Assembly (NCBI GenBank): GCA_009784895.1
Contig: WQXJ01000012.1
Location: 1-50,352, forward strand
DNA length: 50,352 bases
Reading direction: 5' to 3'
From: Micrococcales bacterium
Lineage (GTDB): Bacteria > Actinomycetota > Actinomycetes > Actinomycetales > WQXJ01
In this document: positions 1-50,352 of the stretch, piece by piece
Layout: every line of letters begins with the position of its first letter
How positions within the stretch are numbered: the first letter of the stretch is position 1
Program-made: the position numbers and the translations under genes
The notes under the pieces: generated by a model
The model's input: the letters and a program-made list of their open reading frames with translations, nothing else
Told to the model about the DNA's origin: nothing
Databases searched by the model: none

Positions 1-2
1 GT

Positions 3-77
3 TCGGGTCACATGCTGGATGCGGCACGCCGTATCCCTGGCAACACTTCAGCCGAAGTCATTGCCCATAGGCCCTGA
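3..77 (+). CDS. 3' end of an unidentified gene cut by the window edge
   Basis: Frame 3 is open from the window edge to a TGA at 75-77 and reads SGHMLDAARRIPGNTSAEV followed by IAHRP. The composition looks protein-like, while frame 1 runs into the following spacer and frame 2 ends sooner. Too little remains to assign a family, and chance openness cannot be excluded over 25 codons. Confidence 0.3.
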   Translation, partial: SGHMLDAARRIPGNTSAEVIAHRP

Positions 78-113
78 ACAGGCCACAAAAAACAGGCCAA
101 AACCAACGTAACC

Positions 114-362
114 TCAGTCGCGAGAGGCAACGAGCCCGTCACGGCATACAGGGTCCTGATCTACCATGGCCTCGGCCTCGGCCAAATCGGTGGCCTCGAC
201 CAGCAGCAGGCCGGCACGGGGGGCGGCGCCTGTCAATGGTCCGGCCAGCTTGAGCCGACCCTGGTCGAACATCTGGCCCAGCCAGGCCCGGTGGGCTGGC
301 CGGTTCTGCTCCAACTTGGCGGCGTCGTCGCAGTAGCGGTAGATCACGGCGAAGTAGCTCAC
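114..362 (-). CDS. YciI-like (YCII-related) domain protein
   Basis: An 82-residue protein with a GTG start reads MSYFAVIYRY, then a PAHRAWL segment, a GRLKLAGPLTG turn and an ALL/LLLVEA strand followed by a DxxEAEAMVDQDP helix. This is the usual order of the small ferredoxin-like YciI fold. Family members are thought to be small enzymes or dimeric binding domains, but the substrate is generally unknown, so no reaction is assigned. The gene is divergent from the iron regulator at 912 and the repeat array lies between them. The ribosome binding site is weak (TAGG about 12 bases upstream). Confidence 0.7.
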   Translation of the reverse strand: MSYFAVIYRYCDDAAKLEQNRPAHRAWLGQMFDQGRLKLAGPLTGAAPRAGLLLVEATDLAEAEAMVDQDPVCRDGLVASRD

Positions 363-487
363 AGATGCAGCCTACGCCGCCGGTCAATCGACTTGATCGT
401 TTCAATGACGCCTCCAGATCGACTTGACCAATTCAATCAAGGTGGATTGGGTCCACCTGGGGAAACGTCAAGGGCCAATCATCGGGC

Positions 488-766
488 CGTTCATGTCGAT
501 TGGACCGAGTCACACCAGCGTTCAGGTCGATTGGACCGAGTCACACCAGCGTTCATGTCGATTGGACCGAGTCACACCAGCGTTCATATCGATTGGGTGG
601 AGTCACACCAGCGTTCATGTCGATTGGACCGAGTCACACCAGCGTTCATGTCGATTGGACCGAGTCACGCCAGCGTTCATGTCGATTGGGTGGAGTCACA
701 CCAGCGTTCAGGTCGATTGGACCGAGTCACACCAGCGTTCATGTCGATTGGGTGGAGTCACACCAG
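488..766. repeat. Array of nine 31-bp tandem repeats
   Basis: Nine contiguous 31-bp units start at 488, 519, 550, 581, 612, 643, 674, 705 and 736, and a decaying tenth runs to about 782. Units have the form CGTTCATGTCGATTGG, then ACCG or GTGG, then AGTCACACCAG. The two variants occur in the order A A A B A A B A B. Degenerate related words (CGACTTGA, TTCAAT) extend upstream to about 385. There are no spacers, so it is not CRISPR. Because 31 is not a multiple of 3, all three forward frames stay open, but none looks like a protein. Apart from this array, the 549-base gap 363-911 holds no gene. The array lies between divergent yciI-like and ideR genes, where regulatory DNA is expected. Confidence 0.95.
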
Positions 767-911
767 CGTTCAACTCGATCAGGACCTGTCTATTCGACAC
801 AGAATCGACCCAGACGGCCCATGGCCGGGCACGGGACCAAGGTGACTGGGCCGCGATAGCGGGCGGGCCGGCATCGGGCGCCTAAGCTAGGTGGCAAGAC
901 AAGGGGACCGG

Positions 912-1616
912 ATGGAACTAATCGACACCACAGAGATGTACTTGCGCACCATTTACCAGTTGCGCGAGTCAGGTGTGGTGCCGATGCGGGCGAGGATCGC
1001 CGAACAGCTGGGCCATTCGGGTCCAACTGTGTCGCAAACTGTGGCCCGGATGGAGCGTGACGGCCTGGTCTGGCTGGGTCAGGACCGGCGCCTGGAGCTG
1101 ACTGACGACGGTGCCACCAAAGCCATGCGCGTAATGCGTAAACACCGCCTGGCCGAGCGGATGCTAACCGAGATGATTGGCCTGCCTTGGCCCAAGGTCC
1201 ACGAAGAGGCTTGTCGCTGGGAACACGTTATGAGCCAGGAGGTCGAGCGGCGACTGGTGACGATCCTGCCGCCACCGTTTGTTTCGCCCTTTGGCCTACC
1301 GATTCCCGGTCTGGTTGAGCTTGGCGTTGAACCCGTCGCCGCCAGCTCTGGCTGGGAAGTCAATTCGGTGGCGCGCCTGCTTGAGCCGCCCGCCACGGCT
1401 GGGCCGCTGGAGGTCCGGCTGGTCATGATTGGCGAAGTGCCGCAGGCTGAATCAGTGTTGCTTGAAAGCTTCGAGGCAGCTGGGTTGTCGCTGGGTTCTG
1501 CGGTTGTGATCTGGCCGGACCCAGACGGCGGGTTTGGTATTGGCCTGCCCGATGACGGTCCTTCGGTCCGGCTGACGCCTGTGGAGGGCCGCCACGTGCT
1601 GGTCAGCGATAGTTGA
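912..1616 (+). CDS. ideR: Iron-dependent transcriptional repressor, IdeR/DtxR family
   Basis: A 234-residue cytoplasmic metal-activated DNA-binding protein. The N-terminal winged helix includes [11 protein letters not shown], the recognition region [17 protein letters not shown], and an LELTDDG wing. The dimerisation and metal domain reads [11 protein letters not shown] and [12 protein letters not shown]. Ligands expected from DtxR/IdeR are present: M9, C101, E104 and H105 for the primary site, and H78, E82 and H97 for the ancillary site. A C-terminal SH3-like region follows. The ATG at 912 is preferred over an upstream in-frame GTG at 891 because AAGGGGACC lies just before it and the family begins here. 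Family members repress siderophore and iron-uptake genes when Fe2+ is plentiful. The 3' end overlaps convergent yajQ by 14 bases. Confidence 0.93.
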
Positions 1617-2097
1617 CGAATTGCAGAGCGGCCTCGAAGTCTTGTTCCTTGACCAGCGCGATTACCGCTTGCAGGTCGTCGCGTGACTTCGAGGTGACGC
1701 GCAATTCGTCGCCCTGAATCTGGGTCTTGACTCCGCGCGGTCCTTCGTCGCGGATGGCTTTGGCGATCTTCTTGGCCAACTCGGTGCTGAGACCCTGCTT
1801 CAACCTGGCCTCGATTCGGGTTTCCTTGCCGCTGACCCGCGGTTCAGCCGCATCGAGCGCCTTGAGTGAGACGCCGCGCCTGACCAGTTTGGTTTCGAAG
1901 ACATCCAGCACGGCCTTGACCCGGTCCTCAGCGTTGGCCGCCATTACGATCATGTCCTGGCCTGACCAGGCGATCGAGGCGCCGGTGTTCTTGAAGTCGT
2001 AGCGTTGGCGGATCTCTTTGGCCGCCTGGTTCAAGGCGTTGTCGACCTCCTGGTGGTCAACCTTGGAGACAATGTCAAACGAATTATCCTGAGCCAT
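1603..2097 (-). CDS. YajQ family nucleotide-binding protein
   Basis: A 164-residue protein starting [18 protein letters not shown] and carrying the typical tandem half-domains: [10 protein letters not shown], then [14 protein letters not shown], and KIRDxGPKGVK-like [19 protein letters not shown]. Members bind nucleotides or cyclic di-GMP, and in some bacteria act with a transcription factor. Whether this holds in this organism is not known. The start at 2097 is chosen because family members begin with this M-A-x-D-x-SFD segment; an upstream GTG at 2106 would add three residues. The gene is convergent with ideR. Confidence 0.9.
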
Positions 2098-2185
2098 GGC
2101 CACCATTGTGGCACTTGACGGCTTCAGCCCGGGTCAGGCGTCAGGGGCCATCCTTGGCACACGAACCGGTACGGACTCGAGTCAC

Positions 2186-2626
2186 CTAAGTCGGTTGGCC
2201 CGGCGCCATTGGCTGCGCCGGCGCCGGAGCTTGGTAGCCGGCCTGGCCCAAGCTCTGCCGTTGGGCGGCATCCTGGGCCGATTGCGGCGTGGCCGCATCA
2301 CCCTGCCCAATTGGCTCAATCATGGCGGCGGTGCCATAGCAGCACAGCTCAGTCCAGGTATCGCCAATCGACGAGGCGCTGTAACGCAAGGCGATCACCG
2401 CATTGGCGTTGCGCCGGACGGCCTCTTCAACCATCCGGTTGGTCGCTTCCATCCGGGCCTGGAACAGGTTTTCAGTCATACCTTTGAGTTCTCCGCCAGC
2501 CATCGACTTGAAACCGGCTCCCATTTGGGAAAAGACGTTTCGCGACCGGACGGTGACCCCCATCACCTCACCTAACACTGCGGTTACCCGGTAGCCGGGG
2601 ATGTCGTTCATCGTGACGATCAGCAT
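2186..2626 (-). CDS. YbjQ/UPF0145 family putative heavy-metal-binding protein
   Basis: A 146-residue protein. Residues 1-106 match the UPF0145 (YbjQ) domain: GYRVTAVLGEVMGVTVRSRN, then MTENLFQARMEA, EEAVRRNANAVIALRY, and a closing strand with CCYGTAAMIEPI. Members form a small pentameric beta-rich ring and are labelled heavy-metal binding from structure alone. The last 40 residues are a low-complexity Gln/Ala/Pro tail, probably disordered. GAGGAG lies six bases before the ATG. No operon partner is visible on this strand. Confidence 0.85.
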   Translation of the reverse strand: MLIVTMNDIPGYRVTAVLGEVMGVTVRSRNVFSQMGAGFKSMAGGELKGMTENLFQARMEATNRMVEEAVRRNANAVIALRYSASSIGDTWTELCCYGTAAMIEPIGQGDAATPQSAQDAAQRQSLGQAGYQAPAPAQPMAPGQPT

Positions 2627-2755
2627 GGCTGCTCCTCGAATGGTCTTAGTTGGTCTTGTGGCCTTTGGGGCAGCGAAAACTGATTTCCCTCAGGGTTGAT
2701 CTCATTGTAAAGTTGCCTGGCGTCCGCGACACTGACATCAGTGAGGTGGATGTCC

Positions 2756-2838
2756 GGCGGGTTGCCCGAGAGGCCAATGGGATCTGACTGTAAATCAGAC
2801 GCGGAATCGCTTCGGGAGTTCGAATCTCTCACCCGCCA
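2756..2838 (+). tRNA. tRNA-Tyr (GTA)
   Basis: The acceptor strands GGCGGGT (2756-2762) and ACCCGCC (2831-2837) pair and are followed by discriminator A and an encoded CCA (2839-2841). The anticodon arm is TCTGA-CTGTAAA-TCAGA, giving anticodon GTA. A long variable arm marks it as type II. The 3' half from 2784 is duplicated at 11776, showing this gene is the integration site of the adjoining element. The inserted copy restores an intact gene. Confidence 0.95.
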
Positions 2839-2843
2839 CCAGG
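2784..2843 (+). repeat. attL core direct repeat (60 bp)
   Basis: Bases 2784-2843 are identical to 11776-11835. The repeat begins at CTGACTGTAAATCAG in the anticodon arm, covers the variable arm, T arm, acceptor 3' strand and CCA, and ends two bases beyond. Flanking bases differ at once on both sides (T versus G before, G versus A after). Confidence 0.95.
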
Positions 2844-2937
2844 GCAAACATGCCCAAGACCTGCATCTTCACTTCTAGGCCCCGTTTCGGGGCGTGGTCG
2901 CTAGTGTACTCGGTTAGACTTGATTTGACGCTGCATC

Positions 2938-2966
2938 TTGCATGTATGTTGCACGCATCTTGCACG
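2938..2966 (+). promoter_or_regulatory. Left-arm integrase binding sites (candidate)
   Basis: Three direct heptamers, TTGCATG (2938-2944), TTGCACG (2949-2955) and TTGCACG (2960-2966), are spaced exactly 11 bp apart, so they face one side of the helix. The same heptamer with the same spacing recurs at the right end. They lie between attL and the integrase start, as expected for arm-type sites of lambda-family integrases, and would overlap any integrase promoter. Assignment is by pattern only. Confidence 0.6.
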
Positions 2967-2982
2967 CCGGGAAGGGGCTTCG

Positions 2983-4212
2983 ATGGGCAAACGTACTTGG
3001 GGGCGGGTCAGGAAGCTGCCATCAGGGAAGTGGCAAGCCGGATTCGCCCTACCTAAGGGGTACACATACAGCCTGGAAGACGGTAAAACCTACCAAGTCC
3101 CGCCTGGCAGGGTCTACCACGGACCAATGACCTATGACACCAAGGACGCTGCGGATGCGTGGCTGTCCAAGACGCGGACCGCCCTTGGCGACAGCACCTG
3201 GATCCCACCAGACGCGCCCAAGACCGAGCCGGCAAGGGTTTGGACGTTCGCCGAGTGGGCAGGCGAGGTAATGAAGGCAAAGCGCGCGAAGCTCAAACCC
3301 AAGACCTTGGCAGATTATGAGCGCTGGCTGGACAAGTACCTAATGCCGGCTTTCGGAGGTGTGCCCTTGGGGCAGATAACTCCGGACATGGTGACTGAAT
3401 GGCACTCTGGCTTGGCACCAGATCACCCGGAGAGGCACACCGGCGAGACCCTGCGTGCCTCGGTCTATCGGTTGCTGTCCAGCATCATGAACCAAGCGGT
3501 CAAAGCTAAACCACCGCTACTCGAAGACAACCCCTGCCAGATTGACAGTGCGGCGGATCCACCGGAGCCAGAGTTGAGGGACCTTCCAACGCCCCGTGAA
3601 ATCGCCAACGCAGCGGACGCGATGCCGGAGGCGTACCGGCTCACTGTTCTATTGGCCGCCTACTGCGCGTTGCGTAGTGGTGAGGTCCGCGCGCTTCAAC
3701 GACGGGACATCGACCTTCGCGGGAAACAGGCTTGGCTACGTGTGAGGCGAAACAAGGTCGGCCAGGTGGTTGGTACACCAAAGACAAGGACTGGACGCCG
3801 GACGGTGCCAATTCCAAGCGGCCTTGTGCCAGTGGTGAAGGCTCACTTGGCGGACAATGTCGAGGCCCCGGGCGATGCCTGGCTGTTTGAGGGACCACGC
3901 GGCGGGCCGCTCGCAGAAAGCACCTTCAACACGTACTGGCGCGAGGCACGCGGAAAGGCCGGGATTGGGCCCGGTGACCGTGACGATGAAGATCCCGGCG
4001 TAGACTTCCACTCCCTGCGCCGCTGGTGGGCCACCTATGCCCAGGTAGAGGCCGGCGCCACTGACCGGCAAGTCATGGAACAGCTCGGGCAGACCAGTCT
4101 TGCTGTGGTGAAGCGGTACGTGAGAGACGTTGAGGCGAAGCGGCACGAGATTTCGGAGGCTGTCGCCGGCCTGCTCGAAGACGCAGCGCCGGACCGAGAG
4201 ACCTCGGTCTAG
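2983..4212 (+). CDS. int: Tyrosine recombinase integrase of the tRNA-Tyr element
   Basis: A 409-residue site-specific recombinase that would insert and, with Xis, excise the element. The N-terminus has an arm-binding-like strand region (WGRVRKLPSGKWQAGF), then a SAM-like core-binding domain at about 85-175 (TFAEWAGEVM, KPKTLADYERWLDKYLMP), and a catalytic domain from about 200. Catalytic candidates are R231 (ALRSGEVRAL), K267 (TPKTRTGRR), H343 and R346 (FHSLRRW), and nucleophile Y379 (VKRYVRD). The usual histidine of the LGH motif is Q370 here (LGQTS). GGAAGGGG stands eight bases before the ATG; earlier in-frame starts lie in the arm-site region. Its position next to attL matches tRNA-targeting elements. 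Confidence 0.93.
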   Translation: MGKRTWGRVRKLPSGKWQAGFALPKGYTYSLEDGKTYQVPPGRVYHGPMTYDTKDAADAWLSKTRTALGDSTWIPPDAPKTEPARVWTFAEWAGEVMKAKRAKLKPKTLADYERWLDKYLMPAFGGVPLGQITPDMVTEWHSGLAPDHPERHTGETLRASVYRLLSSIMNQAVKAKPPLLEDNPCQIDSAADPPEPELRDLPTPREIANAADAMPEAYRLTVLLAAYCALRSGEVRALQRRDIDLRGKQAWLRVRRNKVGQVVGTPKTRTGRRTVPIPSGLVPVVKAHLADNVEAPGDAWLFEGPRGGPLAESTFNTYWREARGKAGIGPGDRDDEDPGVDFHSLRRWWATYAQVEAGATDRQVMEQLGQTSLAVVKRYVRDVEAKRHEISEAVAGLLEDAAPDRETSV

Positions 4213-4596
4213 GTGGTTCGAGCGCCGGCAGGCAGTGAAAATACCCAGGCTGGTACAAGACTGTAGACATCGGCCAATGGCCCGCCCGTGACCCCGTTCA
4301 ATCACGCCGCGCCCAGGGTTGGGGCGGGGCCGGGCTTTGCATATGCCGTGCGTAACCTGGGCCGGTCTGACCGAGTGGCGTAGCGGACCCGTGCCACCCA
4401 CCGGGCAATTGGACGTTTTTGTCTGAGGTCTACAGTTCGGAGGCCCCTTAGAATTGGGCATCTGCGGCTTCAGGGCATTGCCGACACGCTGGACGGCAAT
4501 AGATAGGAGCGGACGATACCGTCCAATGGTAGTCTCAATGTAATCGCCTTGAAGGGCGCTTCCAAGACCGCAGACCGAGGAAGACGAAGGTCTGCG
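4213..4596 (+). other. Intergenic region with hairpins and a possible promoter
   Basis: No gene is seen in these 384 bases. A possible promoter is TTGGAC (4409-4414), 16 bases, TACAGT (4431-4436). Two small inverted repeats lie downstream: ATTGCCG/CGGCAAT (4477-4483, 4494-4500) and GGACG/CGTCC just after. They sit ahead of the Xis-like gene and could be operators or parts of a replication origin. No iteron array is visible. Confidence 0.35.
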
Positions 4597-4806
4597 ATGC
4601 CAAAAAACGGCAGCTTGCCTACCTACCTATCAGTGGATCAGTTCGCCTATGAGACTGACACATGCACTAAAACAGTGCGCCGGCAAATACGAAAAGGCAC
4701 CATTCCGGCCAAACGTTTCGGTGATCGAATTCTAATCCCCCGGTCTGCCCTCGATAACCTGCCTGATGTTCCCAATGCGGGCACCTATTCAAGGCGGGTG
4801 GCATGA
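4597..4806 (+). CDS. Excisionase-like small HTH DNA-binding protein
   Basis: A 69-residue protein with a MerR/AlpA-type winged helix: TYLSVDQFAYETDTCTKTVRRQIRKG for the helices, then IPAKRFGDRILIPRSALDNL for the wing. This is the standard layout of excise/HTH_17 proteins (R-x-IRKGxIPAxRxGxRxLIP). It follows the integrase in the same direction. The expected role is recombination directionality or regulation of excision. GAAGG lies seven bases before the ATG at 4597. The longer upstream reading is not supported by a ribosome site. Two similar HTH proteins are on the opposite strand, so which one is the true Xis is not settled. Confidence 0.75.
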   Translation: MPKNGSLPTYLSVDQFAYETDTCTKTVRRQIRKGTIPAKRFGDRILIPRSALDNLPDVPNAGTYSRRVA

Positions 4807-4809
4807 CTA

Positions 4810-5211
4810 ATGGGCGAAAAGAAAGTGGCCGCCCTTTCGGACGGCCACAATCATAACCACGTAGTCGGAAAGTCGGAACCCAACCAGACCAAAACAATTC
4901 TACCCGACGGTGCAGACATTGGCGAGGAATTCCTGGCTAGTGTCCGTGCAAACGGTGATGCAATAGCCGCGAAGGAACGCAAGAGAGCGTCGATAACCCT
5001 GGACCAGATGCAACGGGATATGTACCCGCTGCGGGCACCAAAACCGACGTTGACGCGGGCACAAAGATGGCTTGAAGACGTTGGAAAACTGCCCCCCGAA
5101 TCGGTGCGCCGGCAGATGGCGCTGGTCTTGGTTGAGGCGGATAGGTGGTCGGTTGAGGTGATTGGCTGCGCCTTGCAGGTTGAACCCCGAATAAGGCAGG
5201 TGGCAGCATGA
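4810..5211 (+). CDS. Hypothetical protein of the element, rightward operon
   Basis: A 133-residue protein that I do not recognise. The first 35 residues are polar and His/Asn-rich (DGHNHNHVVG). The rest is predicted helical: ADIGEEFLASVRANGDAI, then RASITLDQMQRDMY, LTRAQRWLEDVGKLPPESVRRQM, and a closing amphipathic helix. No cysteine cluster, signal peptide or membrane segment is seen. It begins four bases after the HTH gene stop, with AGGCGGG upstream, and ends one base past an ATG (ATGA at 5208), so it is part of one operon feeding the ATPase gene. The location suggests a replication or regulatory accessory role, but this is inference. Confidence 0.65.
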   Translation: MGEKKVAALSDGHNHNHVVGKSEPNQTKTILPDGADIGEEFLASVRANGDAIAAKERKRASITLDQMQRDMYPLRAPKPTLTRAQRWLEDVGKLPPESVRRQMALVLVEADRWSVEVIGCALQVEPRIRQVAA

Positions 5212-5251
5212 GCGGCGCTGCGCCATTCCGTTTGGTGACCTGCCTCAACCG

Positions 5252-6928
5252 GTGCCCTTTGCGGTGGTGTGGTTGGCAGTGTTGGCAGGCATGCCACCGG
5301 GTGAATTGTCGGCATCGGCGGTGCGGGCCATGACCGGGCAACTGGGCCCGGATCCCAGGTTTGATGAACCGGCCCTGTTCGATGGCCCGGACGATCCCGG
5401 CCCGTTGGATGCTGGCGTCGAGGGTCTTGTCGAGCTGGCCAGAGACGCCGACCAAGAGTCGGACGGAACCCACCAGGCCGTGAACCTCATACATCGAACC
5501 GGGCGCGGGGCTGCCCTGCTGAACGATGTAGAGGCGTTTCTTGCCAGCTATGTCGCCTACCCCAGCGCCGCGGCCAAAGTCGCGCACACGCTTTGGATCG
5601 CTCACACCTGGCTAATGGACCGGTGGGAGTCAACGCCCCGGATCGCGTTTCTCTCACCAGAGCCGGGGTCAGGAAAGACCAGGGCGTTAGAGGTGACAGA
5701 GCCACTAGTGCCCCGTGCCGTTTTGGCTGTCAACTGCACGCCCGCCTACCTGTTCCGCAAGGTATCGGATCCGGCGGGGCCGCCAACCCTGCTATATGAC
5801 GAAATAGACACGGTCTTTGGCCCCAAAGCCAAGGACAACGAGGACGTCCGCGCCATGCTGAACTCAGGGCATCGACGCGGCGCCACTGCTGGCCGGTGTG
5901 TGGTACGCGGCGTCAAAGTTGAGACTGAAGAGCTGCCCGCCTATTGTGCTGTCGCCCTGGCTGGAATCGGCAACCTGCCAGACACCATCACGGCCAGATC
6001 AATCGTGGTCAAGATGCGCAGACGTGCGCGTGGCGAGGTTATCAAACCATGGCGGCAAAGACTGACCAGCGAGCCCGCCACAAACCTGGCGGTCCGGCTT
6101 TTGGAATGGGTCGAGACAATCCCAGCGGTCATTGAGGATTGGCCAGTCATGCCGCTTGGGGTCGAGGATCGTAACGCCGACATATGGGAAGCGCTCCTAG
6201 CGGTGGCCGATTTCGCCGGAGGTGACTGGCCAGATCGTGCCCGCGCGGCGGCCGTGACTCTGGTGGCGGAATCGGGCGACGACAGGCTGACCCTTGGCGT
6301 GACCCTGTTACGGGATTTGCAGACGGTTTTCGCCGGCCGTGACAGGTTGCCAACCGAGACCATCCTTAACGGCCTCTTGGCCATAGAGGAATCACCTTGG
6401 AGTGACCTACGGGGCAAGCCGCTCGATTCCCGCAAACTGGCCGTGTTGCTGCGCCGGTTTGAGGTGAAGCCGGGTAAACACCGGGACGGCGAATCGACTT
6501 TCCGAGGCTATTTGGCGGCCGACCTCAAAGACCCTTGGTCGAGGTACCTTCCCCCGTTACCTGGAAAGACCGGAACGGACGGAACAAGTGGAACGGACCA
6601 GGTCAACAGCCCGGTATCTGTTCCACACGACGGCCGTGCTCCGGATCGGGCGCCACAAGACGCCGGTCCATGTTCCACCAACGTACCCGGAACAGTCGAA
6701 CCATGTGGCACAGCCGGCGAGACCGTCACCAGCACTGTTCCAGGCGATCCGCCTGTTCCGCCATCTGGCGGTCACGGGCAGGCGAGCCCGGCGGGTCAAC
6801 AATCCGGGGCATCTCTGGCCGGGCAGTGCGTCGACTGCGGTAACCCCCTAGACCGCGCCCTAATTGATGCCGGTGAGACAACGCATGCGGCTTGCATTCC
6901 GGGCAGCAACCAACTAGCGAACCAGTAA
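5252..6928 (+). CDS. DUF3631-type P-loop ATPase, probable replication protein
   Basis: A 558-residue protein. The first 85 residues are poorly conserved. A P-loop domain follows with Walker A SPEPGSGKT (135-143), Walker B LLYDEID (180-186), and a sensor/arginine region ARSIVVKMRRR (248-258). The DUF3631 module follows, ending WSDLRGKPLDSRKLAVLLRR and a GYL/DPWSRYL segment. DUF3631 proteins accompany primase or helicase genes of phages, plasmids and islands. A Ser/Thr/Pro/Gly-rich linker leads to a possible C-terminal zinc hairpin (CVDCG, then HAAC). The GTG at 5252 has no ribosome site. An ATG at 5208, coupled to the previous stop, is out of frame, so the true start or a frameshift needs checking. 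Confidence 0.8.
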   Translation: MPFAVVWLAVLAGMPPGELSASAVRAMTGQLGPDPRFDEPALFDGPDDPGPLDAGVEGLVELARDADQESDGTHQAVNLIHRTGRGAALLNDVEAFLASYVAYPSAAAKVAHTLWIAHTWLMDRWESTPRIAFLSPEPGSGKTRALEVTEPLVPRAVLAVNCTPAYLFRKVSDPAGPPTLLYDEIDTVFGPKAKDNEDVRAMLNSGHRRGATAGRCVVRGVKVETEELPAYCAVALAGIGNLPDTITARSIVVKMRRRARGEVIKPWRQRLTSEPATNLAVRLLEWVETIPAVIEDWPVMPLGVEDRNADIWEALLAVADFAGGDWPDRARAAAVTLVAESGDDRLTLGVTLLRDLQTVFAGRDRLPTETILNGLLAIEESPWSDLRGKPLDSRKLAVLLRRFEVKPGKHRDGESTFRGYLAADLKDPWSRYLPPLPGKTGTDGTSGTDQVNSPVSVPHDGRAPDRAPQDAGPCSTNVPGTVEPCGTAGETVTSTVPGDPPVPPSGGHGQASPAGQQSGASLAGQCVDCGNPLDRALIDAGETTHAACIPGSNQLANQ

Positions 6929-6966
6929 GCGGACCACGAACACTAATCAATGGAAGGACAACGTCA

Positions 6967-7299
6967 ATGTACGATCCAAACGCAATAGAGCATGACCCGC
7001 CCCAACTAAACCGGTCGCATCTAGAAAAAATGACCCCGGAACAAATCATGGACGCCCACGAATGCGGCCAATTCCGGGATCTCATGGAAGGGGCGGAATC
7101 GGAAACGACCGTCTCAAAACCAACAGGCGGGATTACCGCTCAAACACCAGAGGCTCTATTCCAGGGTGGCGGCGACGTTGGGGCGCAAAGCGACTCGATA
7201 ATGCAACAACTCACCAAAACAGACCTTGAAAGCATGACCCCGGAACAAATCATGGACGCCCACAGCAAAGGGCTGTTACGTGACCTGACAGGCAGCTAA
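6967..7299 (+). CDS. Small protein with a duplicated MTPEQIMDAH motif
   Basis: A 110-residue acidic protein made of two copies of one short module. Residues 13-41 read LNRSHLEKMTPEQIMDAHECG then QFRDLMEG. Residues 82-110 read LTKTDLESMTPEQIMDAHSKG then LLRDLTGS. The linker is Gly/Thr/Gln-rich. The module looks like a helix-turn-helix hairpin of the kind seen as short repeats in actinobacterial phage proteins, but I know of no proven function. AAGGAC lies nine bases before the ATG at 6967; an earlier in-frame ATG would overlap the ATPase gene and lacks support. Confidence 0.7.
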   Translation: MYDPNAIEHDPPQLNRSHLEKMTPEQIMDAHECGQFRDLMEGAESETTVSKPTGGITAQTPEALFQGGGDVGAQSDSIMQQLTKTDLESMTPEQIMDAHSKGLLRDLTGS

Positions 7300-7352
7300 C
7301 AGGGGCACACCAGCAAAGCACTAACAATCCCAGGAACACAGGAGACACGATT

Positions 7353-8165
7353 ATGGTCAATATTCCTATTTCAGACAACTACAGGCGATTCAGCAAAGCG
7401 GCCTCAGCTGCTGGGGTCGAATTGTCGGCAGAACTCGCCGAGACCGTCAAGTTCGCCCACCAGGTTTATCGTCGGGCGGGCCGTGACTTGAAGGCATCAA
7501 AAAGTAGTGCCGTAGGCGCATATCTTGAGGCGTGCCGTCAGTGCCCAGACCAGCCGATTAGCCACCAGCCGCTACAAGAAGCCGTGTTGCAGGCCGCAGC
7601 TGAACAGTACGCCGAGTCAGCGGCATGGCGCGCCTGGACAGCCGTCAAAGAGACCGCTACCCAAGAGTTCGACAAAATAACCGAGGTCTGGCGCCCCGGT
7701 TTTCGCAAGTTGGCAACCACCCTGACCAAAACGATGACCGCCCTGGCACTGCCGGACCTTGACGAACGGCACATGGCACAAGTCCTATCGCAAGGTGGCC
7801 GTGCCGCCGCAGCGTGGAACGAAGCCCACGAAGCGGCGGCCCAGCTTGAAATGGTTGGCCTGGCTTGGATGGCCCTAGCCGAATTCGTTGGACGCGAAGC
7901 CGAGGCCGCCCAAAACTGGAACCTATACGGCATGCCGCGCGAACGCATGGTCAAAGTCAAGTACCTGCCGCTGTGGGGAGTAGACGCTCCCACTGAAACG
8001 TGGGACGCAGCAGTCAGAGCCGCTAACAAAGCCAACCGACGGGTCGGCGTTGATGAACTGGCCGGGGCCGGCGCGACGTTGAAGCTAGCGACTTGGGCCG
8101 AATATGAGGCCCGCGCCCGCGACTACATTTACCCACCGACAGAAGACACGAAAGACGTGGCCTGA
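7353..8165 (+). CDS. Unrecognised 270-residue helical protein of the element
   Basis: A 270-residue Ala-rich, largely helical soluble protein. It begins MVNIPISDNYRRFSKAAS and has charged helices throughout (FAHQVYRRAGRDLKASK, AWRAWTAVKETATQEFDK). The central WNEAHEAAAQLEMVGLAWMALAEF helix is amphipathic, and the end reads TWAEYEARARDYIYPP. No nucleotide-binding loop, zinc motif, signal peptide or membrane segment is visible. A good AGGAGA site lies before the ATG. It is followed by a 17-bp stem-loop. In a satellite, this position could hold a helper-interference or capsid-size protein, but nothing in the sequence proves it. Confidence 0.7.
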   Translation: MVNIPISDNYRRFSKAASAAGVELSAELAETVKFAHQVYRRAGRDLKASKSSAVGAYLEACRQCPDQPISHQPLQEAVLQAAAEQYAESAAWRAWTAVKETATQEFDKITEVWRPGFRKLATTLTKTMTALALPDLDERHMAQVLSQGGRAAAAWNEAHEAAAQLEMVGLAWMALAEFVGREAEAAQNWNLYGMPRERMVKVKYLPLWGVDAPTETWDAAVRAANKANRRVGVDELAGAGATLKLATWAEYEARARDYIYPPTEDTKDVA

Positions 8166-8178
8166 CCCCGCGCACCTG

Positions 8179-8224
8179 CGATAGGCGTCATTGGCTCCTA
8201 ACTCAGGGCCAGTGGCGCCTATCG
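8179..8224 (+). terminator. 17-bp stem-loop after the 7353-8165 gene
   Basis: CGATAGGCGTCATTGGC (8179-8195) pairs with GCCAGTGGCGCCTATCG (8208-8224) over all 17 positions, two of them G-U. The loop is 12 bases. No T tract follows. It lies 14 bases after the gene stop and five bases before a TAGGA ribosome site for the next gene, so it could terminate, attenuate, or protect RNA ends. Confidence 0.6.
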
Positions 8225-8241
8225 GCGCGTAGGATCAAATC

Positions 8242-8568
8242 GTGCGAAAGGCCCCGGCATGCGCCCAATCCTCGCCCATCCCAGAGCCACCAATGGTTCA
8301 AGTTGCCTACTACAACTACGGCGACCCGGTGCCGGACGTTCGCCGCTACACCGGGGAAGGCTGGGTCTACTACTGGACGCTACCTTTCCCGCCCAGGGTT
8401 GGGATGCGAGTGATAGTGCCAGCCGTAGGCGCGCGAAAAGCTGCCGTGATAGTCGGTATCGGACCCCCCGCGCGTGACCTGAGAGGAATCAAAATTCAAA
8501 GACCCAAAAGGGGTCAAATTTCAGAGACCGTTGACACCTCCAAGCGGAAAAGACACAAGCGCGCCTAG
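8242..8568 (+). CDS. Small protein resembling the PriA N-terminal DNA-binding domain
   Basis: The protein has 108 residues from GTG 8242, or 91 from ATG 8293. TAGGA lies nine bases before the GTG, which is why the longer form is used. The core reads VQVAYYNYGDPVPDVRRYTG, WVYYWTLPFPPRVGMRVIVP and ARKAAVIVGIG. The pattern of strand, aromatic pair, VGxxVxVP and AxVVxIG is like the 3'-DNA-binding beta-barrel at the start of PriA helicases and similar small phage proteins. There is no helicase part. The C-terminus is basic (RPKRGQ, KRKRHKRA), fitting nucleic-acid binding. This is a resemblance by eye, not a proven relation. Confidence 0.55.
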   Translation: MRKAPACAQSSPIPEPPMVQVAYYNYGDPVPDVRRYTGEGWVYYWTLPFPPRVGMRVIVPAVGARKAAVIVGIGPPARDLRGIKIQRPKRGQISETVDTSKRKRHKRA

Positions 8569-8618
8569 GACTACCGGCGCCAAAAGCTCACCGAGTATCC
8601 CGGGTCGGCGTCTGGCGC

Positions 8619-9233
8619 TTAGACAGATCGCAGACCGCCCCGTGGATCCTTGCGCGCGACGGTATGAGCCTTAGCCCGATCTGCCTTCAACCGGCGGACC
8701 TCGCCCCGCTCGGTAGCCTCGCCAGCCCGCTCAGTTTCGATACGCAACCGCATTAGCGCCAACGGGGACAACCCAAGCCTGTCTTCCAACTGGCGACACT
8801 CAGACTGTGCCGACATGTCACCACTCTCAGCCCGCAACAGCAGCCGACAATACCTAGCCACCACCCGCTCAGACCCGGACTCCAGCCACAACACGGCCTG
8901 GGGGCGAGCCCAAAGCTCACGCCAAACGGCTAGCTCTGCTTCTAAGCGCTCATCGGCCACCATCTGCGCCCGGTCAACCTTCAACTGGTGACGGTTCACC
9001 GCCGCCTGGGCACTCGCCTTAGCCCGACCCTGGGCGGCGGCCAGCTTCCCATCCAACGCGGCCTGCCGGTCCAACATCACCTGTAACTCGGCCTGGGCCC
9101 GTGCCCCAGGGCCCAACGGCCAGGGCGGCGGTTCAGGCAGCCGATCATTAGCCCCCAACACGCGGAACGGGTATCGGGCAGCGTTACGACTACGCGCCCT
9201 TAGCGACGGATGCTTTGGAGCAGGACCAGGCAT
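8619..9233 (-). CDS. Probable phage terminase small subunit (TerS)
   Basis: A 204-residue protein. The start MPGPAPKHPSLRARSRNAARY followed by LPEPPPWPLGPGARA is typical of actinophage small terminases. The conserved C-terminal block is present as WRELWARPQAVLWLE, VVARYCRLLLRAE, and RQLEDRLGLSPLALMRLRIE. A charged, coiled-coil-like stretch of about 50 residues (48-100) lies between them and may be an insertion. TerS binds pac or cos DNA and sets packaging specificity for the large terminase. The HNH gene is upstream on the same strand, as in HK97-like phages. No large subunit follows; instead the next gene is convergent. AAGGTGG precedes the ATG. Confidence 0.75.
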   Translation of the reverse strand: MPGPAPKHPSLRARSRNAARYPFRVLGANDRLPEPPPWPLGPGARAQAELQVMLDRQAALDGKLAAAQGRAKASAQAAVNRHQLKVDRAQMVADERLEAELAVWRELWARPQAVLWLESGSERVVARYCRLLLRAESGDMSAQSECRQLEDRLGLSPLALMRLRIETERAGEATERGEVRRLKADRAKAHTVARKDPRGGLRSV

Positions 9234-9414
9234 AACGAACCACCTTCAAGGCTCTGGTCTGCGTTCCGATTCTACCAACCGGGACGCCGCGACCGGTGAT
9301 AGTGGCACGGTCAAACCGGCCTGGGGAACTTTGGCGCCACTTTTTCTACCTCACCCGCGGTCCTATAGGGCGCGGTTTTTTGGGGGGTGCCCCCCTATTG
9401 GGGGTGGGGGGTGG
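9234..9414 (-). other. HNH-TerS gap with dyad: candidate cos site
   Basis: This 181-base non-coding gap contains CCGCG-GT-CCTATAGG-G-CGCGG (9355-9375), an imperfect dyad built around the 8-bp palindrome CCTATAGG. T6 follows it on the plus strand. Next come runs of G and C (GGGGGG at 9382-9387, CCCCCC at 9390-9395) that can fold several ways. In HK97-type phages cos lies between the HNH gene and terS, which is this position. The dyad plus T6 could alternatively be a plus-strand intrinsic terminator. Confidence 0.45.
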
Positions 9415-9792
9415 TTAGTGGCGTAGTGTGCCGTGTGTTGCTGCGGTTTTCCGGTCGTGGCATGGTTTGCAGAGGCCTTGCCCGTGTTCGGGTGCGTTTG
9501 GGTTTTTTCCGGCGCGTTTCAGTTCGTCGCGTTCGAGTGGTGCGTGATCTGCGATTGTTGAGCGTTGTCCGCATTGGCCTTTGTGTGGGCACCAGGGGGC
9601 GGCGCATTGGCAGTAGGGGTCGCGTGCGAGAACTTGTTGCCTGAAATTCTTGTGGCCGCGTGTCTTGTATTCGCGGTTGCGGGGGCGTGATGGTGTGGGG
9701 TTGGTGTGAGTGCAGTCGGGGCAGTGTCCTGGTTTGTCGGCGAGGTTGGGGCAGTGTGGGTTGCGGCAGGGGTAGGTGGCGGGTGGGGTCAT
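9415..9792 (-). CDS. HNH endonuclease of phage packaging type
   Basis: A 125-residue protein. The N-terminal zinc knuckle uses C9, C14, C24 and C27. A basic linker (RPRNREYKTRGHKNFRQQVLARD) leads to the HNH core: DH at 82-83 (IADHAPL), Asn at 97 or 99, and C108/C111-H112 (GLCKPCHDRKTA). Additional cysteines at 61, 63, 68 and 74 resemble the second metal knuckle of phage HNH proteins. In cos phages such HNH proteins act with TerS and TerL in cleaving cos. The gene has no ribosome site and its ATG overlaps the stop of an upstream reading frame (ATGA), suggesting translational coupling. It reads on the same strand as TerS. Confidence 0.85.
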   Translation of the reverse strand: MTPPATYPCRNPHCPNLADKPGHCPDCTHTNPTPSRPRNREYKTRGHKNFRQQVLARDPYCQCAAPWCPHKGQCGQRSTIADHAPLERDELKRAGKNPNAPEHGQGLCKPCHDRKTAATHGTLRH

Positions 9793-9971
9793 GGGTGGGC
9801 CTGGGTGAGGGTGTGGGCCTTGTTGCGGATGGCTTGTTGTGCTTTGTTGGTGTGGTCTTTGTCGGTGCAGTCTAGGCAGGCCCAGGCGACTAGGTAGATG
9901 GTGGGGTCACGTGGGAGGTAGTGCCATGTGGTCTGTCCGTGGGGGTGGCCTGGTGGGGGTGGGGCTGGCCC
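9789..9971 (-). pseudogene. Coding-like frame without a start codon, upstream of HNH
   Basis: This frame runs between a TAG (9974-9972) and a TGA that overlaps the HNH ATG. It reads GQTTWHYLPRDPTIYLVAWA, then CLDCTDKDHTNKAQQAIRNK, ending LTQAHP. The composition is protein-like, with a CxxC, and the 4-base overlap with HNH is typical of real genes. No ATG, GTG or TTG is available, and the 5' part is a C-rich tract where a frameshift is easy. It is either a broken gene or one whose frame is lost in the C tract. The remainder of 9972-10182 holds a short tandem repeat and a hairpin. Confidence 0.4.
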
Positions 9972-10014
9972 CTACTCCTGGGGGCCGGGGGTTGTCTGTT
10001 GGTGCGTGTGGTTG

Positions 10015-10070
10015 GTTGCTGCTGGTCTCTTTGGTAGTTGCTGCTGGTCTCTTTGGTAGTTGCTGCTGGC
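10015..10070. repeat. 22-bp tandem repeat, 2.5 copies
   Basis: GTTGCTGCTGGTCTCTTTGG followed by TA occurs at 10015-10036 and 10037-10058 without change, and a third copy is cut at 10070. It lies in non-coding DNA between the HNH-TerS pair and the regulator operon. Confidence 0.9.
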
Positions 10071-10126
10071 CCTGGGGGTGTGTGGGTCTGCCTACCAGGG
10101 CAGGGCCTTAGGTGCTGGGAAGGGTA

Positions 10127-10165
10127 GGCCCCCAGGGTGGGTTGGTGTCCCGCGCCCTGGGGGCC
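10127..10165 (-). terminator. Hairpin after the regulator operon
   Basis: A perfect 11-bp inverted repeat, GGCCCCCAGGG (10127-10137) and CCCTGGGGGCC (10155-10165), has a 17-base loop. It lies 18 bases beyond the stop of the leftward regulator gene ending at 10183. There is no T tract, which is common for actinobacterial terminators. Confidence 0.55.
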
Positions 10166-10182
10166 TGTGTCTGTGGTGCGTG

Positions 10183-10917
10183 TTAGACCGCTACCAGGTC
10201 CGACACGTGGGCCCCGATGGCGTCGGCCACGCGCCACAGCTCGCTAATCCCAAAGTCGGAGTGGCCGGCAAGTTTCCGGGACAAGGTCACGCAGGGGATA
10301 CCTGTCTTTTCGGCAACCTGGCGGCGTGACAAGCCGCTTGCCCGGAGCGCGTCGCGTGTCTTGCCGGCGATCACGGCTCTCAGGGCTGGGGCGTCGAGGT
10401 TGGCGGGTGACTTGTGTTTGCGCGCCTTGGCTGCGCGGGCCCTCAGTTCGGCCCGTGTGGCGGTGATAAGCAGCGTGATTGCGTTGTCGGTCTCCGAGTC
10501 AATGTTGCTGTTATCCAACAAGCAAACCAACGCCTCTTGTAGGGCGTTGAGTTGACCGGCGTCCAGGTCAATAGTGGCGACGGTTGGCCCGGATTCGTAA
10601 TCGCCTGAGTCGAGGTGGGCTTCCTCCATGGTCGACCAGTTGAGGCCGAATTGATTGCAGATCTGTTCCTTGTCGCCCGGTCCCATCATGTCATCAGGGC
10701 TCCACCATTCGGCTTGGTTGGCGAGGAGGCGCGACGCTGAGTCATTGTCAATTAGGAGGATATCCGCCAACCATTTCGGGGTGATTGGTTTGCCCATTAG
10801 TTTGGTCGCATATTTGAGGTTGGCTGTGAATAGGTGGTCTCGCCAGTAGTAGTCGGTGCTATTGGGACGTGTGCCCCTCACTTGGTCGGTTTGCGGTGCC
10901 AACGCGGTGCCGGTCAT
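10183..10917 (-). CDS. HTH protein with C-terminal XRE-type domain
   Basis: A 244-residue protein. The C-terminal 60 residues form an XRE-type helix-turn-helix: TRDALRASGLSRRQVAEKTG, then IPCVTLSRKLAGHSDF and LWRVADAIG. The N-terminal two-thirds include FTANLKYATKLMGKPITPKW and LLANQAEWWSPDDMMGPGDK and resemble the partner region of phage-type regulators that begin with a start-of-domain helix bundle, but I do not recognise a family. The start at 10917 is chosen because its ATG overlaps the TGA of the preceding gene (ATGA). It is the third gene of the leftward regulator operon and is followed by a hairpin. A lysogeny or satellite-control role is inferred. Confidence 0.7.
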   Translation of the reverse strand: MTGTALAPQTDQVRGTRPNSTDYYWRDHLFTANLKYATKLMGKPITPKWLADILLIDNDSASRLLANQAEWWSPDDMMGPGDKEQICNQFGLNWSTMEEAHLDSGDYESGPTVATIDLDAGQLNALQEALVCLLDNSNIDSETDNAITLLITATRAELRARAAKARKHKSPANLDAPALRAVIAGKTRDALRASGLSRRQVAEKTGIPCVTLSRKLAGHSDFGISELWRVADAIGAHVSDLVAV

Positions 10918-11174
10918 GACATGGCCCCCACGGTGTCGAGGGACCGGACCCATGCAGACAGGTCATCGGCGAGGATCAGGTATCTGCCGGATTTGCCGGT
11001 GCTGCTTGGCTGATGCACGCACGGCAGGGGTGGCCAGCCTGTCTCGGTGTTGACTGCCCCAGCCCGGTAGGCGTGGCAAGCGCGGCGGATGGTGGAGACG
11101 CTGAGGCAAGTGGCGGTGGCAGCACCTGGCAGGGTGTAAGAAATCTGGCTTAGATTGGTCTTTGTGTTGGTCAT
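10914..11174 (-). CDS. Small HTH_17/AlpA-like DNA-binding protein
   Basis: An 86-residue protein with the excisionase-type layout: YTLPGAATATCLSVSTIRRA for the helices, a short Gly/Pro region with one CVHQP turn, then GKSGRYLILADDLSAWVRSL for the wing and last helix. Proteins of this type act as excisionases or activators in islands. It starts and ends with ATGA overlaps, joined to the XRE gene upstream and the larger HTH gene downstream, so the three genes should be translated together. It is a second Xis candidate, in addition to the protein at 4597. Confidence 0.7.
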   Translation of the reverse strand: MTNTKTNLSQISYTLPGAATATCLSVSTIRRACHAYRAGAVNTETGWPPLPCVHQPSSTGKSGRYLILADDLSAWVRSLDTVGAMS

Positions 11175-11467
11175 GGGTTCTGTCCTTTGCTTGGTTGGTT
11201 GACTGCCCAGGTGTCGGGCGCAGCATTGACCGCCTCGCCCGCGAGCAAGTAGTCGGGATCCACTCCCAGGGCGTGGCCGATGCTCTCCAGCTCGTTTGTG
11301 TCAAATGGCCGCAGCGCTCGCAGCTTGTATGACAGCGATGCCTTTGGCAGTCCGGTAGCGGCGGCCAGCCCTCCAAGTGAGCGGCTGGCGTGGGCCATGG
11401 CTTCATTGACGCGGCGGGCCACTGCCTGCCGTAGCGTCTCGGTGGGGGTTGTAGTTGCGGTGGTCAT
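11171..11467 (-). CDS. XRE-family transcriptional regulator, first gene of the leftward operon
   Basis: A 98-residue protein with a classic helix-turn-helix: LRQAVARRVNEAMAHASRSL, GGLAAATGLPKASLSYKLRA, then FDTNELESIGHALGVDPDYLL. GGAAGGA lies eight bases before the ATG. In the circular element it would be the first gene on one side of attP, divergent from integrase, the usual place of the master repressor of phages and islands. It has no peptidase or signal domain, so induction would need a partner or anti-repressor. Confidence 0.8.
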   Translation of the reverse strand: MTTATTTPTETLRQAVARRVNEAMAHASRSLGGLAAATGLPKASLSYKLRALRPFDTNELESIGHALGVDPDYLLAGEAVNAAPDTWAVNQPSKGQNP

Positions 11468-11775
11468 ATGGGTTTCCTTCCAGAGTTGTAGGGGTTGGTT
11501 TCCTCGGGTGGTTACCTACGCCGGCCACGATGGGGGTTTTCGGTCTGTGAGTACTCTTGGATTGTCGCCACAGCGCTTGCTGCCGAATCGGCGAGGACGC
11601 TGAGGCATTGACCCGGTTGCGGGCCTGACAGCAGGTTCCCAGGTGTTGTGTCGGGCGGGACATGGCCGGGTTAGGATAAGTATTGCGGGCGTCGATTCTG
11701 GCTCCTTGGCTTCTGTTAGTTTTGCACGTACATTGCACGGGCGGGGGCCCTAGGGCCTTGACCTGGTGGCCGTGG
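11468..11775. other. Right-end non-coding region of the element
   Basis: These 308 bases hold no gene. They must contain the promoter of the leftward regulator operon; no clear minus 35/minus 10 pair stands out. The right integrase arm sites lie at 11722-11739, 37 bases before attR. Confidence 0.6.
11722..11739 (+). promoter_or_regulatory. Right-arm integrase binding sites (candidate)
   Basis: TTGCACG occurs at 11722-11728 and 11733-11739, again with 11-bp spacing and in the same orientation as the left-end trio at 2938-2966. Sharing of word, phase and orientation at both ends of the element supports arm-type integrase sites. Confidence 0.6.
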
Positions 11776-11835
11776 CTGACTGTAAATCAGACGCGGAATC
11801 GCTTCGGGAGTTCGAATCTCTCACCCGCCACCAGG
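11776..11835 (+). repeat. attR core direct repeat (60 bp)
   Basis: An exact copy of 2784-2843, containing the tRNA-Tyr anticodon arm to CCA. The 5' acceptor and D arm are absent, so it is not a second tRNA gene. Host DNA resumes at 11836. Confidence 0.95.
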
Positions 11836-11868
11836 AGGAGGGCCGAGCGAAAGACAGCTCGGTGGCGG

Positions 11869-12432
11869 CTAGTCTCCCATGCGATTGAAGGCATTTCGCA
11901 CCTTGATCACGATGCTGGGCGCGACGGTGGCGATCGACGCGCACGCGCTGAGGGCGCCAAGACCACTTTTCCCAGACAGAGTGAGCCACACGAAGGCCAC
12001 CAAAAATGCGAAAGGCACCAGTCCCTGCAAGACAGTCATAATCAAGAACGCCAGGGACGTTGCCTTGGATTCTAGTGCCTGGCCAGCGATGCGGGACGCC
12101 AGGTCGCTCTCGGCCATGCGCAGAATCCTGTCCGCGCTACCAGGTAATGCGTGATCGTAGGCCGCAAAGTCTTCGGGCGGAGGCAGCGGGCCAGATCGGA
12201 AAACCTCTGCCGTTGCGTGCTGGACCACTAGGCCTGGGTGGGTTCCCGCCTCATCGCTGTCCTCATCGACTCGCCCACCTGCTGCCAAGAGTCCCTCGTC
12301 AGGTTGTTTCTTCGGCTGTTGGGTCCTGCCTGCGTGTCGCGGAACGTCTGGAATGTGGTCTCCGGGTCCGTCGCCATCTGGGCGCTCGCCTTGAGTGCTC
12401 GCTGGATCGCTTGGCCGGTGCTCATGTGTCAA
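11869..12432 (-). CDS. DUF2335 family membrane protein
   Basis: A 187-residue reading frame. The recognised part is FRSGPLPPPEDFAAYDHALP then GSADRILRMAESD, the DUF2335 signature, followed by a helix and two membrane segments (LAFLIMTVLQGLVPFAFLVA and a second with ASIATVAPSIVI). The function of the family is unknown, and it is often near mobile DNA. The N-terminal 60 residues are low-complexity and uncertain. A TTG at 12432 has GAGGA at good spacing, while an ATG at 12425 opens another frame (MSTGQAIQRALKASAQ) that looks more natural but stops at 12228, so a frameshift is possible. It lies just outside attR. Confidence 0.65.
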   Translation of the reverse strand: MTHEHRPSDPASTQGERPDGDGPGDHIPDVPRHAGRTQQPKKQPDEGLLAAGGRVDEDSDEAGTHPGLVVQHATAEVFRSGPLPPPEDFAAYDHALPGSADRILRMAESDLASRIAGQALESKATSLAFLIMTVLQGLVPFAFLVAFVWLTLSGKSGLGALSACASIATVAPSIVIKVRNAFNRMGD

Positions 12433-12973
12433 TTCTATTCCTCTGTGGTTCTACTGTGCCATTCGATGCGTTCCGCTGGGGCTATCTGGGGCCGGTAATG
12501 GTCCAACCGTATTCTCCGACGACGCGGCCACGCGTCAAGCTGCCCTGTCTCTCCACATCTTGAACAGCCGGGCTGTTAGGTCGGACTGTCTTGCATATCT
12601 GCCGTTGGCATATGCCTCCAATGCCACACCTCAGAGGAAGAAGTCGCGGTGTCAGCATCGAGCCGTGACTTCCTGCCGTCCTCGGGGACTGGCGGGATTT
12701 TTTCACTTTGGAGTCTTGCCTGACACAGCTGACCCGGTTTGCTGCTGCGCCTGGCACACTCAATCCCGATGACTGTTTGGGGAGTCAATCAAAGCCAGAG
12801 TGACCTGGGCGTTTACCAGGGCGATTGTGCAAAACGTGGCAACGAGTCTCAGGCTGTGTGCCAGGCGCAACAACCAACGCCGGGCAGCCAGGTAGCTGGC
12901 TGACTGGTTTGAGGCTTGGCCAGGGGCCAACGTTTTCCGCGGCATGGCAAGGTCGTGTACTCTCTGGGAGGCT
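12433..12973. other. Gene-less region before the tRNA pair
   Basis: No convincing gene is found in 541 bases. An intrinsic terminator pointing rightward lies at 12672-12703, with no recognisable gene before it. A 14-bp inverted repeat, TGCGCCTGGCACAC (12746-12759) and GTGTGCCAGGCGCA (12856-12869), extends imperfectly to about 19 bp and encloses 96 bases. The promoter of the tRNA cluster should lie near the end. Confidence 0.5.
12672..12703 (+). terminator. Rho-independent terminator without an obvious gene
   Basis: CCTGCCGTCC (12672-12681) pairs with GGACTGGCGGG (12686-12696) with one bulged T. The loop is TCGG, and ATTTTTT follows. It points rightward, but no protein-like frame precedes it on this strand. 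Confidence 0.7.
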
Positions 12974-13046
12974 GCCCCGATAGCTCAGTCGGCAGAGCGT
13001 CTCCATGGTAAGGAGAAGGTCAAGGGTTCGATTCCCTTTCGGGGCT
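12974..13046 (+). tRNA. tRNA-Thr (GGT)
   Basis: GCCCCGA (12974-12980) pairs with TCGGGGC (13039-13045), followed by discriminator T and encoded CCA. The anticodon arm TCTCC-ATGGTAA-GGAGA gives anticodon GGT. It is the first of a tRNA pair preceding rpmG, as in many actinobacteria. Confidence 0.95.
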
Positions 13047-13066
13047 CCACGCGCGTCAGCGCACCG

Positions 13067-13140
13067 GGCGGGGTAGCTCAGACGGTTAGAGCGCACGACT
13101 CATAATCGTGAGGTCGGGGGTTCGATCCCCCCTCCCGCTA
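13067..13140 (+). tRNA. tRNA-Met (CAT), elongator type
   Basis: The acceptor GGCGGGG (13067-13073) pairs with TCCCGCT-side bases using two G-U pairs. The discriminator is A and CCA is encoded (13141-13143). The anticodon arm CACGA-CTCATAA-TCGTG gives CAT. The arm lacks the three G-C pairs of initiator tRNA, so it is read as elongator. Confidence 0.93.
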
Positions 13141-13189
13141 CCAGGGGGCCTGCCAACCAGCAGGCGGCGAACAGAAGGAGAGCAGAGAC

Positions 13190-13360
13190 ATGGCCAGCAA
13201 AACGGCGGATGTGCGTCCCAAGATCACCCTTGCATGCACCAACTGCAAAGAGCGCAATTACATCACCAAAAAGAATCGCCGCAACAACCCGGACAGAATG
13301 TCGATCAACAAATTCTGCCCGCGCTGTGGCCGCCACACTGAGCACCGCGAGACTCGCTAG
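13190..13360 (+). CDS. rpmG: 50S ribosomal protein L33
   Basis: A 56-residue protein, [20 protein letters not shown] to the end. Zinc-ribbon pairs CTNC and CPRC are both present, so this is the zinc-binding form. The [19 protein letters not shown] segment is characteristic of the family. AGAAGGAGAG precedes the ATG. It stands directly after tRNA-Met and two bases before the HadA-like gene. Confidence 0.95.
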
Positions 13361-13362
13361 CC

Positions 13363-13809
13363 TTGTCGCCTAACCGCGACTTTGTTGGCCGGGTCTACCG
13401 CTCGGATGAGCCCTACCTTGTAGGCCGCGAAAAGCTACGCGAATTCGCCACCGCCGTCGGCATCAAGCACCAGGCTTGTCACAATGTCGCGGCTGCCCAG
13501 GCCTTGGGTTACCCAGACATCATTGCCGCCCCGACCTTTGCCGTGGTGGTAGCCCAACGGGCCGAGGCCCAATACGTTGGCGACCCGGCCGCCGGCATCG
13601 ACTTTGACCGGGTGGTGCACGCCGAAGAAGCCTTCAGCCACAACCGGCCAATCGTGGCCGGTGACGAGCTCAGTACAGCCCTAGAAGTGGTCTCCCTGAC
13701 CGAGCGGGCCGGCTTGGCCACCATCACCACACAGGTAGACATCACCGATTCGTCCGGTGCCCCAGTAGCCCAGGTGAAATCGGTTTTGGCGCTAGGGGGC
13801 GCCCGATGA
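13363..13809 (+). CDS. HadA-like (R)-hydroxyacyl dehydratase subunit, MaoC N-terminal type
   Basis: A 148-residue hot-dog fold protein of the UPF0336/HadA group. It starts at TTG (SPNRDFVGRVY) and contains YLVGREKLREFATAVG, GYPDIIAAPTFAVVVAQRAE, and HAEEAFSHNRPIVAGDEL. HadA subunits recognise the acyl chain and pair with a catalytic HadB subunit to dehydrate 3-hydroxyacyl-ACP in fatty acid elongation. The gene ends in an ATGA overlap with the HadB-like gene, supporting a heterodimer. In organisms without mycolic acids the pair's substrate is unknown. Confidence 0.8.
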   Translation: MSPNRDFVGRVYRSDEPYLVGREKLREFATAVGIKHQACHNVAAAQALGYPDIIAAPTFAVVVAQRAEAQYVGDPAAGIDFDRVVHAEEAFSHNRPIVAGDELSTALEVVSLTERAGLATITTQVDITDSSGAPVAQVKSVLALGGAR

Positions 13810-14258
13810 CGGCTCCCGGAGGCGGCATTGGACCTCGCCTTGGCCAGGTGCGGCCCCAGGTGGGCGACAACCTCGGTCCGCTCCTAGTCCAGGTTTCGCG
13901 GGCTGACCTGGTCCGTTACGCCGGTGCCAGCGGCGACTTCAATCCGATTCACTTCTCAGACGCCGCCGCCGAGGCGGCCGGTCTTCCCAGTGTCATTGCC
14001 CACGGCATGTTCACAATGGGCGCTGCCATTGACCTGGTGGTTGACTGGCTGGGCGACCCGGGTCGCATCTGCGCCTACAACGTCCGTTTCGCCCGCCCGG
14101 TACCGGTGCCACCGACTGGTTCGGTCAGCCTTGAGGTATCCGGTCGCATTCGCGCCGTCAATGAAGACACAGCCGAGCTGGTCATAAGCGTGCAACTGGG
14201 CGGAACTAGGCTGTTGGGCAAGGCCAGCGCCACTGTGCGTCTGGCACCGGCCGCCTAG
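13806..14258 (+). CDS. HadB-like MaoC (R)-hydratase/dehydratase subunit
   Basis: A 150-residue hot-dog protein carrying the hydratase motif. GASGDFNPIHFSD supplies the catalytic Asp and His, followed by AGLPSVIAHGMFTMG. Strands VRFARPVPVPPTG and GKASATVRL complete the fold. It is the catalytic partner of the HadA-like protein with which it overlaps by four bases. The expected reaction is reversible dehydration of (3R)-hydroxyacyl thioesters. No third subunit gene (hadC) follows. Confidence 0.83.
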   Translation: MTAPGGGIGPRLGQVRPQVGDNLGPLLVQVSRADLVRYAGASGDFNPIHFSDAAAEAAGLPSVIAHGMFTMGAAIDLVVDWLGDPGRICAYNVRFARPVPVPPTGSVSLEVSGRIRAVNEDTAELVISVQLGGTRLLGKASATVRLAPAA

Positions 14259-14316
14259 CTGATGGCAAGCGGCTAGAGCCAGTCCCAACGACCGGCCAGA
14301 TCCGGAGGAGTGAGCG

Positions 14317-15519
14317 TTGACAGCAGAAGTCTCGCGGGCTCGTCTCGGTGTGCTGGCCCTGTTCTTCGCCAATGGCCTGCTCGTCGCCACCGACGCCTCG
14401 CGTCTGTGGCTGATCCGCGACCTGCTCAATGCCACCCCTACCCGCATGGGTTTACTGTTGCTAATCAGCTCGGTGGGCGCGGTCTGTTTCATGCCGCTGA
14501 CCGGCACGGCTTTGACATATCTGTCAAAGCCAACCTTTATTCGCCTGGTTGGCGCGGTCACGGTCGTGGCCCTGCTAGGCATTGGCTTTGGAGCCATGGC
14601 TCACTCGACCCCAGCCGTGGCCATCAGCCTCTTCATCTTTGGCGCTGGTGTGGGCCCAATGGACGTGGCCATGAATGTGGCCGGGACCGAGGTGGAGCGG
14701 GAAATGGGTCGTACCGCCATGCCCCAGTTCCACGCTGCCTTTTCGCTGGGCACGGTCGCCGCGGCCCTGATTGGGGCTGGCTTGTCGCGTCTGGGCCTGG
14801 CTTTGATAGTTCACTTTGCTGGCGCCTGTCTGGTTGTGACGGCTTTGCTGCTTTGGGGTTGCGCCGGGTTGATGGGCAAGTTCGAACGGCACCGGAGCGT
14901 CAAGCAAACCAGGCGGGCTCGCCTTCGGGTAGCGCTGGCCGCCTGGACCGAGCGCCGCACCTTGTTGATTGGTCTGGTGGTGCTGGCAGCCGGACTGACT
15001 GAAGGCGGCGCTAATGACTGGCTGATCTTGGGCATTGGCCAGGACTTCGTTGTGGCCGAGCCTATTGGCATTGCCGGATTGGCCATTTTCCTGGCCTTTA
15101 TGACGTCGATGAGGATCCTTGGTGCCCGCCTGGTTGATCGGTATGGCCGGGTGGTGGTCCAGCGGCTTTCGGTCTCCCTGGCCGTCATTGGCCTGTTGGC
15201 CTACACTCTGGCTCCCCATTTGGCCTGCGTCATGGCCGGGGCGGCCATTTGGGGACTCGGCTCGGCCATGGGTTTCCCGCTGGGACTCAGCGCCGCCGCC
15301 GACGACCCGCTCAAAGCCGCTGCCCGCACCTCGGCCGTAGCCACAATTGGCTACACAGCCTTTATCGCCGGCCCAGCCCTGCTGGGATTGTTGGCCAGCC
15401 ATGTTGGCTACCGCCTGGCCCTGCTAGTGATCTTGTTGCCGGCTACCTGGGCGCTGGCGCTGGCCGGCGTGTTGCGTCCACCGCCTCAAGACGGGGACTT
15501 GGATAGGGTGGCAACGTGA
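14317..15519 (+). CDS. Major facilitator superfamily transporter
   Basis: A 400-residue integral membrane protein with about twelve hydrophobic segments in two halves, split by a charged loop (KFERHRSVKQTRRARLR) near residue 195. The N half includes LGVLALFFANGLLVATDASR and FIFGAGVGPMDVAMNVAGTE, and the C half AAIWGLGSAMGFPLGLSAAA. The pattern is like the actinobacterial YfkF/fucose-permease-like MFS group. The substrate is unknown. The TTG at 14317 is used because GGAGGAG stands seven bases upstream. The 3' end shares one base with murB (TGATG). Confidence 0.8.
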   Translation: MTAEVSRARLGVLALFFANGLLVATDASRLWLIRDLLNATPTRMGLLLLISSVGAVCFMPLTGTALTYLSKPTFIRLVGAVTVVALLGIGFGAMAHSTPAVAISLFIFGAGVGPMDVAMNVAGTEVEREMGRTAMPQFHAAFSLGTVAAALIGAGLSRLGLALIVHFAGACLVVTALLLWGCAGLMGKFERHRSVKQTRRARLRVALAAWTERRTLLIGLVVLAAGLTEGGANDWLILGIGQDFVVAEPIGIAGLAIFLAFMTSMRILGARLVDRYGRVVVQRLSVSLAVIGLLAYTLAPHLACVMAGAAIWGLGSAMGFPLGLSAAADDPLKAAARTSAVATIGYTAFIAGPALLGLLASHVGYRLALLVILLPATWALALAGVLRPPPQDGDLDRVAT

Positions 15520-16604
15520 TGAAGTTGGCGCCAGCCGGTCGAGCCAATCCCGGTTTGCCGCGCCCCGAGCTGGCTGACTTGACCACCATGCGGGTAGGCG
15601 GTCCGGTCCAGCTGGTCGACGCCCACAGCGAAGGCGAGCTGATCGAGGCGCTGCATCTAGCCGGCCCTAGTGCCCTGGTGCTAGGCGGCGGCTCCAATGT
15701 GGTCGGAGCCAGCCAGCTGGCCGATCTGACCGTCATCCGTGACCGGCGCACCACTATCAACGTTGAACAAGACGCCAACTCCGTCACCATCATTGCCCAA
15801 GCCGGCGGCAGCTGGGATCACCTGGTGGCGCTGGCGGCTGACCTGGGCTGGAGTGGCTTTGAGGCCCTGTCTGGTATTCCCGGTTCGGTTGGGGCGACTC
15901 CAGTGCAAAACGTTGGCGCCTATGGCCACGAGGTGGCCGAGCTAATCGAGGCCGTTCTGGTCTACGACCGCCTGTTTGACCGAGTCGAAGAACTGCCAAA
16001 ACCCCGCCTCGGTTTTGGTTACCGGGATTCGGCTCTGAAACGTTCAATTGGCCGCTTTGGCCACAGCCCCAGCCAGGTGGTGCTCGAGGTCAGATTCCAC
16101 GTCAAAAGGGGGGCCGAATCAGCTCCAATCGCCTACAGCGAACTGGCCCAAAGCTTGGACGTGCCCATGGGCACGCAGGTGCCAGCCGGCCACGTCCGCC
16201 AAGCCGTTCTGGAACTGCGCCGCTCAAAGGGCATGGTGCTTGAGATCGGTGACCAAGACACCTGGTCAGCCGGCTCGTTTTTCACCAACCCGGTGTTGGG
16301 TCTAACCCAGGCCAAGGCGCTGCCGGCCGGGGCTCCCAGCTTCCCCGCCGGCCAGGACGCTAACGGACAAGCCCTGGTCAAGACCTCGGCCGCCTGGTTG
16401 ATTAGCCGGGCTGGGATAGCCAAAGGTTGGGGCCTGGTCCCGCGGGCGACCACCTCCACCAAACACGTTTTGGCCTTGACCAACCGAGGTGGTGCCACCG
16501 GCGAGGACATTTTCGAACTGGCCAAAGCCATCCAAACTAGGGTGAAAGAGCTTTTTGAAATTGACCTGGTGCCAGAGCCGGTCTTAGTCGGCTTCGATGC
16601 GTGA
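15519..16604 (+). CDS. murB: UDP-N-acetylmuramate dehydrogenase
   Basis: A 361-residue FAD enzyme that reduces UDP-GlcNAc enolpyruvate to UDP-MurNAc in the cytoplasm for peptidoglycan. The FAD-binding domain has TTMRVGGPVQLV, LVLGGGSNVV, and FEALSGIPGSVGATPVQNVG. The substrate domain has GFGYRDSALKR, the catalytic-serine loop AGSFFTNPV, and KTSAAWLISRAGIAKG. The length fits actinobacterial MurB. Translation starts at ATG 15519, coupled to the transporter stop (a GTG three bases earlier is in frame). It overlaps add by eight bases. Confidence 0.95.
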   Translation: MKLAPAGRANPGLPRPELADLTTMRVGGPVQLVDAHSEGELIEALHLAGPSALVLGGGSNVVGASQLADLTVIRDRRTTINVEQDANSVTIIAQAGGSWDHLVALAADLGWSGFEALSGIPGSVGATPVQNVGAYGHEVAELIEAVLVYDRLFDRVEELPKPRLGFGYRDSALKRSIGRFGHSPSQVVLEVRFHVKRGAESAPIAYSELAQSLDVPMGTQVPAGHVRQAVLELRRSKGMVLEIGDQDTWSAGSFFTNPVLGLTQAKALPAGAPSFPAGQDANGQALVKTSAAWLISRAGIAKGWGLVPRATTSTKHVLALTNRGGATGEDIFELAKAIQTRVKELFEIDLVPEPVLVGFDA

Positions 16605-17637
16605 CCTGGCCCTATTACCTAAGGCCCATCTCCATCTCCATTTCACAGGGTCAATGCGCCTGGCCACCGCCCGCCAGCTGGCGGCTGAGCAAGGTATCCG
16701 GCTGCCGCGCAATCTGGGCGCCAGCCAGGGGTTGCACCTGGCGCCGGATGAGCGCGGCTGGTTTCGTTTCCAACGCCTCTACGACGCCGCCCGCAAGGCT
16801 GTCACCAGTGAAGGAGCTCTGCGCCGAATAGTGCGCGAGGCCGCCCAAGACGACGCGGCCGAAGGCTCAGGCCGGCTGGAGCTGCAGATTGACCCGACCA
16901 CTTACGGCCAGTTCATTGGTGGGATAACGCCGGCCCTGGAAATCGTGATTGACGAGGCCGCCGCCGCCAGCGCCGCCACTGGTGTCGAAGTCGCCCTGGT
17001 TGTGGCTGCCTCGCGCCTGCGCCATCCGCTCGAAGCGCGGACGTTGGCCCGCCTGGCTGTCCGGCACGCCGGTTCTGGGCCAGGCGAGGTGGTTGGCTTT
17101 GGCCTGTCGAATGACGAGCGCCGCGGTGCCACGGCCGAATTTGCCCCGGCTTTTGCTATTGCCCGGCGAGCCGGGCTGATCGGGGTGCCACATGGCGGGG
17201 AGTTCTTGGGCGCCAGCCATGTCATGACGGTCCTGCACCACCTAAAGCCGCGGCGCATTGGGCACGGCGTGCGGGCCAGCGAGGATCCTCAGGTCTTGGA
17301 GGCGCTGGCTCAGGCCGGTGTGGCCTTAGAGATGTGTCCAACTTCCAATGTCGCCCTGGGCGTTTACGCCAGCGCCAGCCAGGTGCCGCTGCGCCAAATC
17401 GTCGCGGCCGGCATCACCGTGGCCCTGGGCGCAGACGACCCCCTAATCACCCGCTCGCGCCTAGTCGACCAGTACCGTCTGGCCCGCCACGCCTTCGCTA
17501 TGACCGATGCCGAACTGGCGGAGTTGGCCAGAGGCTCGATCAGAGCTTCTGAGGCAGGGGAGACGACCCGGCGCCGGCTCCTGCAAGGGGTCGACGCCTG
17601 GTTGTCCAGTGCCGGTCCGGGCCACCGGAGCGGCTAG
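16597..17637 (+). CDS. add: Adenosine deaminase family protein
   Basis: A 346-residue TIM-barrel metalloenzyme that deaminates adenosine, or a related nucleoside, to inosine in purine salvage. The metal ligands H13 and H15 lie in HLHLHFTGSMR, the proton-donor motif is HGGE, a further His is in RIGHGVRASED, and the metal-binding Asp lies in LGADDPLIT. The HFTGSM form is usual in one actinobacterial branch of the family, so specificity for adenosine is likely but not proven. The start overlaps the murB 3' end, suggesting one operon. A strong hairpin begins at the stop codon. Confidence 0.87.
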   Translation: MRDLALLPKAHLHLHFTGSMRLATARQLAAEQGIRLPRNLGASQGLHLAPDERGWFRFQRLYDAARKAVTSEGALRRIVREAAQDDAAEGSGRLELQIDPTTYGQFIGGITPALEIVIDEAAAASAATGVEVALVVAASRLRHPLEARTLARLAVRHAGSGPGEVVGFGLSNDERRGATAEFAPAFAIARRAGLIGVPHGGEFLGASHVMTVLHHLKPRRIGHGVRASEDPQVLEALAQAGVALEMCPTSNVALGVYASASQVPLRQIVAAGITVALGADDPLITRSRLVDQYRLARHAFAMTDAELAELARGSIRASEAGETTRRRLLQGVDAWLSSAGPGHRSG

Positions 17638-17659
17638 TCGGGCTACCCCCGACTAGCCG
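17631..17659. terminator. 11-bp hairpin between convergent add and aspC
   Basis: CGGCTAGTCGG (17631-17641) pairs perfectly with CCGACTAGCCG (17649-17659), with a 7-base loop. It includes the add stop codon and lies 25 bases from the aspC 3' end. It probably serves as a shared terminator for the two convergent genes, although no T tract is present. Confidence 0.65.
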
Positions 17660-17683
17660 CAACGGGCAGCGCTTGTTTGGCGC

Positions 17684-18892
17684 CTATTTGGCTTCGCTCA
17701 GCAGTTCCTGAACGCGGCCGACGCCTTCGACCAGGTCGTCGTCACCCAGCGCGCAGGACAGCCGCACATAGCCACTGGGGCCAAAGGCCTCGCCTGGCAC
17801 CACGGCCACCTCAACCTTGTCCAAGATGAGCTCGGCCAGCTCGGCGCTAGTGGCCGGGCGGACGCCGCGGATTGACTTGCCCAGCAAACCCTGTACGGAC
17901 GGGTAGGCGTAGAAGGCGCCCTTCGGCATCGGGCAATACAGGCCGTCGATTTGACGCAACATCGACACCATGGTCTGGCGGCGGCGGTCAAAAGCCACCC
18001 GCATGTCCAAAGTCGCATCGAGTGGGCCGCTAACGGCCGTCAAGGCGGCCCGCTGGCAGACGTTGGCCACGTTCGAGGTCATATGGCTTTGCAGGTTGGT
18101 GGCGGCCTTGATGACATCGACCGGCCCAATCATCCAGCCGACCCGCCAGCCGGTCATGGCGTAAGACTTGGCCACACCGTTGAGAATGACGCATTGGTTG
18201 GCCAGTTCAGGCACGGCCGCGGCAATAGAGGTGAAAACCGCCTCGTCGTAGACCAGGTGTTCATAGATTTCGTCAGTCACCACCCAGATGCCGTTATCCA
18301 GGCACCAACGGCCAATGGCGGCGGTTTCTTCGGGAGTGTAAACCGAGCCGGTTGGGTTGGATGGTGAGACGAAAACCAAGAGCTTGGTCCGCTCAGTCCG
18401 GGCGGCCTCAAGCTGGTCAATGGTGACCTTGTATTCGGCCTCTGCCGAAGCGATGACTTCGACTGGCACGCCTCCAGCCAAGCGAATGCACTCGGGGTAG
18501 CTGGTCCAGTAAGGTCCGGGCAGCAGGGCCTCGTCACCCGGGTCGAGCAGCGTGGCAAAGGCCTGGTAAACGGCATGCTTGCCGCCAACGGTGATCAGGA
18601 CCTGGCTGGCTTCGACCGGCACGCCGGAATCGCGTTTGGTCTTGGCGGCCACGGCCTGGCGCAAGTCTGGCAGGCCAGCGGCTGGGGTATAGCGGTGGTT
18701 GGCTGGGTTCTTGGCCGCCTCGACGGCGGACTGGACAATGTAGTCGGGTGTTGGGAAATCTGGTTCACCTGCACCAAAGCCGATCACAGGGCGGCCTTCG
18801 GCTTTGAGGGCCTTGGCCTTGGCGTCGACCGCTAGGGTGGCTGACGGTTCTATGGCACCGATTCTTGCGGAGATTCGTTTGGTGGGATTCAC
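17684..18892 (-). CDS. aspC: Aspartate aminotransferase, class I/II fold
   Basis: A 402-residue pyridoxal-phosphate enzyme. The family start region reads [20 protein letters not shown], followed by [17 protein letters not shown], the substrate loop [22 protein letters not shown], and the PLP lysine in [16 protein letters not shown]. The C-terminal arginine is in YVRLSCAL. It exchanges amino groups between aspartate and 2-oxoglutarate. The GTG at 18892 is chosen because homologues start here; the frame extends upstream to 18970 without support. It is convergent with add. Confidence 0.9.
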
Positions 18893-19060
18893 GGCTTGAT
18901 TGTCCCACACAGGATCGGAAACGAGATCGCCAAGCCGGCTTGTTGCGGGCCCGGCGGGCCAGCCGGTCAAGCCGGCGGTTCGCGCTTGGGCAGCTGATCC
19001 CTTAGACTGGGCGGCTGGCGTTCAGGCAGTCCTGGGACATGTCTAGCGGCAACTCGCGGG

Positions 19061-19078
19061 ACCTGTTGTACAACAGGT
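19061..19078. promoter_or_regulatory. Perfect 18-bp palindrome before tRNA-Trp
   Basis: ACCTGTTGTACAACAGGT is an uninterrupted dyad ending four bases before the tRNA-Trp 5' end. The size and symmetry are those of a dimeric repressor operator, or it could be a processing or hairpin signal in the tRNA precursor. Confidence 0.6.
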
Positions 19079-19082
19079 GTAA

Positions 19083-19155
19083 AGGGCAGTGGCGCAATTG
19101 GTAGCGCACCGGTCTCCAAAACCGGCGGTTGTGGGTTCGAGTCCCGCCTGCCCTG
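19083..19155 (+). tRNA. tRNA-Trp (CCA)
   Basis: AGGGCAG (19083-19089) pairs with CTGCCCT (19148-19154), with discriminator G. No CCA is encoded. The anticodon arm CCGGT-CTCCAAA-ACCGG gives CCA. Its place directly before secE is conserved in actinobacteria. Confidence 0.95.
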
Positions 19156-19219
19156 CGCTTGACGGCTTTGGCCTAATGTAGGTTCAAGCCGCCAGCATTA
19201 GCTAAGGAAGGATCGGTCG

Positions 19220-19444
19220 ATGGCCAAGACCGCGCAGGATCACGCATCCAAGGCGGGGATTTTCTCCCGCTTGATCCGTTTTGTGCGCCAAGTGATCGCC
19301 GAACTGAAGAAAGTCGTTCGCCCAACCCGCCAAGAGCTGATCACCTACGCCTCGGTGGTTGTGGTTTTCGTGCTGATCGTGATGGCCTTTATCTGGTTGG
19401 TCGACTTCGTTGTGGGCAAGGGTGTGATGGGGCTATTCGGTTAG
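19220..19444 (+). CDS. secE: Preprotein translocase subunit SecE
   Basis: A 74-residue protein with a cytoplasmic amphipathic helix (FVRQVIAELKKVVRPTRQEL) and one membrane span (YASVVVVFVLIVMAFIWLVD). This is the standard short, single-span SecE that clamps SecY in the SecYEG channel. AAGGAAGGA lies before the ATG. It is followed by nusG after 30 bases, the usual pairing. Confidence 0.95.
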   Translation: MAKTAQDHASKAGIFSRLIRFVRQVIAELKKVVRPTRQELITYASVVVVFVLIVMAFIWLVDFVVGKGVMGLFG

Positions 19445-19474
19445 GCCACATCGGGGTGGAGATAAGGAGAACTA

Positions 19475-20383
19475 GTGTCTGACCAGCAAGCCGATGCGGC
19501 GGTGGCGGCCGAGGCAGAGCCTCTACCCGGCTTAGAGGTGCCAGCTGAGCCTACAGTCGACGCGGTGGTAGCGGCCGAGGCGGAGGCGCCAGCTGAGGCT
19601 GAGGCCGATGCCGCCCCAGCGGCAGAGCCAGAAACTGAGGCCGCGACATCGGCTGAGTCAACACCCCAGGCGCCAGTTGAGGCTGATGCCGCCCCAGCGG
19701 CAGAGCCAGAAACTGAGACCGCGACATCGGCTGAGTCAACACCCCAGGCGCCAGCTGAGGCTGAGGCCGAGGCCGAACCGGCCCGCGACCTAATGGCCGA
19801 GTTCCGCGCCGAATTGGCCCTCAGGCCCGGGGATTGGTATGTGGTCCACTCCTATGCCGGTTACGAAAACCGGGTCAAGGCCAACTTGGAAAACCGCATC
19901 CAGTCGCTCAACCAGGAGCATTCCATTTTTGAGGTCCAGGTTCCTATGGAGGAAGTCACTGAGACCAAGAATGCCCAGCCCAAGGTGGTCAAGCGGGTTC
20001 GTATTCCGGGCTATGTTCTGGTTCGCATGGACCTGACCGATGAGTCCTGGGGTGCGGTCCGTCACACGCCGGGTGTAACCGGTTTTGTTGGCCACACTCA
20101 CCATCCGGTGCCCTTGACCACCGACGAGGTCATCTCGATGTTGGCTCCGAAGTTCGAAGAGGAGCAACTTGGCGACGAGGCGTCCGGTCAGGCCTCCATC
20201 ACCGCTTCAGACGCCTCCTTCGAGGTTGGCGAGTCGGTCACCGTCACCGACGGCCCGTTTGAGACCCTGGCCGCCACCATCAGCGAAGTCAATGCCGAGG
20301 GCCGCAAGCTCAAGGTCCTAGTGTCCATCTTTGGCCGCGAAACCCCAGTTGAACTGGGTTTCAACCAAGTGGCTAAGCTTTAG
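19475..20383 (+). CDS. nusG: Transcription termination/antitermination protein NusG
   Basis: A 302-residue protein. The NGN domain begins near residue 120 ([20 protein letters not shown]), with [11 protein letters not shown] and [11 protein letters not shown]. The KOW domain reads [14 protein letters not shown] and ends [14 protein letters not shown]. NusG binds RNA polymerase, acting in pausing, Rho termination and coupling to the ribosome. The first 115 residues are an acidic Ala/Glu/Pro extension that includes a 26-residue perfect-phase duplication. Actinobacterial NusG often has an acidic N-terminus, but this one is long. GGAGAA precedes the GTG. Confidence 0.95.
19607..19762 (+). repeat. 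78-bp in-frame tandem duplication inside nusG
   Basis: Units 19607-19684 and 19685-19762 are nearly identical (GATGCCGCCCCAGCGGCAGA onward), encoding two 26-residue acidic units containing [11 protein letters not shown] and [11 protein letters not shown]. The few base changes show it is recent. Confidence 0.9.
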
Positions 20384-20441
20384 CCCGCCCACCGGGGCGG
20401 GGTATGTCCAAACCGATCGAATCGAAGCAAAGGAACCCCTA

Positions 20442-20873
20442 ATGGCTCCTAAGAAAAAGGTAGCTGGCCTGATCAAGCTACAGATCCAAGCCGGCCAGGC
20501 CAATCCGGCGCCGCCCATTGGCCCGGCGCTTGGCGCCCAGGGTGTCAACATCATGGAATTCTGCAAGGCCTACAACGCCGCCACGGAATCCCAGCGCGGC
20601 AACGTGGTGCCGGTCGAGATCACGGTTTACGAGGACCGCTCGTTCAGCTTTATCACCAAGACCTCTCCCGCCGCCGAATTGATCAAGAAGGCCGCCGGGC
20701 TGACCAAGGGTTCGCCCACACCCAACACGGAGAAGGTTGGCACCATCACCATGGATCAGGCCAGGGAAATTGGCCAGGTCAAAATGCCGGACCTCAATGC
20801 CAACGACGTCGAAGCGGCCGCCAAGATTGTGGCCGGTACCGCCCGGTCAATGGGTGTGATAGTCGAAGGCTAA
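20442..20873 (+). CDS. rplK: 50S ribosomal protein L11
   Basis: A 143-residue protein with the full family layout: [32 protein letters not shown], the proline-rich [17 protein letters not shown], and [11 protein letters not shown] at the rRNA-binding end. It binds 23S rRNA at the GTPase centre. The ATG at 20442 has AAGGAACC upstream; the longer frame would overlap nusG. It pairs with rplA. Confidence 0.96.
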
Positions 20874-20994
20874 GCCACCGGCCACGCCCAAGGGGCTACT
20901 TCAACCAGCCCCGGACTAACTCAATAGCCAAACACCAGTGGAAGGGCCAAGCGCTGGCCCGCACCACGACTGCGACTGAGATAAGGACAAGCAG

Positions 20995-21708
20995 ATGACC
21001 AAGCGCTCCAAGAGCTACAACAACGCCGCCCAACTAATTGACCGCCAAGATCGCTACTCACCGATGGCGGCCGTGGCCCTAGTCAAAAAGACCGCCACAA
21101 CCAAGTTCGATCCCACAGTTGAAGTGGCTTTTCGACTCGGTGTGGACCCCCGCAAGGCTGACCAAATGGTTCGCGGCACCGTCCAGTTGCCTCACGGCAC
21201 CGGCAAAACCGCCCGCGTCCTGGTTTTCGCCGTTGGCGACAAAGCCAACCAGGCGATTGAAGCCGGCGCTGATGAGGTTGGCGGCGACGAGCTGATCGAA
21301 AAGGTGGCCGGCGGTTTCATCGACTTTGACGCCGCTGTGGCCACACCGGACCTGATGGGCAAGGTTGGCCGGCTGGGCCGGGTGCTTGGCCCGCGCGGGC
21401 TGATGCCCAACCCCAAGACCGGCACGGTCACCATGGACGTGGCCAAGGCGGTCGGTGACATCAAAGGCGGCAAAATCGAGTTCCGGGTTGACCGCCACGC
21501 CAACCTGCATTTCATCATTGGCAAGGCCTCCTTCGAGGAAAAAGCCTTGGTCGAGAACTACGCCGCCGCCCTGGACGAGGTTATGCGGCTGAAGCCTTCA
21601 GCCTCAAAGGGCCGCTATCTGATCAAAGGCACCATGTCGACCACAATGGGTCCCGGCGTGCCGCTTGACGTGGCCAAGGTTCGCAACCTGACTTCCGAAG
21701 ACGCCTGA
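20995..21708 (+). CDS. rplA: 50S ribosomal protein L1
   Basis: A 237-residue protein starting [20 protein letters not shown], with [33 protein letters not shown], and [17 protein letters not shown]. It forms the L1 stalk. In many bacteria L1 represses the rplKA mRNA. The 121-base gap after rplK is longer than usual. The normal next genes rplJL are displaced by capA and two YwaF-like genes. Confidence 0.96.
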
Positions 21709-21880
21709 CCCTTAGTCTCTTTTTGGCCGGTTGGCCCGATGCCGGCCGGCCCGGTCATTTCGCCTCGCCCTGGGAGGCTGGTGAACAATTCTTGCCGGAT
21801 GCTGCCCGCTTCGACCCGCACTGTTGACCAACCCCAAATGGCTGGCGCCGCCAGGCCCTCTTGGCGGTACCTACCGCCTG

Positions 21881-21908
21881 TTGCCGTTAGACCAGAACCT
21901 GCTAGCGT
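21881..21908 (+). promoter_or_regulatory. Possible promoter for the CapA-like gene
   Basis: TTGCCG (21881-21886), a 16-base spacer, and TAGCGT (21903-21908) lie about 95 bases before the chosen capA start. The rest of the 294-base gap after rplA shows no gene. Confidence 0.4.
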
Positions 21909-22002
21909 GAAAGATGAGGTCATTGGGTACCGGCCATGGCGGCCGGAGCAGTCAAGCCAATGGCATGGGTCCACCTAATTGCCCCTGAGGGAAGGCCGGA
22001 AC

Positions 22003-23631
22003 GTGGCAAAACGCGCCAAGCGCCCGGACAGTTCGGCCGGCCAGGCCGCAGCGTCCAGCGTGGTTACGGTGGACCCTGACTTAGGTGCGGCCCCGTTGGG
22101 GCTTGGTGAGGTGAGCCAAACCCCGGCGGCAGAGCCCAACCTACCTGCGGCGGTACGGGCGGGAAAGGGCGAGGCGGACCCAACTGCGCCAGCTCCGGTG
22201 CTGCGCAGACGCGACATCCACGGCAAACGCGCCCGGCCACCGGTAGAGACTGACAGCCCGAGCCCAAGTTCGCCGGCCCAGCCCACCGCGCCAGCCGCGG
22301 TGCTGCGAAGACGCGACATCCACGGTGAGCGCGCCCGGCCACCGGTAGAGACTGACAGCCCGAGCCCAAGTTCGCCGGCCCAGCCCACCGCGCCAGCCGC
22401 GGTGCTGCGAAGACGTGACATCCACGGTCAACGCGCCCAGCGACCATCGGCGCGGCCTAGCCCACCGGCCCCGGCGCTGCGAAGACGTGATATCCACGGC
22501 CAACGCGCCCGGCGGCGGCAGAGGCAACCGAGGCCAGCAGTGCTCTTTGCGGCAGCCGCTCTGCTACTAACCCCAATGGCTTGGGATCACCTAACGGCAG
22601 GGGCGTCACAGGGAGAACCGCCACTGACTCAAGACTCCCTGGAGATTGGCCCCTCACCTAGCCCGACCGCCGAGGAAGTGACCAAAAGCCCAATGCCGCC
22701 ACCCCCTTCGGTGCCGGTGCCAGAACCACTAGTCACCAGTATTTCGATCAGCGCCATTGGCGACTGCACGCTGGGTTCGGGAATTGGGTTTGCCCATCAA
22801 GGCAGTATCGGTGACTACTATGACCGCTTTGGTCCGGAGTATTTCTTCCAAGGCGTAACCGAGGTCCTCAGCACCGACGATCTGACAATCGCCAACCTCG
22901 AGGGCCCGCTAACCCAGCAGGGTGAGCCCACGCCTAAGACGTTCAACTTCCGCGCCCCGGCCGAGTATGTCGAGATTGTCAAACTAGGCGGCGTTGAGGC
23001 CGTGACCTTGGCCAACAACCATTCGATGGACTATGGCGAGATTGGTTTCCAAGACACTCAGGCAACCCTGGACCAGGCCGGTATTACCCATTTTGGCTTC
23101 GACGACTTGGCCGTAGTCGAGGTCAAAGGGATCCGGATAGGACTACTGGGAGACCTAGGCTGGGACAACACCGAGGAGACCAGATCCTCGCTGGCCCAAA
23201 GGCTGCAAGAACTGGACGCCGATATCAAGATTGTGTCGTTCCACTGGGGTATTGAGGGTGAGCACACCCAAAACGCCGCCCAGGTCTCGCTGGCACACTT
23301 TGCCATCGATAGCGGGGCGGATCTGGTGCTTGGGCATCACCCGCACGTCCTGCAAGGGGTTGAGACCTACAACGGCAGGCTCATCGCCTATTCACTGGGC
23401 AACTTTGCTTTCGGGGGCAACCAAAACCCCTCTGATACCGACTCGATGATTTTTCAGGTCCACTTTGAGCTGACAGGCAGTGTTGTAACCGGTCTGGACA
23501 GCCAGATCATTCCGGTCTCAATATCCTCAATAGGGCATCCCAACGATTACTCACCGGTTGTCTTGGACGGCGCCGAGCGGGACCGGGTCGAGCGGAAGGT
23601 ACTGGGCTCCTCGACCAACTATCCAGTTTGA
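22003..23631 (+). CDS. CapA family protein with N-terminal RDIHG repeats
   Basis: A 542-residue membrane-anchored protein. Residues 1-175 are Pro/Ala/Arg-rich and carry four LRRRDIHG motifs, near residues 67, 101, 135 and 159. One membrane segment follows at about 180-198 (LFAAAALLLTPMAWD), then an outer-face CapA domain from about 244. It has IGDCTLG, IANLEGPL, TLANNHSMDYGE, FHWGIEGEH, DLVLGHHPHVLQGV and YSLGNFAFGG. CapA domains have a metallophosphatase-like fold and are linked to polyglutamate or cell-surface polymer metabolism. GTG 22003 is preferred, with GAAGG seven bases upstream; a TTG at 21979 is in frame. The end overlaps the convergent gene by 13 bases. Confidence 0.8.
   Translation: MAKRAKRPDSSAGQAAASSVVTVDPDLGAAPLGLGEVSQTPAAEPNLPAAVRAGKGEADPTAPAPVLRRRDIHGKRARPPVETDSPSPSSPAQPTAPAAVLRRRDIHGERARPPVETDSPSPSSPAQPTAPAAVLRRRDIHGQRAQRPSARPSPPAPALRRRDIHGQRARRRQRQPRPAVLFAAAALLLTPMAWDHLTAGASQGEPPLTQDSLEIGPSPSPTAEEVTKSPMPPPPSVPVPEPLVTSISISAIGDCTLGSGIGFAHQGSIGDYYDRFGPEYFFQGVTEVLSTDDLTIANLEGPLTQQGEPTPKTFNFRAPAEYVEIVKLGGVEAVTLANNHSMDYGEIGFQDTQATLDQAGITHFGFDDLAVVEVKGIRIGLLGDLGWDNTEETRSSLAQRLQELDADIKIVSFHWGIEGEHTQNAAQVSLAHFAIDSGADLVLGHHPHVLQGVETYNGRLIAYSLGNFAFGGNQNPSDTDSMIFQVHFELTGSVVTGLDSQIIPVSISSIGHPNDYSPVVLDGAERDRVERKVLGSSTNYPV
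22198..22424 (+). repeat. 102-bp tandem repeat inside the CapA-like gene
   Basis: Units 22198-22299 and 22300-22401 are almost identical, and a third starts at 22402 but diverges after about 25 bases. Each full unit encodes 34 residues: VLRRRDIHG, RARPPVETDSPSPSS and PAQPTAPAA. A fourth motif lies at about 22477. Confidence 0.9.
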
Positions 23632-24497
23632 GGCGCCGCTTCGACCTCATCTAGGCCCACCTCGCCACCTCGAGGCGGCGGGGCGCCAATCGGGTGGCCA
23701 ACTATGCGCCCGGCCAGTGAGTACAAGGCGGCCTGGAGCAGGACTCCGCCAAAGGCAATCGGCATCACCAGCAGCACATAGACCAGCGGAATTGGCACTA
23801 CGTTGTAGAGCAGCTGAAGGATAAGCGCGTTCTCTGGGGCAAACTCGTAGAAGTAGTTGACCCCCGGGTCAATCCACGCCCGCATGGCCAAATCGAGCGG
23901 AAAGATCAGCACCGCCACGATGCAGAAGTAGCCGACTGATTTCATGGCTTCTTTGTATGACGGCCGGAAAAACCCCAGTGTGGCCAACAAGGTGCCCAGA
24001 ATGGCGTTGAAGGCGTGAACGGAGTAGAAGCCGTAAGCCGCCAAGGAAAACAGCGGCCGGTCAACGTAGACCTCAATGGGTGAGGTCAAGGCCAGTACCC
24101 CAGCCACGGTGCCGGGGAAAACTAGCACCGCCCTAAGCGGGCTCCACTTGACCAGCGGCGCAAAAATCAACCCCCAAGCCGAAAGGATGCAAAAGTGCAA
24201 GGGCAGGTTCTGGGCCAGGTTGACCTGTGGGTAGAACGGATTGAGGATCGACTGGAAGGTGAAGGCGGTGTAAATGACGACCGAGAAAGTGGCGATCCCG
24301 CTCAGCGCCCAGGCCTTGAACCTCATGGTGCGCCCGCGCAAGGCAAAATGCAGGCAGACCCCAAGCCCCAGCAGGAAAGCCACAAAGACAAACCAAGGCC
24401 CGTTGAAAGGCGCCACCGGCCAGCGGACGGTTTCGGGGTACTGGTCGACCGCCAAGATGGCGGCCAGGCCGGACGGGTCGAAAGCCTCCGCGGTCAT
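23619..24497 (-). CDS. YwaF-like integral membrane protein, copy 2
   Basis: A 292-residue protein with about seven hydrophobic segments. The conserved core reads RWPVAPFNGPW, AQNLPLHFCILSAWG, YVDRPLFSLAAYGFYSVHAF, and GTLLATLGFFRPS, matching the TIGR02206/YwaF group of unknown function. It follows its paralogue with two bases between and is clearly a tandem duplicate. The C-terminal tail is hydrophilic and unique (GAPPPRGGEVGLDEVEAAPQ). It is convergent with the CapA-like gene. Confidence 0.75.
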   Translation of the reverse strand: MTAEAFDPSGLAAILAVDQYPETVRWPVAPFNGPWFVFVAFLLGLGVCLHFALRGRTMRFKAWALSGIATFSVVIYTAFTFQSILNPFYPQVNLAQNLPLHFCILSAWGLIFAPLVKWSPLRAVLVFPGTVAGVLALTSPIEVYVDRPLFSLAAYGFYSVHAFNAILGTLLATLGFFRPSYKEAMKSVGYFCIVAVLIFPLDLAMRAWIDPGVNYFYEFAPENALILQLLYNVVPIPLVYVLLVMPIAFGGVLLQAALYSLAGRIVGHPIGAPPPRGGEVGLDEVEAAPQTG

Positions 24498-24499
24498 AG

Positions 24500-25318
24500 C
24501 TACACCCTTTCAGTCATACCCACTGGTTGGCCCATGACCCGGCCGGCCAGCGCGTAAAGGCCGGCCTGGATCGATACGCCACCAATGGCAATTGGCGCCA
24601 GCAGCAGAGTGTAGATGAAGGGCACCGGCACCAGGTCGTGGAAGAACTGCAAAATTTGGGCGTTTTCTGGCTCGAACTGGTAAAAGTAGTTGGCGCCTGC
24701 ATCAACCCAGGCCCGCATGACCAAGTTGAGCGGGAAGATGGCCAGCGCCATCAGGCCAAAGTAGCCAACCGACTTGAACGCTTCGCGGAAAGACGGCCTG
24801 AACAACCCCAGCGTGGCCAGCAAAGTGCCCAGAATGGCATTGACGGAGTGGACGGAAAAGAAACCCAAGGCCGCCAGGGAGAACAGCGGCCGGTCAACGT
24901 AGACATCAACCGGCGAGGTCAAGGCCAACACCCCAGCCAAGGTGCCGGGAAAACAACACAGGGCCCGCAGCCAGTTCCACCTCACCAGCGGCGCCAAGAT
25001 CAGAGCCCAGGCCATGATGTTGCAGAAATGAAACGGCAGGTTTTGGCCCAGCGTCACCTGCGGCAAGTCCGGGTTGCCAATCGCCTGGAAGGTGTAGGCG
25101 GTGTAAACCACCACATTGGCCCCGGCGATGGCGGCCAAGGTTCGCGACTTGAAACGCATCGACCGGTGACGCAGAGCAAAATGCAGCCCAATCCCGGCCA
25201 GGGCCAACAGCGCAATGTAGGCGCACCAGGGCCCATTGAAAGGTGCCACGGGCCAACGCACGCCGCTACCGGCATCGGCCGCCAACCACCCGGCCAACCC
25301 GGTTCCTTCCAAGGTCAC
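24500..25318 (-). CDS. YwaF-like integral membrane protein, copy 1
   Basis: A 272-residue paralogue of the next gene, with the same blocks: RWPVAPFNGPW, GQNLPFHFCNIMAWA, YVDRPLFSLAALGFFSVHSV, and GTLLATLGLFRPSFREAFKS. The GTG at 25318 is chosen by alignment with the paralogue and an AGAAGGG site; the frame is open to 25519. The pair lies on the opposite strand between rplA and rplJ. Family function is unknown, so a transport or envelope role would be a guess. Confidence 0.75.
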   Translation of the reverse strand: MTLEGTGLAGWLAADAGSGVRWPVAPFNGPWCAYIALLALAGIGLHFALRHRSMRFKSRTLAAIAGANVVVYTAYTFQAIGNPDLPQVTLGQNLPFHFCNIMAWALILAPLVRWNWLRALCCFPGTLAGVLALTSPVDVYVDRPLFSLAALGFFSVHSVNAILGTLLATLGLFRPSFREAFKSVGYFGLMALAIFPLNLVMRAWVDAGANYFYQFEPENAQILQFFHDLVPVPFIYTLLLAPIAIGGVSIQAGLYALAGRVMGQPVGMTERV

Positions 25319-25510
25319 TGCGGCCACCCTTCTATCCCTTGGCCAAGACAACTGCGCCATGACGCTACCAAAGCGACGCCCGTTCCCAGCTGCCGAGCCG
25401 AACAGTGTTACGTTTCCCAGGTCCGCCAAGACAAAACCGCAGGTCGATTTGCGGTGGAACCTGGCCCCAGCGTGACAATGATCTGGAATCAAACATGCGG
25501 TATGCTGTCC

Positions 25511-25630
25511 GTTGCCCAAGACCGCCGGTCTTCCACCAAGGTGGAGCGAAGTGGCCCGGAGCTGATAGCACCGGACCGGCCTGCGCAGGTGTATCGAGAG
25601 CTTGTGAGCCCCGTGCCCTGCGCGGGGCTC
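25511..25630 (+). promoter_or_regulatory. L10 leader of rplJL (candidate)
   Basis: The rplJ leader shows AAGACC-GCC-GGTCTT (25518-25532), CCACC-AA-GGTGG (25533-25544), the palindrome CCTGCGCAGG (25580-25589), and GAGCCCCG/CGGGGCTC (25606-25613, 25623-25630). Leaders of rplJL bind the L10-L12 complex and repress translation. The AAGACC and CTGCGCAGGTG words resemble other actinobacterial rplJ leaders from memory. Confidence 0.55.
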
Positions 25631-25688
25631 GTTTCATTGCGGCAGGCAGACTGGCGCTGTCAAAGATATGACAACCCGAAGGAGCGCC

Positions 25689-26213
25689 ATGGCTAGGCCA
25701 GACAAGGTTGAGGCAGTAGACCAGATCGCGAAGTGGTTTAGCGAAGCCAACGCCGCCGTGCTGACCGAATACCGCGGGCTGAGCGTGACTCAGTTGCGCG
25801 AACTGCGCGGTGCGCTCAGAGCCAACGCCGACTACACCGTGGTTAAGAACACCTTGACCAAAATTGCGGTCAAACAAGCGGGAATTGACGGCCTGGATGA
25901 CGCCCTGCAAGGGCCAACCGCCGTCGCCTTCGTCACCGGCGACCCGGTTGATGCGGCCAAGGCTCTACGCGATTTCTCCAAATCCCACCACGCCCTGGTA
26001 ATCAAGGCCGGCGTTATGGACGCTCACGCCATGACGGCCGCCGATGTCGGCAAACTAGCTGACCTGGACTCCCGTGAGGTCACACTGGCCAAACTAGCCG
26101 GCGTAGTCAAAGCCGGCATGGCCAAGGCGGCCGCCACTCTGGCGGCACCGGCCTCCAAGGCGGTGCGCACTATTGACGCGCTGCGTGACAAACAAGAACA
26201 AGCTGCGGCCTGA
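25689..26213 (+). CDS. rplJ: 50S ribosomal protein L10
   Basis: A 174-residue stalk-base protein: MARPDKVEAVDQIAKWFSEA, VLTEYRGLSVTQLRELRGAL, TVVKNTLTKIAVKQ and GPTAVAFVTGD. The C-terminal helix that binds L7/L12 dimers is present. GAAGGAG lies before the ATG at 25689, and the seven-codon upstream extension is rejected. It heads the rplJL unit behind a structured leader. Confidence 0.96.
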   Translation: MARPDKVEAVDQIAKWFSEANAAVLTEYRGLSVTQLRELRGALRANADYTVVKNTLTKIAVKQAGIDGLDDALQGPTAVAFVTGDPVDAAKALRDFSKSHHALVIKAGVMDAHAMTAADVGKLADLDSREVTLAKLAGVVKAGMAKAAATLAAPASKAVRTIDALRDKQEQAAA

Positions 26214-26273
26214 TCGGCCGTCTTAGGACAAACACAAGCCGGTCAAGGCTGGAAAAAGGAAGGTACAAACCAA

Positions 26274-26666
26274 ATGGCAAAGCTGAGCATCGACGAACTG
26301 ATGGACCAGTTCAAAGAGATGACCCTGATCGAACTGTCCGATTTCGTCAAGAGGTTCGAAGAGGTCTTTGACGTGACCGCGGCCGCACCGGCCGCCGTGG
26401 CCGTGGCCGCCGCGCCGGGCGCTGGTGGCGCCGTTGAGGAAGCCGCCGAGGAACAGTCGGAATTCGACGTCATTTTGGAATCCTTCGGTGAGAAGAAGAT
26501 CCAGGTCATCAAGGAGGTCAGGGCTCTGACCTCACTAGGCCTGGGTGAAGCCAAAGCCCTGGTCGAAGGCGCTCCCAAGCCGGTCCTGGAAAAGGTCAAC
26601 AAGGACTCGGCCGAAAAGGCCAAGGAAGCCCTGGAAGGCGTTGGCGCCACCGTCACGCTGAAGTAG
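26274..26666 (+). CDS. rplL: 50S ribosomal protein L7/L12
   Basis: A 130-residue stalk protein. The N-terminal dimer helix is [20 protein letters not shown], followed by an Ala/Gly hinge, and the C-terminal domain reads [40 protein letters not shown]. It recruits translation GTPases to the ribosome. AAGGAAGG precedes the ATG. A short hairpin follows before rpoB. Confidence 0.97.
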
Positions 26667-26691
26667 TCCAGGCCAAAATAGGCAAAAAGTG

Positions 26692-26708
26692 CTGCCGCAA
26701 TGCGGCAG
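26692..26708 (+). terminator. Short hairpin between rplL and rpoB
   Basis: CTGCCGC (26692-26698) pairs with GCGGCAG (26702-26708), loop AAT. No T tract follows. The position matches the rplL-rpoB attenuator known from other bacteria, which lowers rpoBC relative to rplJL. Confidence 0.5.
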
Positions 26709-26858
26709 GAGCGGCTACAATCCGAGAGGGTAGCTCTGCGATTGGACATGGCTTGCCGCACGCGCTAGGCTACTGCTTCGCGCGTCCTGTGTCTTTCGGT
26801 CTCTCCACTTGGGTCACCTGCCGCGCTGCGTGCCAACACTAGCTGGGAAGGATGCCCA

Positions 26859-29800
26859 TTGGCTGCTTCGCGCATCCCACGTTCCACCATTGACGCCAAC
26901 GCACCACTGACCGGGTCAGGTCGAGTCTCATTCGGCAAGATCCATGAACCACTCGAAGTCCCAGATCTATTAGGCCTCCAGCTGGACAGTTTCGACTGGT
27001 TGCTGGGACATGAGCGCTGGCGCGAACGGGTCGAAGTCTCACGTCAGGCCGGGTTGTCTGATGTGCTGGAGACCTCCGGATTAGAGGAGATCTTCGCCGA
27101 AATCTCGCCCATCGAGGACTTCAGCGAAACCATGTCGCTGTCCTTCCGTGACCATCGCTTCGAGCCGCCCAAGTGGACGGCCGAGGAGTGCAAGGAGAAG
27201 GACTTCACCTACGCGGCGCCGCTGTTCGTGACGGCCGAATTCACCAACTACATCACCGGCGAGATCAAGTCGCAAACCGTTTTCATGGGTGACTTCCCGC
27301 TGATGACCGAACGCGGCACCTTCATTATCAACGGCACCGAGCGGGTGGTTGTCTCCCAGCTGGTGCGCTCGCCCGGGGTCTACTTCGAAAAGTCAGCTGA
27401 CAAAACCTCTGACAAGGACATTTATTCGGCCAAGATCATTCCTTCGCGTGGCGCCTGGCTTGAGTTCGAGATCGACAAGCGCGATGCCGTCGGTGTGCGG
27501 ATCGACCGCAAACGCAAGCAATCGGTGACGGTGTTCCTCAAAGCGCTCGGTGTGCCGGTGGCCCAGATTCGCGATGAGTTCAAGGACTACGCCACGGTCA
27601 TCGAAACCCTGGACAAGGACCATGTCGAAACCCAAGACGAGGCCCTGGTTGACATCTACCGCCGGATCCGGCCAGGTGAACCGCCCACCATCGAGGCTGG
27701 ACGCAACCTGATCGACTCGTTTTACCTCAACTCCAAACGCTACGACCTGGCCAAAGTGGGCCGGCACAAGGTCAACAAGAAGCTGGGCCTGACCGCCGCT
27801 TTGGATGAGTCAGTGCTGCGCATTGACGACATTGTGGCCACCGTCAAATACCTGGCTGCGCTGCACGCCGGCCACGCCGAAATGCCGACCCAAACAGGTT
27901 CGATCCGGCTAGAGACTGACGATATCGACCACTTTGGCAACCGCCGTATCAGGGCGGTCGGTGAGCTGATCCAAAACCAGGTCCGCACCGGGCTGTCCCG
28001 GATGGAGCGGGTGGTGCGCGAACGCATGACAACCCAGGATGTCGAAGCCATAACCCCACAAACCTTGATCAACATTCGCCCGGTGGTGGCTTCGATCAAA
28101 GAGTTCTTCGGCACCTCGCAGCTATCTCAGTTCATGGACCAGAACAATCCCTTGGCCGGGCTAACCCACAAGCGCCGGCTTTCGGCCCTGGGCCCTGGCG
28201 GCCTTAGCCGGGATAGGGCCGGTATGGAGGTGCGTGACGTTCACACCTCTCACTACGGCCGGATGTGTCCCATCGAGACTCCTGAGGGGCCCAACATTGG
28301 TTTGATTGGCTCGCTGGCCACCTACGGCCGGATCAACCCCTTTGGATTCATCGAAACGCCCTACCGTGTGGTCAAAGGCGGCAAGGTCACTGACGAGGTC
28401 CACTACCTGACGGCCGACGAAGAAGACCAATACGTCATTGCCCAGGCCAACGCGCCACTGGCGGATAGTGGCAATTTCGTGGAGTCCAATGTGCTGGCCC
28501 GCACCCGCGGCGGTGAGGTCGAATTCGCTCACACCGCGGACATTGGCTACATGGACGTCTCGCCGCGCCAAATGGTCTCCGTGGCCACGGCCATGATCCC
28601 GTTCCTTGAGCACGATGACGCTAACCGCGCCCTGATGGGCGCCAATATGCAGCGCCAAGCCGTGCCGCTGCTGCAAAGCGAGACCCCGCTGGTCGGCACC
28701 GGCATGGAATTGCGCGCCGCCATTGACGCCGGTGATGTCATCGTGGCGGAAAAGGACGGCGTGGTGCGTGAGGTCTCGGCTGACTCGGTGGTCGTGGCCA
28801 ACGACGACGGCACCGAGCGGGTCTATCGCGTAGCCAAGTTCCAACGCTCCAACCAGGGCACCAGCTACAACCAGAAGGTTGCCGTAAACCAGGGCGACCA
28901 GATTAAGGCCGGTCAGGTTTTGGCCGATGGCCCGGCCACCGCCAACGGTGAACTAGCCCTGGGGCGCAATCTACTGGTGGCCTTCATGAGCTGGGAGGGT
29001 CACAACTACGAAGACGCCATCATCCTGTCCCAGCGCCTGGTCCAAGATGACGTACTGTCGTCGATTCACATTGAAGAACACGAGATCGACGCCCGGGACA
29101 CCAAACTGGGGCCGGAGGAAATCACTCGAGACATTCCCAATGTTTCTGAAGAAGTCCTAGCGGACCTGGACGAACGCGGCATCATCCGGATTGGCGCCGA
29201 GGTCACCGCCGGCGACGTGCTGGTCGGAAAGGTCACCCCCAAGGGCGAAACCGAGCTCACGCCGGAAGAACGGTTGCTGCGGGCCATCTTTGGCGAAAAG
29301 GCGCGTGAGGTGCGTGACACCTCACTGAAGGTGCCTCACGGCGAGTCAGGCACCGTCATCGGCGTTAGGGAATTCTCCCGCGACGACGGCGACGAACTGG
29401 CCCCAGGCGTCAACCAAGTTGTCCGGGTTTACATCGCCCAGCGGCGCAAGATCACTGACGGTGACAAACTGGCTGGCCGCCACGGCAACAAGGGTGTCAT
29501 CGCCAAGATCCTGCCAGTGGAGGACATGCCGTTCATGGAGGACGGCACGCCAATCGACGTCATTTTGAACCCGCTAGGTGTGCCCAGCCGGATGAACCTG
29601 GGCCAGGTGCTCGAACTGCATTTGGGTTGGGTCGCCGCCCAGGGTTGGAAGGTCGACAATCCGAAAGCCGATTGGGCCAAAAACCTGCCCCAGGCGGTGC
29701 GTGAGGGCAAAGCCGGTGCGGCCGTGGCCACGCCGGTCTTTGACGGTGTGCGCGAGACCGAACTAAGCGGGCTGCTCGGTGTCACCACCCCCAACCGGGA

Positions 29801-30344
29801 TGGCAAGCGCCTTGTCGATGTCGATGGCAAGGCTCGTCTAATCGACGGCCGGTCTGGTGAACCTTTCCCCGAGCCGGTGGCCGTGGGATACATGTACATC
29901 CTCAAGCTGCACCACCTGGTTGACGACAAGATCCACGCCCGTTCGACCGGTCCGTACTCGATGATCACGCAGCAACCATTGGGCGGCAAAGCCCAGTTTG
30001 GTGGCCAACGCTTCGGGGAGATGGAGGTCTGGGCCTTGGAAGCCTATGGCGCCGCCTACGCCTTGCAGGAACTACTGACTATCAAATCTGATGATGTCGT
30101 AGGCCGGGTCAAGGTCTACGAGGCCATCGTCAAAGGCGAGAACGTGCCGGAACCGGGCATCCCGGAATCCTTCCGCGTGCTAATGCAGGAAATGAAGTCG
30201 CTGTGCCTAAACGTCGACGTCATCTCCGCCGACGGATCGATTATCGAAATGGGCGACACCGATGACGAGGTCTTCCGCGCGGCCGAGGAGCTGGGGATTG
30301 ACCTGGCCCGGCGGCCGGACGCCTCATCGGTCGACGAGATCTAA
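26859..30344 (+). CDS. rpoB: DNA-directed RNA polymerase subunit beta
   Basis: A 1161-residue catalytic-core subunit, starting at TTG with GGAAGGA upstream, as is common in actinobacteria. The rifampicin region near residues 417-450 reads [29 protein letters not shown] and SRDRAG, with the His and Ser of the sensitive form. [26 protein letters not shown] and GRHGNKGVI are the expected motifs around the active site. The length and order are complete. It is followed after 44 bases by rpoC. Confidence 0.98.
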
Positions 30345-30388
30345 TTCAACTGGCTTGGCTGTAGAAAACTAAGGAAGCAGGGACTGAC

Positions 30389-34264
<3,876 letters not shown>

Positions 34265-34376
34265 CCCACAGCCACCAGCCCCATCACCGCGAGGTTGAGC
34301 CTTGGCATGATCTCGCCGTTGATCAGCCCTAATACCGCGAAGTTGAGCTCTTGCATAATGCGCGGCGGCCCAGTCG

Positions 34377-34928
34377 GTGAGACAAGGGCCGGCGGTGCCG
34401 GCAGGACGGCGCGCCATGCGCTGCGATGGTCGGGTGAACTCATTGGCGGCCGCTGTTGGTCCAGGCCTGGCTTGGCCGGCCTACCTCTACCTTGGCGTAA
34501 TTGCGCTGGTTGCCTCCTGGATTGATGGGCGCAGTGGCCTGATCCCAAACCGGCTGACCTTGCCGTCCTACCCGGTACTGGTGGCACTGTTGGCGGTGGC
34601 GGCTGCGACAGGCGGGTCCTGGCCCAGCTTTGGACGGGCGTTGGCCGGTGGCGTATCGCTTGTGGCCTTCTATTTGCTGCTGGCCTATCTGGCGCCCGGT
34701 TCGCTCGGAATGGGTGACGTCAAACTAGCCGGCCTGCTCGGGCTGGGACTGGCCTATTCCAACTGGGCGGCGCTTGGCCTTGGGACTCTGGCAGGGTTCA
34801 TCATCGCCGGTGGCCTTGGTCTATTCCATCTGCTACGGGGCCACGGCGCCGGCCACTCCTTTCCTTTTGGCCCGGCCATGTGCCTTGGGGCCTTGGCCGG
34901 ACTGCTGGCCGCAGCACCCTTGACCTAG
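34377..34928 (+). CDS. Type IV prepilin peptidase-like (A24) membrane protein
   Basis: Up to 183 residues, hydrophobic, with five or six spans. Both catalytic aspartate motifs are present: ASWIDGRSGLIPNRLTLPSY and LGMGDVKLAGLLGLGL. The N-methylation domain of full PilD is absent, as in TadV/CpaA-type enzymes. It would cut type IV or Flp-type prepilins at the inner membrane. No pilin or tad gene is in the window. The start is uncertain: GTG 34377, ATG 34416 and GTG 34434 all lack a good ribosome site. It interrupts the usual rpoC-rpsL order. Confidence 0.8.
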   Translation: MRQGPAVPAGRRAMRCDGRVNSLAAAVGPGLAWPAYLYLGVIALVASWIDGRSGLIPNRLTLPSYPVLVALLAVAAATGGSWPSFGRALAGGVSLVAFYLLLAYLAPGSLGMGDVKLAGLLGLGLAYSNWAALGLGTLAGFIIAGGLGLFHLLRGHGAGHSFPFGPAMCLGALAGLLAAAPLT

Positions 34929-35034
34929 CCAGTAGATGGCCAAAACAGCCCAATGCCAAAAGGCAACTGCACGCGGCCACGGAAGGGACGGCATCGGGCA
35001 ATACCTAGGGTTAACGGGCCACACGGCGCGATTT

Positions 35035-35064
35035 TTGACGCGTTAGCCGCATGACATGTAGCCT
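35035..35064 (+). promoter_or_regulatory. Promoter of the rpsL-rpsG-fusA-tuf (str) operon
   Basis: TTGACG (35035-35040), an 18-base spacer, and TAGCCT (35059-35064) fit an actinobacterial housekeeping promoter. The leader of about 150 bases contains CCCGGGG/CCCCGGG (35082-35098) and GGCGG/CCGCC near 35163-35180, before rpsL. Confidence 0.6.
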
Positions 35065-35219
35065 TGGGGGCTGTGTGTCTGCCCGGGGGCGCCCCGGGAT
35101 CCGGCGCACTTAGCTTTGCTGTCCGGACGGAACGCCGGCCGGCAGCCCGGCTTAGACCCTGGGGCGGCTAGCGGGCCGCCCTCCAACCACCAGCTTTGAC
35201 AACAACAGACGGAGTCCTA

Positions 35220-35594
35220 GTGCCCACTATCCAGCAGTTGGTCCGCAAGGGTCGGACCGCCAAGGCGGGGAAGACCAACACCCCGGCCTTGAAGGGTTCG
35301 CCGCAGCGGCGTGGCGTTTGTACGCGTGTCTACACCACAACGCCAAAGAAGCCGAACTCGGCGCTGCGAAAGGTGGCCCGTGTGCGGCTGTCAAGTGGCA
35401 TTGAGGTGACCGCATACATCCCAGGCGTTGGCCACAATCTGCAGGAGCACTCGATTGTGCTGGTGCGCGGCGGGCGCGTCAAGGATTTGCCTGGCGTGCG
35501 CTACAAGATTGTGCGCGGCGCATTGGACACCCAAGGTGTCAAAGGGCGGGGCCAAGCTCGTTCGCGGTATGGGGCCAAGAAGGAGAAAAGCTAA
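35220..35594 (+). CDS. rpsL: 30S ribosomal protein S12
   Basis: A 124-residue protein from GTG 35220, with GGAG upstream. [14 protein letters not shown] holds K43, and [10 protein letters not shown] holds K88, the wild-type residues at streptomycin positions. It lies in the decoding centre. The frame upstream to 35196 is not used. It shares its final base with the rpsG start. Confidence 0.97.
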
Positions 35595-36064
35595 TGCCGC
35601 GCAAGGGACCCGCTCCGAAGCGACCGCTGATCCACGATCCGGTGTTCGCTAGCCCGCTGGTGACTCAGCTGGTCAACAAGGTTTTGCTAGACGGTAAGAA
35701 GACAATCGCCCAGTCGATCGTCTACGGCGCGCTGACCGGCGCGGCCGAGAAAACCGGCAAGGACGCGGTTTCAGTTCTGAAGCAGGCGTTGGACAACATT
35801 CGCCCCTCACTTGAGGTCAAGTCGCGGCGCGTTGGCGGCGCCACCTATCAGGTGCCGGTCGAGGTCAAGCCAGGCCGGGCCACCACTTTGGCCTTGCGTT
35901 GGTTAGTTGGCTACTCCCGGGACCGGCGCGAAAAGACCATGACCCTGCGCCTGATGAATGAGCTGATCGACGCTTCAAATGGCTTGGGCGCCGCCGTCAA
36001 GCGGCGCGAGGACACTCACAAAATGGCGGAGGCCAACCGCGCCTTCGCTCACTATCGTTGGTGA
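35594..36064 (+). CDS. rpsG: 30S ribosomal protein S7
   Basis: A 156-residue protein starting [20 protein letters not shown], with [34 protein letters not shown] and [14 protein letters not shown] at the end. It is a primary 16S rRNA binder of the 30S head. The ATG overlaps the rpsL TAA by one base. Confidence 0.97.
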
Positions 36065-36117
36065 GGCCTGGCCCCTCCTCCCAAAGGCTTTGAGAAGCTA
36101 GGAAAGGTAACTCTTAC

Positions 36118-38220
36118 GTGGCACTTGATGTGTTGAGCGATTTGAGCCTGGTCCGGAATATCGGCATCATGGCTCATATTGACGCCGGCAAGACCACCGT
36201 CACCGAGCGGATCTTGTTCTACACGGGCATCAATTACAAGATTGGTGAAACCCATGACGGCGCTTCGACCATGGACTGGATGGAACAGGAACAAGAGCGC
36301 GGTATTACCATCACCTCCGCCGCCACCTCGTGCTACTGGAAAGACCACCAGATCAACATCATTGACACGCCTGGCCACGTCGATTTCACGGTCGAGGTAG
36401 AGCGCTCGCTCAGGGTTCTGGACGGAGCCGTGGCCGTGTTTGACGGCAAAGAGGGTGTCGAGCCGCAGTCTGAGACCGTTTGGCGCCAAGCCGACAAATA
36501 CTCAGTTCCTCGTATCTGTTTCGTCAACAAAATGGACAAGATGGGGGCGGATTTCTTTTTCACCGTCAAGACCATCGTTGACCGCCTGGGCGCCAGGCCG
36601 CTGGTGCTACAAGTACCAATCGGGGCCGAGTCAGACTTCCGCGGCGTCATCGATCTGCTTGAGATGCGGGCCCTGGTCTGGGATGGCGACGTTCAGAAGG
36701 GCGAAGACTACCGGGTTGAGGAGATTCCTGCGGATCTGGTGGAGCTGGCGCAGACTTACCGGTCCAGCTTGCTTGAGCAGGTAGCGGAGGCCGATGACAC
36801 GCTCCTAGAGAAGTACCTCGAAGGCGGCGAGTTGGCGCTGGGCGAGGTCAAATCGGCTATTCGCAAGTTGACAGTTAGCGGTGAAGTCTTCCCGGTGCTT
36901 TGCGGCTCGGCCTTCAAGAACAAGGGTGTCCAGCCCATGTTGGATGCGGTCCTTGACTATTTGCCTTCCCCCTTAGATGTGCCTCCTATGAAGGGCTTTG
37001 ACACCCGCGACGAGTCTGTGCATCTAGTCCGCCGGGCCGATGCGGCCGAACCCTTTGCGGCGCTGGCCTTCAAAGTGGTGGCCCACCCCTTTTACGGCAA
37101 GCTGACCTATGTCCGGGTCTATTCCGGCCAGGTGGCCGGCGGCGCCCAGGTGATGAACTCAACCAAGGGCCGCAAAGAACGCATTGGCAAACTGTTCCAA
37201 ATGCACTCCAACAAGGAGAATCCGGTCACGGATATCACCGCCGGCCACATTTACGCGGTGATTGGCTTGAAGGACACCACCACCGGCGACACGCTATGTG
37301 ATTCGGCCCATCCGGTGATCTTGGAGTCGATGACCTTCCCCGATCCGGTTATTGAGGTCGCGATCGAACCAAACTCCAAGGCTGACCAAGAGAAACTCTC
37401 CACCGCCATCCAGAAGCTGGCCGAAGAGGATCCCACCTTCAAAGTTTCGTTGAACGAGGAAACTGGCCAAACCATTATTGCCGGCATGGGTGAGCTGCAC
37501 CTGGACATCCTGGTCGACCGGATGCGCCGGGAGTACCGGGTCGAAGCCAATGTCGGCAAACCTCAGGTGGCCTACCGCGAGACCATTCGCAAGAAGGTAG
37601 CCAAGGTCGACTACACCCATAAGAAACAGACCGGCGGTTCGGGCCAATTCGCCAAGGTGCAGGTTGCCTTCGAACCACTGGGGCCAGACGCTGAGGAGAA
37701 CTTCGAGTTTGTCTCCAAGGTCACCGGCGGGCGTGTGCCCAAGGAATACATCCCCTCGGTCGAGGCCGGCATCCTAAACGCCATGTCCTCCGGCCCGTTG
37801 GCCGGCTATCCGGTAGTTGGCATCAAGGCGACTTTGCTGGACGGCGGTTACCACGAGGTTGACTCTTCGGAGATGGCCTTCAAAATCGCTGGTTCAATGG
37901 TTTTCCGTGAGGGGACTCGCCATGCCGACCCGGCGCTGCTCGAGCCCATCATGGATGTTGAAGTGCGTACCCCTGAGAATTACATGGGCGATGTGATCGG
38001 CGATTTGAACTCGCGTCGCGGTCATATGCAGTCGATGGAAGACGCCTCTGGCGTCAAAGTGGTGCGGGCCCTAGTACCCTTGTCCACAATGTTCGGCTAC
38101 GTCGGTGACCTGCGTTCCAAGACTCAGGGGCGTGCGGTGTATACGATGCAGTTCGATAGCTATGCTGAAGTTCCCCGAGGCGTTGCCGAGGAGATCATCA
38201 AGAAGACTAGGGGCGAATAG
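36118..38220 (+). CDS. fusA: Elongation factor G
   Basis: A 700-residue translational GTPase, GTG start. The G motifs are [17 protein letters not shown] (P loop), [11 protein letters not shown] (switch I), DTPGHVDF and NKMDKMG. Domains II to V follow, with [16 protein letters not shown] and RRGHMQSM in domain V. It drives ribosome translocation. It stands 53 bases after rpsG. Confidence 0.98.
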
Positions 38221-38367
38221 CCCCAACGCGCAGGGCAAGCCAGCCCTGAGCAGGCAAAACTGAAAACCCGAAGCAAGAACCGTAGATGACCAAACGTCTC
38301 CGCGGCCGGGCAACTGGCCAAAGGGGCGGGAGGAGTCCAACTACCCGAGTCCTATAGGAGGGACCAA

Positions 38368-39558
38368 GTGGCGAAGGCTAAGTTCGAGCGGACAAAGCCG
38401 CATGTGAACATCGGCACCATCGGTCACGTCGATCACGGCAAGACGACCTTGACGGCTGCGATCACCAGGGTGCTACATGAGGAATTCCCCGAGCTGAACC
38501 CTTTCACGCCGTTCGACGAGATCGATAAGGCGCCGGAAGAGAAGCAGCGCGGCATCACCATCAACATCGCTCACGTCGAATACGAAACCGCGAAGCGCCA
38601 CTATGCGCATGTGGACGCCCCCGGTCACGCCGACTACATCAAGAACATGATCACCGGCGCGGCTCAGATGGACGGCGCCATTCTCGTGGTTGGTGCTGAC
38701 GACGGCCCCATGGCCCAGACCCGTGAGCACGTCCTGCTGGCCCGCCAGGTCGGCGTACCCTGCCTGCTTGTCGCCCTGAACAAGGTCGACATGGTGCCAG
38801 ACGAGGAAATCCTCGAACTGGTCGAACTTGAGGTCCGTGAGCTGCTGACAGCTCAGGGCTTTGACGGTGACGATGCACCTGTGGTCAAGGTTTCGGCTCT
38901 CAAGGCGCTTGAGGGTGACGAAGAGTGGACGCCAGGGGTCAAGGAACTGATCGACGCGGTCGATGACTACATCCCCGAGCCCATGCGTGACATGGACAAG
39001 CCATTCTTGATGCCAATCGAGGATGTCTTCACCATCACCGGTCGCGGCACCGTGGTCACTGGCAAGGTCGACCGGGGCAAGCTGCCCATCAACACTGAGG
39101 TCGAGATTCTGGGTATTAGGCCCACTCAGAAGACCACCGTTACGGGCATCGAGATGTTCCACAAGATGATGGACGAGGCTTGGGCTGGCGAGAACTGCGG
39201 GCTGTTGCTGCGCGGTATCAAGCGCGAAGAGGTCGAGCGTGGCCAGGTCGTGGCCGTGCCCGGCACCATTACGCCACATACCGAGTTCGAGGCCCAAGTT
39301 TATGTGCTGAACAAGGACGAGGGCGGGCGCCATAACCCGTTCTATTCGAACTACCGGCCGCAGTTCTACTTCCGCACCACCGATGTCACCGGCGTTATCA
39401 CTTTGCCTGAGGGCACCGAGATGGTCATGCCTGGCGATAACACCGAGATGACTGTCCAGTTGATTCAGCCCATCGCGATGGAAGAAGGCCTTGGCTTTGC
39501 TATCCGCGAGGGTGGCCGCACCGTTGGTTCCGGCCGTGTGACCAAGGTCATTAAGTAG
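38368..39558 (+). CDS. tuf: Elongation factor Tu
   Basis: A 396-residue GTPase, starting at GTG behind AGGAGGGA. The P loop is GHVDHGKTT, with [20 protein letters not shown] and NKVDMV. Domains 2 ([20 protein letters not shown]) and 3 ([11 protein letters not shown]) are intact. It carries aminoacyl-tRNA to the ribosome. A strong terminator follows. Confidence 0.98.
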
Positions 39559-39600
39559 CGTTTCGGCTTTCACCTGGCCTTCCAGGTGTTGCCCGATGCC

Positions 39601-39630
39601 GGCCCGTCCCCAGCCATGGGGGCGGGCCTT
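39601..39630 (+). terminator. Terminator after tuf
   Basis: GGCCCGTCCCC (39601-39611) pairs with GGGGGCGGGCC (39618-39628) over 11 bp with one G-U, loop AGCCAT, followed by TT. It separates the str operon from the small gene at 39745. Confidence 0.8.
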
Positions 39631-39744
39631 TGGCATTGGCCGGGTTTTTGTTTGGGAGGTCCTAGACACCGGCCTGATAGCCCAAGATTGGGCCTGGCGA
39701 CGGCACTAGAATGAAGCCAAGTTCGACTCAGTGAGGAGCGCATC

Positions 39745-40116
39745 ATGGCAGAACCAGGGGTGGATCAAATCAACTCCTTAGCCTTCCAGTTCGAGATCGA
39801 GCAGGTTTTCCTGGCCCCCAGGCAAGGAACCGCGGTCACCGGACTGGTCGAACTGGGTGTGGTCACATCCGGCGCGCGAATAGACATTCACGGTATGCAT
39901 GCCAGGCGACAAGGCATCGTGGCCGCGATTATGAAAGACGGCGAACAGCTAGTCGAAGCCAAAACTGGCGAACTGGTCACTCTACTGCTAACGGATCTGT
40001 CTCCAGGTCACATTGCCAACGGCATGCTGGTTACCCAAAGGGGGGGCGAGCGTCACAAGGAACTGCGCGGCCGCAGCCACCGCGAGTATCAAGGCTTGGC
40101 CGCCCTAGCCTCATAG
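39745..40116 (+). CDS. Free-standing EF-Tu domain-2-like protein
   Basis: A 123-residue protein. Residues 12-95 follow the beta-barrel of translational GTPase domain 2. FQFEIEQVFLAPRQGTAVTG matches the [16 protein letters not shown] stretch of the EF-Tu encoded just upstream, followed by GARIDIHGMHARRQGIVAAI, GELVTLLLTDLSPGHI and ANGMLVTQ. No G domain or P loop is present. The C-terminal tail is basic. GAGGAG precedes the ATG, and a TAGAAT element at 39707-39712 could be its minus 10. In intact factors this barrel contacts the aminoacyl-tRNA acceptor end. A role for the isolated barrel is not known to me. Confidence 0.75.
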   Translation: MAEPGVDQINSLAFQFEIEQVFLAPRQGTAVTGLVELGVVTSGARIDIHGMHARRQGIVAAIMKDGEQLVEAKTGELVTLLLTDLSPGHIANGMLVTQRGGERHKELRGRSHREYQGLAALAS

Positions 40117-40727
40117 CCCAGACAGCCCTCCAGCTAGCGCTGTCAGGACTTCGTCGTGGCCAAGCGCAGCCAGTTTCGTCTGGCCAGTGCCGCGGCCATG
40201 GTGGTCCCCTCTTGTGATGCATTTGTTGCTGCGAACTAGCGCAAAAAGCAGCCTACTTGGCGGTTGGTCAGCCTGCCAGCGCAAAACCAGTGGTATCCAC
40301 GCAGTCATACTTTCCCGATGACCAAAAGCCGCATTTGGCCCTGGGATGTGCGCACGAGGGCGGCCGCAGCTAGTGGATTTCACTTGGATTAGCTGGCGGT
40401 CAAGGGCCCAAAGGCAAGCTGGTTTTCACTTTCTATGAGTTTTCTGGCAAGATGGTCCGGTTGCCTAGCGCGAGTTGGGCAAGCCAGTGCCTGTTTGGGG
40501 CCACCTTGGTCCCACGGGCCATCGACCCAAGCGATCAAAAGCGGGGGTTAGCCCCGCTGTGTTGGCGCGGGCGGCGCGAAGCGTCGGCCAAAGCCAAGAC
40601 AGCAGATAGTCGCAGGGGGGTCGCCACAGGAGGCTTTCTTGGCAAGGAGCCTCCGGGGTGCGACACACCCGAGCGCGGGGGACGGTGGACTGGCACGTAG
40701 GAACGATGTTTGAGGAGTGGCCGGGAG
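40117..40727 (+). other. Long non-coding leader before the S10 operon
   Basis: These 611 bases contain no convincing gene. A hairpin AGCGGGG/CCCCGCT lies at 40540-40558 (loop GTTAG), and a larger structured element at 40620-40664. The first 400 bases probably hold the operon promoter, but no strong minus 35/minus 10 pair stands out. Confidence 0.55.
40620..40664 (+). promoter_or_regulatory. Structured S10-operon leader element
   Basis: An outer helix GTCGC/GCGAC (40620-40624, 40660-40664) encloses an inner helix GGAGGCT/AGCCTCC (40629-40635, 40648-40654). The element ends 64 bases before rpsJ. S10 operons in other bacteria are controlled by L4 binding to a leader, so an autoregulatory role is likely but unproven. 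Confidence 0.5.
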
Positions 40728-41036
40728 ATGGCGCGACAGAAGATCCGGATACGGCTGAAGTCGTATGACCATGAGGTCATCGATTCTTCGGCGCGCAAGA
40801 TCGTCGACACGGTGACCCGTGCCGGAGCCACTGTGGTTGGCCCGGTGCCGCTGCCCACTGAGAAAAACGTGTTTTGCGTCATCCGCTCGCCGCATAAATA
40901 CAAAGACAGCCGCGAGCACTTCGAGATGCGCACCCACAAGAGGTTGATCGACATCATCGACCCCACCCCAAAGGCGGTCGACTCTTTGATGCGATTGGAC
41001 CTGCCGGCCGACGTCAACATTGAAATCAAGCTGTAG
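40728..41036 (+). CDS. rpsJ: 30S ribosomal protein S10
   Basis: A 102-residue protein, [20 protein letters not shown], then [20 protein letters not shown] and [10 protein letters not shown]. The exact family length supports ATG 40728 over an upstream GTG at 40710. It also serves as NusE in antitermination. It is the first gene of the S10 cluster. Confidence 0.97.
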
Positions 41037-41054
41037 GCACGAGGACTGACGAAG

Positions 41055-41723
41055 ATGACAACTACTTCCCAGAAGGTAAGGCCGGCCGCGGCCCTGCTGG
41101 GCGCCAAACTGGGTATGACCCAGGTTTGGGACGCCGAAGGCAAGGTGGTGCCACTGACTGTGGTCAAGGTCGGCACCAACGTGGTGACGCAGGTCCGCAC
41201 CGATGAGGTCGACGGCTACAGCGCAGTTCAACTGGCTTTTGGCGAAATCAAACCCAAACGTGTGACCCAGCCTATGGCCGGGCATTTCGAGAAGGCCGGG
41301 GTTACCCCGCGCCGTCACCTTGTTGAGGTGAAGATGGCCGATGTCGGTAACTTCGCCTTGGGCCAGGAGCTGACAGTTGAGGCCTTCGAGGCCGGCAGCA
41401 AAGTTGACGTGACTGGCACGACCAAAGGCAAAGGCACCGCTGGTGTGATGAAGCGGCATGGCTTCTCCGGCGTTGGGGCTTCGCACGGCGCTCACCGCAA
41501 CCACCGTAAGGCCGGCGCCATCGGCGCCTGTGCCACGCCGGCCCGAGTCATGAAAGGCCTGCGTATGGCCGGTCGCATGGGCCGGGTACGCCAGACGACC
41601 CAGAACCTGACCATTTTCGCCGTTGATGGAGAAAAGGGTCTTCTTTTGGTTAAGGGCGCCATTCCGGGTCCCCGCGGCGGCGTTGTGCTGGTCCGCAGCG
41701 CCGTGAAGGGAGGTGCCCTCTGA
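41055..41723 (+). CDS. rplC: 50S ribosomal protein L3
   Basis: A 222-residue protein with [20 protein letters not shown] at the start and the loop [20 protein letters not shown] near the peptidyl-transferase centre. The ATG follows GAGGACTGACGAAG. The stop shares a base with rplD. Confidence 0.97.
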
Positions 41724-42388
41724 TGGCACAGGTAGCGGTGATTGGCCCCAAGGGCAAGAAGGCCGGTCAGGTCGATTTGCCAGACGAGCTGTTTGACGTC
41801 CAAACCAATGTGCCCTTGATCCACCAGGTTGTGGTGGGCCAAATGGCGGCTGCCCGCCAGGGCACCCATTCGACTAAGAGCCGCGGTCAGGTGCGTGGCG
41901 GTGGCCGCAAGCCTTATCGCCAAAAAGGCACCGGCCGGGCCCGGCAAGGCTCAATCAGAGCTCCCCAGTTCGCCGGGGGTGGCGTTGTCCACGGACCCTC
42001 CCCAAGGGACTACTCCCAGCGCACGCCTAAGAAGATGAAGGCCGCCGCCCTGCGCGGTGCGCTTTCCGACAGGGCCAGAGCCGGACGCATCCATGTGGTC
42101 AAGGCCCTAGCCGAAGACAAGATCTCGACCAAACAGGCCGTCGCCACCTTGGCTGCCATCACTGACCGAGCCCGCCTGCTGGTGGTCTTGGAGCGTGGCG
42201 CCGAAAACGCCTGGTTGTCGTTGCGAAACGTGCCGGCAGTTCATCTGCTCCACCCTGATCAACTCAACGCCCATGACGTCATGGTCAGTGACGACGTGGT
42301 CTTCACCGAGGCCGCCCTGGCGGCCTTTGTCGGTGCCGGGGAACAAGACGCTGCCGAAACCGAGTCAGCCGAGGAGGTGGCCAAGTGA
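41723..42388 (+). CDS. rplD: 50S ribosomal protein L4
   Basis: A 221-residue protein. The exit-tunnel loop [20 protein letters not shown], then [20 protein letters not shown], is intact. The C-terminal domain ends in an acidic tail ([13 protein letters not shown]). L4 represses the S10 operon in some bacteria. GTGA overlap with rplW. Confidence 0.97.
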
Positions 42389-42696
42389 CCAAGCCAGCCG
42401 GCCCTAAGAATCCGCGCGACGTGGTGTTTGCGCCTGTGGTTTCGGAGAAGAGCTACACCCTGATCGACACCCAGGGCAAGTACACCTTTTTGGTTGACCC
42501 CAGGGCCAACAAAACCGAGATCCGCATCGCCGTGGAGAAGATCTTTGGCGTCAAAGTGGCCTCGGTTAACACCCTCAACCGCCCGGGCAAGACCCTGCGC
42601 ACACGCTATGGCACCGGCCGCCGTAAGTCGACCAAGCGAGCCATCGTGACGCTGCGCGAGGGCTCGATCGACATTGACGGCGCTGCCCTCGCCTGA
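42385..42696 (+). CDS. rplW: 50S ribosomal protein L23
   Basis: A 103-residue protein: [40 protein letters not shown] and [13 protein letters not shown]. It lies at the tunnel exit, where trigger factor and SRP dock. GTG start overlapping the rplD stop. Confidence 0.97.
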
Positions 42697-42719
42697 GGTA
42701 GGAAGTTAGGACCGTAGAG

Positions 42720-43556
42720 ATGGCAATCCGCAAATACAAGCCGACCACACCGGGCCGCCGCGGCTCGTCGGTGGCCGATTTTGCCGAGGTGACCCGCGCC
42801 ACGCCGGAAAAGTCACTGGTCAAGCCGCTGACCAAATCCGGTGGGCGCAACAACGCTGGTCACATCACCACCCGGCACCGGGGCGGCGGCCACAAACGGG
42901 CCTACCGCGAGATCGACTTCCGTCGCCACGACAAAGACGGTGTGCCGGCCAAAGTGGCGCACATAGAGTACGACCCGAATAGGACCTCGAGAATCGCCCT
43001 GCTGCATTACGCTGACGGCGCCAAGCGTTACATCCTGGCCCCTAGCCGTCTCAAGCAGGGTGACCGCATCGAGGCTGGGCCAACAGCAGACATCAAACCC
43101 GGCAACAACCTTCAAATGCGCCATATCCCCTTGGGCACAGTGATTCACGCCGTTGAGCTCAGGCCCGGTGGCGGCGCCAAACTAGCCCGCTCGGCCGGGG
43201 CTTCGGTCCAATTGGTGGCCAAAGAGGGCAAGTTCGCCCAGTTGCGCCTGCCCTCTGGTGAGATCCGTAATGTCGACCTGCGCTGCCGCGCCACTATTGG
43301 TGAGGTTGGCAACGCTGAGCAGTCAAATATCAACTGGGGCAAGGCTGGCCGGATGCGGTGGAAGGGCCGGCGGCCCATAGTCCGCGGTGTGGCCATGAAC
43401 CCGATCGATCATCCGCACGGTGGTGGAGAAGGCAAGACCTCCGGTGGCCGCCACCCGGTTAGCCCCTGGGGCAAGCTGGAGGGCCGCACCCGCAAGCCCG
43501 GTAAGCCATCCGACAAGCTGATTGTGCGCCGCCGGCGCACCGGCAAGAAGCGCTGA
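42720..43556 (+). CDS. rplB: 50S ribosomal protein L2
   Basis: A 278-residue protein. It begins [20 protein letters not shown], with [13 protein letters not shown], and has the conserved C-terminal loop [20 protein letters not shown]. It is needed for subunit joining and peptidyl transfer. Complete family length. Confidence 0.97.
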
Positions 43557-43575
43557 TTAGGAGAGAGCCAGACAG

Positions 43576-43857
43576 ATGCCTCGAAGCTTAAAGAAGGGCC
43601 CGTTTGTCGACGACCACTTGCAGAAGAAGGTCGACGAGCACAACGAAAAGGGTCTGAAGACTGTCATCAAGACCTGGTCACGCCGTTCCATGATCACGCC
43701 GGACTTCCTCGGCCACACTGTGGCCGTTCACGACGGCCGCAAGCATGTGCCGATTTTCATTACTGAATCGATGGTTGGTCACAAATTGGGGGAGTTTGCC
43801 CCCACAAGGAACTTCCGTGGTCACGACAAGGATGACAGGAAGGGTCGCCGGCGCTAG
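43576..43857 (+). CDS. rpsS: 30S ribosomal protein S19
   Basis: A 93-residue protein, [20 protein letters not shown], then [20 protein letters not shown] and [17 protein letters not shown]. It contacts the A-site finger of 23S rRNA. It follows rplB by 19 bases. Confidence 0.97.
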
Positions 43858-43876
43858 AGCCTGGGCAGGAAGCATC

Positions 43877-44275
43877 ATGAGCAAGGAATCACGCAGAATC
43901 ACCGACATGTCGGTGGGTAAGGCACAGGCCCGGTTTGTCCGGGTCACGCCCATGAAAGCCCGGCGCATGGTAAACCTGGTGCGCGGCCAAGACGCCGCCC
44001 AGGCTGTCACCACCATGAAATTCGCTACCCAGGCGGCCAGCCTGCCCGTGCGCAAGACAATCGAGTCGGCTGTCGACTCGATTATCACCAAACGCGAGTC
44101 AAACGGTCTTGAAGTCGACCGGACCAAGCTCTATATCGCCGAGGCCTACGTTGACGAAGGCCCCACTTTGAAGCGTTTCAGGCCGCGGGCTCAAGGCCGC
44201 GCCGGCCGCATTTTGAAGCGGACCAGCCATATCACCGTGGTGGTCCGGCAAGCCGATGAAAAGGAGAGCCTGTAG
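43877..44275 (+). CDS. rplV: 50S ribosomal protein L22
   Basis: A 132-residue protein with [40 protein letters not shown] and [13 protein letters not shown] at the tunnel-lining loop. The ATG at 43877 has AGGAAG before it; the longer frame overlaps rpsS and is not used. The TAG shares its G with the rpsC GTG start. Confidence 0.97.
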
Positions 44276-45117
44276 TGGGACAGAAGGTCAGCCCGCTGGG
44301 CTTCCGCCTGGGCATAACCACAGACCACCGCTCAAGGTGGTTCGCCGATTCAACCAAACCGGGCCAGCGCTACCGCGACTACGTCAAAGAAGACGTCGCC
44401 ATCAGACGGTTGATGGCCACCGGCCTAGAGCGGGCCGGTATTGCCAAGGTCGAGATCGAGCGCACCCGCGACCGGGTCAGGGTCGACATCCATACCGCCC
44501 GCCCAGGCATTGTGATTGGCCGGCGCGGCGCCGAGGCTGACAGGATTCGCGGCGAGCTGGAAAAGCTAACCGGTAAGCAGGTCCAGCTCAACATTCTTGA
44601 AGTTAAGAACCCCGAGATCAGCGCCCAGCTGGTGGCCCAGGGCATCGCCGAACAATTAGCCAGCCGGGTCTCTTTCCGCCGGGCCATGCGCAAGGGGCTG
44701 CAATCAGCCCAGCGGGCCGGCGCCAAAGGCGTGCGGGTGCAGTGTTCGGGCCGGTTGGGCGGGGCAGAAATGTCGCGCTCGGAGTTCTACCGTGAAGGCC
44801 GGGTGCCATTGCATACGCTGCGGGCCAATATCGACTACGGCTTCTTTGATGCCCGCACCACCTTTGGCCGGATTGGTGTCAAAGTTTGGATCTACAAGGG
44901 CGATATGACCGAAAGAGAATTCGCCCGTCTCCAGGCGGCGGCGCCTAGGCCGTCGCGTGGCGGCCGCGGAGAACGCGGCGAACGGGGCGACCGTCCCAGG
45001 CGGGGCCGTGGCGACCGCGGCGATCGCCCAGAGCGCGGCGAACGTTCAGAGCGCAGCGGAGCTGGCCCCGACCAGGCTGCCCCCGCCAGCGCCCCAACAG
45101 CTGGGACGGAGGGCTAG
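44275..45117 (+). CDS. rpsC: 30S ribosomal protein S3 with an RG-rich tail
   Basis: A 280-residue protein. The KH domain ([20 protein letters not shown]) and the C-terminal domain ([36 protein letters not shown]) are standard. From about residue 223 a tail of about 55 residues is rich in Arg, Gly, Asp and Glu ([14 protein letters not shown], then [14 protein letters not shown]). Such tails occur in actinobacterial S3 but vary greatly. GTG start. Confidence 0.96.
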
Positions 45118-45119
45118 CC

Positions 45120-45536
45120 ATGCTGATTCCCAGGCGACTAAAACACCGCAAACAGCACAGACCAGGGCGCAGCGGCATGGCCAAAGGCGGCACCACTATT
45201 GCCTTTGGCGACTATGGCATCCAGGCTGTGGAGCCGGCTTATGTCACCAACCGGCAAATTGAGGCTGCACGTATCGCCATGACCCGTCACGTCAAGCGTG
45301 GCGGCAAGGTTTGGATCAACGTTTTCCCCGACCGCCCACTGACCAAAAAGCCGGCCGAAACCCGAATGGGTTCAGGCAAAGGCTCACCAGAATGGTGGGT
45401 GGCCAACGTCAAGCCCGGCCGGGTTTTGTTTGAGCTTTCGGGCGTGTCGGAGCCGTTGGCTCGCGAGGCCATGAGCCGGGCCATGCACAAGCTCCCAATG
45501 AAATGCCGGTTTGTGCGGCGCGAGGGCGGTGAATGA
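45120..45536 (+). CDS. rplP: 50S ribosomal protein L16
   Basis: A 138-residue protein, [20 protein letters not shown], then [40 protein letters not shown] and [12 protein letters not shown]. It shapes the A-site tRNA elbow pocket. It starts two bases after rpsC. Confidence 0.97.
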
Positions 45537-45537
45537 A

Positions 45538-45789
45538 ATGGCCATCGGTTCAAAGGACCTAATGCCAGAAAAGCTCGATCTGCTGGACGACGAACGCCTG
45601 CGGGCTGAACTCGACCGGGCCAAGGAAGAGCTGTTCAACCTTCGTTTCGCCAGTGCCACCAGCCAGCTTGAATCGCATGGCCGGCTCAAGGCGGTGCGCC
45701 GTGACATTGCCCGCATTTACACCATCATGCGTGAGCGCGAACTTGGGATTCGCACCGCACCAACTGCGACTGTGGAGGCAGACAAGTGA
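45538..45789 (+). CDS. rpmC: 50S ribosomal protein L29
   Basis: An 83-residue two-helix protein: [40 protein letters not shown] and [15 protein letters not shown]. The ATG at 45538 lies one base after the rplP stop and fits the family, which is usually shorter at the C-terminus. GTGA overlap with rpsQ. Confidence 0.95.
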
Positions 45790-46061
45790 GCGCTGAAGCC
45801 GAGACCACCGCCAGAGCCCACCGCAAAACGCGCCGCGGCGTGGTGGTGAGCGACAAAATGTCCAAGACCGTAGTGGTTCGTGTGGAAGACCGAGTCAAGC
45901 ACCCGCTCTACGGCAAGGTGCAAACCCGCTACTCCAAGGTCAAGGCCCATAACGAGGACAACAGTGCTGGCACTGGCGACTTGGTCTTGATTATGGAAAC
46001 CCGTCCCCTTAGCGCAACCAAGCGGTGGCGCGTGGTGGAGATCCTGGAAAAGGCCAAGTAG
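45786..46061 (+). CDS. rpsQ: 30S ribosomal protein S17
   Basis: A 91-residue OB-fold protein: [40 protein letters not shown] and [23 protein letters not shown] start overlapping rpmC by four bases. It binds 16S rRNA early in assembly. Confidence 0.96.
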
Positions 46062-46075
46062 GCAGGGGCAAGTAG

Positions 46076-46444
46076 ATGATTCAGCAGGAATCGCGGCTCA
46101 AGGTAGCCGACAACACCGGGGCCAAGGAAATCTTGTGCATCCGGGTGCTGGGCGGTTCCGGCCGGCGCTACGCCGGTATTGGCGACGTCATTGTCGCCAC
46201 CGTCAAGGATGCCATCCCAGGTGGCGGCGTCAAAAAGGGCGAGATTGTGAAAGCCGTGGTGGTGCGCACCAACAAGGAGCGCCGCCGCCCTGATGGCTCA
46301 TATATCCGCTTTGATGAGAACGCAGCGGTCATTTTGAAGCCCGATGGCGAACCAAGGGGCACGCGCATTTTCGGTCCAGTTGGCCGGGAGTTACGTGACA
46401 AGCGGTATATGAAGATCATTTCGCTGGCGCCGGAGGTGTTGTAG
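46076..46444 (+). CDS. rplN: 50S ribosomal protein L14
   Basis: A 122-residue protein, the exact family length: [40 protein letters not shown], and [20 protein letters not shown]. It lies at the subunit interface. It is immediately followed by rplX. Confidence 0.97.
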
Positions 46445-46786
46445 ATGGCCAACATAAAGAAGGGTGACCAAGTCAGGGTCATTGCCGGCCGCGACAAAGG
46501 CAAAACCGGTCGCGTCCTTGAGGTCCTCAAAGACAAAGACAAGCTGATTGTTGAGGGCGTCCAACGGGTGACCAAGCACACCAAGGTGGGCCAGTCGGCT
46601 CGGGGTGGACGTACCGGCGGCATTGAGACTGTTGACGCCCCAATCCACGTTTCGAACGTCATGCTGGTCGACCCGGCTTCGAAGGAGCCAACCAGGGTTG
46701 GTCACCGGATCGAAACCATCACCAGCCAAGGCCAAACCAAGCAGATCCGTGTGCGGTATGCCAAGCGCTCAGGTAAGGACGTCTAA
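46445..46786 (+). CDS. rplX: 50S ribosomal protein L24
   Basis: A 113-residue protein with the KOW motif [20 protein letters not shown] and [14 protein letters not shown]. It is an assembly initiator near the tunnel exit. ATG directly after the rplN stop, and TAATG overlap with rplE. Confidence 0.96.
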
Positions 46787-47379
46787 TGGCAGCTAAGACA
46801 AAAGAAAAACCGCCGGCACCGGCAGTCGAAGCACCAAAGCCCAGGCTGAAGGAACGCTACCGCAGTGAGATCCGGCCGGCTTTGCGCCAAGAGTTCGACC
46901 TGGACAACGTCCACCAAGTGCCATCTTTGACCAAGATTGTGGTCAATATGGGTGTGGGCGAGGCGGCCAGGGATTCGAAGCTGATCGACGGGGCGACTGC
47001 TGACCTGGCCAAGATCACCGGCCAGAAAGCCACCGTGACCAGGGCGCGGAAGTCCATTGCTCAGTTTAAGCTGCGCGAGGGCATGCCGATCGGAGCGCAT
47101 GTGACGCTGCGCGGAGACCGGATGTGGGAGTTCTTGGACCGGCTGCTAACCATCGCCTTGCCGCGTATCCGCGACTTCCGTGGCCTGTCAGACCGCCAAT
47201 TCGACGGTCAGGGCAACTACACCTTTGGCTTGACCGAACAATCGATGTTCCATGAGATCGACCAAGATCACATTGACCGCGTCCGCGGCATGGACATCAC
47301 GCTAGTGACCACCGCAAGCAACGATGAGACAGGCCGGGCGCTGCTAAGGCAGCTGGGCTTCCCGTTCAAGGAGAACTGA
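46786..47379 (+). CDS. rplE: 50S ribosomal protein L5
   Basis: A 197-residue protein. A short Lys/Pro/Ala N-terminal extension precedes [56 protein letters not shown] and [20 protein letters not shown] are the family blocks. It binds 5S rRNA. Confidence 0.96.
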
Positions 47380-47380
47380 A

Positions 47381-47566
47381 GTGGCAAAAACCGCACTGAT
47401 CGTCAAGGCCGCGCGCAAACCTAAGTTCAAAGTGCGCGGCTATAGCCGCTGCAGCCGGTGCGGCCGGCCGCGCAGCGTCTACCGCAAGTTTGGCCTGTGC
47501 CGGGTGTGCCTGCGTGAGATGGCCCACCGCGGCGAACTACCAGGTATCACCAAGTCGAGCTGGTAA
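47381..47566 (+). CDS. rpsN: 30S ribosomal protein S14, zinc-binding short form
   Basis: A 61-residue protein, GTG start. [21 protein letters not shown] holds the two CxxC zinc pairs, so this is the type Z (C+) form. [17 protein letters not shown] is the normal C-terminus. It follows rplE by one base. Confidence 0.96.
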
Positions 47567-47630
47567 CCACCTACGCCACAGGTGCTGGCCAGGCCGGCAA
47601 ACCGTGGGGAGAAAGGGCAACACAACCAAT

Positions 47631-48029
47631 ATGACCATGACAGATCCGATAGCGGATATGCTCACCCGCATCCGCAACGCCAATTCGGCTCACCACGAAG
47701 AGGTGGAGATGCCGTACTCGAAGATGAAGGCCGCGATCGCTGAGATTCTGCGCAAAGAGGGCTACATCTTGGGCTGGGAGCAGACCGAGGCCCGCGTCGG
47801 TTCGACGCTGCGCGTGGAGTTGAAGTATGGACAGGACCGCGAGCGGGCTTTGTCCGGGCTGCGGCGCATTTCCAAGCCGGGCTTGCGGGTCTATGCCAAG
47901 TCAACCGGCCTGCCCAGGGTTCTAGGCGGTCTGGGCATTGCGATCTTGTCGACCTCGTCGGGGTTGCTGACAGATAGGCAAGCGGCCAAGAAAGGCGTGG
48001 GTGGGGAAGTCCTCGCCTACGTCTGGTAG
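47631..48029 (+). CDS. rpsH: 30S ribosomal protein S8
   Basis: A 132-residue protein: [39 protein letters not shown], and [23 protein letters not shown] 47631 is chosen, since family members start at or near this MTDPIAD block. In other bacteria S8 represses the spc operon. Confidence 0.96.
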
Positions 48030-48047
48030 GAACGGGGGCGAAAGCAG

Positions 48048-48590
48048 ATGGCTTCACGAATTGGCAAGATGCCGGTGCCGGTACCCGGTGGCGTTGATGT
48101 GAAGATCGACGGTCGCCAGGTCACGGTCAAAGGTCCCAAAGGCACACTCAGCCGCCAACTACCCGAGCCAGTCAGCGTCAAACAGGGCCAGGACGGCGCC
48201 ATTGTCCTGACCGTGCCAGATGAAGAGCGGCGCTCGCGGGCTATGCACGGGCTGTCACGGACTTTGGTGGCCAATATGGTCACCGGCGTGACCGAAGGCT
48301 ATTCAAAGGTTCTCGAGATCGTTGGTACCGGTTACCGCGTTGTGGCCAAGGGCAGCGATCTGGAATTCTCGCTCGGTTTCTCCCACCCTGTGGTGGTCAA
48401 GGCGCCAGATGGCATCACCTTTGCGGTCGAATTGCCAACCCGCTTTTCGATCTCCGGAATCGACAAGCAGCAAGTAGGCGAAGTGGCGGCCAATATCCGC
48501 AAGTTGCGCAAACCAGAGCCCTACAAAGGTAAAGGCGTGCGGTACCAAGGCGAACAGGTCAGGCGCAAAGTTGGAAAGGCCGGTAAGTAG
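48048..48590 (+). CDS. rplF: 50S ribosomal protein L6
   Basis: A 180-residue two-domain protein, [20 protein letters not shown], then [34 protein letters not shown] and [20 protein letters not shown]. Full family length. It lies at the base of the stalk. Confidence 0.97.
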
Positions 48591-48592
48591 TC

Positions 48593-48952
48593 ATGGCAAC
48601 GGTTTCTCGTAGCGCTGGACGGGCCAAGCGGCACCATCGGGTGCGTAAGCATTTGGCCGGCACTGCCGCCCGTCCCCGCCTGGTTGTAACCAGGTCCGCC
48701 CGGCATATGTTGGCTCAAGTGGTCGACGATTCGCTGGGCCAGACTCTGGTCTCGGCTTCGACAATGGAGGCCAGTCTTAGACAAGAAAAGGCTGACAAGA
48801 CGGCCAAGGCCAAGCGAGTCGGCGAATTGATCGCCGAGCGGGCCAAGGCCCAAGGCATTGGCGCGGTTGTGTTTGACCGGGCCGGTAACAAGTACCACGG
48901 CCGGGTTGCCGCCGTGGCCGATGGCGCCCGTGAGGGCGGGTTGGCGCTCTAA
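48593..48952 (+). CDS. rplR: 50S ribosomal protein L18
   Basis: A 119-residue protein with [40 protein letters not shown], and [20 protein letters not shown]. It binds 5S rRNA with L5. ATG two bases after rplF stop. Confidence 0.97.
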
Positions 48953-48971
48953 TGGGAAGGCAGACCAACTG

Positions 48972-49676
48972 ATGGCAGAGCTGCAGCAGACCGGGGCTGG
49001 CGATTCCCAGCGCCGCGACGGCGACAAGCGTGATGACCGCCGCGATGACCGCCGCGAAGGCGGTCGTGACGGTGGCCGCAATGGTGGCCGCGACGGTGGC
49101 CGGCGCGACCAGTCGCGCCGCGGTGGACGTGATGGCGATGATCGCAATCAGTTCATGGAGCGGGTGGTTTCGATCAACCGCGTGGCCAAAGTGGTCAAAG
49201 GCGGCCGGCGGTTCTCCTTCACCGCCCTGGTGGTGGTCGGTAACGGCGACGGCATGGTTGGCGTTGGCTACGGTAAGGCCAAAGAAGTGCCTGCGGCTAT
49301 CGCCAAAGGCGTCGAGGAGGCCAAGAAGGCCTTTTTCAAGGTGCCGCGGATCCAGAAGACCATCCCTCATCCCATCCAGGGCGAGTCCGCAGCTGGTGTT
49401 GTTTTCATGCGCCCAGCCGCGCCTGGGACCGGTGTTATCGCCGGTGGACCGGTGCGCGCAGTGCTCGAATGTGCCGGTATCCACGATGTTTTGTCTAAGT
49501 CACTGGGCAGCGCCAACGCCATCAACATTGCCCATGCCACGGTGGCGGCGCTCAAAGCCTTGGAGGAACCGCAAACCGTGGCCGCTCGCCGCGGCCTGCC
49601 GGTCGAAGATGTGGCGCCAGCGCCACTGCTGCGGGCGATTGCAGCCGGTGCCAAGGCTAACGAGGAGCAGCCATGA
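48972..49676 (+). CDS. rpsE: 30S ribosomal protein S5 with an Arg/Asp/Gly-rich N-terminus
   Basis: A 234-residue protein. The S5 domain begins near residue 58 ([20 protein letters not shown]) with [40 protein letters not shown] and [18 protein letters not shown]. The first 57 residues are a highly charged extension with repeated GGRDGGR units between DRRDDRREG and [14 protein letters not shown] 48972 has GGGAAGG upstream; the frame above it overlaps rplR. S5 takes part in decoding fidelity. Confidence 0.95.
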
Positions 49677-49855
49677 CCACTCTGGTAATCAAGCAGATCA
49701 GATCGGCTATTGGCGGCAAGCGGAACCAGCGCGAGACGCTGCGTACGCTGGGCCTGCGCAAGATTGGTCAAAGCGTCGAAAAGCCGGACCGCCCGGAAAT
49801 CAGGGGCATGGTCCGCACGGTGGCTCACCTAGTGAGTGTGGAGGAGATTGACTGA
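49673..49855 (+). CDS. rpmD: 50S ribosomal protein L30
   Basis: A 60-residue protein: [40 protein letters not shown] and [15 protein letters not shown]. It overlaps rpsE by four bases (ATGA) and rplO by one. Confidence 0.96.
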
Positions 49856-50352
49856 TGGCAACGGACAAGGATTTCGATCCGGCTGCCGGCGCTCCGGCCG
49901 AGCCCAAGGCCGACCAGGCCAAGTCAGCCGAACCCAAAGCCGACCAGGCAGAAAAGCCTGAGCCGAAGGCTGACAAGGCCGATAAGCCTGAACCCAAGGC
50001 GGAAAAGCCAAAGGCCGACAAGCCCAAGGCTGACAAGGCTGAGCCAGCCGAACCCAAAGCCGACCAGGCAGACAAGCCTGAACCCAAGGCGACCGTCAGC
50101 GAGGCTGAGGGCGAGGACGTCACGGAAGACACGACATCGGACAAGGTACAGGTACTCAAACTGCACCACCTCAGGCCGGCCCCAGGCGCCAAAAAGGCCA
50201 AGATACGGGTCGGTCGCGGCGAGGGCGGCACCAGAGGCAAAACCGCCGGTCGCGGCACCAAGGGCACCAAGGCTCGCGGCCGGGTGCCGGCCCGCCTAGA
50301 GGGCGGCCAGATGCCACTGCATATGCGCCTGCCCAAGCTGCGCGGCTTCAAA
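49855..50352 (+). CDS. rplO: 50S ribosomal protein L15, partial, with a Lys/Pro/Glu-rich extension
   Basis: The window ends within this gene after 166 codons. The L15 domain begins near residue 99 ([20 protein letters not shown], then [18 protein letters not shown] and [13 protein letters not shown]). The first 98 residues are a low-complexity run of [10 protein letters not shown]-like units, not part of normal L15. The start is the ATG sharing a base with the rpmD stop; no internal start near residue 98 is obvious. secY would be expected next, outside the window. Confidence 0.93.

Follow-up and report, generated by a model that had tools for sequence, protein, structure and literature searches.

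The window analysed here, a stretch of 50,352 nucleotides from a Micrococcales bacterium, holds an element of 8,992 bp bounded by two 60-bp direct repeats (Table 1). As the first-pass annotation had stated, the repeat copies are 100% identical, and the left one forms the 3' part of a tRNA-Tyr gene, which is left intact as integration target. Close pairs of the motif TTGCAYG occur three times in the 50-kb window, against 0.01 expected, and all of them lie at the two attP arms. They look like arm-type sites of the integrase, which speaks for the element truly ending at the repeats. In all five same-family genomes inspected (G003, G007, G009, G010 and G011) the tRNA-Tyr gene is without an element, and no full prophage, named in the first-pass annotation as the finding that would speak against a satellite, was seen at this site. 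In four of the five, tRNA-Tyr is followed by tRNA-Thr, at a distance of ~77 to 1,270 bp, and then by tRNA-Met; the same order is kept in the window, with the 9-kb element sitting between tRNA-Tyr and tRNA-Thr. The gene next to tRNA-Tyr in G011 is large and host-like, and the contig ends before tRNA-Thr could appear. We found the element in no other genome. Just outside attR lies a gene for a DUF2335 membrane protein (11869-12432); the tRNA-Tyr/tRNA-Thr interval, which holds this gene here, varies widely in length among the relatives.

Two gene groups of opposite orientation make up the element. Integrase, excisionase, orfA, a DUF3631 protein, OrfB, orfC and orfD read rightward, and a Cro/C1-like HTH repressor, orfF, the HTH regulator orfE, an HNH endonuclease and the small terminase subunit TerS read leftward. 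Family matches bore out the integrase, Xis-like, DUF3631, HTH, HNH and TerS genes named earlier, as well as the minus-strand position of the HNH-TerS arm opposite to the integration and replication arm. Scans against Pfam, PHROGs and NCBIfam recognised no TerL, portal, capsid or tail family in the element, in line with the first-pass annotation; the only packaging or assembly parts detected were TerS, HNH and scaffold motifs. No family match was obtained in these scans for orfA, orfC and orfD, and no defence genes were reported by PADLOC. The orfA product is 49% identical over 37 aa to its counterpart at the same position in a satellite-like element of a related genome (L160, see below). For orfC, no homologue was found in phages, viral contigs or the other genomes of the 396 searched and the structure model is poor (pLDDT 46), so that we assign it no function. 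A strongly G/T-biased strand was observed beside the packaging genes both in the window (9250-10250, containing the 22-bp tandem repeat) and in L160 (10160-10700).

Table 1. Features of the tRNA-Tyr element and its flanks (window positions).
Feature	Position	Strand	Basis or remark
tRNA-Tyr (gta), integration target, left intact	2756..2841	+	ARAGORN, Rfam RF00005
attL core, 60 bp	2784..2843	+	perfect repeat
Putative integrase arm-type repeats TTGCAYG x3, 11-bp pitch	2938..2966	+	TRF
Tyrosine integrase	2983..4212	+	PF00589 8e-19, phrog_1 1e-59; catalytic R, HxxR, Y by eye
Excisionase (Xis)	4597..4806	+	TIGR01764 over cut-off; PF12728 (HTH_17)
orfA, 133 aa	4810..5211	+	partial homologue in L160 satellite
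DUF3631 / RepAM-type replication ATPase	5252..6928	+	PF12307 2e-53; GxGKT Walker A by eye
OrfB, 110 aa, two scaffold C-terminal (capsid-binding) motifs and linker	6967..7299	+	scaffold-only HMM
orfC, 270 aa, predicted all-helical at low confidence	7353..8165	+	no homologue found
orfD, up to 108 aa	8242..8568	+	no family match
Terminase small subunit TerS, 204 aa	8619..9233	-	phage homologues adjoin TerL
cos core CCGCGGGTGA^GG	9349..9360	-	predicted cleavage between 9351 and 9350; within HNH-TerS gap 9234-9414
HNH endonuclease	9415..9792	-	phrog_144 1e-10
22-bp tandem repeat x2.5 (iteron-like), candidate origin or terminase-binding site	10015..10069	+	
orfE, C-terminal HTH regulator	10183..10953	-	phrog_4583 repressor 7e-13
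orfF, small protein	10914..11174	-	weak HTH_17 resemblance (E 0.067) and nothing else
Cro/C1-like repressor	11171..11467	-	phrog_2328 1e-8
Putative integrase arm-type repeats TTGCACG x2	11722..11739	+	paired-pattern search
attR core, 60 bp	11776..11835	+	perfect repeat

The identity of TerS follows from the position of its relatives rather than from its family label. Against Pfam Terminase_7 it scores below the cut-off, and PHROG 226 as well as two RefSeq phage records label the family "minor tail protein". We rejected this label because its members lie directly before TerL: a full-length homologue (43%) in the M. abscessus phage CCUG48898T-2 immediately precedes TerL, as do the homologues in 22 of 22 IMG/VR loci; in phage Kromp the homologue is gene 1 and is annotated "terminase small subunit". 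Both annotated phages whose TerS surroundings were read have TerL as the next gene. Judged by this gene context, the family so labelled in PHROGs and some RefSeq records is the terminase small subunit. In the window, the downstream neighbour of TerS is not TerL but the convergent orfD on the opposite strand. The HNH protein is 47-49% identical to the HNH encoded just upstream of TerS in the phage loci L002-L004.

The 181-bp gap between HNH and TerS carries ACCGCGGGTGAGG on the minus strand, in which ACCGCGGGTGA^GG matches the physical genome ends of the phages Kromp, Dubu, Phishy, Tiff81 and phiSASD1. When their ends are joined, Kromp reads ACCGCGGGGGA^GGG, Dubu ACGCGGGGGA^GGG, Phishy CCGCGGGGGA^GGG and Tiff81 ACCGCCGGTGA^GGTG; the phiSASD1 genome begins with CGCGGGGGAGGG. 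Since HNH is the last and TerS the first gene in Kromp and Tiff81, joining of the ends generates an HNH-cos-TerS arrangement, as in the window. The core occurs once in the 50-kb window (0.11 expected); nine phage loci have it upstream of TerS, at a distance of 91-213 bp, and it also occurs in L162 and L164. A G-run/C-run palindrome precedes it in the phage loci and likewise in the window, whereas the sequence just downstream, AGAAAAAGTGGCG, differs from the commonest phage form, GTACGGGTTC. Cleavage at the predicted position would leave a 9-nt 3' overhang, CGCGGGTGA. The packaging redirection proposed in the first-pass annotation is supported, whereas the pac/TerS type implied by its model is to be replaced by a cos type with HNH endonuclease. 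The cos site, the scaffold motifs of OrfB, the integrase arm sites and the related TerL-less islands had not been part of that annotation.

OrfB carries the motif L...L..MTPEQIMDAH..G...DL twice, once close to the N-terminus and once at the very C-terminal end, and apart from the linker between the two copies it contains little else. This motif also forms the extreme C-terminus of scaffold proteins in L004, L002, phiSASD1, Thermobifida P318 and CCUG48898T-2, all of them encoded directly before the capsid gene; the phage matches of OrfB are scaffold genes. An HMM built from phage scaffolds only detected OrfB with 71.7 bits (E 2e-21) in two domains; the next best frame of the window scored 7.5 bits and the best of 5,000 shuffles 12.3 bits. 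A match to RPAP1_N stayed below the cut-off and was set aside in favour of the scaffold motifs. Folded as a single sequence, OrfB is predicted to form two short helical modules (moderate confidence) joined by a low-confidence linker. In SaPI1, CpmB binds the capsid protein via a helix and hook common to the helper scaffold, which results in small capsids (PMC5644958). Based on the duplicated scaffold motif, the HMM match, the fold and the CpmB precedent, we read OrfB as a bivalent hook protein that may divert capsid size; unlike CpmB, it has no dimerisation domain that we could recognise. A search of viral contigs by peptide pattern returned no kin of OrfB.

Taken as a whole, the locus is very likely an intact, integrative, cos-type phage satellite that would combine its own TerS with a helper TerL and whose OrfB would compete for the helper's capsid protein. 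A packaging-redirecting satellite, as proposed initially, is the best reading, and the five relatives inspected have no full prophage at the site. Parts for integration, replication, packaging start and capsid hooking are present without capsid, tail or packaging motor, which is why we think that the element probably spreads by hijacking the heads of another phage, possibly down-sizing those heads. According to our proposal, a helper phage would relieve the HTH repressor, Int and Xis would excise the element and the DUF3631 protein would replicate it. The element's TerS and HNH would then bring the helper TerL to the element's own cos, and cos-bounded units of 9.0 kb, or concatemers, would be packaged into helper virions. 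The two hooks of OrfB would compete with the helper scaffold for capsid protein, leading to small heads or to interference with normal ones. We did not detect a PF03354 TerL in the host draft, an L004-type TerL in 18 family genomes, or a close match to the cos pattern in viral contigs; a helper that arrives by infection would be expected to be absent from host draft and family.

Within the satellite reading, there is a fair-sized minority case for packaging through cos, TerS and HNH only, with OrfB being a leftover or a blocker of helper capsid assembly and not a size-redirecting scaffold. OrfB is devoid of the coiled-coil body of scaffolds, cos satellites could enter full-size heads as concatemers, and a differently laid-out protein of viral contig L113 retains a single such motif. 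Against this, the motif is duplicated with both copies conserved, and two linked hooks resemble the CpmB dimer in valency. Should OrfB indeed act on capsid size, it would appear to be a second invention of the scaffold mimicry known from SaPI1 CpmB, and a very small one, with two hooks on one short chain; capsid-size control would become testable with a protein of 110 aa.

It is rather improbable that the locus is the deleted remnant of a full-size cos prophage, reduced to its genes for integration, regulation, replication and left-end packaging. TerS, HNH and cos do derive from phages and have their closest matches in full phages, but the genes of the element are open and of full length (TerS has the 204 aa seen in phages), neither TerL nor portal has left a fragment next to TerS, which is followed downstream by a convergent gene, and OrfB consists of two hook motifs instead of a truncated scaffold. 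The empty tRNA-Tyr site of the five relatives does not fit such a history either, and random decay is at odds with the recurrence of similar TerL-less layouts in other genomes (see below). The weakest alternative is an actinomycete integrative conjugative element (AICE): The window and AICEs of the pMEA300 type have Int, Xis and a DUF3631 replication protein in common, the DUF3631 protein RepAM serves some AICEs as replication initiator (PMC3218068), and many DUF3631 relatives lie in Streptomyces loci without match to the phage queries used, but the required transfer module, an FtsK/SpoIIIE-type Tra protein, has no match among the encoded proteins and TerS, HNH, cos and scaffold motifs are carried instead, which makes this origin extremely doubtful.

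Islands without TerL that have part of the backbone in common with the satellite, together with TerS and/or a capsid or tape-measure gene, were found in a same-family genome, in the same order, in Demequina and in M. asiaticum. L160 (G003:C38, 3342-10882) is a 7.5-kb satellite-like element at tRNA-Ser(cga) of a same-family genome with a 30-bp repeat; it encodes int, xis, the orfA relative, an AAA_25 helicase, a capsid protein (PF05065) and a TerS 44% identical to that of the window, and neither TerL nor portal was detected in it. In G051, a genome of the same order, two copies of a 35-bp repeat (89% identical, 12.1 kb apart) enclose int, DUF3631, a TerS-like gene and a tape-measure protein (L027, 995-13146). 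The Demequina locus L040 (7667-13278) has the order int-xis-orfA-like-DUF3631-TerS, with the cos-like CCGCCGGGGATGG just before TerS. In M. asiaticum, a 26-bp repeat at tRNA-Arg surrounds int, DUF3631, capsid and tape-measure genes (L037, 7477-17161). Two viral contigs combine DUF3631 with HNH-TerS-tape measure (L112, 597-6927) or with a one-hook OrfB relative, the cos core and a tape measure (L113, 9947-15500). No TerL was found near L027, L112, L113 or L037, and these may possibly be satellites acting on helper tails, either by interference or by replacement.

As a tentative generalisation, phage satellites of the Actinomycetota may form a modular class in which related int-xis-replication backbones serve as the base. 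Each member would add TerS or cos and one or two helper-morphogenesis genes: a capsid protein (in the G003 element, which is without DUF3631, and together with a tape measure in M. asiaticum), a tape measure (G051, L112 and L113) or, in the present element, a stripped-down bivalent scaffold hook redirecting capsid size. If our reading is correct, the known satellites are joined by an actinobacterial one of cos type that carries an HNH-cos-TerS module of its own, and surveys that define satellites by a capsid gene overlook such elements.

The element is neither a canonical Gram-positive PICI, a capsid-forming PICI or a Mycobacterium-type candidate PICI nor an AICE, even though its sequence places it among phage satellites in the broad sense (HNH-cos-TerS without TerL). 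With Int, DUF3631 and the Cro/C1-like HTH protein it possesses the integrase, replication module and master regulator listed for Gram-positive PICIs (PMC6092414). Another feature listed for them is a unique att site that prophages never occupy (PMC6092414); for tRNA-Tyr, the five relatives inspected show no element. In Gram-positive PICIs, however, the regulator of the integrated form lies next to int and packaging genes follow downstream of replication (PMC6092414), whereas here the regulator operon is at the far end, on the HNH-TerS strand and opposite to int-rep; at 8,992 bp, the element also falls short of the typical ~15 kb (PMC6092414). Because gene order and size both deviate, we file it as a PICI-like cos satellite. 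The earlier remark that its layout does not copy the staphylococcal type holds, in view of the different gene order and the HNH-TerS arm opposite to replication. The accompanying claim that few satellites have been described in this lineage needs qualification, as candidate Mycobacterium PICIs (phiRv1/phiRv2 among them) and the Streptomyces elements Mulch and Flayer are already on record for Actinobacteria.

Like the window element, the candidate Mycobacterium PICIs, including phiRv1/phiRv2 (PMC10654092), are small, att-bounded and often located at a tRNA gene, and they encode an integrase and a replication protein but few virion components. The DUF3631 protein is common to the window and to two apparent members of that group, M. 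asiaticum L037 and Mycolicibacter L044. These candidates are defined by an integrase plus a major capsid gene, whereas no capsid family is present in the window element, which has HNH-cos-TerS and a two-hook OrfB instead. HNH and TerS also occur in the capsid-forming PICIs and in Mulch/Flayer, the latter likewise actinobacterial, but those satellites encode TerL, portal and capsid, none of which was found here. The pac-type SaPI1 and SaPIbov1 resemble the window in having their own TerS without TerL, and SaPI1 CpmB resembles OrfB in using the C-terminal capsid-binding motif of the helper scaffold. Differences are the cos instead of pac type, the gene order, the DUF3631 Rep and the size (9 kb versus about 15 kb); neither CpmA nor Ppi was recognised in the window. 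The cos-type SaPIbov5 has a helper-like cos on the satellite, as the window does, but relies on a phage-encoded HNH and terminase, whereas HNH and TerS are part of the element here. Moreover, SaPIbov5 uses Ccm, a homologue of the capsid protein, whereas the size factor of the tRNA-Tyr element would be scaffold-like.
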